A stretch of 64,000 nt of DNA from Alistipes sp. Lineage in GTDB: Bacteria > Bacteroidota > Bacteroidia > Bacteroidales > Rikenellaceae. Under the pieces are notes generated by a model. The model searched no databases. It was not told the DNA's origin and was given only the letters and a program-made list of their open reading frames with translations. The translations under genes and the position numbers were made by a program. This document shows, piece after piece, positions 1 through 64,000 of this stretch. The DNA lies in assembly GCA_017520545.1 (NCBI GenBank), contig JAFXFM010000021.1:17879-81878 (forward strand). The letters are read 5' to 3'. The first letter of the stretch is position 1. Every line of letters begins with the position of its first letter.

Positions 1-2
1 TA

Positions 3-2849
3 TTAGGATATACAATTAATCCAAGTCCAAATTTCAATCTAAGAACGGAGGAAGATAATGAAACCGATAGTAAAAAGGCAGATGGCGCAATTTTAATCAA
101 CAACGAGGTTGTTGGAGTCATTGAGTTGAAGGGTTGCAACACTACCGATTTGAAGAAGGTGGAAGCACAAGCATTCGGTTATAAAAATCAGCATGCAAAG
201 GCAACTTATGTTATCATCTCCAATTTTGAAAAACTCCGTTTCTATATTGATAACTCTGTTAATTTTGAGGAGTTTAATTTGTTTAATCTCTCAGAATCTC
301 AGTTTGCTTTATTGTATTTGTGCTTGGCATACGAGAATATAGAGAAGAATTTGCCAAAAACGGTAAAAGCAAAGAGTTTGTCCAAAGAGGAGGAGATTAC
401 CAATAAACTCTATAAGGATTACTCTGAGTTCAAGCAAGTGTTGTTTAATGATATTTTAGCACTTAACCATGTTGAGAGTGCAGAGCAGAAGATTGTTCTT
501 TTCAAGAAAACTCAGAAACTTCTTGATAGGTTACTATTCATATTCTTCGCTGAGGACTCAGGATTGCTCACACCTAATACCATGAGAATACACATCTTAG
601 ATGTGTGGCAAAAGATGAAAGAGGTGGGAGAAGAACAACCTTTGTATAACCGTATTAAGAAATACTTTACATGGTTAGATGAGGGTTTCAAAAGTACTGC
701 GATAGAAGTGTTTGCTTATAATGGAGGATTATTCAAACCTGATGAAGTTTTAGACTCCTTAATTATCAGTGATGAACTTCTCTACAACTACACTCTCAAA
801 TTAAGCGAATACAACTATGCAAGTGAAGTTGATGTAAACATTCTTGGGCATATCTTTGAACACTCATTAACGGAGATAGAAGAGGTTACGAACTCTTTGC
901 TCGGTAATGAACAACCAACTGTAAGTAAACGCAAGAAAGATGGTGTGTTCTACACTCCGCAGTATATCACAAAGTATATTGTGGAAAATACAGTGGGTAA
1001 ATTGTGTGCTGAGAAAAAAGCGGAGATGGATATTGATGAGGAGGAATACTTCTCTGATAAGAAGCGTCAAAAGAACACAAAGAAAGCACTTTTCGACAAG
1101 TTGAATGATTACCGTGAGTGGTTATTGGGCGTTACTATTTGCGATCCAGCTTGTGGTAGTGGTGCCTTCTTGAATGCAGCATTGAAATATCTTATCAATG
1201 AGCATAAGTTGATAGATGAGATGCAGGCAAAAATAACAGGAGATGCCATTGTCTTTCCAAATATCGAAAATGTTATTCTTGAAAACAACCTATACGGTGT
1301 TGATATTAACGAGGAGAGCGTGGAGATTGCTAAACTTGCATTGTGGTTGCGTACTGCACAACCTTACCGTAAATTGTCATCTTTGAACAACAATATCAAG
1401 TGTGGAAACTCTCTTATCTCAGATGTAGAGGTGGCAGGAGACAAAGCATTTAATTGGGAAGCAGAATTTCCACAAGTATTTGAAAAGGGAGGTTTTGATG
1501 TGGTAATCGGTAATCCTCCTTATGTAGATTCGGAAACAATGACTAAGACAATTCCGCTACAAAGAGAATACATTGCAAACAACTATGACTGTGCCAAAGG
1601 TAATTGGGACTTACTAATACCTTTTATTGAGAAAGGTTTTAACATTTTACAACCCTACGGAAAACTTGCATTTATAACATCTAACAAGTGGCTTGCATTG
1701 GACTATGGTTCTTCCACTCGAAACTTTGTTGTACCTAATCTAAACTTTCTTGTTGATTGTACATCTGAAAAGGTATTTGAATCTGCCAATGTTTCCTCTG
1801 TGGTATTTGGTTTACAGAAGACAGAGTGCAAAGACATGATGATTGGAGATGTTAAAAATGCTGAGATTCAAGAACTTTACACTCTATCCAAACAACCAAT
1901 AGAGACATTAATAAGATTTAATCTAAGTTTAGCATTCTCAAAAGGAATCGGACTTATAAAAAAGTTGGAATCATTAAAAAAAATATCACAATATGATTAC
2001 TCAGTCTTTGGTTCATTCACAACTGCCGAAGCATATCTATTAGTACCATTTGTAGAAGATAAAGAACAGGTAAGTGCTAATGACTTCAAACTCATTAATA
2101 CGGGTACAATAGATAAGTATCTACCTTTGTGGGGATTCTCTCAAATTAAATACTTGGGAAAACAGGCACAATATCCTATTGTTAATAGAGGTGTCTTTCA
2201 AAAAGAATTTCCTAACAGATATGAAAAATTATCAAAACCAAAAGTAATTATAACAGGTATCCGATACTTTGAAGCAATTATTGACAAAGACAACTCATTT
2301 CTTCCTGCAAAGTCAACAGTAACTATAACAGGAGACTTAAATAATCTATATTTTTTGTTGGCAGTTTTGAACTCAAAGGTTATTGCCTATTATATACGAG
2401 AAAACTATTATAGTTCAAGTATGGGTGGAGGAATTAATTTTACCCCTGATTTGATTCGCTCATTACCAATTCCACAGATTCCTACCAACAAACAACTGTT
2501 TGTTGAGTATTCTGAACAAATGCAAAAATGTAATCAAAGTCTTCTGTTAAAACGCTGTCGTTTTATGCAGCGTTTGAAAGATAATGTTCCTAATGTAAAA
2601 ATCAACAGCACATTGGAAACTTTCGATTTATTTGATTTTACAAAATTCATCACTGAACTTAAAAAACAAAAAATTGTATTATCTCTTAGAGAGCAAGATG
2701 AGTGGGAAGATTTTTTCAATGACTACAAGCAACAGTGTAATGAACTCTCTGCACAAATATCCGCAACAGATAGAGAGATAGACAAAATGGTTTATGAACT
2801 CTACGGTTTAACAGACGAAGAAATCGCAATAGTTGAGGGTATGCACTAA
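3..2849 (+). CDS. Type IIG-like restriction endonuclease/N6-adenine DNA methyltransferase, 5' truncated by window edge
   Basis: A single polypeptide combining restriction nuclease and adenine methylase. The frame is open to the left edge, so the true start lies outside; a TTG at 126 gives a 907-residue form but would cut the nuclease domain. Visible nuclease residues fit a PD-(D/E)XK site: Asp at 81-83, then Glu-Leu-Lys at 123-131. The methylase has motif I DPACGSG (1143-1163) and catalytic motif IV NPPY (1512-1523), typical of gamma-class N6-adenine methylases. The C-terminal 350 residues probably hold target recognition (inference). Sixteen bases separate it from the next gene on the same strand, suggesting co-transcription. 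The gene is A+T-rich compared with the chromosome after 9700, consistent with cargo of the integrated island. The family call is confident; the DNA target cannot be read. Confidence 0.88.
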   Translation, partial: LGYTINPSPNFNLRTEEDNETDSKKADGAILINNEVVGVIELKGCNTTDLKKVEAQAFGYKNQHAKATYVIISNFEKLRFYIDNSVNFEEFNLFNLSESQFALLYLCLAYENIEKNLPKTVKAKSLSKEEEITNKLYKDYSEFKQVLFNDILALNHVESAEQKIVLFKKTQKLLDRLLFIFFAEDSGLLTPNTMRIHILDVWQKMKEVGEEQPLYNRIKKYFTWLDEGFKSTAIEVFAYNGGLFKPDEVLDSLIISDELLYNYTLKLSEYNYASEVDVNILGHIFEHSLTEIEEVTNSLLGNEQPTVSKRKKDGVFYTPQYITKYIVENTVGKLCAEKKAEMDIDEEEYFSDKKRQKNTKKALFDKLNDYREWLLGVTICDPACGSGAFLNAALKYLINEHKLIDEMQAKITGDAIVFPNIENVILENNLYGVDINEESVEIAKLALWLRTAQPYRKLSSLNNNIKCGNSLISDVEVAGDKAFNWEAEFPQVFEKGGFDVVIGNPPYVDSETMTKTIPLQREYIANNYDCAKGNWDLLIPFIEKGFNILQPYGKLAFITSNKWLALDYGSSTRNFVVPNLNFLVDCTSEKVFESANVSSVVFGLQKTECKDMMIGDVKNAEIQELYTLSKQPIETLIRFNLSLAFSKGIGLIKKLESLKKISQYDYSVFGSFTTAEAYLLVPFVEDKEQVSANDFKLINTGTIDKYLPLWGFSQIKYLGKQAQYPIVNRGVFQKEFPNRYEKLSKPKVIITGIRYFEAIIDKDNSFLPAKSTVTITGDLNNLYFLLAVLNSKVIAYYIRENYYSSSMGGGINFTPDLIRSLPIPQIPTNKQLFVEYSEQMQKCNQSLLLKRCRFMQRLKDNVPNVKINSTLETFDLFDFTKFITELKKQKIVLSLREQDEWEDFFNDYKQQCNELSAQISATDREIDKMVYELYGLTDEEIAIVEGMH

Positions 2850-2865
2850 TCTTAATTAGTTTAGA

Positions 2866-3633
2866 ATGGAGAAAAAGAGATTGCATTATAAGGTTAGTGA
2901 AGAGTGCCTTGCTAATCTTCCTGTTGAGAATGGAAGCATTGGTTTTGAAAAGTATTGTAACAAGAAGCAGGGAAATACATTTCTTTGTATAATGCATCAC
3001 GAAAACGGGTTAGCAGATATGTGTAATGTGTTTCCAATGAAATTTAATGGAAAGATTTATGGCGTGGTGTATCCTGATCCAATAGATATGCTTATTGAAC
3101 AAGCAGGGTTATTCTATGCAATGGCAACCAATGTGCTACCCACTTTTGCACAACAGAAGGTGGAACACAGTGTAATGTCAAGTGAAGGGGAAGAAGTCAA
3201 TATGATTGACAGCAAGATTGCTCAGCAAATCATAGCATATAGGGTATCCTCCTTAACATTGTCTATAATGGCGTTAGAGAGTTTCTTGAATAGTAATATA
3301 CCTAACGATTATACAATAACAAGGAGTGGCGAAAGCATAAATAAATCAGAAATCGAATTGAAATTCTCTATCAAAGATAAATTAACAGAGTTTAAGACTA
3401 TTTATAACATTGATAGTAAGCAGTATCAAGATGCTATATCAAATATACAAAGAATGGTTATTCTCCGTAATGACTTTGTTCATATGAAATCAATACCAAA
3501 CTCTAAGAACGCCATGTCTGATGGACTGATTAAGAGTTATGAAACCATTATGAACTCAGACTTATCTAAGCATATACAAGATGTCAAAAATGTTATAAGT
3601 ATCATTACCGAACACCAAGCAGCACATGCCTAA
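2866..3633 (+). CDS. Hypothetical protein with HEPN-like RNxxxH motif
   Basis: I do not recognise this 255-residue protein by name. The C-terminal half (about residues 110-250) looks helical and contains Arg201-Asn-Asp-Phe-Val-His206, which fits the R-N-x3-H signature of HEPN nucleases. HEPN domains are common RNA-cleaving effectors or helper folds in defence and toxin modules. The N-terminal 100 residues contain Cys and His residues without a clear zinc pattern. It follows the restriction-methylase gene by 16 bases and precedes a strong terminator, so the two probably form an operon. RNase activity is inference from one motif; it could instead be a non-catalytic helical accessory protein. 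Confidence 0.6.
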   Translation: MEKKRLHYKVSEECLANLPVENGSIGFEKYCNKKQGNTFLCIMHHENGLADMCNVFPMKFNGKIYGVVYPDPIDMLIEQAGLFYAMATNVLPTFAQQKVEHSVMSSEGEEVNMIDSKIAQQIIAYRVSSLTLSIMALESFLNSNIPNDYTITRSGESINKSEIELKFSIKDKLTEFKTIYNIDSKQYQDAISNIQRMVILRNDFVHMKSIPNSKNAMSDGLIKSYETIMNSDLSKHIQDVKNVISIITEHQAAHA

Positions 3634-3661
3634 AAAATCTCCTCTAACATACAAATACAAC

Positions 3662-3697
3662 CCTGCATTCTCCATAAAAGCGAATGCAGGATTTTTG
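3662..3697 (+). terminator. Rho-independent terminator after restriction operon
   Basis: Perfect 9-bp stem CCTGCATTC (3662-3670) / GAATGCAGG (3682-3690) followed by ATTTTTG. It lies 28 bases after the stop of the HEPN-like gene and 26 bases before the stop of the convergent XRE-NADAR gene. Confidence 0.85.
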
Positions 3698-3722
3698 TTT
3701 TATATCATTTGATAATTATTAA

Positions 3723-4721
3723 CTACTTTATCTCATGCTCAAATAGGAATAAAGGATATTTAATATCATAGTCTATTTTGCCATTATTATCTCTTAAAAC
3801 TGTCAATATCTTACCCATTGCATTCTCTCCAACGAGGGTGTAATGACAATGCCCCAAAATTGTCTGTTCGCACAGTGCTGCCATCTCCTCCATTGCCTTA
3901 ATTTGTGCTTTCAATTTGTCATCAACTTTTTGTTGAGCAGATTCTGAACGAGGTTTTTTAAGAGATAATGTTTTTTGTTCTACCTCCTTTATAAGAGTGT
4001 TAATATGTTTTTTTGCGTTGGAACGGACAGACTTAACTAAATCCTTTTTCTGTAAATCCTGACAACCCCATCTTAACACGCTGTTAGAGGTGTTCTGTTG
4101 CGTTGTATCCTCAACGATAACTTTGCCCTTGCTCTTGTTTAATAACTTCCTAAACCCTGCATTTTGGGCATATTTGAGGGATACAACATACTTCATAACC
4201 TCAACATCAAAATAGTCGTCATGCCAATTAGGGTGATGATATTTTTTATAATCATTACCATTTACAAATATCTTCTTGCAGTACATTGAATTAGGATAGT
4301 TCATAATATCATTTTGCAGTTCAGGATAACCGCTAAATCGTAATGCAATGAATAGATGCTCAGATGTCTTGAATGTATATCCGCAGCACTCAACAGGATA
4401 CTCCGTACTCATATTGCTAAAAGCACCGTACTCCCCATTTAGTTTACCAAAAGTTACAATATCATTTGCCCGATATTGCTCCGTTCTACCAAAAACTATT
4501 TCATAAGGATTGTATGCTGATTCAATTTGAGATGGAACGGTGTATAAATCTCGAATCGGCAGATTAAGAGCATTTGCCATCTTCTCAATTTGCTTCTGAC
4601 TTGCGTGTTTACCATTAACCAATGAGTAACAATACTCACGGGTAACACCTATCATCTTAGCAAATTCAGCAACCGATATTCCTCGTTGATTGATAATCTC
4701 TTTTACTCTTAATTCTGCCAT
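3723..4721 (-). CDS. XRE-type HTH / NADAR domain fusion protein
   Basis: 332 residues. Residues 5-60 form an XRE/Cro helix-turn-helix (ISVAEFAKMIGVTREYCYSLVNG). Residues 88-222 match NADAR (YbiA-like): GAFSN at 99-103, TSEH at 119-122, conserved Glu204 and WG at 218-219. Residues 223-332 are an unassigned charged extension. NADAR proteins are known to remove ADP-ribose from guanine in DarT1-NADAR toxin-antitoxin pairs, and YbiA acts in riboflavin intermediate metabolism; which applies here is not shown. The ATG at 4721 is chosen over the upstream one at 4766 because a -7 element (4741-4748) lies inside the longer reading. No DarT toxin is visible in the window. The direct DNA-binding fusion suggests autoregulation through the repeats at 4761-4792. 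Confidence 0.85.
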   Translation of the reverse strand: MAELRVKEIINQRGISVAEFAKMIGVTREYCYSLVNGKHASQKQIEKMANALNLPIRDLYTVPSQIESAYNPYEIVFGRTEQYRANDIVTFGKLNGEYGAFSNMSTEYPVECCGYTFKTSEHLFIALRFSGYPELQNDIMNYPNSMYCKKIFVNGNDYKKYHHPNWHDDYFDVEVMKYVVSLKYAQNAGFRKLLNKSKGKVIVEDTTQQNTSNSVLRWGCQDLQKKDLVKSVRSNAKKHINTLIKEVEQKTLSLKKPRSESAQQKVDDKLKAQIKAMEEMAALCEQTILGHCHYTLVGENAMGKILTVLRDNNGKIDYDIKYPLFLFEHEIK

Positions 4722-4740
4722 AGTGTAATAAATTTTATTA

Positions 4741-4793
4741 CAAATATATAAAAATTCTTTTAGCATGCTACTTCTTATGAGGTAACATGCTTA
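4741..4793 (-). promoter_or_regulatory. Promoter with two operator-like repeats for XRE-NADAR gene
   Basis: On the minus strand a TATATTTG -7 element occupies 4748-4741, about 20 bases upstream of the ATG. Where a -33 box is expected sits the perfect palindrome TAGCATGCTA (4761-4770), and a related TAACATGCTT lies at 4783-4792, 22 bp away (two helical turns). The arrangement fits an XRE repressor covering its own promoter; binding is inference. Confidence 0.6.
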
Positions 4794-4925
4794 TTTTTTA
4801 TTCTATTTTTTACTTGAATGACTTTTAATAACTATTTGTTGTTAAATGCTTTATACGCTTTTTAATTAGTCTATTTTTAAGGAATAAACTTTGCTCTAAC
4901 AAGTGGGAGTTGAAGGTTTAGAAAT

Positions 4926-5105
4926 TTACTCATCGTTTTCTTTCTTACTTAGTATTCCTGCCCAATATCTTTTTTGTGATTCGCTTTGCTTTGCATTTAT
5001 TCTCAGTCTCTCATCATAAGTCATTCTTTTGTGGTAATCCTTCATACTATCTGAAATGGATTTTTTTACATCATCGGTTAATTCTCTGTAAATTCTTTTT
5101 GCCAT
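4926..5105 (-). CDS. Small basic protein, island-encoded
   Basis: 59 residues from the ATG at 5105; the longer 84-residue reading starts in A/T-rich sequence and adds an implausible Phe-rich leader. The protein is rich in Lys, Arg and Ser, with a spaced repeat-like pattern (SxSMKxYH, then KQSESQKRYW). This resembles short basic DNA-binding modules of the NUMOD3 kind found in phage and mobile-element proteins, but the match is from memory and weak. It stands alone between the XRE-NADAR gene and the leader RNA, on the same strand as XRE-NADAR. Confidence 0.5.
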   Translation of the reverse strand: MAKRIYRELTDDVKKSISDSMKDYHKRMTYDERLRINAKQSESQKRYWAGILSKKENDE

Positions 5106-5291
5106 AGTTAGTCTGTTTACTATAAATAGTTTGAACTTCTGAAAAAAGACGAAAAATCCGAAAAAATTTTTTCTCGGCATATAGTGGCATACTAACTACA
5201 CCAACCCTTTTTGACGAAGTAAGAGGGAGGAAACATAAAAACAGATAAGTAGGTAGGAAGTATACTTCCTAAAAAATAAATGTTCAAAAAT

Positions 5292-5324
5292 TTTGTTTTC
5301 TCAAAAAATTTTTTTATATATTTG
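5292..5324 (+). promoter_or_regulatory. Bacteroidetes-type promoter for replication module
   Basis: TTTG at 5292-5295, 21-base spacer, TATATTTG at 5317-5324. Transcription should begin near 5331 and produce a leader of about 220 bases before the first ORF. Confidence 0.65.
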
Positions 5325-5330
5325 CAACAG

Positions 5331-5552
5331 TAATTCAGAAATTGAAATCTGATATTGCTTTGAATCTTTGCTAAAAGGGGCAAAATTCAACCCTTGCGAT
5401 TAACAATTAAAAGATTATGAATGAAGACTGATGCCGTAAAAGGCATTAGTTGATAGGTACGCCCTGTGGCGTAGGGGACTTATTGTCCCTATGTGAAAGT
5501 AAACAAAATGATATAACATATTATATATTAATTACTTAAAATTTTATAATGT
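5331..5552 (+). ncRNA. Structured leader RNA of unknown class
   Basis: Between the promoter and the first ORF lie consecutive short hairpins: AAGGG/CCCTT (5375-5379 with 5391-5395), ATGCC/GGCAT (5431-5435 with 5442-5446), TACGCC/GGCGTA (5458-5463 with 5468-5473) and GGGAC/GTCCC (5475-5479 with 5485-5489), followed by an A/T-rich unstructured stretch to the ATG. Four adjacent stems in otherwise A+T-rich DNA are unlikely to be chance. No T-tract follows the last stem, so it does not look like a simple terminator. It could be a cis-regulatory leader, a replication-control RNA or part of an origin. Confidence 0.45.
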
Positions 5553-5786
5553 ATGCAAAAATTAAAATTAATTGAATTAAAAAAGGAATTTCCATTAATT
5601 CCTGAGTATCAGATTAAGAATCTGACAGAATGTACTACTGATGAGTTGCTGTTTGAGTTAGGTTATTGTGATTGGTTAATTAAACAAGAACACGATTTAG
5701 AGTATGCTTATCAACTTAAAACACTGATTGAAAATAATTTATTCAAAAACATTATTAGAAATGGAGAACAGAAATTTTACATTTAA
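5553..5786 (+). CDS. Hypothetical 77-residue protein
   Basis: A small acidic/basic mixed protein (about residues 10-70 predicted helical), unrecognised. It is the first ORF after the structured leader. Its stop codon is separated by one base from an ATG of the primase-like gene, or overlaps that gene by 26 bases if the earlier ATG is used, so translation is probably coupled. Confidence 0.6.
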   Translation: MQKLKLIELKKEFPLIPEYQIKNLTECTTDELLFELGYCDWLIKQEHDLEYAYQLKTLIENNLFKNIIRNGEQKFYI

Positions 5787-7155
5787 CATGGGTGTTAGCA
5801 CTACACATTATGAAAACAAGTGCAATGAGTGGGGAAAACTCCGTTACAAGACAATGCAGTTAGACATTGATGGATTAGAGGATTACATCAGAAAAGGTTA
5901 TTGTTTTACACATACCTTCAAAGATGTATCGGCAGATGGTTCATTTGGTTGTAAGGAAAAGACTATCAAAAATTTTAAGAGTACAAACACGGTATTTCTT
6001 GATATTGATGATTGCAGTCTTACCGCTCAGGAGTTCTATACTTCTGTGACACCTAAACCAACATTAATGTACACTACACCGAGTAATGTTACAGGTGTTC
6101 AGAACAGATTTAGACTTGTTTACCTATATGAACAACCTATCTTGTCTAACGATACATATAAAAAGGAGGTACAGAAGATTTCTACGGGAATTGGTAAGAT
6201 TATTTCTGATTTTTCTTTTGATTCTACAAGTGTAAATGCTTCTCAACAGATGGGAGGAAATGGTACAGAAGATTGTTTACTTTTGAAGAGTTATAATATC
6301 TTTAATTTTAATACCTTCAAGGAGTATGAGGAGTGCAGTTCTATTACTTATAAAAAAGAAGAGAGAAATGATATAAGTAATAGAAAAGCAGTTAGTTATG
6401 AAGAAAAAGAAATTAAAATTGTTGATAAAGAGTTTGAAAGAGAATTTTGGGAATTAACCGATAATGAGTCGGTATATAAATTATTAAATAAATATAGGTG
6501 TAAATATCCTCTGCACGATGCTACACAAGTTCACGAAGACAAACCTTATATTTACCTTAATAACTATGTTGAAATATCAAGAAGGTATTATGTAGTCAAA
6601 GATGATAATGGGCATAATAGGGCAATACCTGTAAAGATAAAAGAGGGTAATAGAGAAAAGATATTATTCAGGAATGCTCTGCTAAGATTAAAGATTGATT
6701 CTGAAATGAGTTTTGAGAATCTTTTGTATGCAATGGTGTATGAAAGGACTTATTGGATTGATAATAGTGATGGTGAGATTACAAATAGAATTCTTTATAA
6801 GGTAGCGAAAGGCGCTTTTACAAAGAGAGACTTATATGGTATAAACACTTCAACCGAAGGGCAGAAGAAAAGAAGGGCAATAACAAACAAAAATGGTTTG
6901 AAAGTTAATAAGGCATACTGTGAAAAGTACGATATACCCGTAAGGACAATGGCAAATAAGATGAGGAGATATATTTCCAATAAAAATATATTGAAGAACT
7001 ATGACTTTAAAAAAAGTGTTGAAGAGAATAGTAAACTATTAAAAGAAAAGAAAATAAAACCTAATAGTGAAAGAAGACTATATGAATTTATGGAGTGGTA
7101 TAAAACAGAAGGAATAATAACAAATAAAAAAACAGAAAAACATGAAGAAATTTAA
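5761..7155 (+). CDS. Primase-like (AEP/prim-pol family) replication protein
   Basis: 464 residues from the ATG at 5761; another ATG at 5788 follows the upstream stop directly and is equally plausible. An FLDIDD segment fits the acidic metal-binding motif of archaeo-eukaryotic primases, and the following YTTPS...NRFRLVY stretch resembles the second conserved region of phage and plasmid prim-pol proteins. The C-terminal third is very Lys-rich and may bind DNA. No helicase Walker motifs are present, so the protein would need an outside helicase. It probably primes replication of the excised island. The family assignment rests on motifs only. Confidence 0.55.
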   Translation: MENRNFTFNMGVSTTHYENKCNEWGKLRYKTMQLDIDGLEDYIRKGYCFTHTFKDVSADGSFGCKEKTIKNFKSTNTVFLDIDDCSLTAQEFYTSVTPKPTLMYTTPSNVTGVQNRFRLVYLYEQPILSNDTYKKEVQKISTGIGKIISDFSFDSTSVNASQQMGGNGTEDCLLLKSYNIFNFNTFKEYEECSSITYKKEERNDISNRKAVSYEEKEIKIVDKEFEREFWELTDNESVYKLLNKYRCKYPLHDATQVHEDKPYIYLNNYVEISRRYYVVKDDNGHNRAIPVKIKEGNREKILFRNALLRLKIDSEMSFENLLYAMVYERTYWIDNSDGEITNRILYKVAKGAFTKRDLYGINTSTEGQKKRRAITNKNGLKVNKAYCEKYDIPVRTMANKMRRYISNKNILKNYDFKKSVEENSKLLKEKKIKPNSERRLYEFMEWYKTEGIITNKKTEKHEEI

Positions 7156-7684
7156 CGAAATCCCAAATTTTAAGACGCTTCGTTGCGAAGCAAAAATAAG
7201 CGAGGATAAACTGACAATCTTGCATTACAGAATTAATGAGATTATTTTTAAGTACAACATGCAGTCTGCATTTCCAATAAATGTTCAGAAAGCAACAGAG
7301 CAATTAGTGGTTGTTTTTCAGCAGATAAAAGAGTTGGAGGTTAAAGATGCCGTAAAACCTAAACAAGAGGAGATTTTGGCAAAAGGCAGAGAGATAGTAA
7401 AAAGTCTCAAAGAGTATGTTAAAAATTTCAAGTATGATGATAGTTGTGTCGGTGCCATTGAAAGTATGTGCAAGTACCAACTATCCAATTATCTCAAAAA
7501 CAAAGAAAACTTAACCATTACAACGGGAGTAGAGATATTAGAGGGAAATGTTGTGCTACGGGAGATTGCCAATGATGTTACCGCTAATCTCAACAGGCAA
7601 CCGAATATCAAAGCATTTCTTCGCATGCAGGGAGAGATAATAGATATTATAGGTAAGCAACTGCAAACCTTCCAATTCAGGTAG
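7142..7684 (+). CDS. Hypothetical island protein, downstream of primase-like gene
   Basis: 180 residues, mostly helical, with no motif I recognise. Its ATG overlaps the end of the primase-like gene by 14 bases, so it is the third gene of the same operon (leader RNA, 77-residue protein, primase-like, this). Its position suggests an accessory role in replication or maintenance, but nothing in the sequence shows it. Confidence 0.65.
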   Translation: MKKFNEIPNFKTLRCEAKISEDKLTILHYRINEIIFKYNMQSAFPINVQKATEQLVVVFQQIKELEVKDAVKPKQEEILAKGREIVKSLKEYVKNFKYDDSCVGAIESMCKYQLSNYLKNKENLTITTGVEILEGNVVLREIANDVTANLNRQPNIKAFLRMQGEIIDIIGKQLQTFQFR

Positions 7685-7832
7685 AAAAAATGCTAAAAAC
7701 GACTATTAGTTTGTAAATATGCAAGCACCTATTTTTCATAAATGGATAAAATGCTGATTTACAACACTTAATAGAATAGGGTTCGAGATGTGTCCCAACT
7801 ATATTTATAAATTTGTGCTTAAACAAGGCAAA

Positions 7833-7861
7833 AACCAACACCTAAAAAATAAGTGTTGGTT
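7833..7861 (-). terminator. Terminator of integrase gene
   Basis: Perfect 9-bp inverted repeat AACCAACAC (7833-7841) / GTGTTGGTT (7853-7861). Read on the minus strand the stem is followed by TTTTTG, 21 bases past the integrase stop. The rest of 7685-7881 shows no gene. Confidence 0.75.
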
Positions 7862-7881
7862 CTGCTGTTTATAGATGTAGG

Positions 7882-9006
7882 TTAAAATTCAATCTTCGTG
7901 TTGATGACTGTTTTGTCCAACAACTTTGCATAGTGCTGTGTCATCTTCGTATTTGAGTGTCCAAGAATTTTGGAAACTACCTCTATCGCAATTCCTGCAT
8001 TCAACATCAATGTCGCTGCCGTGTGTCTCGCAAGGTGTGTCGTAAGAGTCTTCTTAATCCCACAAATATCGGCAATCTCTTTTAAGTACGAGTTGTATTT
8101 TTGATTGGTGATAATCGGTAGTTCAAAGTCATACTTCTTCAATAGCGAAATAGCGGTATCATTGAGTGGTAGAATATATGTAACTCCCGTCTTACCTCGC
8201 TTCTTTTTGAGGTACATCACTTCACCGTCAGTCTGAATATCCTCTCTACGAACCGATGCCAAGTCGCAATATGATAGAGCGGTATTTGCAGCGAAAACAA
8301 ATAAGTCTCTCACTTGGTTCAGGCGTTCAATGCCGAAATCCTTATTTGCTATCCTCATCAACTCCTCCTTAGTGAGAGGAACGATGTTTACTTCCCCCTT
8401 CTTTATCTTGATAGTGTCAAACGGATTCTTTGTAAGTTTGTTGTTACGCATACCGTAAACAAAAATACTCTTCGCCTTTGTCAGGTATGATGCCAAAGTG
8501 GAATCCTTTAATTTCAATTCATTTTTAAGGTGGTACTTATAATTTAGAACATCGGTATTATCAACTGCCTTTACGGGTTTGTTGCCTACAACTATCTTAA
8601 ATTGTTCTATTGCCAATAGGTATTTGGAGTGTGTGGAATTTCCTATTTCCGCTCCTTTTCTCTTGTTGATAATTTCAATAAAATCATCAAAGAGGTTAAA
8701 GAGGGTGTAGTGCTGCTCCTCAAATCCGTTCCTCACATACTCCGTCAATGTTGCTGCTCGAACCTGAGTCCCCTTTACCACGCATTCGGTGTAATACTCA
8801 TCAATTTTACGCCTAACCTCTGAGCAGTAGCGACTTATGTGGTTTGAACGGTTTGAAAAAATTGCTTTTTTGAACTCGTCAGGGTTCACTCTTAAATCAA
8901 GATAAGCGGTGGAGCGCACCCCATCTACATTCACCCAAACTTGGATTTTGTTCAGATTTGCTCGGTTTGTCCTTGCCTTAGGACAGGTAAAAGTAACGCT
9001 GTACAT
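7882..9006 (-). CDS. Tyrosine site-specific recombinase (integrase), IntDOT-like
   Basis: 374 residues with a core-binding domain at about 100-195 and a catalytic domain at about 205-365. Visible catalytic residues are His324 and Arg327 (HLARH), His350 (LGH) and nucleophile Tyr359 (QHYAK), with a beta-hairpin KKKRGKTG at 267-274. The usual first Arg (TGLR context) is replaced: residues 242-246 read TALSY, giving Ser245, the same substitution known from the CTnDOT integrase. It probably integrates and excises the island at the neighbouring tRNA-Gly, whose 3' end lies 248 bases upstream of its start codon, the classic integrase-att geometry. No excisionase gene is visible nearby. Confidence 0.92.
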   Translation of the reverse strand: MYSVTFTCPKARTNRANLNKIQVWVNVDGVRSTAYLDLRVNPDEFKKAIFSNRSNHISRYCSEVRRKIDEYYTECVVKGTQVRAATLTEYVRNGFEEQHYTLFNLFDDFIEIINKRKGAEIGNSTHSKYLLAIEQFKIVVGNKPVKAVDNTDVLNYKYHLKNELKLKDSTLASYLTKAKSIFVYGMRNNKLTKNPFDTIKIKKGEVNIVPLTKEELMRIANKDFGIERLNQVRDLFVFAANTALSYCDLASVRREDIQTDGEVMYLKKKRGKTGVTYILPLNDTAISLLKKYDFELPIITNQKYNSYLKEIADICGIKKTLTTHLARHTAATLMLNAGIAIEVVSKILGHSNTKMTQHYAKLLDKTVINTKIEF

Positions 9007-9133
9007 AGTTGTAAATTAAGTAGTTAAATGATTTCGTGCAATCATTTTGCAATCACAACCACTTACTTGCACGGATACTTGCAGATTTGTTGCAAAAATG
9101 CCTTTTTCACCGAAAATCCTGCACCAACTCAAA

Positions 9134-9190
9134 GCGATGAAATTGCTCGGTTGGTAGAGCAAAAACCTTGTCAGAGTGCCTTATCGCCCA
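9134..9190 (+). other. tRNA-like sequence resembling the 5' half of the adjacent tRNA-Gly
   Basis: The D-arm GCTCGGTTGGTAGAGC (9145-9160) differs by one base from that of tRNA-Gly, and similarity continues through ACCTTG into the anticodon loop. It is on the opposite strand to the tRNA. A 7-bp closing stem is possible (GCGATGA 9134-9140 with TTATCGC 9181-9187, one G-U), followed directly by CCA. No T-arm or proper anticodon stem is present, so it is not a normal tRNA. It could be a recombination scar, a degraded tRNA or a tRNA mimic. Confidence 0.45.
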
Positions 9191-9213
9191 CTTTTCGTAT
9201 GAGAAACAAGCAA

Positions 9214-9242
9214 CAAAAAAAGTCTCAGAAAACTCTGAGACT
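9214..9242 (-). terminator. Terminator downstream of tRNA-Gly
   Basis: Stem AGTCTCAGA (9221-9229) / TCTGAGACT (9234-9242); on the minus strand it is followed by a run of seven T (9220-9214). It sits 12 bases past the tRNA 3' end, on the island side of the presumed att site, so the island or its attachment sequence supplies termination. Confidence 0.8.
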
Positions 9243-9253
9243 TTCATTCTTTG

Positions 9254-9326
9254 AGCGGAAAACGAGACTCGAACTCGCGACCCCAACCTTGGCAAGGTTG
9301 TGCTCTACCAACTGAGCTATTTCCGC
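9254..9326 (-). tRNA. tRNA-Gly(GCC)
   Basis: 73 bases fold into a full cloverleaf: acceptor GCGGAAA/TTTCCGC, D-arm GCTC/GAGC with AGTTGGTA loop, anticodon arm CAACC-TTGCCAA-GGTTG (anticodon complement at 9291-9293), and T-arm GCGAG-TTCGAGT-CTCGT. The CCA tail is not encoded. Its 3' end faces the integrase and marks the likely right boundary of the island. Confidence 0.96.
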
Positions 9327-9389
9327 ATTTGTTTGCGTTTCTCGTTAATTTCTAAGAACTTTGCAACACCTTTATCGGTTTTGCGAGTG

Positions 9390-9421
9390 CAAATATAAGG
9401 CAAAATTTTTTACTGTGCAAG
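9390..9421 (-). promoter_or_regulatory. tRNA-Gly promoter
   Basis: Minus-strand -7 element TATATTTG (9397-9390) with CTTG (9421-9418) 20 bases upstream, a near match to TTTG. Expected start near 9383. The remaining gap to pgk (9422-9655) shows no gene. Confidence 0.6.
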
Positions 9422-9655
9422 AAATTTTTAGAAAAATGTGCATTTTTTGTGTTTTTCGACCATTCAAAGGCCTAATTATTGAAAAATCAGCACTCAAATA
9501 GCTCTAAAAGAGCGTCTGAATATCACCGAAGCTGTGCCGTAATTATGCCAACGCAGTGTGTCGAACCCCGCATCATCCTCGTGATACCTACCTAAATTTA
9601 TTACCAAAACCGTTAAAATATCAATACGCAAATTACAACTCTCAACTTTTTTTGC

Positions 9656-9663
9656 TATCTTTG
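9656..9663 (+). promoter_or_regulatory. pgk promoter -7 element
   Basis: TATCTTTG 61 bases upstream of the pgk ATG matches the TAnnTTTG consensus; no good TTTG is seen at -33. Confidence 0.55.
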
Positions 9664-9723
9664 CATCGTTAGAAATGTGAATCGAATAACAATCAATTAT
9701 AAATCATTAAAAACCAAAAAGTT

Positions 9724-10989
9724 ATGTTCGCAATTGACAATTATGACTTTACCGGCAAGCGCGCGATTATCCGCGTGGATTTCAATGTACCTCTCAACGG
9801 CGAGGGACAGGTAACTGACGACACTCGTATTCGTGCCGCTATTCCAACCATCAAGAAGGTGTTGGAGAAGGGTGGTGCTGTAATTCTTATGTCGCACCTC
9901 GGTCGTCCAAAGAAGAATCCGGATCCAAAGTACTCGTTGGAGCAGATTATCCCTGCTATCGAGGCTCGTTTGGGTGAGAAGGTGATGTTCGCCGGAGATT
10001 GTATGGGCGAGAAGGCTGCCGAGATGGCTGCTGCTTTGAAGCCGGGTGAGGTTATGTTGCTCGAAAACCTCCGTTTCTACGCTGAGGAGGAGGGTAAGCC
10101 ACGTGGTTTGGCCGAGGACGCAACCGACGAGGAGAAGAAGGCTGCAAAGAAGGCTCTCAAAGAGGGTCCACAGAAGGAGTTCGTAAAGAAGTTGGCTTCG
10201 TATGCTGATTGCTACATCAACGACGCATTCGGTACTGCACACCGCGCTCACTCTTCGACTGCACTCATCGCCGAGTACTTCCCTAACGACAAGATGTTCG
10301 GCTACGTTATGGAGAACGAGTTGAAGGCTATCGACGGTATGATGCAGAACCCACAGCGTCCATTCGTGGCTATCGTTGGTGGTTCGAAGGTTTCGACCAA
10401 GATTACCATTATCGAGACTTTGATGGAGAAGGTTGATAAAATTATCATCGGTGGTGGTATGACCTACACGTTCGCAGGTGCTCTCGGTGGCAATGTTGGT
10501 AAGTCGATTTGCGAGCCGGATATGTTCCCTGTAGCTCTCGATATCCTTGCAAAGGCAAAGGCTCGTGGTGTTGAGTTTGTGATGTCGCCGGACGCTCTCG
10601 TTTGCGACGATTTCAGCGAGGATGCAAACACTATGCAGGCTCCTGTAAATGAGATTCCTGCCGAGTGGGAGGGTGTCGATATCGCTGAGGGCGGTAAGAA
10701 ACTCTTCCGTGAGGAGATTTTGAAGTGCAAGACTATCCTTTGGAACGGTCCTGTTGGCGTATTCGAGATCAACAAGTTCTCTACCGGTTCGCGTGCCGTA
10801 GCAGAGGCTATTGCCGAGGCTACCCAGACAAATGGTGCATACTCGCTCATTGGTGGTGGCGACTCTGTGGCTTGCATCAACAAGTTCGGTCTTGCCGACA
10901 AGGTATCGTATGTATCAACCGGTGGTGGTGCGCTCTTGGAGTATATCGAGGGTAAGGAGTTGCCGGGTGTAGCCGCAATCCGCAAGTAA
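9724..10989 (+). CDS. pgk: Phosphoglycerate kinase
   Basis: 421 residues. Catalyses ADP + 1,3-bisphosphoglycerate to ATP + 3-phosphoglycerate in cytosolic glycolysis. Family landmarks are RVDFNVP near 18-24, SHLGRP near 58-63, the [14 protein letters not shown] hinge stretch and the nucleotide-site GGGDS near 377. A charged insertion of roughly 25 residues around 120-145 makes it slightly longer than the common 390-400 residue enzyme. It is a single-gene transcript bounded by its own promoter and two hairpins. Codons are strongly biased, as expected of a highly expressed gene. Confidence 0.98.
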
Positions 10990-10999
10990 AATCTATTTT

Positions 11000-11077
11000 G
11001 AGCGGTGAATTTTGCACCGCTCTTCAATAAGCGAGTTCCTCACATAGGCTTACTATGCTGCGGACTCGCTTTTTTTG
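11000..11077 (+). terminator. Tandem terminator hairpins after pgk
   Basis: Stem GAGCGGTG/CACCGCTC (11000-11007, 11015-11022), then a second inverted repeat AGCGAGT (11030-11036) / ACTCGCT (11064-11070) running into TTTTTTT. The second has the stronger T-tract. A further stem CCTTCGGG/CCCGAAGG lies at 11162-11195 without a clear T-run. Confidence 0.75.
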
Positions 11078-11263
11078 TTTGGCACAAAATTCTCTCGCGC
11101 AAAATGAGATTTTCTTTTGCGGATAGGAAAGTAATTTTAAGCAGCGATAGCTAAGTAAAGACCTTCGGGCTGTACGTCTTGTACTATCCCGAAGGCCTTT
11201 CTTTTGTAATGCGCCTCATCTCACAACTTCTGACAAGAAATGGAGTAGTATGTGAAATTTTTA

Positions 11264-11390
11264 ATTTTGCATTTTGCATTAACCCCTCTTCGAGGGCTTT
11301 TCCTCCTTCTTGCAAGGCATAGTGTGCAAGCACCCTCTGCTCTTGCTTCGTGCGTCGGTTCTGCATTTTGCATTCTGCATTTTGCATTTT
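11264..11390. repeat. TGCATTTTGCATT-type intergenic repeats
   Basis: Two clusters: TTTTGCATTTTGCATT at about 11264-11280 and a tandem series of GCATTTTGCATTCTGCATTTTGCATTTT at 11363-11390. They fill much of the gap downstream of the DAHP synthase gene. No gene is seen in 11078-11393. Confidence 0.6.
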
Positions 11391-11393
11391 AGC

Positions 11394-12440
11394 CTACTCC
11401 TTCATCACCTTGTTTTGGTGGTTGATGCTCTCGACGTGGATTGCATCGAGGAGGGTTTGCAGAAATTCGATGCTGAGTCCGAGCGATGCGCTTCGTGCCA
11501 AGGTGCGCTCGGCAATGCTCTCCCAGCGCAGCGACTGCAAGATTCGCACATCATTGTCGCGTTTGATACGACCGATATCCTCCGCCACGCTCATACGCTC
11601 GGCAAGGAGTTGCAGAATTTCGCCATCGAGCGAGTCGATTTGTTCGCGCAACGACATCAGGGTCATCTGATAAGCCTGCGATGCCGACTCTCCTGCACGC
11701 CACTTGATACTCTCGACGAGTTTTGCAACAGCCTCTGGCGTGAGTTGTTGTTTCGCATCGCTCAACGCCATATCGGGATTTATGTGGCTCTCGATCATAA
11801 AGCCATCGTAGTCGAGGTCGGCAGCCTGCTGCGATATATCTTTGATATACTCTCTGTTGCCGCAGATGTGCGACGGGTCGCAAATAATCGGCAAGTCGGG
11901 CATACGACGGCGCATTTCGAGCGCGATATGCCACATCGGAGCATTACGCAAGTCGCCCGAGCCATAACCTGCGAATCCTCTATGTATAAGTCCGAGATTT
12001 TTTACTCCGCACGCCAAAAGTCGCTCTACGCCACCGCACCACAACTCGATATCGCTGCTCGTAGGGTTTTTCACATAGACCATCTTCTCGGTGCCGCGCA
12101 ACGCCTCGGCAACCTCCTGCATCGAGAATGGGTTGGAGGTTGTGCGTGCACCAATCCAAAAGATGTCTATATCGTGCTTCATAGCACTCTCCACGTGGCT
12201 TGTGTTTGCAACCTCGATGGCGAGGGGCAGACCCGTCTGCTCCTTTGCCTTTTTCAGCCACGGCAACGCCTTCACGCCCATACCCTCGAATGTATTGGGT
12301 TTGGTGCGAGGCTTCCACACTCCGGCTCGTAGAATATCCACCTTACCTGTTGAGGCGAGTGCGTGAGCCGTAGCGAGTACCTGCTCTTCGCTCTCGGCAC
12401 TGCAAGGTCCTGCAATGATAAGCGGTCTTTTTGGCTCCAT
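11394..12440 (-). CDS. Bifunctional 3-deoxy-7-phosphoheptulonate (DAHP) synthase / chorismate mutase
   Basis: 348 residues. The N-terminal 250 residues are a type I DAHP synthase of the small KDO8PS-like class (GPCSAES at 11-17, WKPRTKP near 42-48, CDPSHI near 185), joining phosphoenolpyruvate and erythrose 4-phosphate at the entry to the shikimate pathway. Residues from about 260 are an AroQ helical chorismate mutase (LREQIDSLDGEILQLLAER, then RIKR), which forms prephenate and may act as the allosteric control domain. The fusion order synthase-mutase is usual in Bacteroidetes. A 7-bp hairpin TGTCTAT/ATAGACA (12453-12470) lies in the leader just upstream of the ATG and might be regulatory. 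Confidence 0.95.
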   Translation of the reverse strand: MEPKRPLIIAGPCSAESEEQVLATAHALASTGKVDILRAGVWKPRTKPNTFEGMGVKALPWLKKAKEQTGLPLAIEVANTSHVESAMKHDIDIFWIGARTTSNPFSMQEVAEALRGTEKMVYVKNPTSSDIELWCGGVERLLACGVKNLGLIHRGFAGYGSGDLRNAPMWHIALEMRRRMPDLPIICDPSHICGNREYIKDISQQAADLDYDGFMIESHINPDMALSDAKQQLTPEAVAKLVESIKWRAGESASQAYQMTLMSLREQIDSLDGEILQLLAERMSVAEDIGRIKRDNDVRILQSLRWESIAERTLARSASLGLSIEFLQTLLDAIHVESINHQNKVMKE

Positions 12441-12507
12441 AGTACTATTGTTTGTCTATCTATATAGACAGCAATTTATCTAAAAGGTTAATTTGATTTT
12501 TACAAAT

Positions 12508-13230
12508 TTATACGCCTATAATAAATATGGTAGGTCGTTTATTTATATCGGGCAGCCCCATCTTGCGCCACTCGGCGATAGTTGCCGTGCGTATATACTC
12601 GCTGTGCGATGTTATGTCGCAGGCGATTGAGAGTTTGGTTTGAGCTCCGCACGAAGCCACAATTTGCTCTGCCAACTTTGTGTTGCGGTAGGGAGCCTCG
12701 ATAAAGAGTTGCGACTGATGCTCCGATGCAGCACGACTCTCCAAACGCTTAATTGCACGTGTGCGTTCGGGCTCTTTCACAGGGAGGTAGCCGTTGAAGG
12801 CGAAGGATTGACCGCTCAATCCCGACGCCATAACCGCCATAATAATTGACGAAGGCCCTACCAATGGCACTACGCGAATACCTGAACGGTGGCACGCCTC
12901 GACAACGAGCTGTCCGGGGTCTGCAACTGCCGGAACACCAGCCTCCGAGATTACGCCTGCCGAGCGTCCGGCCTTAATTTTGGCAACCATACGCTCGATG
13001 TCGCGTGGCGAGGTGGTGTGTTCGCTCAACTCGTCAAACTCCAACTCGTCGATATGCCCCGACAGCCCCGCCTTCGAAAGAAAGCGACGAGCCGAACGAA
13101 GATTTTCGACTATAAAGTAGTCGAGTGATGTTATGACCTCGCGATTGCCTTCGGGTGTAACATCGTAGGGTAGTGTCTCCTCCGAAATCGGACACGGTAT
13201 AAGGTAGAGTACTCCGCTCATACTACTCAT
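12508..13230 (-). CDS. RsmI-like SAM-dependent methyltransferase (tetrapyrrole methylase fold)
   Basis: 240 residues (or 237 from the internal ATG at 13221). The GVISEAGVPAVADPG stretch corresponds to the SDAGTP...DPG signature of RsmI, which 2'-O-methylates C1402 of 16S rRNA, and LVGPSS matches the SAM-binding region of the tetrapyrrole methylase fold. It is shorter than Escherichia coli RsmI (about 286) and ends in PTIFIIGV, so it may be the short Bacteroidetes paralogue; the rRNA target is inference. The start overlaps the end of murF-alr by 8 bases, so it is translated from the same operon. Confidence 0.85.
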   Translation of the reverse strand: MSSMSGVLYLIPCPISEETLPYDVTPEGNREVITSLDYFIVENLRSARRFLSKAGLSGHIDELEFDELSEHTTSPRDIERMVAKIKAGRSAGVISEAGVPAVADPGQLVVEACHRSGIRVVPLVGPSSIIMAVMASGLSGQSFAFNGYLPVKEPERTRAIKRLESRAASEHQSQLFIEAPYRNTKLAEQIVASCGAQTKLSIACDITSHSEYIRTATIAEWRKMGLPDINKRPTIFIIGV

Positions 13231-15574
13231 TTATATATATACGTTTCACGCGCTTAGCCACCGAGGTCAGTACCTCGTAAGGTATTGTTCCAAGTACGCG
13301 TGCCATATCCTCGGCTGTGTTGCCTCGCTTGGCAGAGAAGATCTCAACGATGTCGCCCTCCTCGACACCTTCGATATCGGTGATGTCGATCATACAACTA
13401 TCCATACATATATTGCCGATGGTCTTGGCGCGTTGTCCGCCTACGAGCATCTCCCACGCTCCATTTCCAAGGTGGCGGTTTAGTCCGTCGGCATAGCCGA
13501 CAGGAATAGTTGCGATGCGGCTCTCCCTCTCGATTTTGCCGTTACGACCATATCCTACGGTGTTGCCCTCGTGGAGAGTGCGAATCTGCACTATGCGGGT
13601 GCGGAGTGTTGAAACGGCCTCCAACGCTTCACTCGCAGTAGTAGAGAAACCGTAAAGACCAATACCCAAGCGGCACATATCGAAGCGAGCCTCCTCGAAA
13701 CGCAGCATCGCCTCCGACGCCGCAGCGTGGCGCAATGGTCGGTACGGCAACGATGCCATAATTGCGCTGCTTATGCGGTCGAATTTGGAGATCTGCTCCT
13801 TCGAGAAGTCATCTTGTGTGGTGTCGTCAGCCACGCATAGGTGGGTAAAGATTGAAGCTACACGAACGCTCTGTGCCGAGTGAGCAAGAGCCTGATTCAA
13901 TGCCTCTACGTCCTCCTCCATAAAGCCGAGACGGTGCATTCCGCTGTCGATTTTGAGGTGTATCGGATAGTTTATCTTATCTGCGTGGTCCACCGCCTGA
14001 ACGAACGACGAAAGCGAACGGAACGAGTATATTTCGGGTTCGAGCGAGTGGGCAATCATTGTATCGAAACTTGCATCGTCTGCATTCAATACCACTATCG
14101 GCATCGTAATACCTCCCTCGCGTAGTGCAACGCCCTCGTCGGCAAATGCCACGGCGAGATATGCGATTCCCTGTTTTTGCAACATCTGTGCAACCTCTAC
14201 TTCGCCAGCGCCATATCCCGACGCCTTAACCATTGCGATAAGTTGTGTTGTGGAGCCTATCTTCGAGCGGAAGTAGTTGATATTTCGCGCCATAGCTTGT
14301 AAATCAACCTCCAAAACGGTGGTATGACTATGCTGCTCCAAGCGGTGTGAAAGTCGCTCCATACGGCTGGCGCGGTTACCCTTTATGAGTATTGCGTGGT
14401 CGGCGACGTCGAGTTGCGAGATATTTGCCATAGCCTCCTCGGTCGAGGCGAAGAATATGCTGTTCGAGTTGAAGAGTGTGCGATGCTGCGACAGAGTTGC
14501 GCCAATGCCGACAAAGTTGTCGATACCTGCCTCACGCACCATTCTTGCAACCTCGGTATAGACATCATTGCCACTCTGCAAGATGTCCGAGAGTATTAGC
14601 ATTGTTTTGCGGTGCGAAGCTACTGAACGAAGGTTGTCCAGCGCAATTGACAATGAGTTTAAATCTGCACTATACGAGTCGTCGATAATAACCGAATTTT
14701 CTACACCCTGCTTAACCTCCAAGCGCATAGCTACGGGTTGCAACTGCGAAAAATCGGGTGCTGTGTACCCCATTTCGGCAAAGAATGTTGCTACAATCTC
14801 GGCGTTGCACTGAGAGGCGTGGTCTGCCATTTTTGGAGCAAGCGCAAAGTTCGCATCAATAAGTGTGCGGTCGCTGTATTTCGCCTTAATAGCCTCTGCC
14901 AGAGTTGAGTATGCAGAGTGATAAATTATGGTGTTTGCCGTCTTGGCAAGGGCTATCTTTTCAGATATCTTCTCCTCTAACGAGGCGAATCCTTGTGCGT
15001 GAGCGTCGCCAATCGAGGTAAAGATGACCATATCGGGAGCGATAATGTTACGTAGTCTCTCCATCTCGCCCTTTTGCGAAATGCCCGCCTCGATAATAGC
15101 CACATTGTATGTGTTATCCAACATCAGTAGCGACAACGCCACTCCCAACTGCGAGTTGTAGCTACGTGGCGAGCGGAAAATTTTTGCATCACGCGGGGCA
15201 CACTGTGCAATCCACTCCTTAACTGTGGTCTTTCCATTCGAGCCCGTGATAGCCACTACCTTGCCTCCGAACTGCTTGCGGTGGTGTGTTGCCAAGGCCT
15301 GCAATGCTACAAGCGAATTATTGACTATCACAGCGCCACAACCCTCTCCGAGAGATACTGCGTGCTCCACCATAAAAGCCTTTACGCCACGCTCCTGCAC
15401 CTCCGAAATATGGTTGTGTGCATCGTGATTAACACCCTGCATTGCCACAAAAAGTGTATCGCCGGTCATTGCATACGAGCGGCTGTCGGTAGCAACTGCC
15501 GTTACCTCCAAATCGCAACCTGCGAGGTTGCCTCCCACAATGCGTGCTATGTCGGAAAGGTTGTATTTCATCAT
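13223..15574 (-). CDS. murF-alr: Bifunctional MurF (UDP-MurNAc-tripeptide--D-Ala-D-Ala ligase) / alanine racemase
   Basis: 783 residues. Residues 1 to about 430 are a Mur ligase: N-terminal substrate domain with ATDSRS, then the ATP-binding GSNGKTT near 112. Residues from about 435 are a PLP-dependent alanine racemase; the PLP lysine is Lys450 in AMVKASGYGAG, and GMHRLGF and the MCRLGIGLYG segment are typical. One chain thus makes D-Ala and adds D-Ala-D-Ala to the peptidoglycan precursor (D-Ala-D-Ala ligase itself is not in the window). The fusion is known from Bacteroidetes. Its ATG directly follows the mutS2 stop. Confidence 0.95.
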   Translation of the reverse strand: MMKYNLSDIARIVGGNLAGCDLEVTAVATDSRSYAMTGDTLFVAMQGVNHDAHNHISEVQERGVKAFMVEHAVSLGEGCGAVIVNNSLVALQALATHHRKQFGGKVVAITGSNGKTTVKEWIAQCAPRDAKIFRSPRSYNSQLGVALSLLMLDNTYNVAIIEAGISQKGEMERLRNIIAPDMVIFTSIGDAHAQGFASLEEKISEKIALAKTANTIIYHSAYSTLAEAIKAKYSDRTLIDANFALAPKMADHASQCNAEIVATFFAEMGYTAPDFSQLQPVAMRLEVKQGVENSVIIDDSYSADLNSLSIALDNLRSVASHRKTMLILSDILQSGNDVYTEVARMVREAGIDNFVGIGATLSQHRTLFNSNSIFFASTEEAMANISQLDVADHAILIKGNRASRMERLSHRLEQHSHTTVLEVDLQAMARNINYFRSKIGSTTQLIAMVKASGYGAGEVEVAQMLQKQGIAYLAVAFADEGVALREGGITMPIVVLNADDASFDTMIAHSLEPEIYSFRSLSSFVQAVDHADKINYPIHLKIDSGMHRLGFMEEDVEALNQALAHSAQSVRVASIFTHLCVADDTTQDDFSKEQISKFDRISSAIMASLPYRPLRHAAASEAMLRFEEARFDMCRLGIGLYGFSTTASEALEAVSTLRTRIVQIRTLHEGNTVGYGRNGKIERESRIATIPVGYADGLNRHLGNGAWEMLVGGQRAKTIGNICMDSCMIDITDIEGVEEGDIVEIFSAKRGNTAEDMARVLGTIPYEVLTSVAKRVKRIYINE

Positions 15575-18091
15575 CTATTCCTTAAAAGTTACTATTGTTA
15601 TGCCGGAGCCACCTCGGTCGGGGTGGTCGTCGGTAGCGCTTGCCACCTGTGGTAGCGAGCGGAGGTATCTGCGTACCTCCTCTTTGAGCGCACCCGTACC
15701 TTTGCCGTGCAGAATTGTTACACTGCCTACGCCTACCATCAATGCATCATCGACCAAGGTCTGGACCCTCTCCAATGCCTCTACTACACGCTCACCGCGA
15801 ATATCAATCTGCGAACGGAAGTTCAAACGGCGTTGAGAGATATCGGCAGAGATAACGGTGCGAGGGGTTTCGGGACGAGTCATTCGCTTAAATTCCGCTG
15901 AGGATATAACCTCCAAACGTGCCGTTTCGACAGTTGTAAGTATCTGCCCAAACGCCACTTGTGCCCTCTTTCCACGCACCTCTTTAACTACGCCTACGCC
16001 ATTCTGCCCCATAAGGCGGACCTTTGCACCCACCTCCAAAGGCAGGGCTCTCTTTGTTGGTTGTGCAACCTCTTTTATCTGCTTCTCTGCCGGGTTGTTT
16101 TTGCGCTCTTCGCGTCGCTGCTGACGACGGCGAAGTCGCTCCATTTCGCGCTCTATGCGCTCGTTTGCCTCGGAGTTATCCGTCTCAATCTCCTCGCGGA
16201 AATCCTCGAACTCGCGACGCAAAATTTTGGTCTGCTCCTTTTCGGCTTGTGCTTCACGAATACCTTTAATGGTATTCTCGATTTGACGATTTGCCTCCGC
16301 CACCAGCTCCTTTGCCTGTGCCTTCGCCTCGTGGATAATGCGGTTACGCTCCTCGCGTATATTTGAGAGCTTTTCGCTCAACACCTGCTCCATCTCCTCG
16401 ACTTTGCGATCGGTCTGGCGAATGCGCTCACGCTTCTGTGCCCAATAGTGCTTGTCGCGGGCAACTTCGCGTAACTGTTTCTCCAAGTCGATATGTTCCG
16501 AGCCCGCCTTCTCCTTTGCCGAGGCTATAATATCCTCGGAAAGACCAATTTTTCGGGCAATCTCTATGGCAAAAGAACTTCCCGGCTTACCACTCTCCAA
16601 GCGGAAGAGTGGACGTATATTCTGCACGTCGAACATCATCGCACCATTCACCACGCCCTCGTGGTTCGAGGCGTAATACTTGATGTTGGAGTAGTGGGTG
16701 GTGATAACGCCATAACAGCCGCTCGCTACCAACTTCTCGAGTATAGCCTCGGCAATAGCCGAGCCAATCACAGGCTCTGTTCCCGAGCCAAACTCGTCGA
16801 TAAGTACCATTGTGCGACCATCTGCTCCTGCTACCATTGCCTTCATATTTAGAAGGTGTGAGGAGTAGGTTGATAGATCGTTGTCGATGGATTGTTCGTC
16901 GCCTATATTTATGTAGATTTTGTTGAAGACGGGGAGTTCGCTCACCTCCGATGCGGTGATAGGGTAGCCACATTGGAACATATACTGTAAAAGACCTATG
17001 GTCTTTAAACAGACCGATTTTCCACCCGCATTGGGTCCCGAAATGACCATTATACGCCTCTCGCTGTCCAGCTCTACGTCGAGCGGAACGACTGTGCGCT
17101 TCTGGCGTTTGAGCGACTGCGCCAACAGTGGGTGTTTTGCTGTGCGCAGCACCAGGTGGCTCTCTCTCGATATGATAGGTCGTCCTGCACTATTCTCGAC
17201 CGCCCAGCGAGCCTTGGCGCGAACCATATCGACTACCGCCATAAACTCCTCGGTGCGCTCCACCTCTTTTATGTCGCTGCGTACAACGTCGGTGAAGGCT
17301 GTCAATATGCGGACTATCTCTCGGCGCTCCTCATACTCCAATTCGCGCAGCATATTGTTCAACTCCACAACCTCGGCGGGTTCGACGTAGAAGGTTTTGC
17401 CTGTGGCCGATTCGTCGTGAATAAAACCCTGCAACTTGCGCTTGTTTGCTGCCGTAACTGGAATTACGGCGCGTCCCTCACGAATGGAAATCGAGGCGTC
17501 GCTATCGACTATGCCACTCGACTTTGCCGACTGCAAAATCGCCTGCAAACGCTTCGATACCTGACCTTCGTGGCGACGAATCTGTTGGCGAATTTGTCGC
17601 AACTCCTCCGAAGCGCCATCGCGCACTACACCCTTATCGTCGATGATTCGGCGGATATCCGCCACAATGTTCCAAAGCGCCTTAACCGGCTTTGCAAGCG
17701 AGGTTAAAGTGGGGTACTGCTCGGTGTTGCTCTTGTGTAAAAACTGCACGAAGTCGCCTGCCGAAATCAGTGCTTTGCCCAACTGCACAACCTCTGCCAC
17801 CTCCAAGAATGTTCCCTCGACCTTTGCCTTTTCGACAATCTCGGCGATATCGTAGAACTCCTCGGTCGGAGCCTCTCGCTCGGAGAGGAGAATTTGTCGC
17901 ATCTCCTCCGCCAAGGCGTGTCGGTACTCTATCTCTTGTTCGTTGGCGGTAAAACCCTCCTCGGCGAGCAAATTGCGGGCGTGTTGCATTGTACACAACG
18001 CAACACACTGCTCCCGAATGGTGCTAAAACCAATCTTCTCCTCAAAGTTGGATGGGTATATGACACTCTTTGGTACCGCCACCACTCTCAA
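15575..18091 (-). CDS. mutS2: MutS2 endonuclease/ATPase with Smr domain
   Basis: 838 residues. MutS-type ATPase with Walker A GPNAGGKS near 352 and Walker B VLIDEFGSG near 430, a long charged coiled coil (about 510-640) and a C-terminal Smr nuclease domain (about 765-838) with DIRGERV and HGKGTGAL. MutS2 lacks the mismatch-recognition domain of MutS; family members act on branched DNA or on stalled, collided ribosomes. It sits in the operon amidase-mlaD-mutS2-murF/alr-rsmI, eight bases after the MlaD stop. Confidence 0.95.
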   Translation of the reverse strand: MRVVAVPKSVIYPSNFEEKIGFSTIREQCVALCTMQHARNLLAEEGFTANEQEIEYRHALAEEMRQILLSEREAPTEEFYDIAEIVEKAKVEGTFLEVAEVVQLGKALISAGDFVQFLHKSNTEQYPTLTSLAKPVKALWNIVADIRRIIDDKGVVRDGASEELRQIRQQIRRHEGQVSKRLQAILQSAKSSGIVDSDASISIREGRAVIPVTAANKRKLQGFIHDESATGKTFYVEPAEVVELNNMLRELEYEERREIVRILTAFTDVVRSDIKEVERTEEFMAVVDMVRAKARWAVENSAGRPIISRESHLVLRTAKHPLLAQSLKRQKRTVVPLDVELDSERRIMVISGPNAGGKSVCLKTIGLLQYMFQCGYPITASEVSELPVFNKIYINIGDEQSIDNDLSTYSSHLLNMKAMVAGADGRTMVLIDEFGSGTEPVIGSAIAEAILEKLVASGCYGVITTHYSNIKYYASNHEGVVNGAMMFDVQNIRPLFRLESGKPGSSFAIEIARKIGLSEDIIASAKEKAGSEHIDLEKQLREVARDKHYWAQKRERIRQTDRKVEEMEQVLSEKLSNIREERNRIIHEAKAQAKELVAEANRQIENTIKGIREAQAEKEQTKILRREFEDFREEIETDNSEANERIEREMERLRRRQQRREERKNNPAEKQIKEVAQPTKRALPLEVGAKVRLMGQNGVGVVKEVRGKRAQVAFGQILTTVETARLEVISSAEFKRMTRPETPRTVISADISQRRLNFRSQIDIRGERVVEALERVQTLVDDALMVGVGSVTILHGKGTGALKEEVRRYLRSLPQVASATDDHPDRGGSGITIVTFKE

Positions 18092-18099
18092 TATCTAAA

Positions 18100-19062
18100 C
18101 TATTTTGCCTTCTCCGCCTTTCTCTTCTCGCGGTCGGCTTTGCGTGCAGCCTTGTCGGCCTGCTTCTCCTCGTAGGTCTTCTTTCCGAATACGGTTACGT
18201 TGATGTAACGCTTCGGATTCTCCTTCAAATCGGCCAACAATACCGAGAGGTTCTGCGATGCTTGTGCCAGCTCCTTGTACAACTTCTCGTCCGAAACGAG
18301 GTTGCCGAGTGAGCCCTGACCGCTATTAACCTTTGCCAAGAGAGCATCAACCTCCGAGATTGCCTTGTTGAGTTTCTCACCAAGATTTTGGTCGCTCAAC
18401 GACTTCGATACGGTGTTGATGTTGGTTACGATGCTATCCAGCTTTGAGCTGTTCTGGTTGAGTGTAGCGCAGAAACCGTCGATGTTGCCGATGATGTTCG
18501 AACGCTTCAAATCAGCCATTACAGTGTTGAGGCTTGCGATAGCCGCAGTGATATTTCTCGAGTTGCCATCAACGAGGCTGTCTACGCCCGAGATGGTGTT
18601 GTTGAGATTGTCGAGCAACTCCACTACGCGTACTTTGATATCGCCCAGCTCATTTGCGAGCGTGTCGAACATATCGAGCTGAACGCCCGACTGAATGGTA
18701 TCATTGTTCTTCAAAAAATCTGTCGCTTCACCCATCTTAATCTCGATAGACTTTCCGCCCATCAGACCTGCACTGAACATTACGGCCTTCGAGTCGCTCG
18801 GAATGTCGAACTCGCTGCTTACCGAGAGGGTAACGTCTACGCCGCCGTTATCTTTGTTTACCTCTACGCCTGTAACCTGGCCAACTTTTACGCCGTTGAT
18901 GACAATGGCAGCTGCATCCTGCAAGCCTATTACATTCTCGTAGTGTGCTGTGTAGGTGCGAGTGCGGCCAAAGATATCAAGACCACTCAAAAAGCGGATA
19001 CCCGCCCAAGCACAAAGCAGTATTACTACTGCGTAGATTCCAATTTTTACCTCTTTTTTCAT
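18100..19062 (-). CDS. MlaD/MCE family lipid-transport protein
   Basis: 320 residues: a single N-terminal membrane anchor (about 7-25), an MCE domain (about 37-118, with NGVKVGQV and GLMGGKSIEI), a long helical region (about 130-280) and a basic Lys/Arg/Ala tail. MCE proteins form hexameric periplasmic rings that carry phospholipids between inner and outer membranes together with an MlaE permease and MlaF ATPase. Those partner genes are not in this window. It lies between the amidase and mutS2 on the same strand. Confidence 0.9.
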   Translation of the reverse strand: MKKEVKIGIYAVVILLCAWAGIRFLSGLDIFGRTRTYTAHYENVIGLQDAAAIVINGVKVGQVTGVEVNKDNGGVDVTLSVSSEFDIPSDSKAVMFSAGLMGGKSIEIKMGEATDFLKNNDTIQSGVQLDMFDTLANELGDIKVRVVELLDNLNNTISGVDSLVDGNSRNITAAIASLNTVMADLKRSNIIGNIDGFCATLNQNSSKLDSIVTNINTVSKSLSDQNLGEKLNKAISEVDALLAKVNSGQGSLGNLVSDEKLYKELAQASQNLSVLLADLKENPKRYINVTVFGKKTYEEKQADKAARKADREKRKAEKAK

Positions 19063-19126
19063 CTTCGTAAATTCTTAATTGAACTATATTATTTTCTGTT
19101 TTTACCTACTGTTTTGATAGTGCTTT

Positions 19127-20368
19127 TTATCTGTTGTATGGTACGACGAATGCTCTCGGGTACTCTGTGTGCACATCATCGAGATACTTACGAGCCTCGT
19201 CCGCGCTTGCAAAGTCGCCATAACAATATCTGTACTTAACATCGCCCGGAAGCTCCATAATCCACACCTTGTTGCGAAGCCATTTGAAACGCTCCTCGGT
19301 GATAGCAACCTTCGCATTTCCCGCCATTATCTGTATCGTGTAGCGCTTTTCGCTCTTCTGTGGCTTGGTGTTTGGCGCAGGTTGAGGTTCGCTCCTCTCC
19401 GTTACCGGTTTTTTCTCCTCAACTTTCGTCTTTTCGGTATTTTCCACCTTCTCAACCTTTGGTTTCTCTACCTCCTTTGCTTTCGGCTTTTCCGCCTTCG
19501 GTTTCTCAGCCTGTTCACTCTTTTTGGCTGCACCCTGAGGGTTCTCCACGAGCAACGAGCGATTTACAACGTCGATATATCTCTCTATTGCGCGGAATAG
19601 TGCCGCAGCAATCTTCTTCTGTCCCTCCTCCGAGGTGATGATTTTTAAATCCTCGGGGTTGGTCATAAAGCCTATCTCGGTAAGGACACTCGGCATATCG
19701 GTTGAGTAGAGCACCTTCAAAGGCTGTCCGCGTACGCCGTGGTCGCGATAACCAAGACCCGCATACTCGTCCTGAATAAATCGTCCCAACATCTCGCTGT
19801 ACATACCATACGTATATTGCAGGTTCTGAATGTAGGCACGAACTATTGTGGCTGTTTTTTGGTCCGACATATCGAGCAACTCCTCCTTGTTGTTGGCATA
19901 GAGCGCATTCTCGTTTCGGCTCTTCTCACCTGTGGTTTCGCCCATAATAAGAGTTAGTGTTCCCCTTACCTCCGACTTGTTGGGCATTGCGTTGGAGTGG
20001 ACCGATACGAATAGGTCGGCATTGTTGCGGTGCGCGATGTTGGCACGCTCCTGCAAGTCGGCACCGAGGACGCTCGACAGCATCGTATCTACTGTGCGCG
20101 TATAAACGACCTTTACATTTGGCATCTTTTTTTCAATAAGGGCACCAAGTTTGAGTACTACTTGCAGATTTATGTCCTTTTCGGCAACACCTCCGACGCA
20201 CGCTCCTGGAAAGCGGCCGCCGTGTCCGGCGTCGAGAGCTATCACTTTTACGCCCTGCGCACTCCTCTCCTCTCCACGGGTTGTGCACGGGAGGAGCAAT
20301 GCGCTTATTGCTATTGCCGTCGCCAAATACTTACCAAATGGTCGAAAGTTCTTCATAAAGTTTGTCAT
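19127..20368 (-). CDS. N-acetylmuramoyl-L-alanine amidase with C-terminal SPOR domain
   Basis: 413 residues from the ATG at 20368; an ATG at 20356 (MKNFRPFGKY) is also possible. A signal peptide covers about the first 33 residues. The Amidase_3 catalytic domain (about 40-270) shows zinc-site motifs DAGHGG, VSVHSNA and TEIGFMTNPED. Then comes a Lys/Glu/Pro-rich linker with repeated EKPK units (about 285-340) and a SPOR domain to the C-terminus (RYTIQIMAG, then YRYCYGDFASADEARKYL). Family members cut the amide between MurNAc and stem peptide to split septal wall; SPOR domains bind denuded glycan at the division site. First gene of a leftward operon. Confidence 0.94.
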   Translation of the reverse strand: MTNFMKNFRPFGKYLATAIAISALLLPCTTRGEERSAQGVKVIALDAGHGGRFPGACVGGVAEKDINLQVVLKLGALIEKKMPNVKVVYTRTVDTMLSSVLGADLQERANIAHRNNADLFVSVHSNAMPNKSEVRGTLTLIMGETTGEKSRNENALYANNKEELLDMSDQKTATIVRAYIQNLQYTYGMYSEMLGRFIQDEYAGLGYRDHGVRGQPLKVLYSTDMPSVLTEIGFMTNPEDLKIITSEEGQKKIAAALFRAIERYIDVVNRSLLVENPQGAAKKSEQAEKPKAEKPKAKEVEKPKVEKVENTEKTKVEEKKPVTERSEPQPAPNTKPQKSEKRYTIQIMAGNAKVAITEERFKWLRNKVWIMELPGDVKYRYCYGDFASADEARKYLDDVHTEYPRAFVVPYNR

Positions 20369-20391
20369 ATCCGCTTTTTTTACTATCTTTA
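20361..20391 (+). promoter_or_regulatory. lptD promoter
   Basis: TTTG (20361-20364), 19-base spacer, TATCTTTA (20384-20391), one mismatch to TAnnTTTG. It overlaps the divergent amidase start codon. An inverted repeat ACGCGC/GCGCGT (20391-20396, 20405-20410) follows at the expected transcript start. Confidence 0.5.
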
Positions 20392-20408
20392 CGCGCTGAA
20401 AAAAGCGC

Positions 20409-23321
20409 GTGCCCGTGCGTATAGGGCTGTGTTTTATCGGTTTTGCCGACGCGTCGGCAAAGGTACGAAAAATTTTGGAATTTTTGAAACATTTTAGGCT
20501 AAAATATCTCGTTTTGGTGGTTATTGCGTTGGTTATGACTCACGCAGTGCTTGGATCTGCCGTTTCGCGACCTGTTGTGGAGTGGGCGACAGAGCAGGTG
20601 CGTGGTGGCGATTCGCTTGCTGCACAAGCCGCTGTAACAGATACTATAAAGGCAGATACTGCCAAACCTGCTCCACAAGAGCCTGTGCGTCGTTCACGTA
20701 GGCGTGCCGCTGCCAGACGGAGTGCGGAGGGCGTGGCAGTGGAGGCAAAAAATGATACGCTGGCAAAACCCGATAGTCTTGCCCCTATACCAATCTCGAA
20801 GCGCGACACTACAAGCAAGAAGAAGGGCTCGATGATTGACGAAATTATCTCGGGAAAGAATACCGACTCGCTCCATTACGATGTGCGTAATAAAAAGGTC
20901 TATATATACAATCAGGGCGATATCAAGTATGAAAATATGGGTCTGCAAGCCGACTATATGCAGATTGATATGAATACCAAAGAGATATACGCTTTCGGTA
21001 AGGCGGATTCGGTCGATGGTAAGCCTAAAAATACCCACCCTGTATTCAGCGAGGGAGGCTCGTCATACACGATGGATACCATCACCTACAACTTTGGCTC
21101 GAAGAAGGCCTTTATTCAGGGTGTTGCCACGCAGGAGGGTGATGGCTGGTTGGTCGGTAGTCAGATTAAGAAGATGCCGGATAACTCAATCAATATCCGC
21201 CACGGAAAGTATACCACTTGCGACCATACCGAGAACCCGCACTTCTACCTTGCAATGACCAAGGCGAAGGTTATTCCGGGTAAAAAGATTATTACGGGTC
21301 CTGCCTATTTGGTGATGCACGATGTACCAATCTACTTCGCTTGTATTCCGGAGGGCTTCTTCCCAATCAACTTGGGTCCGAAGTCGGGCTTGTTGATGCC
21401 TTCCTACGGTGAGGACGCCTCGCGAGGCTTCTTTATACGAGGTTTGGGCTACTACTTCATCATCAACAAGCATATCGACCTCGCCCTTACAGGTGGTATA
21501 TACACGCTCGGCTCGTGGGAGGTGAGCGCCTCTTCGCGCTATGTCAAGCGATATAAGTATCGAGGAAATCTCAACTTCGACTTTTCGTCTGTAAAGACGG
21601 GCGACAAGGGTGAACCCGACTATATCAAGCAGAACAACTTCCGCTTCACTTGGACTCACTCGCAGGACCCTAAGGCGAACCCGGGTTCGACATTCTCGGC
21701 TTCGGTAAACCTCTCGTCGAGCGGCTATTCGCGTTATTCGGCAACCACGCTGAACGACATTCTCGCTACACAGACCAACTCCTCGATATCCTACTCGAAG
21801 AGCTGGGCAGGAACGCCGTTTTCGCTCTCGATGAACTTCGCCGTGTCGCAGAACTCGCAGACACGACAGTTGGCCATTACCTTGCCGAATATCGTCTTTA
21901 ATGTGGCGCGAGTCTATCCGTTCAAGCGCAAGGAGTCGATGGGCAAACAACGTTGGTACGAGAAGATTGGATTTACCTACTCGGCAAAACTCACCAACTC
22001 GGTAACAACGCCCGAGAAGGATATCTTTACGATGCAGACTTTGAAGAATATGCGTAACGGCGTAGAGCATACATTGCCTATTTCGACATCGATAAATCTC
22101 TTCAAGTATATCAACATCTCGCCATCGTTCAACTACTCGGAGCGTTGGTACTTCTCGCGTCAGCACCAGCGCTGGAATCCCGATACCAATCAGGTCGAGA
22201 CGCTCGATCCTGAATATGGTTTCTACCGTATCTACAACTATAACGCTTCGATTTCGGCAAATACCACCATCTATGGTATGTGGCAGATGAAGAAAAAGAC
22301 GGCGAAGGTGCAGGCGGTACGCCACACCATAACTCCGCAAATAGGCTTCTCGTATGCGCCGGATTTCAGCAAGCAGAAGTATGGCTACTACGAAACTGTG
22401 CAGACCGATTCGCTCGGTAGCTACAGGGTCTATTCTCCATACTCTAATCAGCCGTATGGTGTGCCGGGAGCAGGACAACAGGCGAATTTGAACTTCTCGC
22501 TCTCGCAGTCGCTGGAAATGAAGGTGTTGAGTAAGCGCGACACTACGGGTGTGAAGAAGATTAAACTTATCGACGAGCTGCGTATCAGCGGTTCATATAA
22601 CTTCCTTGCCGACTCGCTCAAATTATCGAACTTGCCTATTTCGTTCCGTACGACAATTTATAAGAACTTCGGTTTGAACTTATCGTTTACACTCGACCCT
22701 TACTATGTGGCTCCTAACGGAACGCGTACCAACACTTTGTGGGTCAAGGCGCGTAAGGCGGGTGGAAGCAGAAACAGGCTCGGTTTGATCACAAGTACGG
22801 GATGGAGTTTTGGTTACACCTTCAAATCGCGAGAAAACAAGTCGCAACCTGCGATGAACGATATCAACTCCATACCTCCGGAGTACTTTAATCCATTCTC
22901 CGACCCGTATGGTCTGATGGACCCTCTGCTGCGACGGCGGTATATGGCGAATGCATACTACGACTTCTCGATACCGTGGAATATAGGTTTCAACTACGTC
23001 ATAAGTTATGGTATCAGTTACGTCAATAACGGCACGACGGGTTATAAACGGAATGTGTCGCAGACGATAGGTTTCAATGGTAGTGTGAATTTGACGCCAA
23101 AGACGGGTATCTCATTTACGACAGGTTTTGATATTCAAAATCGAAAACTTACCACCACGTCGATCTCTATTACGCGAGATTTGCACTGTTGGCAGATGTC
23201 GTTTGTGTGGATTCCGTTCGGAACGCATAAGAGTTGGAGCTTCAATATCGGAGTTAAAGCGGCGTCGCTTGCAGACTTGAAGTACGACAAGAGTCAATCG
23301 ATGTACGACAACCTCTTCTAA
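20409..23321 (+). CDS. lptD: LptD/OstA-family outer-membrane LPS assembly protein
   Basis: 970 residues from a GTG at 20409; a TTG at 20484 would place the membrane segment LKYLVLVVIALVM at the very N-terminus and may be the true start, since the palindrome and amidase promoter lie inside the longer reading. A low-complexity region (about 60-150) precedes an OstA-like beta-jellyroll (about 165-330) with the characteristic YTTCDH..NPHFYL. The rest is a large beta-barrel rich in alternating aromatic/polar strands, ending SMYDNLF with a C-terminal Phe typical of BamA-inserted barrels. The family inserts LPS into the outer leaflet together with LptE. Its length is normal for Bacteroidetes. Confidence 0.9.
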   Translation: MPVRIGLCFIGFADASAKVRKILEFLKHFRLKYLVLVVIALVMTHAVLGSAVSRPVVEWATEQVRGGDSLAAQAAVTDTIKADTAKPAPQEPVRRSRRRAAARRSAEGVAVEAKNDTLAKPDSLAPIPISKRDTTSKKKGSMIDEIISGKNTDSLHYDVRNKKVYIYNQGDIKYENMGLQADYMQIDMNTKEIYAFGKADSVDGKPKNTHPVFSEGGSSYTMDTITYNFGSKKAFIQGVATQEGDGWLVGSQIKKMPDNSINIRHGKYTTCDHTENPHFYLAMTKAKVIPGKKIITGPAYLVMHDVPIYFACIPEGFFPINLGPKSGLLMPSYGEDASRGFFIRGLGYYFIINKHIDLALTGGIYTLGSWEVSASSRYVKRYKYRGNLNFDFSSVKTGDKGEPDYIKQNNFRFTWTHSQDPKANPGSTFSASVNLSSSGYSRYSATTLNDILATQTNSSISYSKSWAGTPFSLSMNFAVSQNSQTRQLAITLPNIVFNVARVYPFKRKESMGKQRWYEKIGFTYSAKLTNSVTTPEKDIFTMQTLKNMRNGVEHTLPISTSINLFKYINISPSFNYSERWYFSRQHQRWNPDTNQVETLDPEYGFYRIYNYNASISANTTIYGMWQMKKKTAKVQAVRHTITPQIGFSYAPDFSKQKYGYYETVQTDSLGSYRVYSPYSNQPYGVPGAGQQANLNFSLSQSLEMKVLSKRDTTGVKKIKLIDELRISGSYNFLADSLKLSNLPISFRTTIYKNFGLNLSFTLDPYYVAPNGTRTNTLWVKARKAGGSRNRLGLITSTGWSFGYTFKSRENKSQPAMNDINSIPPEYFNPFSDPYGLMDPLLRRRYMANAYYDFSIPWNIGFNYVISYGISYVNNGTTGYKRNVSQTIGFNGSVNLTPKTGISFTTGFDIQNRKLTTTSISITRDLHCWQMSFVWIPFGTHKSWSFNIGVKAASLADLKYDKSQSMYDNLF
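20443..20489 (-). promoter_or_regulatory. Amidase operon promoter with 18-bp palindrome
   Basis: Minus-strand -7 element TACCTTTG (20465-20458) with TTTC 20 bases upstream (20489-20486). The perfect palindrome TTGCCGACGCGTCGGCAA (20443-20460) overlaps the downstream edge of the -7 box and the expected start site, so it is well placed as an operator for a dimeric regulator. Confidence 0.6.
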
Positions 23322-23385
23322 TGGAGAGCATAAACGGTACATCTTTTGCGCAAATATAAAACAGAGTATGATAAAATTTTGAGAT

Positions 23386-23961
23386 ATGACAAAGAAAAAA
23401 GCAGATAATCAGAATGTTGCAGAGAAAGAGGGCGTTATAGAGGAGCCTATCAACCCTGCTACCGAGAGTAATGAAAATGCCAATATGACAGACGAAAAGG
23501 GTGATGATGCTGACACTGTGGCAGAGGCTCCCGCTGTTGAGGAGGTTGATTGGAAGGATAAGTATCTTCGCTTGCAGGCGGAGTTCGACAACTTCCGCAA
23601 ACGCACTTTGCGCGAGAAGATGGCCCTTATAGAGTCGGGCGGCAGCGATGTATGGAAGGCTGTATTGCCGGTACTCGATGATATGGAGCGTGCAATGGTA
23701 GCTTCGGAGAAGAGCGACGATATTGCGGCATTGCGCGAGGGTGAGCGACTCATCTACAACAAGTTTGTCGATATTATGCGACAGAAGGGTGTTGTGGAGA
23801 TTGAGGCTCTCGATGCGGAGTTTAATCCCGATTTGCACGAGGCTGTGGCGCGATTTGCTGCGGGCGAGGAGAAGTCGGGCAAGGTTATAGACGTTGTGCA
23901 GCGTGGATACAAGCAGGGTGAGCAGGTGTTACGCTATACCAAAGTTGTAGTAGGAGAGTAA
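23386..23961 (+). CDS. grpE: GrpE nucleotide-exchange factor
   Basis: 191 residues. An acidic disordered N-terminus (about 1-55) is followed by the long helix with LQAEFDNFRKRT and the C-terminal beta domain with GV..IEALD..FNPDLHEAV and RGY..GE.VLR. It releases ADP from DnaK in the Hsp70 cycle. It is 111 bases upstream of dnaJ; dnaK is not in the window. No CIRCE element was found upstream. Confidence 0.96.
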   Translation: MTKKKADNQNVAEKEGVIEEPINPATESNENANMTDEKGDDADTVAEAPAVEEVDWKDKYLRLQAEFDNFRKRTLREKMALIESGGSDVWKAVLPVLDDMERAMVASEKSDDIAALREGERLIYNKFVDIMRQKGVVEIEALDAEFNPDLHEAVARFAAGEEKSGKVIDVVQRGYKQGEQVLRYTKVVVGE

Positions 23962-23970
23962 ATATAGACG

Positions 23971-24067
23971 AGAACGGAAAACGGAAAACGGAGAGCGGAA
24001 AACTACTATCTACTCACTACGAATTAAAAAAAACAGCTAATGGCTAATGGCCAATAGCTAATAGCTA
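23971..24067. repeat. Intergenic repeats GAACGGAAAAC and GCTAATGGC types
   Basis: Between grpE and dnaJ: an ACGGAAA-type tandem (about 23971-24003) and a GCTAATGGCTAATGGCCAATAGC-type tandem (about 24035-24067), the latter ending just before the dnaJ ATG. The same two motif types occur in the same order at 25357-25455. Confidence 0.75.
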
Positions 24068-24072
24068 AAATT

Positions 24073-25242
24073 ATGGCAGAAAAGAGAGATTACTACGAGG
24101 TGTTGGGCGTTGAGAAGAACGCCAATGCCGATGAGATAAAAAAGGCGTACCGCAAGGCTGCGATAAAGTATCACCCCGATAAAAATCCGGGCGATAAGGA
24201 GGCTGAGGAGAAGTTCAAGGAGGCGGCCGAGGCGTACGATGTGCTGTCGAACGAGGAGAAACGTGCCCGTTACGACCGCTTTGGACACGCAGGAATGTCG
24301 GGTGCCGGTGGAGCAGGAGGCTTCGGTGGCGGTTTTGGCGGAGGATTCTCTATGGAGGATATCTTCTCGCAGTTTGGCGACATCTTCGGAGGCCATTTTG
24401 GCGGTGGCTTTGGTGGAGGCTTCGGCGGTTCACGAGGGGGACGCTCGGTAAATCGCGGCTCGGATATACGTGTTCGCATCAAACTCACACTTGCCGAGAT
24501 AGCGAATGGTACGACCAAGAAGATAAAGGTCAATAAATATATCGCCTGCGACAAGTGTGGTGGAAATGGTGCGAAAGATTCGTCATCGTTCTCGACCTGT
24601 TCGACTTGTAACGGCTCGGGATATGTGGTTACGGTTCAGAACACCTTCTTGGGACGTATGCAGTCGCAGTCGGTCTGCCCAACGTGCGGTGGCGAGGGTA
24701 AAATCGTTACAGCCAAGTGCGATAAGTGCGGTGGTGAGGGCTATGTTCGTGGCTCGGAGGTTATCGAGATTCAGGTACCTGCCGGAGTTGGCGAGGGTAT
24801 GGCTTTGACCGTTTCGGGCAAGGGAAATGCGGCGCGTCACGGAGGTATCAATGGCGATTTGATTGTCGTTATCGAGGAGGAGCACAATGCCGAGCTCTTG
24901 CGTGATGGCAACAACCTTATCCACAATCTCAATATCACCGTTGTTACGGCAATCCTTGGTGGCGAGGTTGAGGTGCCGACCATTGAGGGTAAGGCGAAGA
25001 TTAAAATTGCCCCGGGAACACACGCCGGAAAGGTGCTGCGACTTCGTGGCAAGGGTTTGCCCGATGTCAATGGCTACGGACGAGGCGATATTATGGTTGT
25101 AGTGGATATCACTATCCCTACATCACTCACCTCCGAGGAGAAGAAGTTGGTGAAAGAACTTGCAGACAAACCTCACTTCAAAGAGGCGGAGAGTGTCGAG
25201 AACCAGAATATATTCGAAAGAATGAAGAACTTCTTCCGATAA
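24073..25242 (+). CDS. dnaJ: Chaperone DnaJ (type I Hsp40)
   Basis: 389 residues. J domain at about 4-68 with His34-Pro-Asp36, a Gly/Phe-rich linker (about 75-120), a zinc-binding domain with four CxxCxGxG repeats ([32 protein letters not shown]) and the C-terminal substrate-binding beta domains. It delivers unfolded clients to DnaK and stimulates its ATPase. Encoded downstream of grpE. Confidence 0.98.
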
Positions 25243-25356
25243 TTTGAGACTCTTTTTGGCATCTTTTCGTTTTTGTCGCTCGGAAATAGGCTCACTATTA
25301 CCTTCGCTCCGAAAATGAAAATCTGCTCAAAAATAGCACTCAAATTGGGTGGGCAG

Positions 25357-25455
25357 AGAAACGGAGAACGGAAAACGGAGAACGGAAAACGGAGAACGGA
25401 GAACGGATTTTTAATTTAGCCAACGGCTAATGGCTGACGGCTAATAGCTAATAGC
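25357..25455. repeat. Intergenic repeats ACGGAGAACGGAAA and GGCTAATGGC types
   Basis: A tandem of ACGGAGAACGGAAA variants (about 25357-25407) followed by a GCCAACGGCTAATGGCTGACGGCTAATAGC series (about 25418-25455), ending 11 bases before the next ATG. The preceding 25243-25356 shows no gene. Confidence 0.75.
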
Positions 25456-25466
25456 AAAAAAAAACT

Positions 25467-25865
25467 ATGGGACTTTTTTCGCCGGTAAAGAAGCACGCAA
25501 ATAAGTTTCGCTACATTCCGCGATACTACGACCCCGAGAAGGAGCGTCGCGAGCAACGCCGCAGGGAGTTGCACGGCACCTCGTCGCAAGATGACGGAGA
25601 GTATACTCCGGGTCAGTATATTCGTACCCAGCGCGAAGCAAGACGTGCCGCAAGGAGCGCGAGAGGCGAGCGAAAGAAGATGCCGTCATTGACGCTCTGG
25701 GTGTTGCTGGCAACGATGATTATAGTGGCGTATATGCTCTATCCTCGCATTGTTGCTCTCCTATCGACGCCATCGCAGCCGAGAAAAGTTGAGGTTGTGC
25801 AGGAGGAGGAGTTTAACCCATATACACCAATTACGATAGTACCAAACGATTATAAAGAGGAGTAA
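25467..25865 (+). CDS. Hypothetical single-pass membrane protein
   Basis: 132 residues, unrecognised. A strongly basic N-terminal region (residues 1-70, Arg-rich with RREQRRREL and REARRAARSARGERKK) precedes one membrane segment (about 72-94) and a short acidic tail. Topology by positive-inside is N-in/C-out. It is 5 bases upstream of mutL, so the two are probably co-transcribed, though no functional link is evident. Confidence 0.75.
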   Translation: MGLFSPVKKHANKFRYIPRYYDPEKERREQRRRELHGTSSQDDGEYTPGQYIRTQREARRAARSARGERKKMPSLTLWVLLATMIIVAYMLYPRIVALLSTPSQPRKVEVVQEEEFNPYTPITIVPNDYKEE

Positions 25866-25870
25866 AGACG

Positions 25871-27733
25871 GTGGCAGATTGTATAAAATTACTACCCGAG
25901 ATTGTTGCAAACCAAATTAAAGCGGGCGAGGTTGTAGAGTCCCCTTCATCGGTAGTGAAGGAGATGATGGAGAACGCCATAGATGCGGGAGCCACGGAGG
26001 TTACCGTAAACTATGTGAATGGCGGTCGCGACCTTGTGCAGATTATCGACAACGGACGAGGAATGTCGCCCGTAGATGCCCGTATGGCGTTCGAGTGCCA
26101 CGCTACCAGCAAGATAGCCTCACTCGACGACATTTATGCTTTGCATACATTTGGTTTCCGAGGCGAGGCGTTGTCCTCGATTTCGGCAGTGTCGCAGGTG
26201 GAGTTGATTACCCGTCAGGCAGATTGCGAGGTGGGCACGCAGACCATAATTAATGGTGGCGAGTTTGTGTCGCAGACCCCTACGGCAGCCCCGGTTGGCT
26301 CGCAGTTTTTGGTACGAAACCTCTTCTATAACACCCCTGCGCGTCGCAAGTTTATAAATAGTAAGGAGGCGACACTCTCATCGGATATCAAGCGCGAATT
26401 TCGCCGTGTGGCGTTGTGCCATCCCGAAGTTGCCTGTACGCTGATGAACAATGGTGCACCAATATACTCACTACCTGTATCGTCGCTCGTAGAGCGTATA
26501 GTTGGAGTTATGGGTAATGCAACAAGACGTAATTTGTTGGAGGTTGATGTCGAGACCACCATCGCTACGGTCAAAGGTTATGTAGGTCGTCCCGAAACAG
26601 CCCGCAACAATTCGAGCGAGCAGTATATGTTCGTAAATGGACGCTTTTTCCGTTCGCCATACCTCAATAAGGCGGTATCGAAAGCGTACGAGAAGCTTAT
26701 CCCGGATAGGGGTTATCCGACCTTCTTCCTCTATATCACGGTCGATACCGAGCGTGTAGATGTGAATGTTCACGCCCAAAAGACTGAGGTTAAGTTTGCT
26801 GACAATGAGGCTATTTGGCAGATTTTGAATGCTGCTGTGCGCGAAACTCTCGCCAAGAATGGCGCAATGCCGCTTATCGATTTCGATGCGGAGGATTTGG
26901 TTGAGATTCCTGTGGCAACAACGGGTGTGCGATATGTCGAGCCGCGAGCCACGACCAAAGATAACTACAACCCCTTCGCCGAAAACTATGGCGAGGAGAA
27001 GAGTTCGGTATCTGCCGGTAATGAGTGGTCGGCAATACCGAAAATATCGGACGAGTTCGACTTGGCCTCATCGGCAGAGTTTGGTGGAGTTGGCGGTGCA
27101 TCAGATGCCGAATTTGAATACTTCGAATCGGGCGAGGGAGAGGTGCAGATGCTCGATTTGGGTGTGGAGGGTCGCGAAGAGCCGTCGAATATAAGCCTCT
27201 GCTGTGGTCGTTATGCAGTGGCAACCTTCTCGTCGAAGATGCTTGTCGTGGATTTGACAAGAGCACGCGAACGACTGCTCTATGACCACTACGTAGCATC
27301 GTTGCAGAGCGGACACTCCATGTCGCAGCAGCTGCTATTTCCGGAGTTGCTCACTCTCACCGAGGAAGAGTTCGACTTGGTGGAGGAGTATGCCGTAGAT
27401 TTCGCTTCACTCGGCTTCGATATCAAGGCGCAGGGTGTAAATACGATAGAGGTGTTCGGTATCCCTGCCGATGTCCACACCGAGCAGCTCGATAGAGCTA
27501 TTTACGACCTGTTGCAGAGTCTGAAACTTCCACAATCGATGGTGGAGATGCGTCGCAATGCCTTGGCACAGACTTTGGCGCATAGCGAGGCGGTGGGAAC
27601 TACTCGCTTCACGCAAGAGGATGCAGAGCGATTGACAACGCAGATACTCGCCTCGGCGGAGAGTTATACTCCGGCAGGCAAGCGCATTGTGTCGGCGTGG
27701 GCGTTGTCCGATATTAAGAATTTGTTCGAATAA
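25871..27733 (+). CDS. mutL: DNA mismatch repair protein MutL
   Basis: 620 residues from a GTG start 5 bases after the previous stop. The N-terminal GHKL ATPase shows ENAIDAGA, DNGRGM and TFGFRGEAL motifs; the middle transducer domain contains YMFVNGR and NVHAQKTEVKF (His in place of the common NVHPxK Pro). The C-terminal dimerisation domain aligns with endonuclease-type MutL but its metal motif DQHA is DLTR and the CPHGRP motif is TPAGKR, so nicking activity is doubtful. It couples mismatch recognition by MutS to strand removal. Confidence 0.96.
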   Translation: MADCIKLLPEIVANQIKAGEVVESPSSVVKEMMENAIDAGATEVTVNYVNGGRDLVQIIDNGRGMSPVDARMAFECHATSKIASLDDIYALHTFGFRGEALSSISAVSQVELITRQADCEVGTQTIINGGEFVSQTPTAAPVGSQFLVRNLFYNTPARRKFINSKEATLSSDIKREFRRVALCHPEVACTLMNNGAPIYSLPVSSLVERIVGVMGNATRRNLLEVDVETTIATVKGYVGRPETARNNSSEQYMFVNGRFFRSPYLNKAVSKAYEKLIPDRGYPTFFLYITVDTERVDVNVHAQKTEVKFADNEAIWQILNAAVRETLAKNGAMPLIDFDAEDLVEIPVATTGVRYVEPRATTKDNYNPFAENYGEEKSSVSAGNEWSAIPKISDEFDLASSAEFGGVGGASDAEFEYFESGEGEVQMLDLGVEGREEPSNISLCCGRYAVATFSSKMLVVDLTRARERLLYDHYVASLQSGHSMSQQLLFPELLTLTEEEFDLVEEYAVDFASLGFDIKAQGVNTIEVFGIPADVHTEQLDRAIYDLLQSLKLPQSMVEMRRNALAQTLAHSEAVGTTRFTQEDAERLTTQILASAESYTPAGKRIVSAWALSDIKNLFE

Positions 27734-27742
27734 GAGAGAGTT

Positions 27743-28363
27743 ATGAATAATCAATACTTTAAAACACCCCCTGTGGTGCAGAACCTTCTGATAGCCAACT
27801 GTGTGGTCTATCTGGCAGTTACGTTGATACCCGCTGTCGGACACTTCTGCGCACAGTATCTCTACCTTTGGTGGTTGGATACATCGTTTGCGCCACCTTT
27901 CCACAGCTATCAGTTCCTGACCTATATGTTTATGCACGGAGGCTTTGGACACCTCTTCTCCAATATGTTTGCGTTGTGGATGTTTGGTCGCACGTTGGAG
28001 TACGAACTTGGCTCGAAGCGTTTCCTTACCTACTACTTGGTTTGCGGAGTTGGTGCAGCGTTGATACAGGTGGGCTTGGCATCGTTGCTTGGCGAGCAGA
28101 TTGTGCTGATTGGTGCCTCGGGTGCCGTTATGGGCTTATTATTGGCGTTTGGTGTGATGTATCCTAACAATATGATATATATAATTCCACTCCCATTCCC
28201 TATCAAAGCGAAGTGGTTTGTTGTGGGTTATGCCGTGTTGGAGATTGCACTCGGTTGGTCGGGCGCAGGAACGGGTGTTGCTCATTTTGCCCACGTCGGA
28301 GGTATGCTGTGGGGTTTGGGGCTGCTGCTTTGGTGGAGAAAGAGAGGCAAAATTTTCTTCTAA
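27743..28363 (+). CDS. Rhomboid family intramembrane serine protease
   Basis: 206 residues with six predicted membrane segments. Catalytic serine is Ser126 in GASGAV, the general base His184 in HFAHVGGM, and the oxyanion residue Asn74 in HLFSN; HGGFGH at 65-70 is also typical. It cleaves transmembrane substrates within the inner membrane; substrates are unknown. Nine bases after mutL. Confidence 0.93.
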   Translation: MNNQYFKTPPVVQNLLIANCVVYLAVTLIPAVGHFCAQYLYLWWLDTSFAPPFHSYQFLTYMFMHGGFGHLFSNMFALWMFGRTLEYELGSKRFLTYYLVCGVGAALIQVGLASLLGEQIVLIGASGAVMGLLLAFGVMYPNNMIYIIPLPFPIKAKWFVVGYAVLEIALGWSGAGTGVAHFAHVGGMLWGLGLLLWWRKRGKIFF

Positions 28364-28382
28364 TTTAGGCATATAGGTAAGT

Positions 28383-29507
28383 ATGGCGGACATCTACACA
28401 ACTGGCATAAATCGCAAGAAGAGGCGACTGAATTCAGAGCAAAAAAAGGGACTCTGGATTATATTGCTCGATTTTATAATGTCCCTCTTGTCGTTGGCGT
28501 TGATATTCTGTACGCTGACGGTGGTGATATGTCAATATATCTCACCCGTGAAGAGTGGTGTTTTGTCGGTAGTGTCGCTTGGCGCACCGATAATATATCT
28601 GCTCGATATTGTGATGATGATGTTTTGGGTGTTGCGTTGGCGTTGGTATCACGTCTTGGCGATGGCATTGATGGTGGTGCTGGGACTATTCTACCTGTCG
28701 CGCTACTACAAAATCGAGGTTGATCGCCAATATACAACCTCCTACAACGAGCGAGCATATACCAAAATTATGACCTACAACGTTCACGAGGGTCGTAAGG
28801 CGGGATTTCTGAAATATATCACCGAACACAATCCCGATATTCTATGCGTGCAGGAGATGACAATAGGTTGCGATAATTGGAACCAACTTACCAAAACCTA
28901 CCAATCGACCTATAAGCCGAATGTCGGTAAGGGCGGAAATCAGATTCTAACGAAGTTTAAAATCGTCAAAAGCGGTGAAATCGGCGACTTGCCACATCGC
29001 ACGGCAACGTGGGCAGATTTGAAGATTCGTAAAGATACGGTAAGGGTAGTCAGCCTGCATTTGCAATCGACTGCAATTCGTCCCGAGGATACGCACTTTA
29101 TCGAGGGACACGGATATATCAATGATCCCGACAGCGAAACAAAGATGAGGAGCATAGTCAGCCGTCTTGTTGAGAACAATCAAAAGCGTGCTGAACAGGC
29201 TGAGATGGTGGCAGAATTCTTGGCAAAGACTCCTTATAAGGTAATTGTGTGTGGCGATTTCAACGATATACCACTCTCCTATACCTACCGCACTATTGCG
29301 AAGGGTTTGAACGACACCTTCTCGGAGAAGGCTGTCGGTTTTGATTACACCTTCAACAATCAATACCGATTGCTGCGCATAGACAATATATTGGTGTCGC
29401 CCGAGATAGAGGTGCACTCCTATGCCGTAGATAACAAAGTGGATCTCTCCGACCACTATCCGGTGATATCGAGAGTTAAAATTAAGGCTAACAAAACAAA
29501 AAAATAG
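28383..29507 (+). CDS. Endonuclease/exonuclease/phosphatase (EEP) family membrane protein
   Basis: 374 residues. About three membrane segments (residues 25-110) anchor a C-terminal EEP domain facing the periplasm or cytosol. Motifs are MTYNVHEG, CVQEM (metal Glu), SLHLQS, CGDFND and the catalytic SDHYPV near the end. EEP enzymes hydrolyse phosphodiesters of nucleic acids, phosphoinositides or lipids; the membrane anchor argues against a plain DNA repair nuclease, but the substrate cannot be told. 19 bases after the rhomboid gene. Confidence 0.88.
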   Translation: MADIYTTGINRKKRRLNSEQKKGLWIILLDFIMSLLSLALIFCTLTVVICQYISPVKSGVLSVVSLGAPIIYLLDIVMMMFWVLRWRWYHVLAMALMVVLGLFYLSRYYKIEVDRQYTTSYNERAYTKIMTYNVHEGRKAGFLKYITEHNPDILCVQEMTIGCDNWNQLTKTYQSTYKPNVGKGGNQILTKFKIVKSGEIGDLPHRTATWADLKIRKDTVRVVSLHLQSTAIRPEDTHFIEGHGYINDPDSETKMRSIVSRLVENNQKRAEQAEMVAEFLAKTPYKVIVCGDFNDIPLSYTYRTIAKGLNDTFSEKAVGFDYTFNNQYRLLRIDNILVSPEIEVHSYAVDNKVDLSDHYPVISRVKIKANKTKK

Positions 29508-29514
29508 TACAACA

Positions 29515-29652
29515 ATGAAGGTGTTCATCAAGAGATTTAACAACAACTACCACTCTCCAAAGCTTGTCGTCGAGCAGGTTTGTGTAGAGAACGGTTTTGC
29601 AGGAAGTAGTACGTTGGACGATATGTATGAAACCGATGGAGAATGGAAGTAG
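29515..29652 (+). CDS. Short 45-residue peptide gene
   Basis: ATG at 29515, 7 bases after the EEP stop, ending TAG at 29650-29652. The product begins MKVFIKRFNNNYHSPKL and continues VVEQVCVENGFAGSS, ending in an acidic tail. It lacks a hydrophobic signal segment. Similar short peptides with a VxVExGFAxS pattern often precede surface lipoprotein genes in Bacteroidales; this is from memory and untested. It lies 29 bases upstream of the fimbrillin-like lipoprotein gene in the same direction. Confidence 0.5.
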   Translation: MKVFIKRFNNNYHSPKLVVEQVCVENGFAGSSTLDDMYETDGEWK

Positions 29653-29681
29653 AACAGAGTAAAAGTAGACATAGAGTAGAG

Positions 29682-30542
29682 ATGAGACGTGTAATATCAT
29701 ATATTTGGCTTGTTGCGGTGGCAATGTTTACCGCTTGTAGTGTGGACGATGTGGAGGTACAATCGTCAAATGGAACAGTTATCAGTGTGGAGTTGGGAAA
29801 TGGCCGCACTTCGTTAGGCGAATCGGTAGATGGCGAGAGGGCTGTCTATTGGTCGAGTGGCGACCGTATTGCTGCAAATGGAGAGGTGTCCGGTGAGGCA
29901 CAAATTTCGGGCGAAAAGTCGGCAGTGGCTGATTTTTCGTTTGCCAAAACGCTCGGATATCCGCGCAATATCCTCTATCCGGCATCATTCTATACAGACG
30001 ATTCGATTATAACATTGACTCGTGTACAGGACTTTGCCGAGGGGACAGTAGCAACGAACACGCTCCCTATGGCTACGAGGGTTGCAAATAGCTCCGAGAG
30101 TGTAAAGTTGCACCACCTTGCAGCGGTTGTGCATCTGCAATTGAAGGCATCGACAGCTCAAAATAATGCAATACGCAAGGTAGAGATTCGTGGTCGCGCC
30201 AACGAGCAGATGTCGGGCGAATTTTCTATCGACTATAATACGACAACACTTACACCTACCGTAATTGTTCCGCCAACGGAGGAGAATACCGAAAGCAATT
30301 TGGCATTGGTTACGGGTTCGCGTGTCTTTGGCGAACTCTCTACCGATGAGGTAACCGATGTATTTGTTGTAGTGCCGGCACAAGAGTACGCCAAGGGTTT
30401 TACCGTGCGCGTAATAAACGAACTCGGACACTATATGGATAAGGAGAAGAGCTCGGGTGTAACTCTCTCGAAAGGCGAGATATACAAACTGCCTGCAATA
30501 GGGTTTGAACCAACAGGAACAATCATTAAAGTAGAACTATAA
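29682..30542 (+). CDS. Fimbrillin-like lipoprotein
   Basis: 286 residues from the ATG at 29682 (an upstream ATG at 29643 overlaps the preceding peptide gene and adds 13 hydrophilic residues before the signal). Signal peptide ends in a lipobox FTAC, with Cys near residue 19. The mature part has the RTSLG, VYWSSGDRI and LHHLAAVVHLQL pattern of fimbrillin/Mfa-like beta-sandwich domains, and is clearly related to the N-terminal 260 residues of the lipoprotein at 59273-61783. Probably surface-exposed on the outer membrane. Upstream of the GH20 gene by 23 bases, so possibly a binding partner for it. Confidence 0.75.
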   Translation: MRRVISYIWLVAVAMFTACSVDDVEVQSSNGTVISVELGNGRTSLGESVDGERAVYWSSGDRIAANGEVSGEAQISGEKSAVADFSFAKTLGYPRNILYPASFYTDDSIITLTRVQDFAEGTVATNTLPMATRVANSSESVKLHHLAAVVHLQLKASTAQNNAIRKVEIRGRANEQMSGEFSIDYNTTTLTPTVIVPPTEENTESNLALVTGSRVFGELSTDEVTDVFVVVPAQEYAKGFTVRVINELGHYMDKEKSSGVTLSKGEIYKLPAIGFEPTGTIIKVEL

Positions 30543-30565
30543 ACAACCAAACAAACACAAACACA

Positions 30566-32176
30566 ATGAAGAGATTAACTTTGATTTTGGCGGCTATTTT
30601 GACCGCAACGTCTTTGATGGCACAGAGCACAAAGACTGTAATCGTTCCACGCCCAATGGAGGTAACTTCTGTTAAGGGATCATACACCGTATCCGCAAAG
30701 AGCGTAGTCGTAGCAACCGAGAAGGAGTTGGTGCGTCCGGCAGAGCTGTTTGTGGAGTATGTTGCCAAAGATTTGGGTGCAACACTCGCAGTAAAGCAGG
30801 GCGATAAGGGTGCTATCGTTTTGGCTCTCGACAAGGCACTTGCAACTGAGGAGTACACACTCAACATCTCGTCGAAGGGTGTTAAGATTGTCGGTGGTAC
30901 ACCACAGGCGGTATTCTACGGCTTGCAGAGCCTTCGTCAGTTAGTTTCTGCTGGCGAGATTACCAAGAGGGGTGTCAAGTTGGAGGGTGTGTCGATTAAG
31001 GATAAGCCTCTCCTTGGTCATCGTGGCGCAATGCTCGATGTTTGCCGCTACTTCTATACAGTGGCAGAGGTTAAGCGTTTTATCGACATTATGGCAATTC
31101 ACAAACTCAACCGTTTCCACTGGCATTTGACCGACGATCAGGGTTGGCGTATCGAGATTAAGAAGTATCCAAACCTTATCAAAGTGGGTTCTTGGCGTAA
31201 GGAGACCATTATTGGTCACAATCGTCAATCGAAGATTTACGATGCAACACCACACGGTGGTTACTACACGCAGGAGGAGATTAAGGATATCGTTAAGTAT
31301 GCAGCAGAGCGTTATATAGAGGTTATCCCAGAGGTTGATATGCCTGGTCATATGGTAGCAGCTGTAGCTTCGTACCCATATCTCGGTTGTCGTGAAGAGA
31401 AGTTGGAGGTTCGCACTCGTTGGAGCATCAGCAAAGATGTTCTCTGCATCGGTAAGGAGAGCACTTTCGAGTTTATCGAGGGTGTTTTGTCGGAGGTTGT
31501 AGAACTCTTCCCATCGCAGTATATTCACTATGGCGGAGATGAGGCTCCTCGCGTTCGTTGGAAGGAGTGCCCACACTGCCAGAAGCGTATTGCCGACGAG
31601 GGTTTGAAGGACGAGAACGAGTTGCAGAGCTACTTTATGCACCGCGTAGAGAAGTTCCTCGCAAAGCACGGTCGCAAGGTTATTGGCTGGGACGAGATTA
31701 TCTATGGCGGAATCAACAAGAGTGCAACCATTATGTTGTGGAACGACAAGAATCGCGCAAAGGCTATTTCGCTCGGCAACGATGTGATTCTCACTCCGAA
31801 GTACTACTGCTATATGGACTACTACCAGACCAAGCGTCCATACTGCAATAAGGAGGGATTGATGATTCACCAGAATAGAATTTTGACACTTCGCAAGGCT
31901 TACAGCCTCGATCCATACGAGGGCTTGCAGCCGTCGGAGTATGGACGTATCAAGGGTGTTCAGGCAAACTTGTGGACTGAGTATATCCCTAATTTCCAAG
32001 AGGTACAGACCAACCTCTTGCCACGTATGGCAGCTACGGCAGAGGTGGGTTGGACCATTGGCGAGCGCAACTTCGACGAATTTGCTACCCGTATGCACCA
32101 CTTGCGTAAGTTGTACGACAAGAATGGTATTCTCTATGCGCCATACTTCTTCGATGGAGTAGACGAGATTGAGTAG
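30566..32176 (+). CDS. Beta-N-acetylhexosaminidase, glycoside hydrolase family 20
   Basis: 536 residues with a signal peptide (about 1-19, ending MAQ). A GH20b domain (about 20-140) precedes the TIM barrel (about 145-490). HWHLTDDQGWR is the substrate-binding stretch and Asp325-Glu326 in GGDEAP are the substrate-assisting and acid residues. The enzyme removes terminal GlcNAc/GalNAc from glycans, probably mucin or host glycoproteins, in the periplasm. Last gene of the EEP-peptide-lipoprotein-GH20 run. Confidence 0.95.
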   Translation: MKRLTLILAAILTATSLMAQSTKTVIVPRPMEVTSVKGSYTVSAKSVVVATEKELVRPAELFVEYVAKDLGATLAVKQGDKGAIVLALDKALATEEYTLNISSKGVKIVGGTPQAVFYGLQSLRQLVSAGEITKRGVKLEGVSIKDKPLLGHRGAMLDVCRYFYTVAEVKRFIDIMAIHKLNRFHWHLTDDQGWRIEIKKYPNLIKVGSWRKETIIGHNRQSKIYDATPHGGYYTQEEIKDIVKYAAERYIEVIPEVDMPGHMVAAVASYPYLGCREEKLEVRTRWSISKDVLCIGKESTFEFIEGVLSEVVELFPSQYIHYGGDEAPRVRWKECPHCQKRIADEGLKDENELQSYFMHRVEKFLAKHGRKVIGWDEIIYGGINKSATIMLWNDKNRAKAISLGNDVILTPKYYCYMDYYQTKRPYCNKEGLMIHQNRILTLRKAYSLDPYEGLQPSEYGRIKGVQANLWTEYIPNFQEVQTNLLPRMAATAEVGWTIGERNFDEFATRMHHLRKLYDKNGILYAPYFFDGVDEIE

Positions 32177-32201
32177 TAACCTCTGAAAAGGGCGGATTTT
32201 T

Positions 32202-32314
32202 AGTTGAGAGTTGAGAATGAAAAACATTTTTCATTGAAATTAAAATACCTTTAATTATCAACTGTCAATTATCAATTAAAAAGGCCAATGGCTAATGGCC
32301 AAAAGCTAATAGCC
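32202..32314. repeat. Intergenic repeats between GH20 and uvrB
   Basis: Three types in a row: AGTTGAGAGTTGAGAATG (32202-32219), ATTATCAACTGTCAATTATCAATT (about 32255-32278) and GGCCAATGGCTAATGGCCAAAAGCTAATAGCC (about 32283-32314), the last ending 14 bases before the uvrB ATG. Confidence 0.7.
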
Positions 32315-32328
32315 CTACTTTTTTAAGA

Positions 32329-34368
32329 ATGGATTTCAAACTCGTATCGGACTATGCGCCGATGGGTGATCAACCCGAGGCGATAGATAAGTTGGTGGCA
32401 CACCTCAAACAGGGTGTGCCAGCTGCTACATTGCACGGTGTTACAGGCTCGGGCAAAACCTTCACTATGGCAAATGTCATCGCCCAACTCAACCGTCCGG
32501 TACTTGTTTTGAGCCACAATAAGACCCTTGCTGCACAACTTTACAGCGAGTTTAAGAGCTTCTTCCCCGATAATGCGGTCGAATACTTTGTGTCGTACTA
32601 CGACTACTATCAGCCCGAGGCGTATATCCCCTCGACCGACACATATATCGAAAAAGACCTTGCTATTAACGCCGAGATTGACCGTATGCGTCTTTCGGCG
32701 ACCTACTCGTTGCTGTCGGGTAGGCGCGATGTGATTGTGGTGGCGAGTGTTTCGTGCATCTATGGTATTGGCAATCCTGCCGACTTCCACAATACGATGA
32801 TTCAGTTGAAGGTGGGCGATATTATGGCGATGAAGCACCTGATGTATCGCCTTGTCGAGATTTTGTATACCCGTGTTGAGGGCGATTTAGAGCCTTCGAC
32901 CTTTCGCGTTAAAGGTGATACTATAACGGTACGTTCGTCGGTGGGAAACCACTGCTACCGCATCACCTTCTTCGACGACGAAATAGAGGAAATCTCGCTT
33001 ATCGATGCCGAAACGGGACAGCGCTTGGATAGCTTGGAGCAGGTAAATCTCTACCCTGCAAACCTTTTTGTGCCGAGCAAGCAACGCGTGGAGCAGGCTG
33101 TATTGCAGATAGAGGCGGACCTCGAAAATCAGATAGAGTTCTTCGAGAAGGAGGGACGAGAGGTCGAGGCAAAGCGTATAGAGCAACGCGTAAACTACGA
33201 CCTCGAAATGATTAAGGAGTTGGGCTACTGTTCGGGTATAGAGAACTACTCTCGCTATTTCGATGGCAGGGCACCGGGTATGCGCCCATTCTGCCTATTG
33301 GACTACTTTCCGGAGGACGCACTATTTATTATCGACGAGAGCCACGCCACGGTGCCGCAAGTGCGTGGAATGTTTGGAGGCGATCGTTCGCGCAAGGAGA
33401 ACTTGGTGGAGTATGGCTTCCGCTTACCGGCTGCACGCGATAATCGCCCATTGCGCTTCGAGGAGTTCGAGTCGATGATAGGGCAGACGATATATGTAAG
33501 TGCTACACCTGCGCAGTATGAGTTGGCGCGTAGTGAGGATAGTGTCGTCGAGCAGTTTATTCGCCCTACGGGAATTATCGACCCGGCATTGAAGGTGTGC
33601 GACTCGACACGCCAGATAGACCGACTGATGGAGGATATTGAGGAGTGTGTGAAACGGGGCGAGAAGATGATTGTTACCACCATTTCGAAGCGAATGTGCG
33701 AGGAGGTGTCGGCATATCTCGAGAAGATGGGTGTTCGTAGCCGCTACATTCACTCCGACCTCGATACGTTGGAGCGAGTGCAGATTTTGGAGGATATGCA
33801 CGCCGATTTGTTCGATGTTTTGTGCGGAGTAAATCTTTTGCGCGAGGGTATCGACTTGCCGGAGGTGTCGCAGGTGTCGATTTTCGATGCCGACAAGAAT
33901 GGCTACCTACGAAACTATACCGCTATGACGCAGGTGGCAGGACGTGCTGCCCGCCACGCACAAGGTAGGGTGGTGCTTTACGGAACAACCTGCACGGAGG
34001 CTATGCGTCGCACCGTTGAGGATAGCAACCGCCGTCGCGAGCGACAGATTCGCTACAATATCGAGAATGGTATTATGCCTCGTCAGGCAAAGCGCAATTC
34101 GCAGCAGCAGAGTCCGTTGCTCGAAGGTGTGGCTGCCGATAAGAGTGGTGTGTTATATGATACCGCTACGCCGAATGTTGCAATGGTAGCCGATACTGTT
34201 GCGCAATATAATAATGTAGGTGCAGACCTCGACTCTCTTATTGAGCAGGCGCGAAATGATATGGAGCGAGCCGCCAAATCGTTAGACTTTATGGCTGCCG
34301 CCCGCTATCGCGACAGAATGTATGAACTGCAACAACTCAAAGAGGAGCACCTGAAAAGCAGAGAGTAG
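32329..34368 (+). CDS. uvrB: UvrABC excinuclease subunit B
   Basis: 679 residues. Walker A GVTGSGKT near 39-46, the beta-hairpin region with YYDYYQPEAY that probes damaged DNA, DESHA helicase motif II near 330, and a C-terminal UVR motif (LxxxMxxAAKxxDFxxAARxRD near 640-665) that contacts UvrC. It verifies lesions delivered by UvrA and recruits UvrC for dual incision in nucleotide excision repair. Monocistronic, ending before a bidirectional terminator. Confidence 0.98.
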   Translation: MDFKLVSDYAPMGDQPEAIDKLVAHLKQGVPAATLHGVTGSGKTFTMANVIAQLNRPVLVLSHNKTLAAQLYSEFKSFFPDNAVEYFVSYYDYYQPEAYIPSTDTYIEKDLAINAEIDRMRLSATYSLLSGRRDVIVVASVSCIYGIGNPADFHNTMIQLKVGDIMAMKHLMYRLVEILYTRVEGDLEPSTFRVKGDTITVRSSVGNHCYRITFFDDEIEEISLIDAETGQRLDSLEQVNLYPANLFVPSKQRVEQAVLQIEADLENQIEFFEKEGREVEAKRIEQRVNYDLEMIKELGYCSGIENYSRYFDGRAPGMRPFCLLDYFPEDALFIIDESHATVPQVRGMFGGDRSRKENLVEYGFRLPAARDNRPLRFEEFESMIGQTIYVSATPAQYELARSEDSVVEQFIRPTGIIDPALKVCDSTRQIDRLMEDIEECVKRGEKMIVTTISKRMCEEVSAYLEKMGVRSRYIHSDLDTLERVQILEDMHADLFDVLCGVNLLREGIDLPEVSQVSIFDADKNGYLRNYTAMTQVAGRAARHAQGRVVLYGTTCTEAMRRTVEDSNRRRERQIRYNIENGIMPRQAKRNSQQQSPLLEGVAADKSGVLYDTATPNVAMVADTVAQYNNVGADLDSLIEQARNDMERAAKSLDFMAAARYRDRMYELQQLKEEHLKSRE

Positions 34369-34421
34369 ATAAATTAAAAACTATTTTCCTAAATTCTCTA
34401 ATCTCTCTAAAATGATTTTTA

Positions 34422-34438
34422 GCCAATGGCTAATAGCC
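34422..34438. repeat. Single GCCAATGGCTAATAGCC repeat unit
   Basis: One short unit of the GGCTAATGGC intergenic type, 54 bases past the uvrB stop. Confidence 0.6.
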
Positions 34439-34446
34439 AACGAAAT

Positions 34447-34472
34447 AGGGCAGACTTTTCGAAGTCTGCCCT
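34447..34472. terminator. Bidirectional terminator between uvrB and M3 peptidase
   Basis: Perfect 11-bp stem AGGGCAGACTT (34447-34457) / AAGTCTGCCCT (34462-34472) with a TTCG loop; short T-rich flanks on both strands (GTGTTTTG and ATTTCG). It lies between converging genes. Confidence 0.75.
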
Positions 34473-34494
34473 GTGTTTTGCAATAGTCTGACAA

Positions 34495-36597
34495 CTATTT
34501 GCTGAGGCCCATTTGGTCGATTAACGCCTTGGTCTGAGGCTTATGACCGCGGAACTCAACGTAGAGATCCATAGGGTGCTTTTTGCCTCCCGACTCGAGC
34601 AGCTTGCGGAATTTCGATGCCGTAGCCCTGTCGAATATACCCTTCTCGGTGAAGAGCGAGTAGCCGTCAGCAGCCAAAACTTCTGCCCACTTATATCCAT
34701 AATATCCCGCTGCATAGCCGCCCGAGAATAGGTGTCCGAAGGTTGGAGAGAGAGCTGTGCCCTCTACAACAGGGAGAATCTGTGCCGCAGCCATAGCCTT
34801 CTGCTCGAACTCAATAATATCACCCTCGTATGGTGCTTTGAGTGTATGCCAAGCCATATCGGTCATACCGAACGATACCTGACGAACGTTTGCGTATGCT
34901 GCAAGGTAGTTCTTTGCTGCGATAATCTTCTCGATTAACTCCGCCGGCATTGTCTCGCCTGTCTGATAGTGCTTTGCCCAAAGGTCGAGATACTCCTTCT
35001 CGTATGCCCAATTCTCCAAAATCTGTGATGGCAACTCCACGAAGTCGCGGAATACGTTTGTACCATTCAACGAGCCGTGCTTACCCTTTGCCAACATACC
35101 GTGGCAGGCGTGTCCGAACTCGTGAAGGAAGGTTGTGAACTCATCGAAGGTGATGAGTGAAGGAGTTGTCTCGGTAGGTTTTGTGAAGTTCATAACGAGC
35201 GATACCAGTGGACGAATGTCGCCCTCGGCACCACGGAACTCGGTCATCCACGCTCCTGCACGCTTCGAGTCGCGTGGGAAGAAGTCGAGGTAGAGGATAG
35301 CCAGATGGTCGCCATTCGACTCCGAAACCTCGTATACAGCAACGTCCTCGTGGTACTTTGCTACGCCCTCGGCAGGTTTGAACTCCAAGCCATAGAGCTT
35401 GTTCGCAAGCATAAATACAGCCTTCTTTACATTTTCGAGTTCGAGGTATGGCTTCACTGCCTCGTCGCTGATAGCGTACTTCTCGTTCTTGTACTTCTCG
35501 CTGTAATAAGCCCAATCCCAAGCCTGAATATCGCCCTTGAAGCCGAGCGACTGTGCATACTTGTTGATGGTCTGGTAATCCTTGTCGGCGTACTCCTTGG
35601 TTTGCGCAAGCAACTCTGCAAGGAACGAATTTACGATCTCGGTCTTCTCTGCCATACGGTTGTCGAGAACGTAGTCGGCGTAACACTCGTAGCCGAGCAA
35701 CTTCGCCATTTTGAGGCGCAAATCGGTGATTTTACGGATATTCTCCGTGTTGTCGAACTTACCGCTAATCGAACAACTATTACGTGCTTTATATAGCTTC
35801 TCCTTCAAATCGCGCTGCGACGAGTAGGTTACAAACGGAACGTAGCTCGGAGCCTTCAATGTTACGGTCCAACCCTTCTGTCCGCGAGCCTTTGCCTCCA
35901 TAGCCATACTCTCCTTCACAAAGTCGGGTAACTCGGCAATCTTCGCCGCGTTGGTGATATTGAGGCAGTAGGCATTGTTTGCAGCCAACGAGTTCTGACC
36001 AAACTGCAAAGTGAGCTGCGAAAGTTCTGCCGAGTATTTGCGATACAACTCCTTGTCAGCATCTGCAAGGTTTGCACCACTGCGCACGAAACTCTTATAG
36101 GTGTTTTCGAGGAGTTTCTTATCCTCGGCCGAAAGGAACAAACCCGGATTTTCGTTTACAGCCTTTACGCGCTTGAACAACTCGGGGTTGAGCGATACAT
36201 CGTTGCCGAGTTCGGTCAATTTTGGCTGAATGCGCATTGCGATATCCTGCAACTCGTCCGAGGTGTTGCACTGCAACATATTGAAGAATACCGACGAGAT
36301 ACGGTCGAGCAACTCGCCCTGCTTTTCGAGGGCAAGAATAGTGTTGTTGAACGAAGGTTTCGCAGGGTTGTTGATGATAGCATCAATCTCGGCACGGCTC
36401 ACAGCTATTGCCGTCTCGAATGCAGGCTCGTAGTCCGAATTTTTAATTTTATCGAACGGAGGTGTTGCGTGTGGGGTGTCCCACGCTGCCAATAGCGGGT
36501 TGTTGGTGTCAATCTCCGGCAACTGTGCCTTTGGCATATCGTCGCCACACGATGCAAGAAGTGTTGCAAATGACATAATCAAAAGTAATTTTTTCAT
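34495..36597 (-). CDS. M3 family metallopeptidase lipoprotein (dipeptidyl carboxypeptidase-like)
   Basis: 700 residues. Signal peptide with lipobox LASC (Cys near 17), so probably anchored in an envelope membrane. Zinc site HEFGH at 492-496 with the downstream Glu ligand region, and an extended helical prolyl-endopeptidase-like fold. Family members (Dcp, oligopeptidase A) trim small peptides. The lipoprotein export differs from the cytosolic Escherichia coli enzymes and suggests processing of imported host peptides. Probably follows the paralogue at 36638-38785 in one operon (40-base gap). Confidence 0.92.
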   Translation of the reverse strand: MKKLLLIMSFATLLASCGDDMPKAQLPEIDTNNPLLAAWDTPHATPPFDKIKNSDYEPAFETAIAVSRAEIDAIINNPAKPSFNNTILALEKQGELLDRISSVFFNMLQCNTSDELQDIAMRIQPKLTELGNDVSLNPELFKRVKAVNENPGLFLSAEDKKLLENTYKSFVRSGANLADADKELYRKYSAELSQLTLQFGQNSLAANNAYCLNITNAAKIAELPDFVKESMAMEAKARGQKGWTVTLKAPSYVPFVTYSSQRDLKEKLYKARNSCSISGKFDNTENIRKITDLRLKMAKLLGYECYADYVLDNRMAEKTEIVNSFLAELLAQTKEYADKDYQTINKYAQSLGFKGDIQAWDWAYYSEKYKNEKYAISDEAVKPYLELENVKKAVFMLANKLYGLEFKPAEGVAKYHEDVAVYEVSESNGDHLAILYLDFFPRDSKRAGAWMTEFRGAEGDIRPLVSLVMNFTKPTETTPSLITFDEFTTFLHEFGHACHGMLAKGKHGSLNGTNVFRDFVELPSQILENWAYEKEYLDLWAKHYQTGETMPAELIEKIIAAKNYLAAYANVRQVSFGMTDMAWHTLKAPYEGDIIEFEQKAMAAAQILPVVEGTALSPTFGHLFSGGYAAGYYGYKWAEVLAADGYSLFTEKGIFDRATASKFRKLLESGGKKHPMDLYVEFRGHKPQTKALIDQMGLSK

Positions 36598-36637
36598 AGT
36601 GTTACATTATTTTAATTCGGTTTCTTAATCTCTTTAT

Positions 36638-38785
36638 CTACTCCTCAGTACCTTCGGGTGAAGGTTCAGGAGTTGGTTCAGGCTCGGTCCACAAGCCTCG
36701 CGCTTTGAGTAAAGGAATACGGCTTGGCTCGCCACCACGAAATTCGCGATAGAGTGTCATACCGTCCTTCTTGCCTCCGCTTGATAACAACTTGCGGAAA
36801 GCTTTTGCGGTGTTGCGGTCGAAAGTGTCGCCCGTCTCCTTGAAGGCGGCAAAAGCGTCCTTATCCAGCACCTCCGCCCAAGTGTAGAAGTAGTACCCCG
36901 AGGAGTATCCCCCTGCGAAGATGTGGGCGAAGTATGGGAGGTGGTAGCGAGGCTCAATCTCCGCAATCATACCGCGCTTCTTGTAGAGAGCCTCTTTTTT
37001 GAACTTGCTAATATCAAAATCCTCATACTTGCTGAACGAGTGGATATCCAAATCTACGAGTGCGGCAGCCAACAACTCGGTGGTCATAAAGCCCTGATTG
37101 AATTGTGCACTGTTGTGTATTCTCTCGATGATGTTGTCGCTTATGATGCTGTTGTTGCGGTGGTGGATAGCGTAGTTCTTCAACAACTCCTTCTCCAACG
37201 CCCAATTCTCCATAATCTGCGAAGGTAGCTCCACAAAGTCGCCCTCTACGTCGAGCAGACCGTTGTATGGTACGTCCGAGAATAGGAAGTGCAGGGCGTG
37301 TCCGAACTCGTGGAAGAGGGTTGTAACCTCATCTATCGAGAGGAGCGCAGGCGTGTTTCCCGAAGGACGTGTAAAGTTGCAGACAATGCTCACTACCGGC
37401 GTTATACGTTTGCCTGTGCGGTCGTAACTCGGACGACGGAAGTAGCCGCACCACGCACCCGGCGATTTGCTCTCGCGTGGGTGGAAATCGAAGTATAGCA
37501 CACCAAGGTGTGTCTCGTCGGCGTCCAGAACCTCGTATACCGAAGCCTCGTTGTGGTAGAGCGGGACAACGATAGGGCGGAAGGTTAAGCCGTATAGACG
37601 ATTTGCGAGGATAAAGGCTCCTTGGCGCACATTGTCGAGTGAGAAGTATGGCGAGGTCATCTCCTCGTCGAGGTGATACTTCTGTTTGCGCACCTTCTCT
37701 GCATAGTACCACCAATCCCACGACGCGAATTTATCCTTTTCGTCCGGATAGTCGCGCTTGAAGAGAGTGTTCATCTCCGCCAACTCCTCCTTTGCCTTCT
37801 TGTTTGCCTGCTTGAAGATATCTTCGAGCAGATTGTATACAGCCTTTGGCGATTGAGCCATCTGGTCCGATATTACGTAGTCGGCATAGGTGTTGTAGCC
37901 CAAGAGTTTTACCTTCTCGATGCGCAGACGGACGATATCCTTGATAATTGCGCTGTTGTTATAGTCGTTGTCGTTGCTGCAACGGTTGAGATAGGCTTTG
38001 TATATCTGCTCGCGCAACTCGCGATTTTTCGAGTAGGTCAAAAACGGAATAAGGCTCGGCTTGTGGAGCGTGAAGATGTACTTTTCCTCATCTTTCTCCA
38101 CCTTTGCTGCATCGCGCACCGCCTTTGGCAACTCCTTGCACTCGGAGAGTTTGAGCTCCAACTTGAAGTCGTTGGTCTCGGCAAGTAGGTTATTGTCGAA
38201 CTTCACCGAGAGAAGCGACAGCTCCTCGTTTATAACCTTCAATCGGCGCTTGTTAGCCTCGTCGAGCAGAGCACCCTGACGTACGGCATTGTCGTACATC
38301 TTCTTTACAAGACGCGTTTGCTCCTCGTTCAAATTGAGCTCTCGACGCGAGTCATAAACCGCCTTTATGCGCTTGAACAACTTGTCGTTCATTGATATGG
38401 CGTCGTAGTGCGCTGTGAGTAGTGGCATAACCTTCTCCTGCACCTCCTGCATCTCCTCGTTGTTCATCGCGGCACACATCATACCGAATATGTCCGATAT
38501 CTCGGCGAGCAACGAACCTGAGTGGTCGAGTTCGAGAATGGTGTTGTTGAAAGTCGGCTTGTCTTGATTGTCTGTTATGGCTGCAATCTCTTCGTTATGG
38601 AGTGCCATAGCGTAGTGGAACGCCGGTTCGTAGTGCTTTGGCTCGATAAGGTCGAACGCGGGCACACCGTATGGCGTGTCGATTTTAGTGAGGAGAGGAT
38701 TTGCCTCTTTTTTTATCTCCTCCTTGCAGAATGTTGTGGTAAGAGCAATCATAATAAGTGTTAAAACCGATAGTGTGCGCTTCAT
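36638..38785 (-). CDS. M3 family metallopeptidase lipoprotein, paralogue
   Basis: 715 residues from the ATG at 38785. The longer reading to 38839 runs through the promoter region and overlaps rsmE, so it is rejected. Signal peptide with a Cys near residue 20 (TTTFC) as likely lipid site. Zinc motif HEFGH at 492-496, the same spacing as in the downstream paralogue, and conserved LPSQIMENWA. The N-terminal DTPYGVPAFDLI parallels DTPHATPPFDKI of the neighbour, showing a tandem duplication. The C-terminus carries a short Pro/Glu-rich tail absent from the neighbour. Confidence 0.92.
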   Translation of the reverse strand: MKRTLSVLTLIMIALTTTFCKEEIKKEANPLLTKIDTPYGVPAFDLIEPKHYEPAFHYAMALHNEEIAAITDNQDKPTFNNTILELDHSGSLLAEISDIFGMMCAAMNNEEMQEVQEKVMPLLTAHYDAISMNDKLFKRIKAVYDSRRELNLNEEQTRLVKKMYDNAVRQGALLDEANKRRLKVINEELSLLSVKFDNNLLAETNDFKLELKLSECKELPKAVRDAAKVEKDEEKYIFTLHKPSLIPFLTYSKNRELREQIYKAYLNRCSNDNDYNNSAIIKDIVRLRIEKVKLLGYNTYADYVISDQMAQSPKAVYNLLEDIFKQANKKAKEELAEMNTLFKRDYPDEKDKFASWDWWYYAEKVRKQKYHLDEEMTSPYFSLDNVRQGAFILANRLYGLTFRPIVVPLYHNEASVYEVLDADETHLGVLYFDFHPRESKSPGAWCGYFRRPSYDRTGKRITPVVSIVCNFTRPSGNTPALLSIDEVTTLFHEFGHALHFLFSDVPYNGLLDVEGDFVELPSQIMENWALEKELLKNYAIHHRNNSIISDNIIERIHNSAQFNQGFMTTELLAAALVDLDIHSFSKYEDFDISKFKKEALYKKRGMIAEIEPRYHLPYFAHIFAGGYSSGYYFYTWAEVLDKDAFAAFKETGDTFDRNTAKAFRKLLSSGGKKDGMTLYREFRGGEPSRIPLLKARGLWTEPEPTPEPSPEGTEE

Positions 38786-38800
38786 TTCGATAAATTTTAC

Positions 38801-38821
38801 TATATTTGCTACGCAAAGATA
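38801..38821. promoter_or_regulatory. Divergent promoter pair, M3 peptidase and rsmE
   Basis: A plus-strand -7 element TATATTTG (38801-38808) for rsmE and a minus-strand TATCTTTG (38821-38814) for the peptidase operon lie 5 bases apart and point away from each other's gene across one another, so the two transcripts overlap in opposite directions by about 30 bases and probably compete for polymerase. Good TTTG -33 boxes are not seen. Confidence 0.5.
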
Positions 38822-38838
38822 CAAAAAAATCATAATCA

Positions 38839-39549
38839 ATGCAACTATTCTACGCCGCAGACTTTACTGCACCCGAATATGTGCTCTCCGAGGAGGAGTC
38901 GCGCCACGCCGTCAAGGTGTTGCGCTTGGCGGAGGGCGATACGCTCCATATTACCGATGGCCAAGGTAATCTCTATCGTTGCGAGGTGGCATCTGCCCAC
39001 CAAAAACACTGCCTTGTGCGAGTGGTGGAGCGCTTCGAGGAGTTCGAGAAACTGCCCTATCACCTAACTATGGCGGTTGCACCAACGAAGAATATCGACC
39101 GCTACGAGTGGTTCTTGGAGAAGGCTACCGAGATTGGTGTTACCGAGTTTATTCCGCTTGTGGGCGAACACAGCGAGCGTAAGGTTATAAAGGCAGAGCG
39201 CGAGGAGAAGGTTATTACGGCGGCAGTGAAGCAGTCGTTGAAGGCATACCACCCACGCTTGGCGGATATCACTGCGTTCGGTGAGTTGGTGAAGCGAGAG
39301 TTTGCGGGGCGCAAGTTTATTGCCCACTGTGGCGAGGCGATAAAGGAGAAACGCTATCTTGCCTCCACACTTCGCAAGGGCGAAGATGCACTGATTTTGA
39401 TTGGTCCCGAGGGCGACTTTTCGCCCGAGGAGGTAGCTTTGGCGGTTGCAAACGGCTTCGAGGAGATAACTCTTGGTACACAGCGTTTTCGCACTGAAAC
39501 GGCTGCGGTTGTGGCTGTGGATATGGTTTCGATAGTGAATAATTTGTAG
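38839..39549 (+). CDS. rsmE: 16S rRNA (uracil1498-N3)-methyltransferase RsmE
   Basis: 236 residues. N-terminal PUA-like domain with HAVKVLRL, then a SPOUT methylase domain with KATEIGV and SERKV, and the knot motifs IGPEGDFSPEE and LGTQRFRTETA that bind SAM. It methylates N3 of U1498 in the 30S decoding region. Start ATG at 38839 follows a -7 box by 31 bases. Confidence 0.96.
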   Translation: MQLFYAADFTAPEYVLSEEESRHAVKVLRLAEGDTLHITDGQGNLYRCEVASAHQKHCLVRVVERFEEFEKLPYHLTMAVAPTKNIDRYEWFLEKATEIGVTEFIPLVGEHSERKVIKAEREEKVITAAVKQSLKAYHPRLADITAFGELVKREFAGRKFIAHCGEAIKEKRYLASTLRKGEDALILIGPEGDFSPEEVALAVANGFEEITLGTQRFRTETAAVVAVDMVSIVNNL

Positions 39550-39556
39550 AAACGCT

Positions 39557-40096
39557 ATGCTGATACGACTCTTTACGACATTCTTCAAGATAGGGCTTTT
39601 CAGCTTTGGAGGCGGCTTTGCAATGATTCCGCTGATGCAGCGCGAAGTTATCGAAAAGAAGAAGTGGATTGGCAGCAAAGATTTCCTCGATATGTTGGTG
39701 CTGGCGCAATCTACCCCCGGCCCTATTGCCGTGAATACGGCAGTTTTTGTGGGCTATAAGACAAAGGGCGTTTTTGGTGCTATTGCAGCAACTCTCGGCA
39801 CGGTGTTGCCATCGTTTATGGTGATTTTGCTGCTTGCGATATTCTTTGCCGAGGTGCGTAACAACCTCTATGTCGATGCCGCCTTCCGTGCTATGCGTCC
39901 TGCAGTTGTGGCGCTGATTGTTGCTCCGTTGATGGGGTTAATCAAGGGTATGAAGTGGTATCTTATGGCTGTGGCTGCGGTTGTAGCACTGCTTGTGTGG
40001 TATGTGGGAGTCTCGCCCGTCTATCTTATTGGTGCGGGAGTGCTTGTTGGTGTAGCAGTAGCCGTTTATAACGGCAGAAAGGGGGCAAAACAGTGA
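39557..40096 (+). CDS. Chromate transporter family protein, half 1
   Basis: 179 residues, about five membrane segments, with the ChrA-family signature FFKIGLFSFGGGFAMIP and the STPGPIAVNTA loop. Chromate transporter (CHR) proteins occur as single long chains or, as here, as two short homologous halves that work together. Transport of chromate or another anion is inferred from family. Overlaps half 2 by 4 bases (ATGA-type coupling; the second start is GTG). Confidence 0.9.
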   Translation: MLIRLFTTFFKIGLFSFGGGFAMIPLMQREVIEKKKWIGSKDFLDMLVLAQSTPGPIAVNTAVFVGYKTKGVFGAIAATLGTVLPSFMVILLLAIFFAEVRNNLYVDAAFRAMRPAVVALIVAPLMGLIKGMKWYLMAVAAVVALLVWYVGVSPVYLIGAGVLVGVAVAVYNGRKGAKQ

Positions 40097-40647
40097 TATA
40101 TCTGCAACTCTTTTTCTCCTATTTGAAGATTGGCTTCTTCGGTTTTGGCGGTGGTTACGCGATGCTCTCGCTTATCCAGAACGAGATTGTTGAGCAGCGA
40201 GGTTGGCTTACTGCGACGCAGTTTGCCGATATCGTTGCCGTGTCGCAAATTACCCCCGGACCAATTGCAATAAACTCTGCCACTTACATCGGCTACACCA
40301 TCGCCGGTATCGGAGGCTCGGTTGTAGCAACCTTTGCGGTGTGTCTGCCGTCGCTTACGCTGATGTTGCTGCTCACCCGCTTTTTCCTGCGTCATCGCGA
40401 CAATCGTTATATACAGACAGTTGTTAAGGCGGTCGGTCCTGTCGTGGTGGGAATGATTGCTTCGGCGGCACTGCTTATGATGTTTCCCCTCTCGGGGAAG
40501 AACGAAAACTTTGTAGATATATGGTCGTGGTTGCTCTTTGCAGCCTGTCTATATGGCTCCTACCGCAAAGTCAATCCGATATTGATGATTGTCTTGTCGG
40601 CGGTCGCGGGAGTGGTGCTCTACGCCATAGTGCCGATGATAAGTTAA
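40093..40647 (+). CDS. Chromate transporter family protein, half 2
   Basis: 184 residues, homologous to half 1 (YLKIGFFGFGGGYAMLS, ITPGPIAINSATY), about five membrane segments. Starts at a GTG inside the end of half 1, so translation is coupled and 1:1 assembly likely. Pairs of short CHR proteins usually sit with opposite topology in the membrane. Confidence 0.9.
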   Translation: MIYLQLFFSYLKIGFFGFGGGYAMLSLIQNEIVEQRGWLTATQFADIVAVSQITPGPIAINSATYIGYTIAGIGGSVVATFAVCLPSLTLMLLLTRFFLRHRDNRYIQTVVKAVGPVVVGMIASAALLMMFPLSGKNENFVDIWSWLLFAACLYGSYRKVNPILMIVLSAVAGVVLYAIVPMIS

Positions 40648-40681
40648 ACATTGAAAGTATTAGAGAAGAGACCCCAAATTT

Positions 40682-41830
40682 ATGCCAAGCACTAATTCAG
40701 ACAAAATTACAATCAAGGAGGTGAAGTCGAAGCGCGATTTGCGTCGTTTTGTACAGTTCGGCATCGACCTCTACAAGGGAAATCCATACTACTGTCCGCC
40801 GATATTCTTCGACGAGATGAATACCTTTGACCCCAAGAGCAATCCGGCCCTCGATGTGTGCGAGCACGTGATATATATGGCGTACCGCGACGGCGAGATT
40901 GTAGGTCGAATCGTAGGTTTGATAAATCATCGTGCAAACAAGGCTTGGGGTGTCAAAAAGTGCCGCTTCGGGTGGTTCGAGTTTATCGACGACTATGAGG
41001 TTTTTAAGGCGTTGCTGGATGCGGTGGCAGAGTGGGGCAGGAGTAAAAATATGCTCTGCCTGAATGGTCCTGTCGGTTTTACCGACTTCGACCACCAAGG
41101 TCTGTTGTTGGAGGGTTTCAATTATAACGCCCCTATGGCGAGCCTCTATACGCACCCTTACTATGTTGCCCACTACGAGCAGTATGGATTGACAAAGGAG
41201 GCGGATTGGATTGAGTATCAGATTACGCCTCCAAAGGAGGCTCCGGAAAAGATGCGTCGCGTGGCGCAGATTGTCGGGCAACGATACGGACTGCACACGG
41301 TAAAGGTGCGCAGTGTCAAGGAGTTGAAGAAGCGATACGGCTACACCTACTTCGATGTTTTGGACGAGGCTTATCAGAAGTTGTACAACTATCAGCCGAT
41401 GACGCCACAGCAGAAAAAGTATTACTGCCAGATGTACTTTCCGCTGCTCAACTTCGACTTTGTTACGATGGTAGCCAATCGCGACGATGAGATTGTGGCG
41501 GTAGGTTTGGGAATGCCGTCGCTCTCCAATGCATTGCGAAAGTGTCGGGGGCGCCTATTTCCGTTTGGTTGGTATCACCTTATCAAGGCGTTGCGTGCGA
41601 AGAAGATGACCGACTTCGACCTGCTGCTTATAGCGGTGCGCCCCGACTATCAGGATAAAGGGCTTACGGCGCTCATCTTTGACGAGATGACGCCATATTT
41701 TGCGAAGTATGGTATCCAGCGAGTTGAAACGACCTCGATATTGGAGACCAACCACAAGAGCCTCGCCAACTTTGCCGACTTCGAGCATATTCAGCATAAA
41801 AGGCGCAGGGCATATATTAAGGAGTTGTAA
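40682..41830 (+). CDS. GNAT-like acyltransferase-fold protein
   Basis: 382 residues. Two stretches recall GNAT folds: residues 60-80 (YMAYRDGEIVGRIVGLINHR) and about 315-345 (LLIAVRPDYQDKGLTALIFDEM, where the acetyl-CoA loop QxxGxG/A reads QDKGLT). Relatives in Bacteroidetes are annotated only as N-acetyltransferase or hypothetical protein. The substrate is unknown. Gap of 34 bases to the chromate transporter pair, so it may share their transcript. Confidence 0.75.
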   Translation: MPSTNSDKITIKEVKSKRDLRRFVQFGIDLYKGNPYYCPPIFFDEMNTFDPKSNPALDVCEHVIYMAYRDGEIVGRIVGLINHRANKAWGVKKCRFGWFEFIDDYEVFKALLDAVAEWGRSKNMLCLNGPVGFTDFDHQGLLLEGFNYNAPMASLYTHPYYVAHYEQYGLTKEADWIEYQITPPKEAPEKMRRVAQIVGQRYGLHTVKVRSVKELKKRYGYTYFDVLDEAYQKLYNYQPMTPQQKKYYCQMYFPLLNFDFVTMVANRDDEIVAVGLGMPSLSNALRKCRGRLFPFGWYHLIKALRAKKMTDFDLLLIAVRPDYQDKGLTALIFDEMTPYFAKYGIQRVETTSILETNHKSLANFADFEHIQHKRRRAYIKEL

Positions 41831-41894
41831 GAGGTGAGCCGATTGTTTGTCGGGTATTGTTTTCGATACCTATGGGGTTCAGGGGAAAAATAAA

Positions 41895-41919
41895 AATGCC
41901 GAGCATTATGCTCGGCATT
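41895..41919. terminator. Bidirectional terminator between GNAT-like gene and pgi
   Basis: Near-perfect 12-bp inverted repeat AATGCCGAGCAT/ATGCTCGGCATT (41895-41906, 41908-41919), T-rich on both sides, between converging genes. Confidence 0.85.
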
Positions 41920-41937
41920 CGTTTTCAGTTTTGGTTT

Positions 41938-43269
41938 TTAGAGTCTTGCCTTAATCGCCTTGCTCTCCTCCTCATAGCCGGGTTTATCGAGCAATGCAAA
42001 CATATTCTTCTTGTATGCCTCTACACCGGGCTGGTTGAATGGATTAACCTCGATAAGGTAACCACTAATGCCGCAAGCCTTCTCGAAGAAGTAGAGCAAT
42101 GCGCCGATTGCCTTCTCCTCGATGGCCGGAATCTGAATCAAAAGGTTCGGCACGCCGCCGTCGATATGTGCGAGCTGAACGCCCAACTCCGCCATTTTGT
42201 TAATCTCGTGCAAGCGCTTGCCTGCCAAGAAGTTCAAGCCGTCGAGGTTTGCCTCATCTGCCTTAACCTTAACCTCGTGTGCAGGCTTCTCTACCGATAT
42301 GATTGTCTCGAACAGTGTGCGCTCACCCTCCTGAATATACTGACCCATAGAGTGGAGGTCGGCAGTGAAGGTTACCGATGCAGGGAAGATACCCTTATTC
42401 TCCTTGCCCTCGCTCTCGCCATAGAGCTGCTTCCACCACTCGTTGATGTTCTGCAACTTTGGCTCGTACGAACCGAGAATCTCAATTTTTTTGCCTGCCT
42501 TGTACAACTCGAAACGTGTTGCAGCGTACTGTGCAGCGAGGTTATCGTCGAATGCCACGCCCTCGGCAGTAGCCGCCTCCATAGCTTGCGCTCCTGCAAC
42601 CAACGCCTCGATATCTACGCCGCCAACTGCGAGTGGGAGTAAGCCCACAGGGGTAAGTACCGAGAAACGACCACCCACGTTATCGGGAATAACGAATGTC
42701 TGGTAGCCCTCTTGTGTAGCGAGAGTTTTGAGTGCGCCACGAGCCTGATCGGTGATAGCCACGATGCGCGACTTCGCCTCCTCCTTGCCATAGCGCTTCT
42801 CAATCTCCTCTTTGAGGATGCGGAAGGCGATAGCAGGCTCGGTGGTAGTTCCCGACTTGGAGATTACGATAGTAGCGATAGAGTGCCCCTCGATAGCTGC
42901 CAACAACTCTGCCATATAGTCCTCCGAGATATTCTGTCCGGCGAACAATACAGTGGGGTTCTTGTGCTCCGAATGAAGCAACTCGAATGGGTTGCTCATA
43001 GCGTCGAGAACAGCCTTGGCGCCGAGGTACGAGCCACCGATGCCGATGCAGATAACTACATCAGCCTTAGCGCGTAACGATGCTGCGCAAGCGTTGATAG
43101 CGTCGATCTGAGCCTTGTCGATCGAAGATGGGAGATTTACCCAACCGAGGAAGTCGTTTCCTGCGCCCTTGCCCGAGTGGAGCAATGCGTTTGCAGCCAA
43201 TGCCGACTGCTTCAACTCTTCCGAAAATGCGATGCCGCTCTTGGCGGTATTAAGTTTCAAAAGTGCCAT
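41938..43269 (-). CDS. pgi: Glucose-6-phosphate isomerase
   Basis: 443 residues, the shorter Bacillus/Bacteroidetes type of PGI. SIS-fold motifs include [11 protein letters not shown] (phosphate loop), [11 protein letters not shown] and [16 protein letters not shown]. It interconverts glucose 6-phosphate and fructose 6-phosphate in the cytosol. Transcribed alone from a consensus promoter with a leader of about 120 bases. Confidence 0.97.
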
Positions 43270-43336
43270 AAATTTATCCTTTTCAAATTTTAAAAATTGT
43301 ACAAAATCAATGCGAAGTAAATAAAACCACCACCCA

Positions 43337-43389
43337 ATAAAATTTTTTCATCTCCATATACGTTTTTAGGGTGAAACGTGAAATTTTAT
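43337..43389 (-). promoter_or_regulatory. Inverted repeat in pgi leader
   Basis: AATAAAATTT near 43337 and AAATTTTATT near 43380 are complementary (10 bp) with a 33-base loop that itself holds ACGTTTTTAGGGTGAAACGT. It lies wholly within the pgi 5' leader. Function unknown. Confidence 0.35.
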
Positions 43390-43393
43390 TAGG

Positions 43394-43425
43394 CAAAGAT
43401 AGTACATTGGGGGTTAATAATCAAA
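43394..43425 (-). promoter_or_regulatory. pgi promoter
   Basis: Minus-strand TTTG (43425-43422), 20-base spacer, TATCTTTG (43401-43394): a full match to the Bacteroidetes consensus. Confidence 0.75.
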
Positions 43426-43442
43426 TTTTTCTCAGAAAATAG

Positions 43443-43470
43443 GAAAAGTTATAACTTTTCACTATCTTTG
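43443..43470 (+). promoter_or_regulatory. mreB promoter with 18-bp palindrome
   Basis: -7 element TATCTTTG (43463-43470), 48 bases before the mreB ATG. The perfect palindrome GAAAAGTTATAACTTTTC (43443-43460) fills the spacer; there is no TTTG at -33. A factor binding the palindrome could activate or block the elongation operon. Confidence 0.6.
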
Positions 43471-43518
43471 TCGCGAATTGTATGTAAATAGGGAAGAAAC
43501 ATAAAAACAGAATAAACT

Positions 43519-44538
43519 ATGGGACTTTTTTCATTAACACAGGAGTTAGCTATCGACCTTGGAACGGCCAACACTCTGATTGTTTACAACGACGAGGTGG
43601 TTGTCGATGAGCCATCTGTGGTCGCTGTAAATGTGCAGACCGGTCAGTTGGAGGCTCTCGGTAGCAAGGCGCAGGCCTACATTGGTCGTGTAAACCCAAA
43701 TCTTCGCACTATCCGTCCGTTGAAAGATGGTGTGATTGCCGACTTTAATGCTACGGAGTTGATGTTGCGTGGTATGATTCGTAAAATTAAGACCAAAGGT
43801 ACGCTCTTTTCACCATCGCTCAAAATGGTGATTTGTATCCCTTCGGGTTCGACCAACGTGGCAATTCGTGCCGTACGCGACTCGGCAGAGCACGCAGGAG
43901 GTCGCGAGGTGGCTATGATTTTTGAGCCTATGGCGGCTGCTCTTGGTGCAGGTATCGACGTAGAGGCGCCAGAGGGTAATATCATTATCGACATAGGTGG
44001 TGGTACTTCGGAGATTGCTTGTATCTCGTTGGGCGGTATCGTTTGCTCGGAGTCTATTGATGTTGCGGGTGATACCTACACAAACGATATTATGGAGTAT
44101 GTTCGCAATACCCACAATGTACGTATCGGTGAGCGTACTGCCGAGGAGATTAAGTGCAAAATCGGTGCAGCTGTGCCTGAGTTGGACGAGGCTCCGGAGG
44201 ATTTCGAGGTTACAGGTCCGAGCGTTGTTACAGGTCTTCCACAGACCATCGCATTGTCGTACCACGAGATTGCGTACGCACTCGAGGAGTCGCTTGCCAA
44301 GCTCGATGCTGCACTTATGAAGGTGTTGCAGGAGATGCCTGCCGAGTTGTATACCGACGTTGTTCGTAATGGTATCTACCTCGCGGGTGGTGGAGCCTTG
44401 ATTAAGGGTCTGGATCGCCGCTTGGAGAAGAAGACGGGTATTCCGTTCCATATTGCAGAGGATCCGTTGCGTGCTGTTGTTCGCGGAACAAATATCGCAC
44501 TCAAAAACATTAACCACTTCTCGTTCTTGATGCGATAA
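43519..44538 (+). CDS. mreB: Rod shape-determining protein MreB
   Basis: 339 residues, actin fold with phosphate-1 loop DLGTANTLI near 15-23, phosphate-2 IIDIGGGTSEIA near 158-169 and the adenosine motif GIYLAGGGALIKGLD near 288. It forms membrane-bound filaments that steer the elongasome. First gene of mreB-mreC-mreD-mrdA-rodA. Its presence indicates rod-shaped growth. Confidence 0.98.
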   Translation: MGLFSLTQELAIDLGTANTLIVYNDEVVVDEPSVVAVNVQTGQLEALGSKAQAYIGRVNPNLRTIRPLKDGVIADFNATELMLRGMIRKIKTKGTLFSPSLKMVICIPSGSTNVAIRAVRDSAEHAGGREVAMIFEPMAAALGAGIDVEAPEGNIIIDIGGGTSEIACISLGGIVCSESIDVAGDTYTNDIMEYVRNTHNVRIGERTAEEIKCKIGAAVPELDEAPEDFEVTGPSVVTGLPQTIALSYHEIAYALEESLAKLDAALMKVLQEMPAELYTDVVRNGIYLAGGGALIKGLDRRLEKKTGIPFHIAEDPLRAVVRGTNIALKNINHFSFLMR

Positions 44539-44559
44539 AACACACGGTAGCGGAGATAG

Positions 44560-45384
44560 ATGCATAAGCTGATATATTTCATACAAAAAAGTGCAGTGGC
44601 GATGGTCTTCATAGTGTTAGAGATTATCGCCATTCACTGTTACGCCTACTCGACACCCTACACCCAAGCGCGTATGGTAGCTTGGTCGAATGCGGTGTTT
44701 GGTCGAATTTATTCGGCGGTGGCAGATGTATCGAACTTCTTCTCACTTCGAGAGGAGAATATCAGCCTTACAGAGCATATTGCTGCGCTCGAAAATCGCA
44801 TTAGCGAACTCGAAACCACACAACATACAACCTCTGTCAAGGTCGATAAGGTGTTGTTGCGTTACAGGTACACACCTGCGCGTGTAGTGTCATCATCGAC
44901 AAATCACAGTCGCAACTTTATGACCATAAACAAGGGAACCAAGGATGGCGTTGTGCCGGATATGGCGGTTATGACACCCGAGGGATATGCCGTAGGTGTT
45001 GTGGTTGGCTGTACCGAGAATTTTGCAGTGGCAAAGACTCTGTTGAATGTGGATTTTCGCCTCGGAGGAGTGTTGGCAGAGGATGGTAGCCACGGCTCGG
45101 TGGTGTGGAGTGGTAACGATAATCAGACTATCGACTTTGTTGAACTCTCGAAGTATGCGAATGTGCAGGAGGGTGATATGGTTAAAGTTGCAGGCTTCTC
45201 GCAGTACTTCCCTAAGGAGGCGATGATTGGTCATATCGAAAGAATCGAGACAGCCGAGAATGGTGCTTCGTTCAGGTGCAGGGTTCGCCTTGCAGCCGAT
45301 ATCGGACGACTCTCGAATGTGGTACTCGTGCGCAATGTGGCTATGGACGAGTTGAAGGATCTCGAAGAATTTATAAAAGATTAG
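44560..45384 (+). CDS. mreC: Rod shape-determining protein MreC
   Basis: 274 residues. One N-terminal membrane helix (about 12-30), a periplasmic coiled coil (about 60-90) and the MreC beta-barrel domain with NKGTKDGVVPDMAV and the KVAGFSQYFP region. It links MreB to PBP2 and RodA. 21 bases after mreB. Confidence 0.94.
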   Translation: MHKLIYFIQKSAVAMVFIVLEIIAIHCYAYSTPYTQARMVAWSNAVFGRIYSAVADVSNFFSLREENISLTEHIAALENRISELETTQHTTSVKVDKVLLRYRYTPARVVSSSTNHSRNFMTINKGTKDGVVPDMAVMTPEGYAVGVVVGCTENFAVAKTLLNVDFRLGGVLAEDGSHGSVVWSGNDNQTIDFVELSKYANVQEGDMVKVAGFSQYFPKEAMIGHIERIETAENGASFRCRVRLAADIGRLSNVVLVRNVAMDELKDLEEFIKD

Positions 45385-45390
45385 GAGGAG
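45383..45390 (+). promoter_or_regulatory. Strong Shine-Dalgarno for mreD
   Basis: AGGAGGAG overlaps the mreC stop codon and ends 5 bases before the mreD ATG. Such a strong site is unusual here, where most genes lack one, and it decides the mreD start at 45396. Confidence 0.6.
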
Positions 45391-45395
45391 AGGCG

Positions 45396-45905
45396 ATGAA
45401 CGCAAGAGTATATTGGGTTTTGGTGCTGGTGGTATTTTTCGTGCAGGTGTTCGTACTGAACAACCTCTCGGTTACGCCACTTGTTGCCCCTATGGTCTAT
45501 ATCCTGCCTCTTCTACTTCTACCTATCGAGTCGCCGCAGTGGAAGGTGTTGCTTGCAGGTTTGATTACCGGCGTGGTTGTGGATTTGACAATGGGTACCA
45601 TAGGTCTGAATACGATGATAACATTGCCTGTTGCAATGGCTCGCCGACCTCTACTCTATGCTTTGGGCGGTCTTTCGCCAATGTCGAATGAGTCGGGTGT
45701 ACCTTCGGTAAAGCGTATGGGTATTCACTTTCATCGCTATATTATCTCGGTTGTGATTATACACTCCATCCTGTTCTACTTTGCGGAGTGGCTTTCGTTC
45801 GACAACTTCGGAACTCTTATGTTGCGAATTTTGTGTAGCACGCTCTGTTCGTTACTACTCGATTATATTATCATAATGCTCTTCATAAAGCGATTGTCGG
45901 CATAG
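45396..45905 (+). CDS. mreD: Rod shape-determining protein MreD
   Basis: 169 residues, about five membrane segments (MNARVYWVLVLVVFFVQVFVL first). The longer reading from 45276 lies within mreC and has no start signal, so the ATG at 45396 after a Shine-Dalgarno is used. It is a polytopic partner of MreC in the elongasome; assignment rests on membrane pattern plus gene order. Confidence 0.9.
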   Translation: MNARVYWVLVLVVFFVQVFVLNNLSVTPLVAPMVYILPLLLLPIESPQWKVLLAGLITGVVVDLTMGTIGLNTMITLPVAMARRPLLYALGGLSPMSNESGVPSVKRMGIHFHRYIISVVIIHSILFYFAEWLSFDNFGTLMLRILCSTLCSLLLDYIIIMLFIKRLSA

Positions 45906-45908
45906 GAT

Positions 45909-47735
45909 ATGAATGGGGGAGGACTATCATCACGCGCCATTGTAGCTCGCATCATCACTATCGTGATATTTGCAATTCTTGTATTGCGATTGGGCTACAT
46001 CCAACTTATCGACGATCGTTATGCCGGTTTGTCGGCAAAGAACTACCTTCGAGAGGTAGTGATATATCCCCCTCGTGGCGAGATTTACGACCGTAATGGT
46101 GAGTTGTTGGCACAAAATCGTTTGTGTTACGACGTTGCTATTGTGCGTAAAGATATGCCAAAGGAGGGTTTCGATACGACTATGGTTAGCGAACTTGTCG
46201 GAATGTCGCGTGAGGCGGTTGTAAAGAAATTGGAGCAGTCGCCATATCGCCGTGAGAGCCGATTGACTCGTTATCCTATAACTGTTGAGCAGAAGTTGTT
46301 GCTCGACGAGATGAATATCGGAGGTTTCTACACCACACAACGTACCGTGCGACAGTATCCACGCAAAATTGGAGGTAATCTGCTCGGTAGCATCAACGAA
46401 GTAACACAGGAGAAGATTGACAAGGATAGTACCTACGCGGTGGGCGACTATATAGGTATGGAGGGCTTGGAGCTCGCCTACGAAGATGTGTTGCGTGGCG
46501 AGAAGGGAGTCGTTTTGCAGGATATATACGCTCCACAGCCTGACAGAAACAAGGTTTTGTCGGAGGCAGTGGCGGGCAAGTCTATTGTATGCACTATTGA
46601 TGCAGGATTGCAGCAGTTGGCGGAAGAACTGATGAAGGGTAAGGTTGGCGCAGTAGTCGCTATCGAGCCATCTACAGGCGAGATTTTGACAATGGTCTCG
46701 TCGCCGACATTCAACCCCGATGAACTTGTAATTGGCCGTGAGCGTGGCAATAACTACGCCCGAGAGATAGAAAATCCTCGTATGCCGTTGTGGAATCGCG
46801 CCGTAAAGTCGCGCTATCCGCCGGGCTCGACATTCAAGGTGGTTACGGGACTTATAGGTATGCAGGAGGGTGTGTTGCGACCTCACTACACCTACACCTG
46901 CGAAATGGGATATCACAAAGATGGCGAGCATATTGGTTGCCACGAACACCGTTCGCCGTTGGATATGAACTTCGCTATCGCAACATCGTGTAACGCCTAC
47001 TTTTGCTACGTTTTTCGAAATATCCTCGAAAATAAGCGCAAGTACGAAATATCGAAAGATGGTTTCGAGGCTTGGCGCGAGTATGTCCTCTCGTTCGGCT
47101 TTGGTCGCAAACTCGAATCGGACTTCCTCGGCGAGGGTGCGGGATATGTGCCTACGCGAGAGTTTTACGACGAGCGATATCGCAAATCGTGGAATGCGCT
47201 TACGCTGTTGTCGCTCTCGATTGGTCAGGGCGAGTTGGGTTGTACGCCGTTGCAGATGGCAAATCTTGCGGCTATAGTTGCCAACCGTGGCTACTACTAC
47301 ATTCCTCATATTGTCCGTCAAATCGAGGGACAAGATTCGTTAGATGCGCGATTCTACAAGCGACAATATACCAACGTTGCACCGAAGCACTTCGAGACTA
47401 TCGTTAGCGGTATGTGGCGAGGCGTGAATAAGGACGGAAACTGCAAGGGGGCACGCTTGGAGGGCTACGATGTTTGCGGAAAGACAGGTACGGCGCAGAA
47501 CCCTAAGGGTGCCGACCACTCGACCTTCATCTCGTTTGCTCCTCGCAACAACCCGAAGATTGCTATCGCCGTATATGTGGAGCACGCAGGTTTCGGTAAG
47601 GATATGGCGGTACCTATCGCATCGCTTATTGAGGAGCAGTATCTGACGGGTAAAATAGCCCGTAGAGATCTTTTGTCGTATGTGAAACATACGAAGATTG
47701 ACTATCCGATGTACACGAAGAAAAAGAAGAAGTAA
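45909..47735 (+). CDS. mrdA: Penicillin-binding protein 2 (elongation transpeptidase)
   Basis: 608 residues. N-terminal membrane helix (about 10-30), pedestal domain and class B transpeptidase domain with active-site Ser307 in STFK (307-310), SCN near 361 and KTGTAQ near 527. It cross-links peptidoglycan in the lateral wall together with RodA. Four bases after mreD and overlapping rodA by one base. Confidence 0.97.
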   Translation: MNGGGLSSRAIVARIITIVIFAILVLRLGYIQLIDDRYAGLSAKNYLREVVIYPPRGEIYDRNGELLAQNRLCYDVAIVRKDMPKEGFDTTMVSELVGMSREAVVKKLEQSPYRRESRLTRYPITVEQKLLLDEMNIGGFYTTQRTVRQYPRKIGGNLLGSINEVTQEKIDKDSTYAVGDYIGMEGLELAYEDVLRGEKGVVLQDIYAPQPDRNKVLSEAVAGKSIVCTIDAGLQQLAEELMKGKVGAVVAIEPSTGEILTMVSSPTFNPDELVIGRERGNNYAREIENPRMPLWNRAVKSRYPPGSTFKVVTGLIGMQEGVLRPHYTYTCEMGYHKDGEHIGCHEHRSPLDMNFAIATSCNAYFCYVFRNILENKRKYEISKDGFEAWREYVLSFGFGRKLESDFLGEGAGYVPTREFYDERYRKSWNALTLLSLSIGQGELGCTPLQMANLAAIVANRGYYYIPHIVRQIEGQDSLDARFYKRQYTNVAPKHFETIVSGMWRGVNKDGNCKGARLEGYDVCGKTGTAQNPKGADHSTFISFAPRNNPKIAIAVYVEHAGFGKDMAVPIASLIEEQYLTGKIARRDLLSYVKHTKIDYPMYTKKKKK

Positions 47736-49168
47736 TGGCGTACGAGCATAGAGGTAAATCAACATCATTGTTTGGCAGTGTCGATAAGGTAACACTGCTC
47801 CTCTACCTATTGCTTACCTTAGTGGGTGTTTTGGCGGTATTCTCGGCTTCGTGGGTTGAGGGCGCTGAGAATGTGATGTCCTTTACACACAACTATATCA
47901 AACAGATAACATTCCTCATCGTGTCGCTTATTGTGGGCGTTGTCATAATGCTGCTCGAACGTAGCCTATGGCACAAAATCGCCTACTATCTCTATGGTGT
48001 GGCGATATTGGCGCTGGTGGCGACACTCCTGTTTGGTCATACGGTAAATGGCGCGACGGCGTGGTTCGAATTTGGCCCGATACGTTTGCAAACTATGGAG
48101 TTAGCCAAAATCGCTATTGCTTTGGCCACAGCCCGACTTATGAGCGAGTACAACTTCTCGATAAAATCGTTTAAGAGCCTTGCGAAGGTTGCTATGTTAT
48201 TGATTGTGCCACTATTTATAACCTATATGCAGAACGATACGGGTTCGGGTTTGGTGTTGTGCTCATTTATACTGATGCTCTATCGCGAGGGTTTGAATAA
48301 GTGGATCTGCATACCTATTATATTTATAGCAGTACTCTTCCTTCTCTCGTTCCTCTACTCGCCAATGGTGTTACTCGTATCGTTGATACTTGTTTTTACT
48401 CTATCGGCGTGTTTTGCCAACAACAATTGGAAACAGGGTGTGATGTATCTCGCAGCATTGTTTGGAGGAAGTACGCTGCTATTCCTTATATTTAATGTAG
48501 CACAATCGTTTTCGGTCAGTTACTATACAATTCTGCTCGTTTCGACCTTGCTGTCGTTGATAGGAGTAAGCATCTATGCCTACCGTGAGCGTATGCGAAG
48601 CGTGCTTATTATGGTTGCGCTTGCCGTGGCATCAATAATTATTACGCCCACCTCGAACGCTCTGTTCAACATATTGAAGCCGCACCAGCAGGACCGAATT
48701 ATGACCTATCTCGGCAAGACCGACGATGCATCACTAAACTATAATGTGCGCCAATCGAAAATCGCCATCGGCTCGGGAGGATTCTTCGGTAAGGGTTATC
48801 TGCAAGGTTCGAATATCCGCTACGGATTGGTGCCGGAGAAGCATACCGACTTTATCTTCTGCACAATTGGCGAAGAGTTTGGTTTCTTTGGTACAATGGT
48901 AGTTTTGGGTTTGATGTTTGCGTTTATACTTCGACTTATGCGAATGGGCGATAGACAGCGCGAAACATTCGGACGAGTATATTGCTATATCGTGGCGTCA
49001 ATACTACTGTTCCATACCCTTATTAATGTGGGTATGACCATAGGCTTGGTTCCGGTTATGGGTATTCCGTTGCCGCTTATTTCGTATGGAGGTTCGTCGT
49101 TGTTGTCCTTCTCTATAATGATATTTATCGCCTTGGCATTCGATGCGCAGACGGCTCGTAATATCTAA
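47735..49168 (+). CDS. rodA: RodA peptidoglycan glycosyltransferase (SEDS family)
   Basis: 477 residues, about ten membrane segments. SEDS features include MELAKIAIAL, MQNDTGSGLV (catalytic Asp in the large loop region) and the C-terminal GIPLPLISYGGSS. It polymerises lipid II together with PBP2. Length exceeds the usual 370-420 because of an insert of membrane segments around 190-290, common in Bacteroidetes RodA. Last gene of the mre operon, 11 bases from the end of the convergent S4 gene. Confidence 0.95.
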   Translation: MAYEHRGKSTSLFGSVDKVTLLLYLLLTLVGVLAVFSASWVEGAENVMSFTHNYIKQITFLIVSLIVGVVIMLLERSLWHKIAYYLYGVAILALVATLLFGHTVNGATAWFEFGPIRLQTMELAKIAIALATARLMSEYNFSIKSFKSLAKVAMLLIVPLFITYMQNDTGSGLVLCSFILMLYREGLNKWICIPIIFIAVLFLLSFLYSPMVLLVSLILVFTLSACFANNNWKQGVMYLAALFGGSTLLFLIFNVAQSFSVSYYTILLVSTLLSLIGVSIYAYRERMRSVLIMVALAVASIIITPTSNALFNILKPHQQDRIMTYLGKTDDASLNYNVRQSKIAIGSGGFFGKGYLQGSNIRYGLVPEKHTDFIFCTIGEEFGFFGTMVVLGLMFAFILRLMRMGDRQRETFGRVYCYIVASILLFHTLINVGMTIGLVPVMGIPLPLISYGGSSLLSFSIMIFIALAFDAQTARNI

Positions 49169-49179
49169 ATGTCGAGCCA

Positions 49180-49575
49180 TTACTCCTCCTCATCGTAGTA
49201 GTAGAAGTTATCCATAAGGGCGTCGATTTCGCGACGCTCTTTTTTTGTCGGGCGACCGGTGCCACGCTCACGAAATACGAAAATTGTCTCGCGCGGTTTA
49301 TTCAGTTTATCGAGTTCGCTCTGAGGTGTTGTATCGATGCAGTAGTCGGGCACTTTGGCAGCAGGCTGACGATTTGCAACCAAATCCTTTACCAGATAGG
49401 AGTAGGTTACAAGCGTTCGCTTTACGCTTATTTTGTCGCCCACCTTCACTTCGCGCGACGGTTTGGCGTATGCGTCATTCACAAGTACGCGGTTGTTGCG
49501 CACAGCATCTGCCGCATCGCTTCGAGTCTTGAAGATGCGTACTGCCCACAGATATTTATCGAGTCTTACCTCCAT
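49180..49575 (-). CDS. hslR: S4-domain RNA-binding protein (Hsp15-like)
   Basis: 131 residues. S4 domain at about 1-60 (RLDKYLWAVRIFKTRSDAADAVRNN) followed by a basic tail with GRPTKKERREID, as in Hsp15. Hsp15 binds 50S subunits carrying stalled nascent chains after heat shock. It lies 3 bases downstream of ftsW and closes the dcw transcript. Confidence 0.9.
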   Translation of the reverse strand: MEVRLDKYLWAVRIFKTRSDAADAVRNNRVLVNDAYAKPSREVKVGDKISVKRTLVTYSYLVKDLVANRQPAAKVPDYCIDTTPQSELDKLNKPRETIFVFRERGTGRPTKKERREIDALMDNFYYYDEEE

Positions 49576-49578
49576 TTT

Positions 49579-50871
49579 TTAGATGTGCTTACTCATATTG
49601 TTTCTCTGCGATGGAGGCAGGAGTGTTCCTTGCTCCACTTGGCGGCTGATGCTTAGAATTATGCCAACGGCAATCGAAGCGCAGAACATACCGGTACGAC
49701 CACGCGTTATAAATGGCAAATTCTGTCCCGTTTCGGGTATTATACCCAAGCACACGCTGACGTGCAGAAAACCTTGGCTCGTAACCAGCAATGCCAAACC
49801 TACGGCAAGCAATCCGGCATAGAGCCACTCGCATTGCTCGAAGATACGCAGTGAACGGAAGAATAGCCATAGGTAGAGCAGAATAATTACAAACGAGAGC
49901 AGTAGTCCGAACTCCTCGACAATTGCAGCAAAGAGATAGTCGCTTTCGGGGTGCGTAAGTTTCAATCGCATCATACTGCGACCTGCGCCAACTCCAAATA
50001 CGCCACCATTCTGAATAGCCATTTGCGAGTAGTAGGTATCTTTGCTGCCCTCCTCCTTCTTGCCATCTTCGGAGACCAACTCTATGCCTGCCCACGTTGC
50101 AACTCGCTTTATAACGGTGCCGATACGACCGGCAACAGCGAGCCACATCATACCTACAACAGCGGCAACTGCCAGCAACTTCATAATCTCCTTGAAGCGT
50201 ATTCCTGCAATAAAGAGCAGAACCATCGAAACGAAGAAGATGTGTATTGCTGACGATGTGTGCGCCGGAAGAATAACTGCACACGATAGGGCGATAGGTA
50301 GTACTATCGGCACGATATCATTCATTATGATGTCGAGTTCTTGTGGCGTTTTCCATTTACGGACGTCGAATGTCGTAGGAAGCAGGTGCACCTTACTTAT
50401 ACGGTGATGTCTGGCGGAGAGCTGTGCCGCCAAGAACATAATGGTTCCGATTTTCAACAACTCGGAGGGCTGCAAGCTGAAAAAACCTATATCCAACCAG
50501 CGCTCCGCATTGTTTCTGCCATCGCCCGTGAAGTATGCAATAAAAGTCATTATCCACGAAACAATGTAGGCCAACTTGGTGAAGCGTCGAAAGAGATTTG
50601 CTCCCATAATGTAGCAACTAAACAAAATAGCAACGGATAAGCCAATGGAGATGAGATGGCGTTGCAATTCGCGATCGATAGTTCCCTCTCGGAAACCCAT
50701 CTGCGATGAGGCGGTATAGACTGCTACCACAGATATCGCAAAGAACATTGCGACGATAACCCACAATACTCGGTCGCCAGGAAGTAACTTCCGCTTCGAG
50801 AGTATCGAAGGGACCTCCTTCGGCTTCTCCAACTCTATATTGTCCATATTTTCGAGCTCTTTTTGCTTCAT
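49579..50871 (-). CDS. ftsW: FtsW septal peptidoglycan polymerase (SEDS family)
   Basis: 430 residues, about ten membrane segments after a charged 30-residue N-terminus. SEDS motifs include NNAERWLDIGFFSLQPSEL and ESDYLFAAIVEEFG, and a C-terminal NLPFITRGRTGM in place of the common PxxSYGGSS. Works with FtsI in the divisome. Position after murD agrees with dcw order; RodA is already assigned in the mre operon. Confidence 0.93.
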   Translation of the reverse strand: MKQKELENMDNIELEKPKEVPSILSKRKLLPGDRVLWVIVAMFFAISVVAVYTASSQMGFREGTIDRELQRHLISIGLSVAILFSCYIMGANLFRRFTKLAYIVSWIMTFIAYFTGDGRNNAERWLDIGFFSLQPSELLKIGTIMFLAAQLSARHHRISKVHLLPTTFDVRKWKTPQELDIIMNDIVPIVLPIALSCAVILPAHTSSAIHIFFVSMVLLFIAGIRFKEIMKLLAVAAVVGMMWLAVAGRIGTVIKRVATWAGIELVSEDGKKEEGSKDTYYSQMAIQNGGVFGVGAGRSMMRLKLTHPESDYLFAAIVEEFGLLLSFVIILLYLWLFFRSLRIFEQCEWLYAGLLAVGLALLVTSQGFLHVSVCLGIIPETGQNLPFITRGRTGMFCASIAVGIILSISRQVEQGTLLPPSQRNNMSKHI

Positions 50872-50882
50872 AGTATGCTATG

Positions 50883-52247
50883 CTATTTGTTGAGAACGTT
50901 TTCCTTAATCCATCTCTTAAACTCTTCACCGCGATGCTCGTAGTTCTTGAATAGGTCGAAACTTGCACACGCCGGCGAGAGCAACACCGTATCTCCCTTG
51001 CGAGCCGAGCGCACTACCGCCTGCATAGCCTCCTCGAACGAGTGGCACGAGATGATGTTTGGCACAATACCGGTGAACGACTCTTCGAGGCGTTTGTTAT
51101 CGAGACCCATACATACGAGCGTATGCACCTTCTTCTGAGCCAAGTCGTAGAGTGGGGCATAACTTGCACCCTTATCTGTTCCGCCTACGATCCATACGGT
51201 AGGGCGAGTCATACTTTCGAGGGCATACCAAGCCGAATCGACGTTTGTAGCCTTTGAGTCGTTGATATACTCGATCTCCTCCTTCGTACCTACGGGTTCG
51301 AGGCGATGCTCAATGGCGTTGAAGTCGTACAACGCTCTCTCTACCAGCTGTGGCTCAACACCCGCTGCGAGGGTAGCCAACGTTGCTGCCATAGCGTTAT
51401 ATACATTGTGCTTGCCCTTAATTTTAAGACGCGAAGTATCAACCGTAAGCGAATTTTTACCTACCGTAGCCGTAAATGATGTAGGCTCGGTGAGATAGGC
51501 ATCACCTGCACCGCTGGCTATTGCCGAGTGGATCATAAATGGCAACTCTTTCGCCTTGACGTCGTGCTTTTCGAGTTGGCGAAGTATCATCTCGTCGTCT
51601 GCCGAGTAGATGAAGAAGTCGCGTGAATTTTGGTTCTGGGTTATGCGCATCTTCGATGCTGCATACTTCTCGAACGAGTAGTCGTAGCGGTCGAGGTGGT
51701 CAGGTGTGATGTTCATCAGCACGCCGATATCCGCCTTGAAACGGAACATTCCGTCGAGCTGGAACGAACTCAATTCCAAGACGTACCAATCGTACTCACC
51801 CGTAGCAACCGAGAAGGCGAACGATTCGCCAATGTTACCTCCGAGTGCAACATTTGCACCGCTATCCTTCATAATTTTGTAGATGAGCGAGGTGGTTGTG
51901 GTCTTACCGTTGCTACCTGTGATGCAGATGCTCTTAGCCTTGCCCATATAGCGGCAGGCAAACTCCATCTCCGATATCACGGGCACACCCTTTTCGCGCA
52001 GAGCCTTAACTATTGGTGCCTTGTCGGGAATACCCGGAGACTTGATAACCTCCGAAGCGGTGAGTATACGCTCTGTCGAATGGCCTCCCTCCTCATACTC
52101 AACACCCCATTCGTCGAGGCGTGAGCGGTAGAGCGGCGAGATTTTACCCATATCAGAGAGTAAAACATCGAACCCTTGCTTCTTGGCAAGAATAGCCGAG
52201 CCGTAGCCGCTGATACCTCCTCCGAGAACTACTATGAACTTTGCCAT
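50883..52247 (-). CDS. murD: UDP-N-acetylmuramoyl-L-alanine--D-glutamate ligase
   Basis: 454 residues. N-terminal UDP-binding fold GGGISGYGSA, ATP-binding GSNGKTTTTSL near 113, ITPDHLDRY, and DSKATNVDS near 325. It adds D-Glu to UDP-MurNAc-L-Ala in the cytosol. Two bases separate it from mraY and 11 from ftsW. Confidence 0.97.
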   Translation of the reverse strand: MAKFIVVLGGGISGYGSAILAKKQGFDVLLSDMGKISPLYRSRLDEWGVEYEEGGHSTERILTASEVIKSPGIPDKAPIVKALREKGVPVISEMEFACRYMGKAKSICITGSNGKTTTTSLIYKIMKDSGANVALGGNIGESFAFSVATGEYDWYVLELSSFQLDGMFRFKADIGVLMNITPDHLDRYDYSFEKYAASKMRITQNQNSRDFFIYSADDEMILRQLEKHDVKAKELPFMIHSAIASGAGDAYLTEPTSFTATVGKNSLTVDTSRLKIKGKHNVYNAMAATLATLAAGVEPQLVERALYDFNAIEHRLEPVGTKEEIEYINDSKATNVDSAWYALESMTRPTVWIVGGTDKGASYAPLYDLAQKKVHTLVCMGLDNKRLEESFTGIVPNIISCHSFEEAMQAVVRSARKGDTVLLSPACASFDLFKNYEHRGEEFKRWIKENVLNK

Positions 52248-52249
52248 TG

Positions 52250-53557
52250 TTATCGAATTTTGAGAGTTACGATAGTGAGTGCGGCAAGGATAAACGAGAT
52301 GATTGTGAAACGAATCATAATTTTGGTCTCGAAGATACCCTTCTTCTGGTAGTGGTGGTGGAGTGGCGACATCTTCAATATGCGACGTCCCTCACCATAC
52401 TTACGCTTTGTGTATTTGTAGTAACCCACCTGCATCATCACCGATACAGCCTCCACGAGGAATACGCCGCAGAGAAGCGGCAAGAGCAACTCCTTGCGAA
52501 GACATAGTGCGAAGATGGCAATGATACCACCAATCGAGAGCGAACCCGTATCGCCCATAAATATCTGCGCCGGGAAGGAGTTGTACCACAAGAAACCTAT
52601 CAATGCACCCAACATTGCTGCACCCACAACTACCAACTCTCCACTATTCGGGATATACATAATGTTGAGGTAGTCGGCGTAGATGATGTGTCCTGAAACG
52701 TATGCCAATATCGCCAAAACTCCGACAATAGGTATCGACACTCCCGTCAGAAGTCCGTCCAGACCATCGGTGAGGTTTGCGCCATTCGATACCGCAGTGA
52801 TGATGAAGATAGCAATCAGCACGTAGAGCACCCACGAAAGTGTCTTATCTCCGCCAACAAGCCAACTGTAATCGAACTCATTGTCCTTGACGAACGGAAT
52901 AGTGGTCTTGGTTGTCTTGACAGACTCTTTGCTGAGGCGAATAATCTCTGTCGAGGTGGCAATTGTTTCAACGCTCTCAACCTCCTCAATTTGTAGTTGT
53001 ACCGAGTCGGGAACTTGCGCAGCTGCAACCTCCACGCACTCCTGCTCAACAGCTTTTGGCTGAGTATACGGCACCTGCTCGCGGATAACGACATCCTCCG
53101 AGAAACACATCACCGTACCCACGATGATGCCCAAGCCAACCTGTCCCACAATTTTAAACTTGCCCTTTAATCCATCCTTGTTATGACGAAAGACCTTGAT
53201 GTAGTCATCGAGAAATCCGAGAACTCCACACCACACTGTGCCTACAAGCATCAAAATCGTATAGATGTTGTCCAAGCGTGCGAAGAGCAGTACGGGAATA
53301 ATAATGGCGAGCAGAATAATCACTCCACCCATTGTCGGCGTACCCTTTTTCTCCAACTGTCCCTGCAAGCCGAGGTCGCGAATGCTCTCGCCAATCTGGT
53401 GGCGTTGCAAGGCGCGGATGATGCTCTTGCCAAAGAAAATTACGATGAGCAGAGCCGATACTACTGCCATAATCGAACGGAAACTCAGATAGCGCATCAA
53501 ACCCGTACCCGGAAGGTCGAAGTTTGCGCTCAAATAGTCGAATAAATGGTATAACAT
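52250..53557 (-). CDS. mraY: Phospho-N-acetylmuramoyl-pentapeptide transferase
   Basis: 435 residues from the ATG at 53557, 7 bases after the murE stop; the reading from 53584 would overlap murE. About ten membrane segments, catalytic DD at 117-118 (FLDDY), NLTDGLDGL and the GDTGSL and HHHYQKKG motifs. A hydrophilic insertion of about 80 residues (about 153-231, Glu/Val/Thr-rich) makes it longer than the usual 360; similar inserts occur in Bacteroidetes MraY. It makes lipid I. Confidence 0.97.
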
Positions 53558-53564
53558 AGTTGGG

Positions 53565-55022
53565 TTATCTATTAAATTTGTCAAAATACTCCTTTACCAC
53601 CTCTTTGTCGTTGAAGTGGTGCTTCTCGGTGCCGATAATCTGATAATCCTCGTGCCCTTTTCCGGCAAGAAGAATTATGTCGCGTGGCTCCGAGAGCATC
53701 ACCGCCGTCTTGATAGCCTCGCGACGATCGGTTATTTTAAGATAGCGACGGTTGCTCTCAACGCCTGCCTCCATCTCGCGTAAAATATCTTCGGGATCCT
53801 CAGTGCGAGGGTTGTCCGATGTGAAGATTGCGAGGTCGCCCATTCGTGATGCCATATCGCCCATAACAGGTCGTTTGGTCTTGTCGCGGTCGCCACCACA
53901 GCCACACACCACGATAAGTCGTTGTTCCTTTTGGCGTAACTCGTCAATCGTACGGATAATGTTTTCGAGGGCGTCGGGCGTGTGGGCGAAATCGACAATC
54001 GCCGTAGTGCCGTCCTTTGCCAATACGGTCTCGAAACGACCACTTACAGGGTGCAACATACTCAGATGAGCAAGCACCTCCTCCTTGTCGAAGCCGAGAA
54101 GCGTAGCTGCACCATATACTGTAAGCAGGTTGTAGGCGTTGAAACGTCCGAGGAACTGCACCCACACCTCCTTGTCGTCAATGCGCAACTGCATACCCTC
54201 GACCATCATCTCGATAACCTTGGCGCGGAAATCTGCCATCTTCTGCAACGAGAGCGTATAGCGCGAAGCCTTCGTGTTCTGCAACATCACCTCGCCATTC
54301 CTATCGTCGCAATTCACCAGCGCAAATGCCGTCTTTGGCAGTGCATCGAAGAACGACTTCTTGGCACGGATATACTCGGCAAAGGTTTTGTGGTAGTCGA
54401 GGTGCTCGTGCGTAATGTTTGTAAAGAGTGCACCCACGAAGTGAATGCCGTGTATGCGTTGCTGTACTATGGCGTGCGATGAGCACTCCATAAAGCAGTA
54501 TTCACAACCATCATCAACCATCTCGCGCATCATTGCATTGAGGCGTATGGCATCGGGTGTTGTGTGGGTCGAAACTATCTCCTTTGCACCAATTTTATAG
54601 ACTACGGTTGAGATGAGTCCGGCCTTATAACCCATCGACTGCACCAAGTCGTAGAGTAGTGTGGCGATAGTGGTCTTTCCATTTGTACCCGTTACACCCA
54701 CAACCTTCAACTCGTGCGAAGGGTTGCCGTAGAAGTTCGATGCCACAACGCCCATAGCGAGGTTTGTATCCTCCACTACCACGAATGTGCAATCCAACTC
54801 TGCCACATTCTCGGGGATACGCTCGCAGATGACCGCTTTGGCGCCAAGTTCCACCGCTTTGGCAATATAGTTGTGGCCATCAACCACAGTACCCGATACG
54901 GCGAAGAAACACACCCCTTCGCTTGCTGTTCGGGAGTCGTAGGTTAGACCCGAAATTTCGATGTCGGCACAACCCTTCAATTCGGCGTACGTAACACCCT
55001 TCAATAACTCTTTCAGTATCAT
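53565..55022 (-). CDS. murE: UDP-N-acetylmuramoyl-tripeptide synthetase
   Basis: 485 residues. TYDSRT near 27-32, ATP-binding GTNGKTT near 115, THEHLDYH, and the substrate-selecting loop SDNPRTEDP near 405, where DNPR predicts meso-diaminopimelate rather than lysine. It overlaps ftsI by 4 bases. Confidence 0.97.
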
Positions 55023-57292
55023 CTAAGTGTAATTGTTATTCGTTTTCTTCTCTCATCAATGATGGTCGCAGGGGCTATGCTCTGCGATACAACCTTGCCT
55101 CGACCTACGATGTAAATGTCCAAGCCACACTTTTCCAGCAGGTAGATAGCATCATTAAGACCCATTCCCACAACATTCGGAACAACCCTCTCATCGATGT
55201 CGAGCGACGAGACATAGACGCTGTTGCCGTTCCTTATGCTGCTCGAACCCCAGCCTTGCTCGCTCTCCGACGTGAGAGCTATGCCGTGCTTGGCGGCTAC
55301 GGTGCGAATCTTCTCGATGTTTCCGCCCTTGATATCTGCCACAGCCTGCTTCTTTGTAGGAAGCGCTTGGGCGTAGCGGTGGTCGCGATTGTAGAGGTAG
55401 GTTGCCACGTGTTTCTGCACAGGGCCGGCAAGACCTGCACCATACTTCTGTTTGCCGGGCTGACTCTTCGTGAAAATAGCCGTCATAATCGTATAACGAG
55501 GATTGTCGGCAGGGAAGTATGTTACCATCGAGCCGTAGTAGTAGCCATCATTTCGGATATACTTTATACTGTTAATTGTCGATTCAACTTGTGCCGTACC
55601 GGTCTTTGAACCGCTGGTAAATGGGCAATTTGCTGTACCGAAATAACCTCTTGATGTACCCGTTTTCGACACCTCCTCCAAGAATGAGCGGAGCGATTTG
55701 AGTGTCGCTTGCGAGCAAATCTGCTCTTCGAGAACTGTTATCGGAGCCTCGCTTACGACCTCGCCGTTGCGCTCGGTGCGCAGTATTAGTCGTGGTGCAA
55801 CCATTCGACCATTGTTCGCTATGGCGTTGTATATGGTAAGCGTGTGCATCGGAGTAACCTCTACGCCATAACCATAGGCCATATTCACAAGGGCGTTGTA
55901 TCGTGATGTATGCTTGCGGTTGAGAGGCTTTATCGCTTTGTATGTTGCGCCAAAATTCTCCAATCCGACAGGTTCGCCGAGGTGCAACTTATCGCAGAAG
56001 TTGGAGAACTCTACCGGATTGCCTTTGAATCGCTCCAGTACCGCTTTTGTGAAATAGACGTTCGACGATTGCGCAAATGCAGTGCGCATATCGACCCAAC
56101 CATTACTCTCTTTGCCAATCTCGTGGTCGTCCACAATCGTCGCATCGGTGTTGTTGCCCATAGCCACCTCCGCACCAAGTCCGGTGTGGTATCTCTGCGA
56201 TGCAGGTACGCCATTTTCGAGCAGTGCCATTGCCGATACGAGTTTGAAAGTCGAGCCCGGGTTCACGGGAACGCCGATGGCGTAGTTCTGCTCCTCGACG
56301 CAACGCGTGCCGAGGTTTCGCAGGTTTACCATCGCCAGAATATCGCCCGTAGCACACTCCATCACGATAGTTGTTCCCCAAATGGCATTCTCTTTCATCA
56401 ACTGCTGACTCAGAGCGCCGTGTGCCACATCCTGCACATTGACGTCGAGCGTAGTTACTATGTCGTAACCATCTATGGCTTCGATATTCTTTTCGTGCTC
56501 AATGCGGATTTTGAATTGGTCCGAAATTTTTTGCGACATCTGCCTACCATCTGATGCGGCGAGTGTATCGCGAAATGCGAACTCGATACCATATTTTCGA
56601 TGCTCCTCCAAACGACCTATTGTGCGCATTGCAAGGTCGCCCTGCGGATATACGCGGTGGTCATATTCGAAGGTAGAGTTTGTGTATCCCTTCAAAAGCG
56701 GAACATTTCTTATAACCTCCCACTCGTTTGCGTCCAAATCTCGGCAGATGCGAAAACTTCGTTGTCCCTTGTTGCGAGCGGCATAGTGGGTGGTGTCGTA
56801 TTTTATCTTTTTGAAGAACCAATAACCTTTATCTCTCTTCCTTATGGTGGGCTTGTTGTAGTTTAAGACGCGGTGATTGTTGTCGATAATAATTTTATAG
56901 TACTCGCTCGGTGTTTTATCGCCCAAGCAGTCGGCAAGTGTCTGCGCAAGGACCTTTGCCTCCTCCTTAAACTTTTCGGCTCTCATTTTTCGGAACTTCT
57001 CGCAAGCAAAATCAATACTCAACGAGGTGCGGGTTACAGATGTAGCCAGAACCTCTTTGTTGCGGGAGTAGATGGTACCTCGATGAGCCAAGAGGGTATC
57101 TTTGACAAGAAGATCTTTGTTGCGTATGCTGTCAAACTTGATAGCCATCTCCCTATTCGGATAGATAAAGATTGTGGTGTGTATCAAGAAGTATGCTACC
57201 ACACCGATAAAGATGAAGTGCAGTACCTTGATACGCGTTGATATCTCTTTCTTCAATTTGTAGCGTTGTTCGTCCATCTGATAAATCTCCAA
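55019..57292 (-). CDS. ftsI: Penicillin-binding protein 3 (FtsI) with C-terminal PASTA domain
   Basis: 757 residues (752 from the internal ATG at 57277). One membrane helix (about 22-45), a pedestal domain, then a class B transpeptidase domain with Ser347 in GSTFKLV, SSN near 420 and KTGTAQ near 590. One PASTA domain at the C-terminus (about 690-757, VPNVVGMGLNDAIYLLEKCG). It cross-links septal peptidoglycan with FtsW. Starts one base after the ftsL-like stop region. Confidence 0.96.
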   Translation of the reverse strand: MEIYQMDEQRYKLKKEISTRIKVLHFIFIGVVAYFLIHTTIFIYPNREMAIKFDSIRNKDLLVKDTLLAHRGTIYSRNKEVLATSVTRTSLSIDFACEKFRKMRAEKFKEEAKVLAQTLADCLGDKTPSEYYKIIIDNNHRVLNYNKPTIRKRDKGYWFFKKIKYDTTHYAARNKGQRSFRICRDLDANEWEVIRNVPLLKGYTNSTFEYDHRVYPQGDLAMRTIGRLEEHRKYGIEFAFRDTLAASDGRQMSQKISDQFKIRIEHEKNIEAIDGYDIVTTLDVNVQDVAHGALSQQLMKENAIWGTTIVMECATGDILAMVNLRNLGTRCVEEQNYAIGVPVNPGSTFKLVSAMALLENGVPASQRYHTGLGAEVAMGNNTDATIVDDHEIGKESNGWVDMRTAFAQSSNVYFTKAVLERFKGNPVEFSNFCDKLHLGEPVGLENFGATYKAIKPLNRKHTSRYNALVNMAYGYGVEVTPMHTLTIYNAIANNGRMVAPRLILRTERNGEVVSEAPITVLEEQICSQATLKSLRSFLEEVSKTGTSRGYFGTANCPFTSGSKTGTAQVESTINSIKYIRNDGYYYGSMVTYFPADNPRYTIMTAIFTKSQPGKQKYGAGLAGPVQKHVATYLYNRDHRYAQALPTKKQAVADIKGGNIEKIRTVAAKHGIALTSESEQGWGSSSIRNGNSVYVSSLDIDERVVPNVVGMGLNDAIYLLEKCGLDIYIVGRGKVVSQSIAPATIIDERRKRITITLR

Positions 57293-57293
57293 T

Positions 57294-57806
57294 CTATCTT
57301 AAATCAATAGGGTTCGTCGAAGGGTCTTCCAATGTTATGCCTCGCTCCTTCAACTTCTCGAGAATAGCGGAGTGCGAGGTGTGTTGCGTGCGCTTCTCGG
57401 AGGCACGAATAGCCTTCTCTTTGAGGAGTACAACCTCTTTTTCGAGGTCGTTGCGACGCTTCTCCTGTTGGAATGTGGCAAACATAGTGAAGATTGTTAT
57501 CAGGAAAATAACACCCAACAACGTCAGGAAGTTATAGACCCTCGTAGCCTCCTCGGCAAGAAGAATGTCGCCCGTAACGATTCCATTTACCAACCGCGCC
57601 AAACGGCTCTTCTTGTTTTTCTTCGCCTCTCTCTTCTTCTCCTCCTCTTCGCGTGCGATGTCGTCGGCGATATCGGCATCCGCCTCGCCTGTCTGTATGC
57701 GTCTTATCTCGGTGCGCACAGCACGGCGCAGAGCCTCGTCCGCCTCTCGCTTTGCAATCTCCTCTTGCGAATCGGTGAAGTATTCGCTTTCGTCGTACTC
57801 TGCCAT
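57294..57806 (-). CDS. ftsL: FtsL-like divisome protein
   Basis: 170 residues: a charged cytosolic part of about 85 residues, one membrane helix (about 98-116, FLTLLGVIFLITIFTMFATF) and a short periplasmic coiled coil (about 118-150). Sequence identity to FtsL is never strong; the call rests on topology and its place between rsmH and ftsI. The cytosolic arm is longer than in Escherichia coli FtsL. Confidence 0.8.
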   Translation of the reverse strand: MAEYDESEYFTDSQEEIAKREADEALRRAVRTEIRRIQTGEADADIADDIAREEEEKKREAKKNKKSRLARLVNGIVTGDILLAEEATRVYNFLTLLGVIFLITIFTMFATFQQEKRRNDLEKEVVLLKEKAIRASEKRTQHTSHSAILEKLKERGITLEDPSTNPIDLR

Positions 57807-57808
57807 AA

Positions 57809-58711
57809 CTACAATTTTATCGCTGCACGCAACTTTGCCGAGCGCGAGCGTGGGTTAGCCTCCAGCTCCTCTGCCGAAGGTACAATAGGTTTGCGCGTAA
57901 CAATCTCGAAAGGAGTGGTAGCGCGACCGAAGAAATCCTTCTCGACCTTGCCCTCGAAATTACCGCTACGCATAAAGTTCTTTACCAGTCGGTCCTCCAA
58001 AGAGTGATATGAAATCACCACCAACCTGCCTCCCGGACGCAATACCTTCAACGCCTGCTCCAACGCCATTTTCAGAGCCTCCATCTCGCCATTCACCTCG
58101 ATGCGCAACGCCTGAAACAGTTTGGTTAGGAACTTCGCCTCGTCCTTCTTCGGAGTGCAGGGTGCGACCGCCTTTACAAGTTGTGCTGTGGTGCGAATCT
58201 CTTCGTTGACACGCGCACGCGCGATGCAGGCTGCAATCTTCCAAGTGGTGTCCAACTCGCCATATTGCGAGAATATAGCGGAGAGCTCCTCTTCCGAGTA
58301 GTTGTTTACTATGTCGGCTGCGGTGCGTCCTCCTCGTTGGTTCATTCGCATATCGAGCGGAGCATTACCTCGAAACGAGAAGCCGCGCTCTTTGGCATCG
58401 AAGTGGTGCGACGAAACGCCCAGATCTGCCAATATGCCATCGACCTCGCTCACTCCTCGCAGTCGCAATGCCGAGCGTAAGAAGCGGAAGTTGCTCTCTA
58501 CGAAGTGGAAGTGCTCATCGTCGGGAGCGTTCGCCAAAGTATCGCGGTCCTGGTCGAACGAGTATAACGCACCGCCCTCGCCCAAATTTTCGAGTATTCG
58601 GCGTGTGTGTCCTCCTCCTCCGAAGGTCAGGTCGGCGTATGTACCACTGCTTTTAATATCAAGCAGTTCGACAGACTCTTCGAGCAATACCGGCGTGTGA
58701 TACGATGACAT
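57809..58711 (-). CDS. rsmH: 16S rRNA (cytosine1402-N4)-methyltransferase RsmH
   Basis: 300 residues from the ATG at 58711 (MSSYHTPVLLEES). The longer reading to 58750 runs into the promoter -7 box. SAM-site motifs are DLTFGGGGHTRRIL, GILADLGVSSHHFD and GRLVVISYHSLEDRLVK. It methylates N4 of C1402, complementing RsmI encoded at 12508-13230. First gene of the dcw operon here; mraZ, which commonly precedes it, is absent. Confidence 0.97.
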   Translation of the reverse strand: MSSYHTPVLLEESVELLDIKSSGTYADLTFGGGGHTRRILENLGEGGALYSFDQDRDTLANAPDDEHFHFVESNFRFLRSALRLRGVSEVDGILADLGVSSHHFDAKERGFSFRGNAPLDMRMNQRGGRTAADIVNNYSEEELSAIFSQYGELDTTWKIAACIARARVNEEIRTTAQLVKAVAPCTPKKDEAKFLTKLFQALRIEVNGEMEALKMALEQALKVLRPGGRLVVISYHSLEDRLVKNFMRSGNFEGKVEKDFFGRATTPFEIVTRKPIVPSAEELEANPRSRSAKLRAAIKL

Positions 58712-58738
58712 ACTTTGGCAATATATTATATATTGCCA

Positions 58739-58769
58739 CAAAGGTAGCAAAATTTGTTGTAATCGAAAA
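58739..58769 (-). promoter_or_regulatory. dcw operon promoter
   Basis: Minus-strand TTTT (58769-58766), 19-base spacer, TACCTTTG (58746-58739), 28 bases before the rsmH ATG. Confidence 0.65.
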
Positions 58770-58770
58770 T

Positions 58771-58836
58771 AGATACCAACGAAAAAGTTATGAACATTTT
58801 GAATGTTGTAAACTTTTTTCGTTGGTTTGGGTATCT
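58771..58836. repeat. 66-base imperfect inverted repeat
   Basis: Nested arms: AGATACC (58771-58777) with GGTATCT (58830-58836), ACCAACGAAAAAGTT (58775-58789) with AACTTTTTTCGTTGGT (58811-58826) allowing one bulge, and AACATT (58793-58798) with AATGTT (58802-58807). It could form a long hairpin on either strand and act as a bidirectional terminator or a regulator target upstream of the dcw promoter. Confidence 0.6.
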
Positions 58837-58945
58837 CTCGTATGTGTCGGAATTACTCTGCTATTCGCTTGTATATTTTGCTCACTTTTGCAAGAGTACA
58901 ACTTGGATAAGAGATGCAAATGTATATGCTTGATTTTTTGACTAT

Positions 58946-59045
58946 GAAAAAAGAGTGGAGTCCGAAGATGTCTGGGAAACATTTTCGGACTCCTGATGTT
59001 AGGTTAGTTAGGTTAATGAGCAATGTGGGAGAACCCCACGTTTTC
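58946..59045 (-). ncRNA. Candidate small RNA, about 100 bases
   Basis: A consensus promoter (59052-59082) fires leftward into sequence with no ORF. The predicted RNA holds a hairpin GTGGG/CCCAC (59025-59029, 59035-59039), an unpaired stretch AACCTAACTAACCTAAC, and a perfect 10-bp terminal stem GGAGTCCGAA/TTCGGACTCC (58957-58966, 58984-58993) followed on the minus strand by ACTCTTTTTT. This is the layout of a trans-acting bacterial sRNA. It could instead be an attenuated leader of the dcw operon. Confidence 0.6.
58947..58993 (-). terminator. Terminator of candidate small RNA
   Basis: Perfect 10-bp stem with a 17-base loop and a run of six T (58952-58947) four bases after the stem. Confidence 0.7.
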
Positions 59046-59051
59046 TGTATG

Positions 59052-59082
59052 CAAAGGTACACCTAATTTTATTATTTCCAAA
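59052..59082 (-). promoter_or_regulatory. Promoter of candidate small RNA
   Basis: TTTG (59082-59079), exactly 19 bases, TACCTTTG (59059-59052), matching the Bacteroidetes consensus at every position and closely resembling the rRNA promoters at 63635-63665 and 63781-63812. Confidence 0.75.
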
Positions 59083-59205
59083 CTTTTTGTGTTATTTTTT
59101 TAGAAAATTTCAATCAAATCGTAAAATTTATAAGCGAAATGCCCGAAAATAGTTAGAAATTGTAATTATTTAAATTTTTTAATATCCTTTTTGGTCCTTT
59201 TTGAC

Positions 59206-59240
59206 AAAAATGGCGTGTCTAACGAATTTTAGACACGCCA
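59206..59240 (-). terminator. Terminator of phosphoesterase lipoprotein gene
   Basis: Perfect 12-bp stem TGGCGTGTCTAA (59211-59222) / TTAGACACGCCA (59229-59240), then TTTTT on the minus strand (59210-59206). The stretch 59083-59205 shows no gene. Confidence 0.85.
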
Positions 59241-59272
59241 ATAATTTCTAATAACCACTACTATGTTATTCT

Positions 59273-61783
59273 CTATTTTGGATTATACTGCTCGTCGTAT
59301 AGAGCATATCCCATATCGGTTCCAACTTGAAACTCCGTTTCGGTGTACTCGTTGCCCCACTGGTCCCTCGCCACAACCATAATGTCGGCAGTAGGGTCGG
59401 GCAGCGTGAATTTCCACAATGTACGGCAGATGTGATAGTTGTCGGATTGGCCTCCCACGTAACCACAAACTACGCCCGTAGTCCAGAAGTCGCGTCCCGA
59501 CTCCACGCCGGCAGCCGGTCGCTTAGGGTCTTCGAGGGTGTAAGAGCCAATCAATTCGGCGTAGGTAGGCTTTTTAGCATAGGAAGCAAGTGAGGTCATA
59601 TTGCCAATCTTTGTTGTGCGCTTGCCGGTGCTCTTGTTGTAGTTCCAAACCTCGACAGTCCACGTATATTCGTCCGAACTGAAAACATTTGCCAAAACTA
59701 CGCTATCATCGTACGGGAACTGATAGTAACCCTTTGTTCCATACGTGTTTGTACCCGAAATCTCGGCTCCCGTGATGTCGCCGCCACGATGTAGGCGAAT
59801 TTGATAATCCTCCGAGGTCATACCATAGGCAGAGCCCTTGTGGATAGACTTGGTTATGGTGTTGCCCTTAATTTTAATCACGCCATAGCCGGTTGGAGCA
59901 CCATCGCTCGCCAGATTTGTAGGCTCGCCCCAACCCGTGCCGTGAATTGACGACCAACTCTGCTCGAAGGCTTTGTGGCCGGTACTCAACTTGATGTGGT
60001 CCCAGCACTGACGATAGTGGAGGTGTCCCGATAGGATATGAACCTCTTGGAACTCGTCCAACATTGTAAGCACTGTCTGTATGGATTCGATTTTTGTAGT
60101 GCCGAAAGGTATATGTACGCACAGAACCACCATCTTGCTCTTCGGTACAAGTGCCAGATCTTGCCTTAACCACTCAATCTGTTCATCTGTAAAGCCTGCT
60201 TTGATGTGGTCGCCATCGGGGTGAACATTGTCTGTCCACTGTATGTCTCTCATACACACAATGTGGGCATCACTGCGGTTGAACGAGTAGTCGATAGGGC
60301 CGAAGCACTCCTCGAAAGGTCGCTGAATTTTGAGGTTTACTGTCGAGTTGTACGGGTCGAGCATTAACGGCTTTGTCTCGGAGAAGTGGGCGTTGTCGTG
60401 GTTGCCGAAGACGGTAAAGATAGGCACTCCGGTAACCTCTGCACTCAACGCTTCGCGTATCTCGTAGAGCAGATATTCGTTGTTTGTCTTTGCCGGACTG
60501 TAAATAACATCGCCCAATACCAAACCATAGCACGGTAGTCCCATAGTCTTGGAGTAGTTCTTAATCTCTGGACAGTATTGCGCCTTCAAACGTTGAACAT
60601 TTGCCGAGGAACTGACCTGTGTATCTGCCAATGCAAGCAGTGCAAACTCCTTCTCCTTGCCGCCAGCCAACTTCTCGAACGTAAAGTCATAACGTTGCGA
60701 CGAAGTCGGGTATTTGATGAAGTAGCAAGGCATACCATACTCGTTTGTCGGCACCTTAACATCTGCCGGCAACGAGCAGTAGATATATCGGGTATCGTTT
60801 GTTACACCCTCCAATTCGTAGTAGCCGTTGCTGTCGGTTGCAACCACTTGGAAACCATCGCTCACTGCTACGCCTGCAATAGGCGAGCCGTCGGAGTAGC
60901 GAACATTTCCGAATACTCGCTTGTAGCGAATAAGGAACTCGTCCTCTTCAACCGGAAGAAGGTCCAACAATACACCCACCTGACGTTTGTACGAAATCTC
61001 CTTGAACTCACGTACAACACCTTGTGCAAGCGGCTTGCTTGGCGACCACTCAGCCACCATCTTCTCGCCCGAACGCTCCACAAATTCGATTTTGCAGTTG
61101 CCGACATTTGTTGCAGGCAAGGCAATGTGGAAAACGCTAGCCTTGCTTATTGAAAGTGTGTAATTCGCCGGTAATAAGTAGGTTACAACGTTGTTGCTAT
61201 TGGTTGTTGCCGAAATTTTTGCCGCCGAACAATCTACGGCAAACTCACCCGCAAGTTTTGCATCTGTGGTCGAGGTGATAACGATTTTTTCCAACACTAC
61301 GCCCTCGAACGACGCCTTCACGGGGAAACGCAAAACTGCGGCAAGATGCGACATTGCAATGTTGCTTGTAGAGGTCGAATATCCGCACATTGGCGTACTA
61401 TTAGGGGCAAATGTGCCCTCGGTGTGGGGCTGCTCGGCAAGAAATTCGACGATAGGCTTCTCGGTAGTTGTCGCCGCACAATATGGATATACCACCGAGA
61501 ACGGAGTGTTTAAAACCTTGTTTACTCGGAAATTGGCAGTTGTCCTATCTTCTTCGATTTGAGCCTTTTCAGATAGTATTCCGTTTATCACAATGCGATC
61601 CTCCTCACTCCAATACACAGGGTAGGTATCGCCTATTTTATTGCCCAACGAGGTCTTTGTTTGCGCTAATGAAACGCATATCTGCGTTCCCTCACCACCA
61701 ACAATGTTCTCGGTGGTAGTGTCCGTTGTACAACCTACAAAGAGTAGGGGTAGAATTGCCAAAAAGAGGATTAGTTTTTTCAT
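59273..61783 (-). CDS. Lipoprotein with fimbrillin-like domain and calcineurin-like phosphoesterase
   Basis: 836 residues from the ATG at 61783 (the earlier start at 61846 lacks a leading signal). Lipobox FVGC with Cys near 18. Residues about 25-270 are a fimbrillin-like beta-sandwich related to the lipoprotein at 29682-30542 (TKTSLG, VYWSEEDRI, MSHLAAVLRF). Then a carboxypeptidase-like linker domain (about 290-365), a metallophosphoesterase (about 375-610) with LADTQ, GDVIYS, GNHDN, and GHLHY metal motifs, and a C-terminal beta domain. Likely a surface-anchored phosphoesterase for host or dietary phosphate esters; the LADTQ aspartates and histidine pattern departs slightly from the classic DxH. 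Monocistronic. Confidence 0.85.
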   Translation of the reverse strand: MKKLILFLAILPLLFVGCTTDTTTENIVGGEGTQICVSLAQTKTSLGNKIGDTYPVYWSEEDRIVINGILSEKAQIEEDRTTANFRVNKVLNTPFSVVYPYCAATTTEKPIVEFLAEQPHTEGTFAPNSTPMCGYSTSTSNIAMSHLAAVLRFPVKASFEGVVLEKIVITSTTDAKLAGEFAVDCSAAKISATTNSNNVVTYLLPANYTLSISKASVFHIALPATNVGNCKIEFVERSGEKMVAEWSPSKPLAQGVVREFKEISYKRQVGVLLDLLPVEEDEFLIRYKRVFGNVRYSDGSPIAGVAVSDGFQVVATDSNGYYELEGVTNDTRYIYCSLPADVKVPTNEYGMPCYFIKYPTSSQRYDFTFEKLAGGKEKEFALLALADTQVSSSANVQRLKAQYCPEIKNYSKTMGLPCYGLVLGDVIYSPAKTNNEYLLYEIREALSAEVTGVPIFTVFGNHDNAHFSETKPLMLDPYNSTVNLKIQRPFEECFGPIDYSFNRSDAHIVCMRDIQWTDNVHPDGDHIKAGFTDEQIEWLRQDLALVPKSKMVVLCVHIPFGTTKIESIQTVLTMLDEFQEVHILSGHLHYRQCWDHIKLSTGHKAFEQSWSSIHGTGWGEPTNLASDGAPTGYGVIKIKGNTITKSIHKGSAYGMTSEDYQIRLHRGGDITGAEISGTNTYGTKGYYQFPYDDSVVLANVFSSDEYTWTVEVWNYNKSTGKRTTKIGNMTSLASYAKKPTYAELIGSYTLEDPKRPAAGVESGRDFWTTGVVCGYVGGQSDNYHICRTLWKFTLPDPTADIMVVARDQWGNEYTETEFQVGTDMGYALYDEQYNPK

Positions 61784-61833
61784 ATTTGTATATCTGTGTT
61801 TTTTGTCCCCAAAAGAGTGCATATAATGGTCAG

Positions 61834-61841
61834 CAAAGTTA
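61834..61841 (-). promoter_or_regulatory. -7 element for phosphoesterase lipoprotein
   Basis: Minus-strand TAACTTTG about 50 bases upstream of the ATG at 61783, in the gap after rnhB; it supports that start. Confidence 0.5.
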
Positions 61842-61904
61842 TACAATTATTGCATACCTTGCAACTTTAAGCGTTAAATTTGTGTCAAAAATAGAGGTTT
61901 TTAG

Positions 61905-62501
61905 TTAAAATAATTCTAACTGATCTATCTCGTGGTTGAAACTTTTGCGATGGTAAGGCGAGAGTCCGAATTGTCGCACGGCGAGGCGATGCTCGCGAGT
62001 AGGGTAGCCCTTATTCTTTGCCCAACCATACATCGGATACTCCTCGTCGAGGCGTAGCATATAGTCGTCGCGGAAGGTCTTTGCGAGGACCGATGCAGCG
62101 GCGATGTTTGCGTACTTTCCGTCCCCTTTAACGATGCATTGAAATGGCAGTTTGAGCTTGGTGTAGAAGCGATTTCCGTCGATAGCGAGGAACTCTGGCT
62201 GCGGCTGTAACTTTTCAACAGCCAGCGACATACCTTCGAACGAAGCGTGCAGAATGTTTATCTCGTCGATGCGCTCGGCCGACACCTCCTGCACTGCCCA
62301 CGCCACCGCCTCTTTGCATATCACTTCGCGCAGGGCGTAACGATTTTTTTCACTCATCTGCTTCGAGTCGTTCAGTAGTGGGTGGTGAAAATCGGGTGGC
62401 AGGATTACCGCTGCGGCAAACACCGAGCCGGCAAGGCAGCCACGACCGGCCTCATCGCAACCCGCCTCCAAGAGTTCGCATTGAAAGGAATTTTCTAACA
62501 T
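61905..62501 (-). CDS. rnhB: Ribonuclease HII
   Basis: 198 residues from the ATG at 62501; the TTG at 62522 lies within the -7 element and is rejected. Catalytic DEAGRG near 16-21, NDSKQMS near 44, and AIDGN with KGDGKY and the later Asp typical of RNase HII. It removes single ribonucleotides and RNA from RNA-DNA hybrids. Confidence 0.96.
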   Translation of the reverse strand: MLENSFQCELLEAGCDEAGRGCLAGSVFAAAVILPPDFHHPLLNDSKQMSEKNRYALREVICKEAVAWAVQEVSAERIDEINILHASFEGMSLAVEKLQPQPEFLAIDGNRFYTKLKLPFQCIVKGDGKYANIAAASVLAKTFRDDYMLRLDEEYPMYGWAKNKGYPTREHRLAVRQFGLSPYHRKSFNHEIDQLELF

Positions 62502-62519
62502 TTCGACAATCTTTTGACG

Positions 62520-62567
62520 CAAAGTTACGTTTTTTATCGGAATTTCACGGAAAAAATTCTATCTTTG
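62520..62567. promoter_or_regulatory. Divergent promoters of rnhB and membrane protein
   Basis: Minus-strand -7 element TAACTTTG (62527-62520) for rnhB and plus-strand TATCTTTG (62560-62567) for the membrane protein. The plus element ends only 4 bases before the ATG at 62572, so that mRNA would be leaderless or begin at a later start. Confidence 0.55.
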
Positions 62568-62571
62568 TGCT

Positions 62572-63525
62572 ATGCAATTGAATGCGTTATCACGAAAATC
62601 GACTATTGTGTCAATCCTGTTGCTTGTGGCGATACTCGTCGCAGCGACGTTGCGCTATTGGTTTGCTCCGTTCGAGATGGAGATGGCCGTCGGTGAGAGC
62701 CGAGGTAAATTTATCTTCGTTCTTCTTGCAATGGTGCTCTATTTTGTCGGAGCACTTATTCAAGGCAAAATGCTCTCACGTTCGGGGTTGTGTGGCGGTC
62801 ATTGCGCTTTTCCGATGCCTATATATGCGTTGCTTACCTGTGGAATCTTTGTCGCACCTGATATACTGACTGTATCTATCGCCTCGCTCTGCTTTACGGT
62901 TGCGCTACATCTGCTTTTGCGCTCACTGCATAATGCCGAGGAGACCGATTCTGTCTTTTTTGCTGCGGTGTTGCTCGGAGCAACAGCATTGTTATATCCG
63001 CCTTGTGTGGTTCTGTTTGTGGCGATACCAATCGCAGTGTTTGCACTTGCATTGTCGCTACGTCAGGCGCTGCTGATGCTCATCGGCTATTTCATACCGC
63101 TCTTTGTCGCCTCTTACATTGTTTGGTATGGCGGAGGCGGATTTCTCGACCTTGCGACAAAACTCTATGAGGCTATCTCTACATCGACGATGGCAGCGGT
63201 AGAGCGTGTCCCTTATGTGTCTATCGTCTTTGCGTCTATGGCGCTCCTTCTGATAGTGTGGGGTATCGTGTATGCAGCCATCCGTTCGACCAAGACTTTT
63301 ACACTGACACGAGTTCGTCGGGCGTTTTATCTCTTTTTGTGGGTGATGCTCCTCTCTGTAACAACGGTCGCTTTGCCCGGACGCGATATATCGGCGTGTG
63401 CTATCATTGCCGTCCCTGCGACAGTATTGTTGAGCTTTTCGCTCGATGTTCTGCCACCTAATTTTGCGACAATCTCGTATTGGGCTCTACTCGTAACCTT
63501 CGCGGTGCACCTCTTCGTGGCTTAA
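62572..63525 (+). CDS. Polytopic inner-membrane protein of unknown function
   Basis: 317 residues with about nine hydrophobic segments and few charged residues. The overall pattern recalls Bacteroidetes DUF6427-type membrane proteins, from memory and unverified. No catalytic motif is visible. Alternative start: Met36 or Met38 would remove the first helix, so the first ATG is kept despite the promoter being close. Next to the rRNA operon. Confidence 0.75.
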   Translation: MQLNALSRKSTIVSILLLVAILVAATLRYWFAPFEMEMAVGESRGKFIFVLLAMVLYFVGALIQGKMLSRSGLCGGHCAFPMPIYALLTCGIFVAPDILTVSIASLCFTVALHLLLRSLHNAEETDSVFFAAVLLGATALLYPPCVVLFVAIPIAVFALALSLRQALLMLIGYFIPLFVASYIVWYGGGGFLDLATKLYEAISTSTMAAVERVPYVSIVFASMALLLIVWGIVYAAIRSTKTFTLTRVRRAFYLFLWVMLLSVTTVALPGRDISACAIIAVPATVLLSFSLDVLPPNFATISYWALLVTFAVHLFVA

Positions 63526-63634
63526 ATGTACCCGAATTTCCCTATTTCCTCCTGTTTTTTTATGCTTCTCCTATATAATATAAATATAGGTATAAAAGGA
63601 TTATTAAAAAAAATTAAAAAAATCTTGAAAAAGA

Positions 63635-63665
63635 TTTGCAGAATAAAAAAAAGTCGCTACCTTTG
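63635..63665 (+). promoter_or_regulatory. rRNA operon promoter P1
   Basis: TTTG (63635-63638), 19-base spacer, TACCTTTG (63658-63665), preceded by an A-rich stretch (63595-63630) that could act as an UP element. 63526-63634 otherwise holds only a weak hairpin CCTATAT/ATATAGG (63570-63590). Confidence 0.8.
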
Positions 63666-63780
63666 CAACCGCAATTGAGAAAAACAACGGTTCTAAACTT
63701 ATGACAAAACGCTCGAAAGAGTGGAAAAATAAGGAAAAACAAAGTTTTTTCACAAAAAATGCAAAAAAGTTCTTTCAAAA

Positions 63781-63812
63781 TTTGGTGGTTAGGAAAATTT
63801 GCTTTACCTTTG
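63781..63812 (+). promoter_or_regulatory. rRNA operon promoter P2
   Basis: TTTG (63781-63784), 20-base spacer, TACCTTTG (63805-63812), about 140 bases after P1 and 157 bases before the 16S gene. Tandem promoters are typical of rRNA operons. Confidence 0.8.
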
Positions 63813-63858
63813 CACCACTTTCGCGTCTGAAATATGACAAGCGGGAGATTTGAAAACG

Positions 63859-63867
63859 GTTCTTTGA
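63859..63867 (+). promoter_or_regulatory. boxA-like antitermination site in rRNA leader
   Basis: GTTCTTTGA, similar to the boxA sequence in bacterial rRNA leaders (TGCTCTTTA consensus). Likely binds NusB/NusE. Confidence 0.4.
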
Positions 63868-63969
63868 TTTACTGGTTATATTAAGAGAGAAAATGTAGTA
63901 TTTATCTGTCAATTTCCTTTAATGGAAAATGAAGTAGTCAGGACTCTAACAATACATTATAATTTTTTA

Positions 63970-64000
63970 CAATGGAGAGTTTGATCCTGGCTCAGGATGA
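63970..64000 (+). rRNA. rrs: 16S rRNA, 5' end only
   Basis: The conserved start GAGAGTTTGATCCTGGCTCAG begins at 63975 and the mature end is near 63970. The rest of the gene lies beyond the right edge. Confidence 0.95.

Follow-up and report, generated by a model that had tools for sequence, protein, structure and literature searches.

A NADAR domain joined to a DNA-binding domain: a candidate self-regulated cassette on tRNA-inserted elements of Bacteroidales

What is the task of a protein which joins an XRE-type DNA-binding domain to a NADAR domain and is encoded opposite a restriction system on a mobile element? This question was raised by a stretch of 64,000 nucleotides of Alistipes sp. DNA (the window), for which such a fusion had been predicted. 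Both domains were indeed found above their Pfam cut-offs, NADAR (PF08719) with 45.5 bits versus a gathering threshold of 35.1 and HTH_3 (PF01381) with 42.3 bits versus a cut-off of 23. The predicted open reading frame is also present, but not up to its supposed end at 4793, which lies 27 bp beyond the first possible start. The longest open reading frame covers 3723-4766 on the minus strand (347 aa). The ATG at 4721 (MAELRV..., 332 aa) is the likelier start, because the orthologues align from this Met and because a palindrome and a promoter box fall between the two starts. The gene and its parts are as follows.

3723..4721, minus strand: gene of the XRE-NADAR fusion, 332 aa when read from ATG 4721; reading frame open to 4766
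4518..4721, minus strand: XRE-type HTH domain, residues 1-68 (HTH_3; five helices in the model; HTH folds in Foldseek)
4053..4463, minus strand: NADAR core, residues 87-223, with E121, R128, E204 and W218 (Pfam, alignments, hhalign, Foldseek)
3849..4052, minus strand: insertion, residues 224-291, two long helices (223-252 and 260-291) in the model
3726..3848, minus strand: closing segment of the NADAR domain with the tail, residues 292-332, signature G298xN300xxG303...R310 (alignment A8)
4724..4742: palindrome TGTAATA-N5-TATTACA, putative operator of the gene itself (7/7 leaders; shuffling)
4741..4748, minus strand: -7-type promoter box TATATTTG, beside the palindrome

The original prediction had left a C-terminus of 110 residues unassigned. 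Alignment with other NADARs revealed that these last ~110 residues consist of a helical-hairpin insertion of ~70 residues, followed by the closing segment of the NADAR domain. The GxNxxG...R signature of this segment was invariant in 19/19 rows of an alignment (A8) composed of the window protein, six fused orthologues and 12 phage NADARs. The NADAR structure 8bau carries a shorter insertion at the matching position. Residues 224-290 of the insertion contain 15 K+R versus 9 D+E. For the computable ortholog pairs dN/dS was 0.04-0.15 in the HTH domain, 0.02-0.12 in NADAR, 0.00-0.08 in the closing segment and 0.12-0.21 in the insertion, while no value could be obtained for several saturated pairs. 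These low values indicate that the HTH and NADAR halves are both kept.

The fold was investigated using AlphaFold and Foldseek. The model based on A8 reached a mean pLDDT of 85, with 89-97 per block for residues 101-200. A model from the seven fused sequences alone gave a mean pLDDT of 50 with the NADAR core below 50 and was set aside. The A8-based model may thus lean to the NADAR fold, since NADARs were part of its alignment and the core fell below 50 without them. Among 327 Foldseek matches in the PDB two had E ≤ 0.001, and both are NADARs: 2b3w (YbiA; E 6.4e-6, rmsd 2.9 over 129 columns) and 8bau (a NADAR with ADP-ribose; E 9.4e-5, but rmsd 12.2 over 246 columns). They were followed by HTH proteins, for example the R-M controllers C.BclI and C.AhdI. 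Consequently, the structural check left the predicted NADAR domain standing. The assignment can also be made independently of the model, from Pfam and from hhalign against phage NADARs (prob 97.6, E 4.4e-12, residues 86-220, with the closing segment outside the match).

Pocket residues were paired by alignment with the catalytic set of NADAR published in the available text of PMC11543638. The residues E121, W166, E204 and W218 are present in all seven intact copies. E121 corresponds to E88 of E. coli C7, R128 stands at the place of K95, where many NADARs have Lys, and E204 matches the superfamily Glu, which is E173 in C7. The pocket is mostly kept, but one residue is replaced: the Glu of the ExxxxxxK motif is found in all fusion proteins, and the Lys is Arg in all seven. 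Arg occupies the Lys place in 4/7 unfused rows of alignment A2 and in 0/12 phage rows of A8 (all Lys), which argues for a branch variant rather than a plain lesion. The GR motif has not retained its Arg. Both departures count against the explanation which we favour below. The DarT1-type Asp (D171 of C7) is absent and the Glu type, E204, is found instead; a copy without HTH domain (L088) has Gly at the place of E204. For E. coli C7 the same text describes a K95R variant that was active in vitro and gave no rescue from DarT1. The NADAR domain is probably an active hydrolase, with the removal of ADP-ribose from nucleic acid as its most likely activity.

According to the accessible parts of PMC11543638, PMC11125620 and PMC11833690, guanine-ADP-ribose is a substrate of NADARs in both DNA and RNA. 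Which of the known systems does the fusion resemble most? Its best NCBIfam match was DS32_2, a 'NADAR family anti-phage protein' (93 bits, E 1.1e-26), from the DS32 pair of PRTase-CE (NF053875) and NADAR (NF053876). The score is far under the cut-off of 240. Unlike DS32, the fusion has no adjacent PRTase-CE (no match among the eight window ORFs scanned), and it adds the XRE domain and the hairpin. The DS32_2 genes of L024 and L025 adjoin DS32_1/PRTase-CE. By profile comparison, the NADAR half of DS32 is the closest named family, not the DarT1 antitoxins. We infer that DS32 originates from DefensePredictor (PMC13092281), the main text of which contains NADAR once and neither 'DS32' nor 'DS-32'. 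With E. coli YbiA and TIGR02464, a riboflavin-intermediate N-glycosidase family, the fusion shares the fold (2b3w) and a catalytic residue of the Glu type in the last strand; it differs in its score (44.6 bits versus a cut-off of 73.7), the Arg in place of Lys, the extra domain and the insertion. DarT1-NADAR toxin-antitoxin systems share the NADAR superfamily with the fusion, which in contrast lacks an adjacent DarT, the DarT1-type Asp and the Lys.

DarT1 had been named as the known partner of NADARs. This list was incomplete, since PRTase-CE in DS32 and, in the available text of PMC11125620, YarT are also partners. The accompanying statement that no DarT is visible proved correct: the DarT profile (PF14487) had no match in 5/5 carrier genomes, among them that of the window (92% complete). 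The fusion was the only NADAR match in these five genomes. The closest folds in the PDB to its HTH domain are C.BclI and C.AhdI. R-M controller C proteins are small autoregulated repressors, whereas the fusion carries an enzyme domain and is not tied to one restriction system. NrtR-type Nudix-HTH regulators, as described in the accessible part of PMC9503650, likewise combine an ADP-ribose-handling and a DNA-binding domain; the fusion differs from them in its enzyme fold, in having the perfect site only at its own gene and in its kept enzyme residues. No description of an HTH-NADAR fusion was found in the text of the open literature that was searched.

The gene lies on an 11-kb element which is bounded by 28-bp repeats of the tRNA-Gly 3' end. 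The left repeat is located at C20:16096 of the contig, 1,782 bp left of the window, and the two repeats are 11,033 bp apart. The following parts lie in the window.

9251..9278: right att repeat (28 bp) in the tRNA-Gly gene (9253-9326)
7882..9006, minus strand: tyrosine integrase of the element (PF00589, 2.7e-19)
126..2849, plus strand: type IIG restriction-methylation gene, starting left of the window (PADLOC 1.1e-226, matched from profile position 103)
2866..3633, plus strand: HEPN-like gene, weak match (PF18735, E 0.0064, below cut-off)
3662..3696: inverted repeat CCTGCATTC/GAATGCAGG (3662-3670/3682-3690) and T-run between the convergent genes
4926..5180, minus strand: small protein gene upstream of the fusion gene, with homologues upstream in the other six intact copies
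5553..7684, plus strand: three ORFs (77, 475 and 180 aa) at the position of the 285-306-aa Rep-like gene of other elements

With its integrase, its tRNA 3'-end direct repeats and its type IIG cargo the locus is the mobile, defence-bearing tRNA island that had been predicted; the type IIG neighbour was confirmed, and the HEPN-like one stayed a match below cut-off. The three ORFs at 5553..7684 had no family match over the cut-off. The 285-306-aa gene could be aligned in 5/7 elements with intact copies and may be Rep-like, a name given by eye (two that were scanned had no Pfam match). Another ORF of 327 aa is found at this position in L073. Repeats of tRNA ends enclose the gene also in L072 (Cys, 15 bp), L082 (Arg, 20 bp), L087 (Leu, 21 bp) and L088 (Met, 21 bp), giving 5/8 loci with the window included, so that the homologues do not speak against a mobile-element context. 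No such repeat was found in L083, L074 and L075, nor in L073, a shorter stretch of the L082 contig.

Seven intact orthologues, the window protein included, were found in Alistipes and other Bacteroidales (57-98% identity). A full-length copy is present in 5/268 genomes of the family, one of them the window's own, and in 1/393 genomes of an even sample of the order, again its own; in this sample no more than five candidates per genome were scored. Two short peptide patterns, run against the 84,980 species of the GTDB set, revealed 8 loci, all in Bacteroidales or subgroups and five from ruminant caecum. Four of these are contigs of the family survey, L083 and L087 are intact, L088 has no HTH and L089 is broken. 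In the phylogenetic tree all fused proteins group together (100/99). Their closest neighbour is the HTH-less L077, with support of 83/86, a placement which is not firm. In viral contigs no relative was found by the pattern-limited scan for the fused protein or with a DS32-like NADAR alignment query; a YbiA-like query gave 13 loci, 12 of which were used in A8. Among phage and plasmid records 0/5 and 0/21, respectively, covered 80% of the query, the matches being NADAR-only or HTH-only.

Does the gene belong to the operon which it faces? The cargo convergent with the fusion gene was compared for the seven intact copies.

Window: HTH, type IIG, HEPN-like
L073: 95 aa, type IIG, AbiH, 287 aa
L074: HsdR, RloB, RloA-like ATPase; HsdS and HsdM named by eye
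L087: GmrSD-like
L083: 368 aa of no recognised kind; an 83-aa same-strand ORF lies between
L075: T5orf172 protein
L072: HTH gene only

The predicted layout, the fusion gene facing the restriction and HEPN-like genes across a terminator, was thus seen in the window but is not a conserved link: seven copies face seven different convergent genes, and the fusion gene is therefore not part of the restriction system. A partnership with the type IIG/HEPN operon was rejected for this reason. The nearest repeat of the window cargo is the type IIG gene of L073 (68% identical), followed there by AbiH and the unrelated 287-aa gene. Recognised defence genes face the fusion gene in 4/7 copies and are missing in 3/7, which counts against the favoured explanation. 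The small upstream protein is a neighbour with homologues in 7/7 copies.

The window and L072 share one block of 1,138 bp at 94.8% identity (window 4762-3626), which consists of the leader, the gene and its 3' region. It overlaps the last 8 bp, at the stop codon, of the HEPN-like gene and covers no other gene of the element; the replication, integration and cargo genes of the two elements are not alike. Between the window and L073 the similarity extends over the gene, the far end and some stretches of the type IIG gene. A Rep profile search gave matches in 16/268 genomes, three of them carriers; among the rest, L111, L112, L113 and L114 have a close Rep and no XRE-NADAR. The window's own genome contains a second element (L128, contig C18, about 3.2-14.1 kb), which resembles that of L072 and is without XRE-NADAR; a 510-aa gene occupies the slot. 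The block shared with an unrelated element and the sister elements without the gene show that it is an optional passenger. In L112 the slot after Rep, which XRE-NADAR occupies in other elements, holds a RelE/ParE-like match (8376-8750) below cut-off (23.7 versus 62.85 bits), then an HTH gene named by eye.

Six cargo operons open with a small gene; two of these genes encode HTH proteins and the other four proteins of 72-95 aa (L087 13189-13434, L083 12613-12873, L074 18537-18755, L073 16354-16641, L022 17351-17641, L072 8437-8730). The one examined, from L074, had no Pfam match, and the one of L087 is preceded by a palindrome with 11-bp arms. These small genes are possibly cargo regulators.

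The palindrome TGTAATA-N5-TATTACA was found upstream of the gene in 7/7 intact copies, whereas 100 shufflings of the window sequence gave an expectation of 0. It lies 3 bp from the ATG in the window and 24 in L072; the site is thus kept in spite of differing leaders. The consensus of the Bacteroidetes -7 box is TAnnTTTG. A box of this type touches or overlaps the palindrome in the five leaders displayed, with one mismatch in two of them. The five carrier genomes (65-93% complete) contain 1, 1, 1, 2 and 1 perfect palindromes, all at the fusion gene; the second one of G957 lies inside the gene, and the sole one of the window's genome is that of its leader. Autoregulation of the fusion gene via this palindrome, to which binding is predicted, is very probable.

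Is there a wider regulon? The five carriers contain eight more palindromes with one mismatch, four of them TGTAATAAAAAATCTTACA and four elsewhere, versus 2 for a reversed control pattern. The TGTAATAAAAAATCTTACA near-copy sits in front of the element's WYL_2 gene (Pfam 44.4 versus 26.7 bits), with 1 mismatch in the window and L072 and 2 in L073. This or a similar sequence was found just before WYL_2 in L022 (16994-17012), L072 (9070-9088), L073 (16986-17004) and the L118 and C18 copies. XRE-NADAR is absent from L118, from the C18 element of the own genome and from L111 (2 mismatches), and the near-copy is there nevertheless, so that cross-talk is possible and the WYL_2 gene is a possible second target. 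A perfect palindrome was not found at the cargo promoters. Control of other genes by XRE-NADAR is not well supported, and the predicted control of the island found no support. A master regulator of the element is not favoured, because the gene is optional, because perfect palindromes occur only at the gene and because the WYL_2 near-copy also exists without XRE-NADAR.

Our best explanation, which we hold tentatively, is a self-contained and self-regulated NADAR enzyme cassette (a 'trigger enzyme'), optional on tRNA-inserted Bacteroidales elements with interchangeable, often antiphage, cargo. The XRE domain would bind the palindrome over its own promoter and hold expression low, as is strongly indicated. 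Going by its family, the NADAR domain would strip ADP-ribose from the guanines of DNA or RNA, and would thereby repair what ADP-ribosyltransferases from phages, rivals or defence systems have damaged. On engaging ADP-ribosylated nucleic acid, perhaps aided by the basic helical hairpin, the protein might leave the operator, and more protein would be made. Some enzymes regulate their own genes. This analogy, together with the Nudix-HTH and SLOG-HTH fusions proposed as ADP-ribose sensors in the accessible part of PMC9503650, underlies the idea of induction by the substrate, which is possible but on the doubtful side. Against the cassette explanation it counts that no substrate, ADP-ribosyltransferase partner or induction cue was found in this analysis.

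The protein could alternatively be a one-gene antiphage effector akin to DS32, with NADAR acting on a nucleotide product that the phage makes or induces, while XRE keeps a costly protein low until infection. The DS32_2 match, the DS32_1/PRTase-CE next to L024 and L025, and the recognised defence genes opposite four of the seven copies speak for this, as does the nearest HTH-less NADAR, L077, which comes after a GajB-like helicase gene. With 93 bits far under 240, eight scanned window ORFs that all lack a PRTase-CE match and a varying surrounding cargo, we consider such an effector unlikely. A pure sensor-regulator, whose NADAR domain does no more than bind an ADP-ribose signal and which controls genes of the element or its cargo, would agree with an HTH joined to a ligand-binding enzyme fold and with the palindrome of one to two mismatches before WYL_2 in the window element, L072 and L073. 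It is quite improbable, since the catalytic Glu residues are kept, perfect palindromes lie only at the fusion gene in five genomes, the WYL_2 site is also found in elements without the gene (L118, C18 and, at 2 mismatches, L111), cargo promoters have no perfect site and the gene is optional.

Two further readings appear very unlikely, to a like degree. An antitoxin, either left without its toxin or directed at an ADP-ribosyltransferase toxin encoded far away, is suggested by NADARs pairing with DarT1 and YarT (available text of PMC11125620) and by the slot of L112 with its weak RelE/ParE-like match and HTH gene; the five carriers have no DarT match, the DarT1-type Asp is absent, and no constant neighbour is fit to be a toxin. 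An anti-defence enzyme would destroy immune signals which the host derives from ADP-ribose, and thereby allow the element or phages of the host to establish themselves. This was proposed for phage NADARs in the accessible part of PMC9503650, and the gene does travel on integrative elements. However, the measured NADAR activities in the texts available concern ADP-ribosylated guanine and riboflavin intermediates, and the pattern-limited scan found no copy in viral contigs.

The cassette explanation in its fullest form, a single polypeptide that erases and reads guanine ADP-ribosylation, frees its own promoter on modified nucleic acid and travels as a promoter-to-terminator cassette between defence-bearing elements, is slightly more doubtful than substrate induction taken by itself. 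If true, it would take NADAR biology beyond toxin partners, to a gene that stands alone and regulates itself. It would also offer a simple test of bacterial sensing of nucleic-acid ADP-ribosylation, with one promoter-operator reporter and one protein. In addition, cassette movement is seen here among tRNA-inserted elements which swap antiphage cargo in gut Bacteroidales.

Other NADARs were noticed during the survey. The HTH-less L077 gene (4571-5293) directly follows the GajB-like helicase gene (L076 16180-19314, PADLOC 2.9e-39), and its protein also has an insertion ahead of the closing helix. Four other genomes of the family encode a protein of ~200 aa near a NADAR of another clade (L078 8731-9942, L079 2733-3904, L080 9200-10816, L081 9757-12533). 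The protein of L078 matched ART-PolyVal just below the cut-off (30.0 versus 31.2 bits), and these four loci are possible ADP-ribosyltransferase/NADAR pairs.
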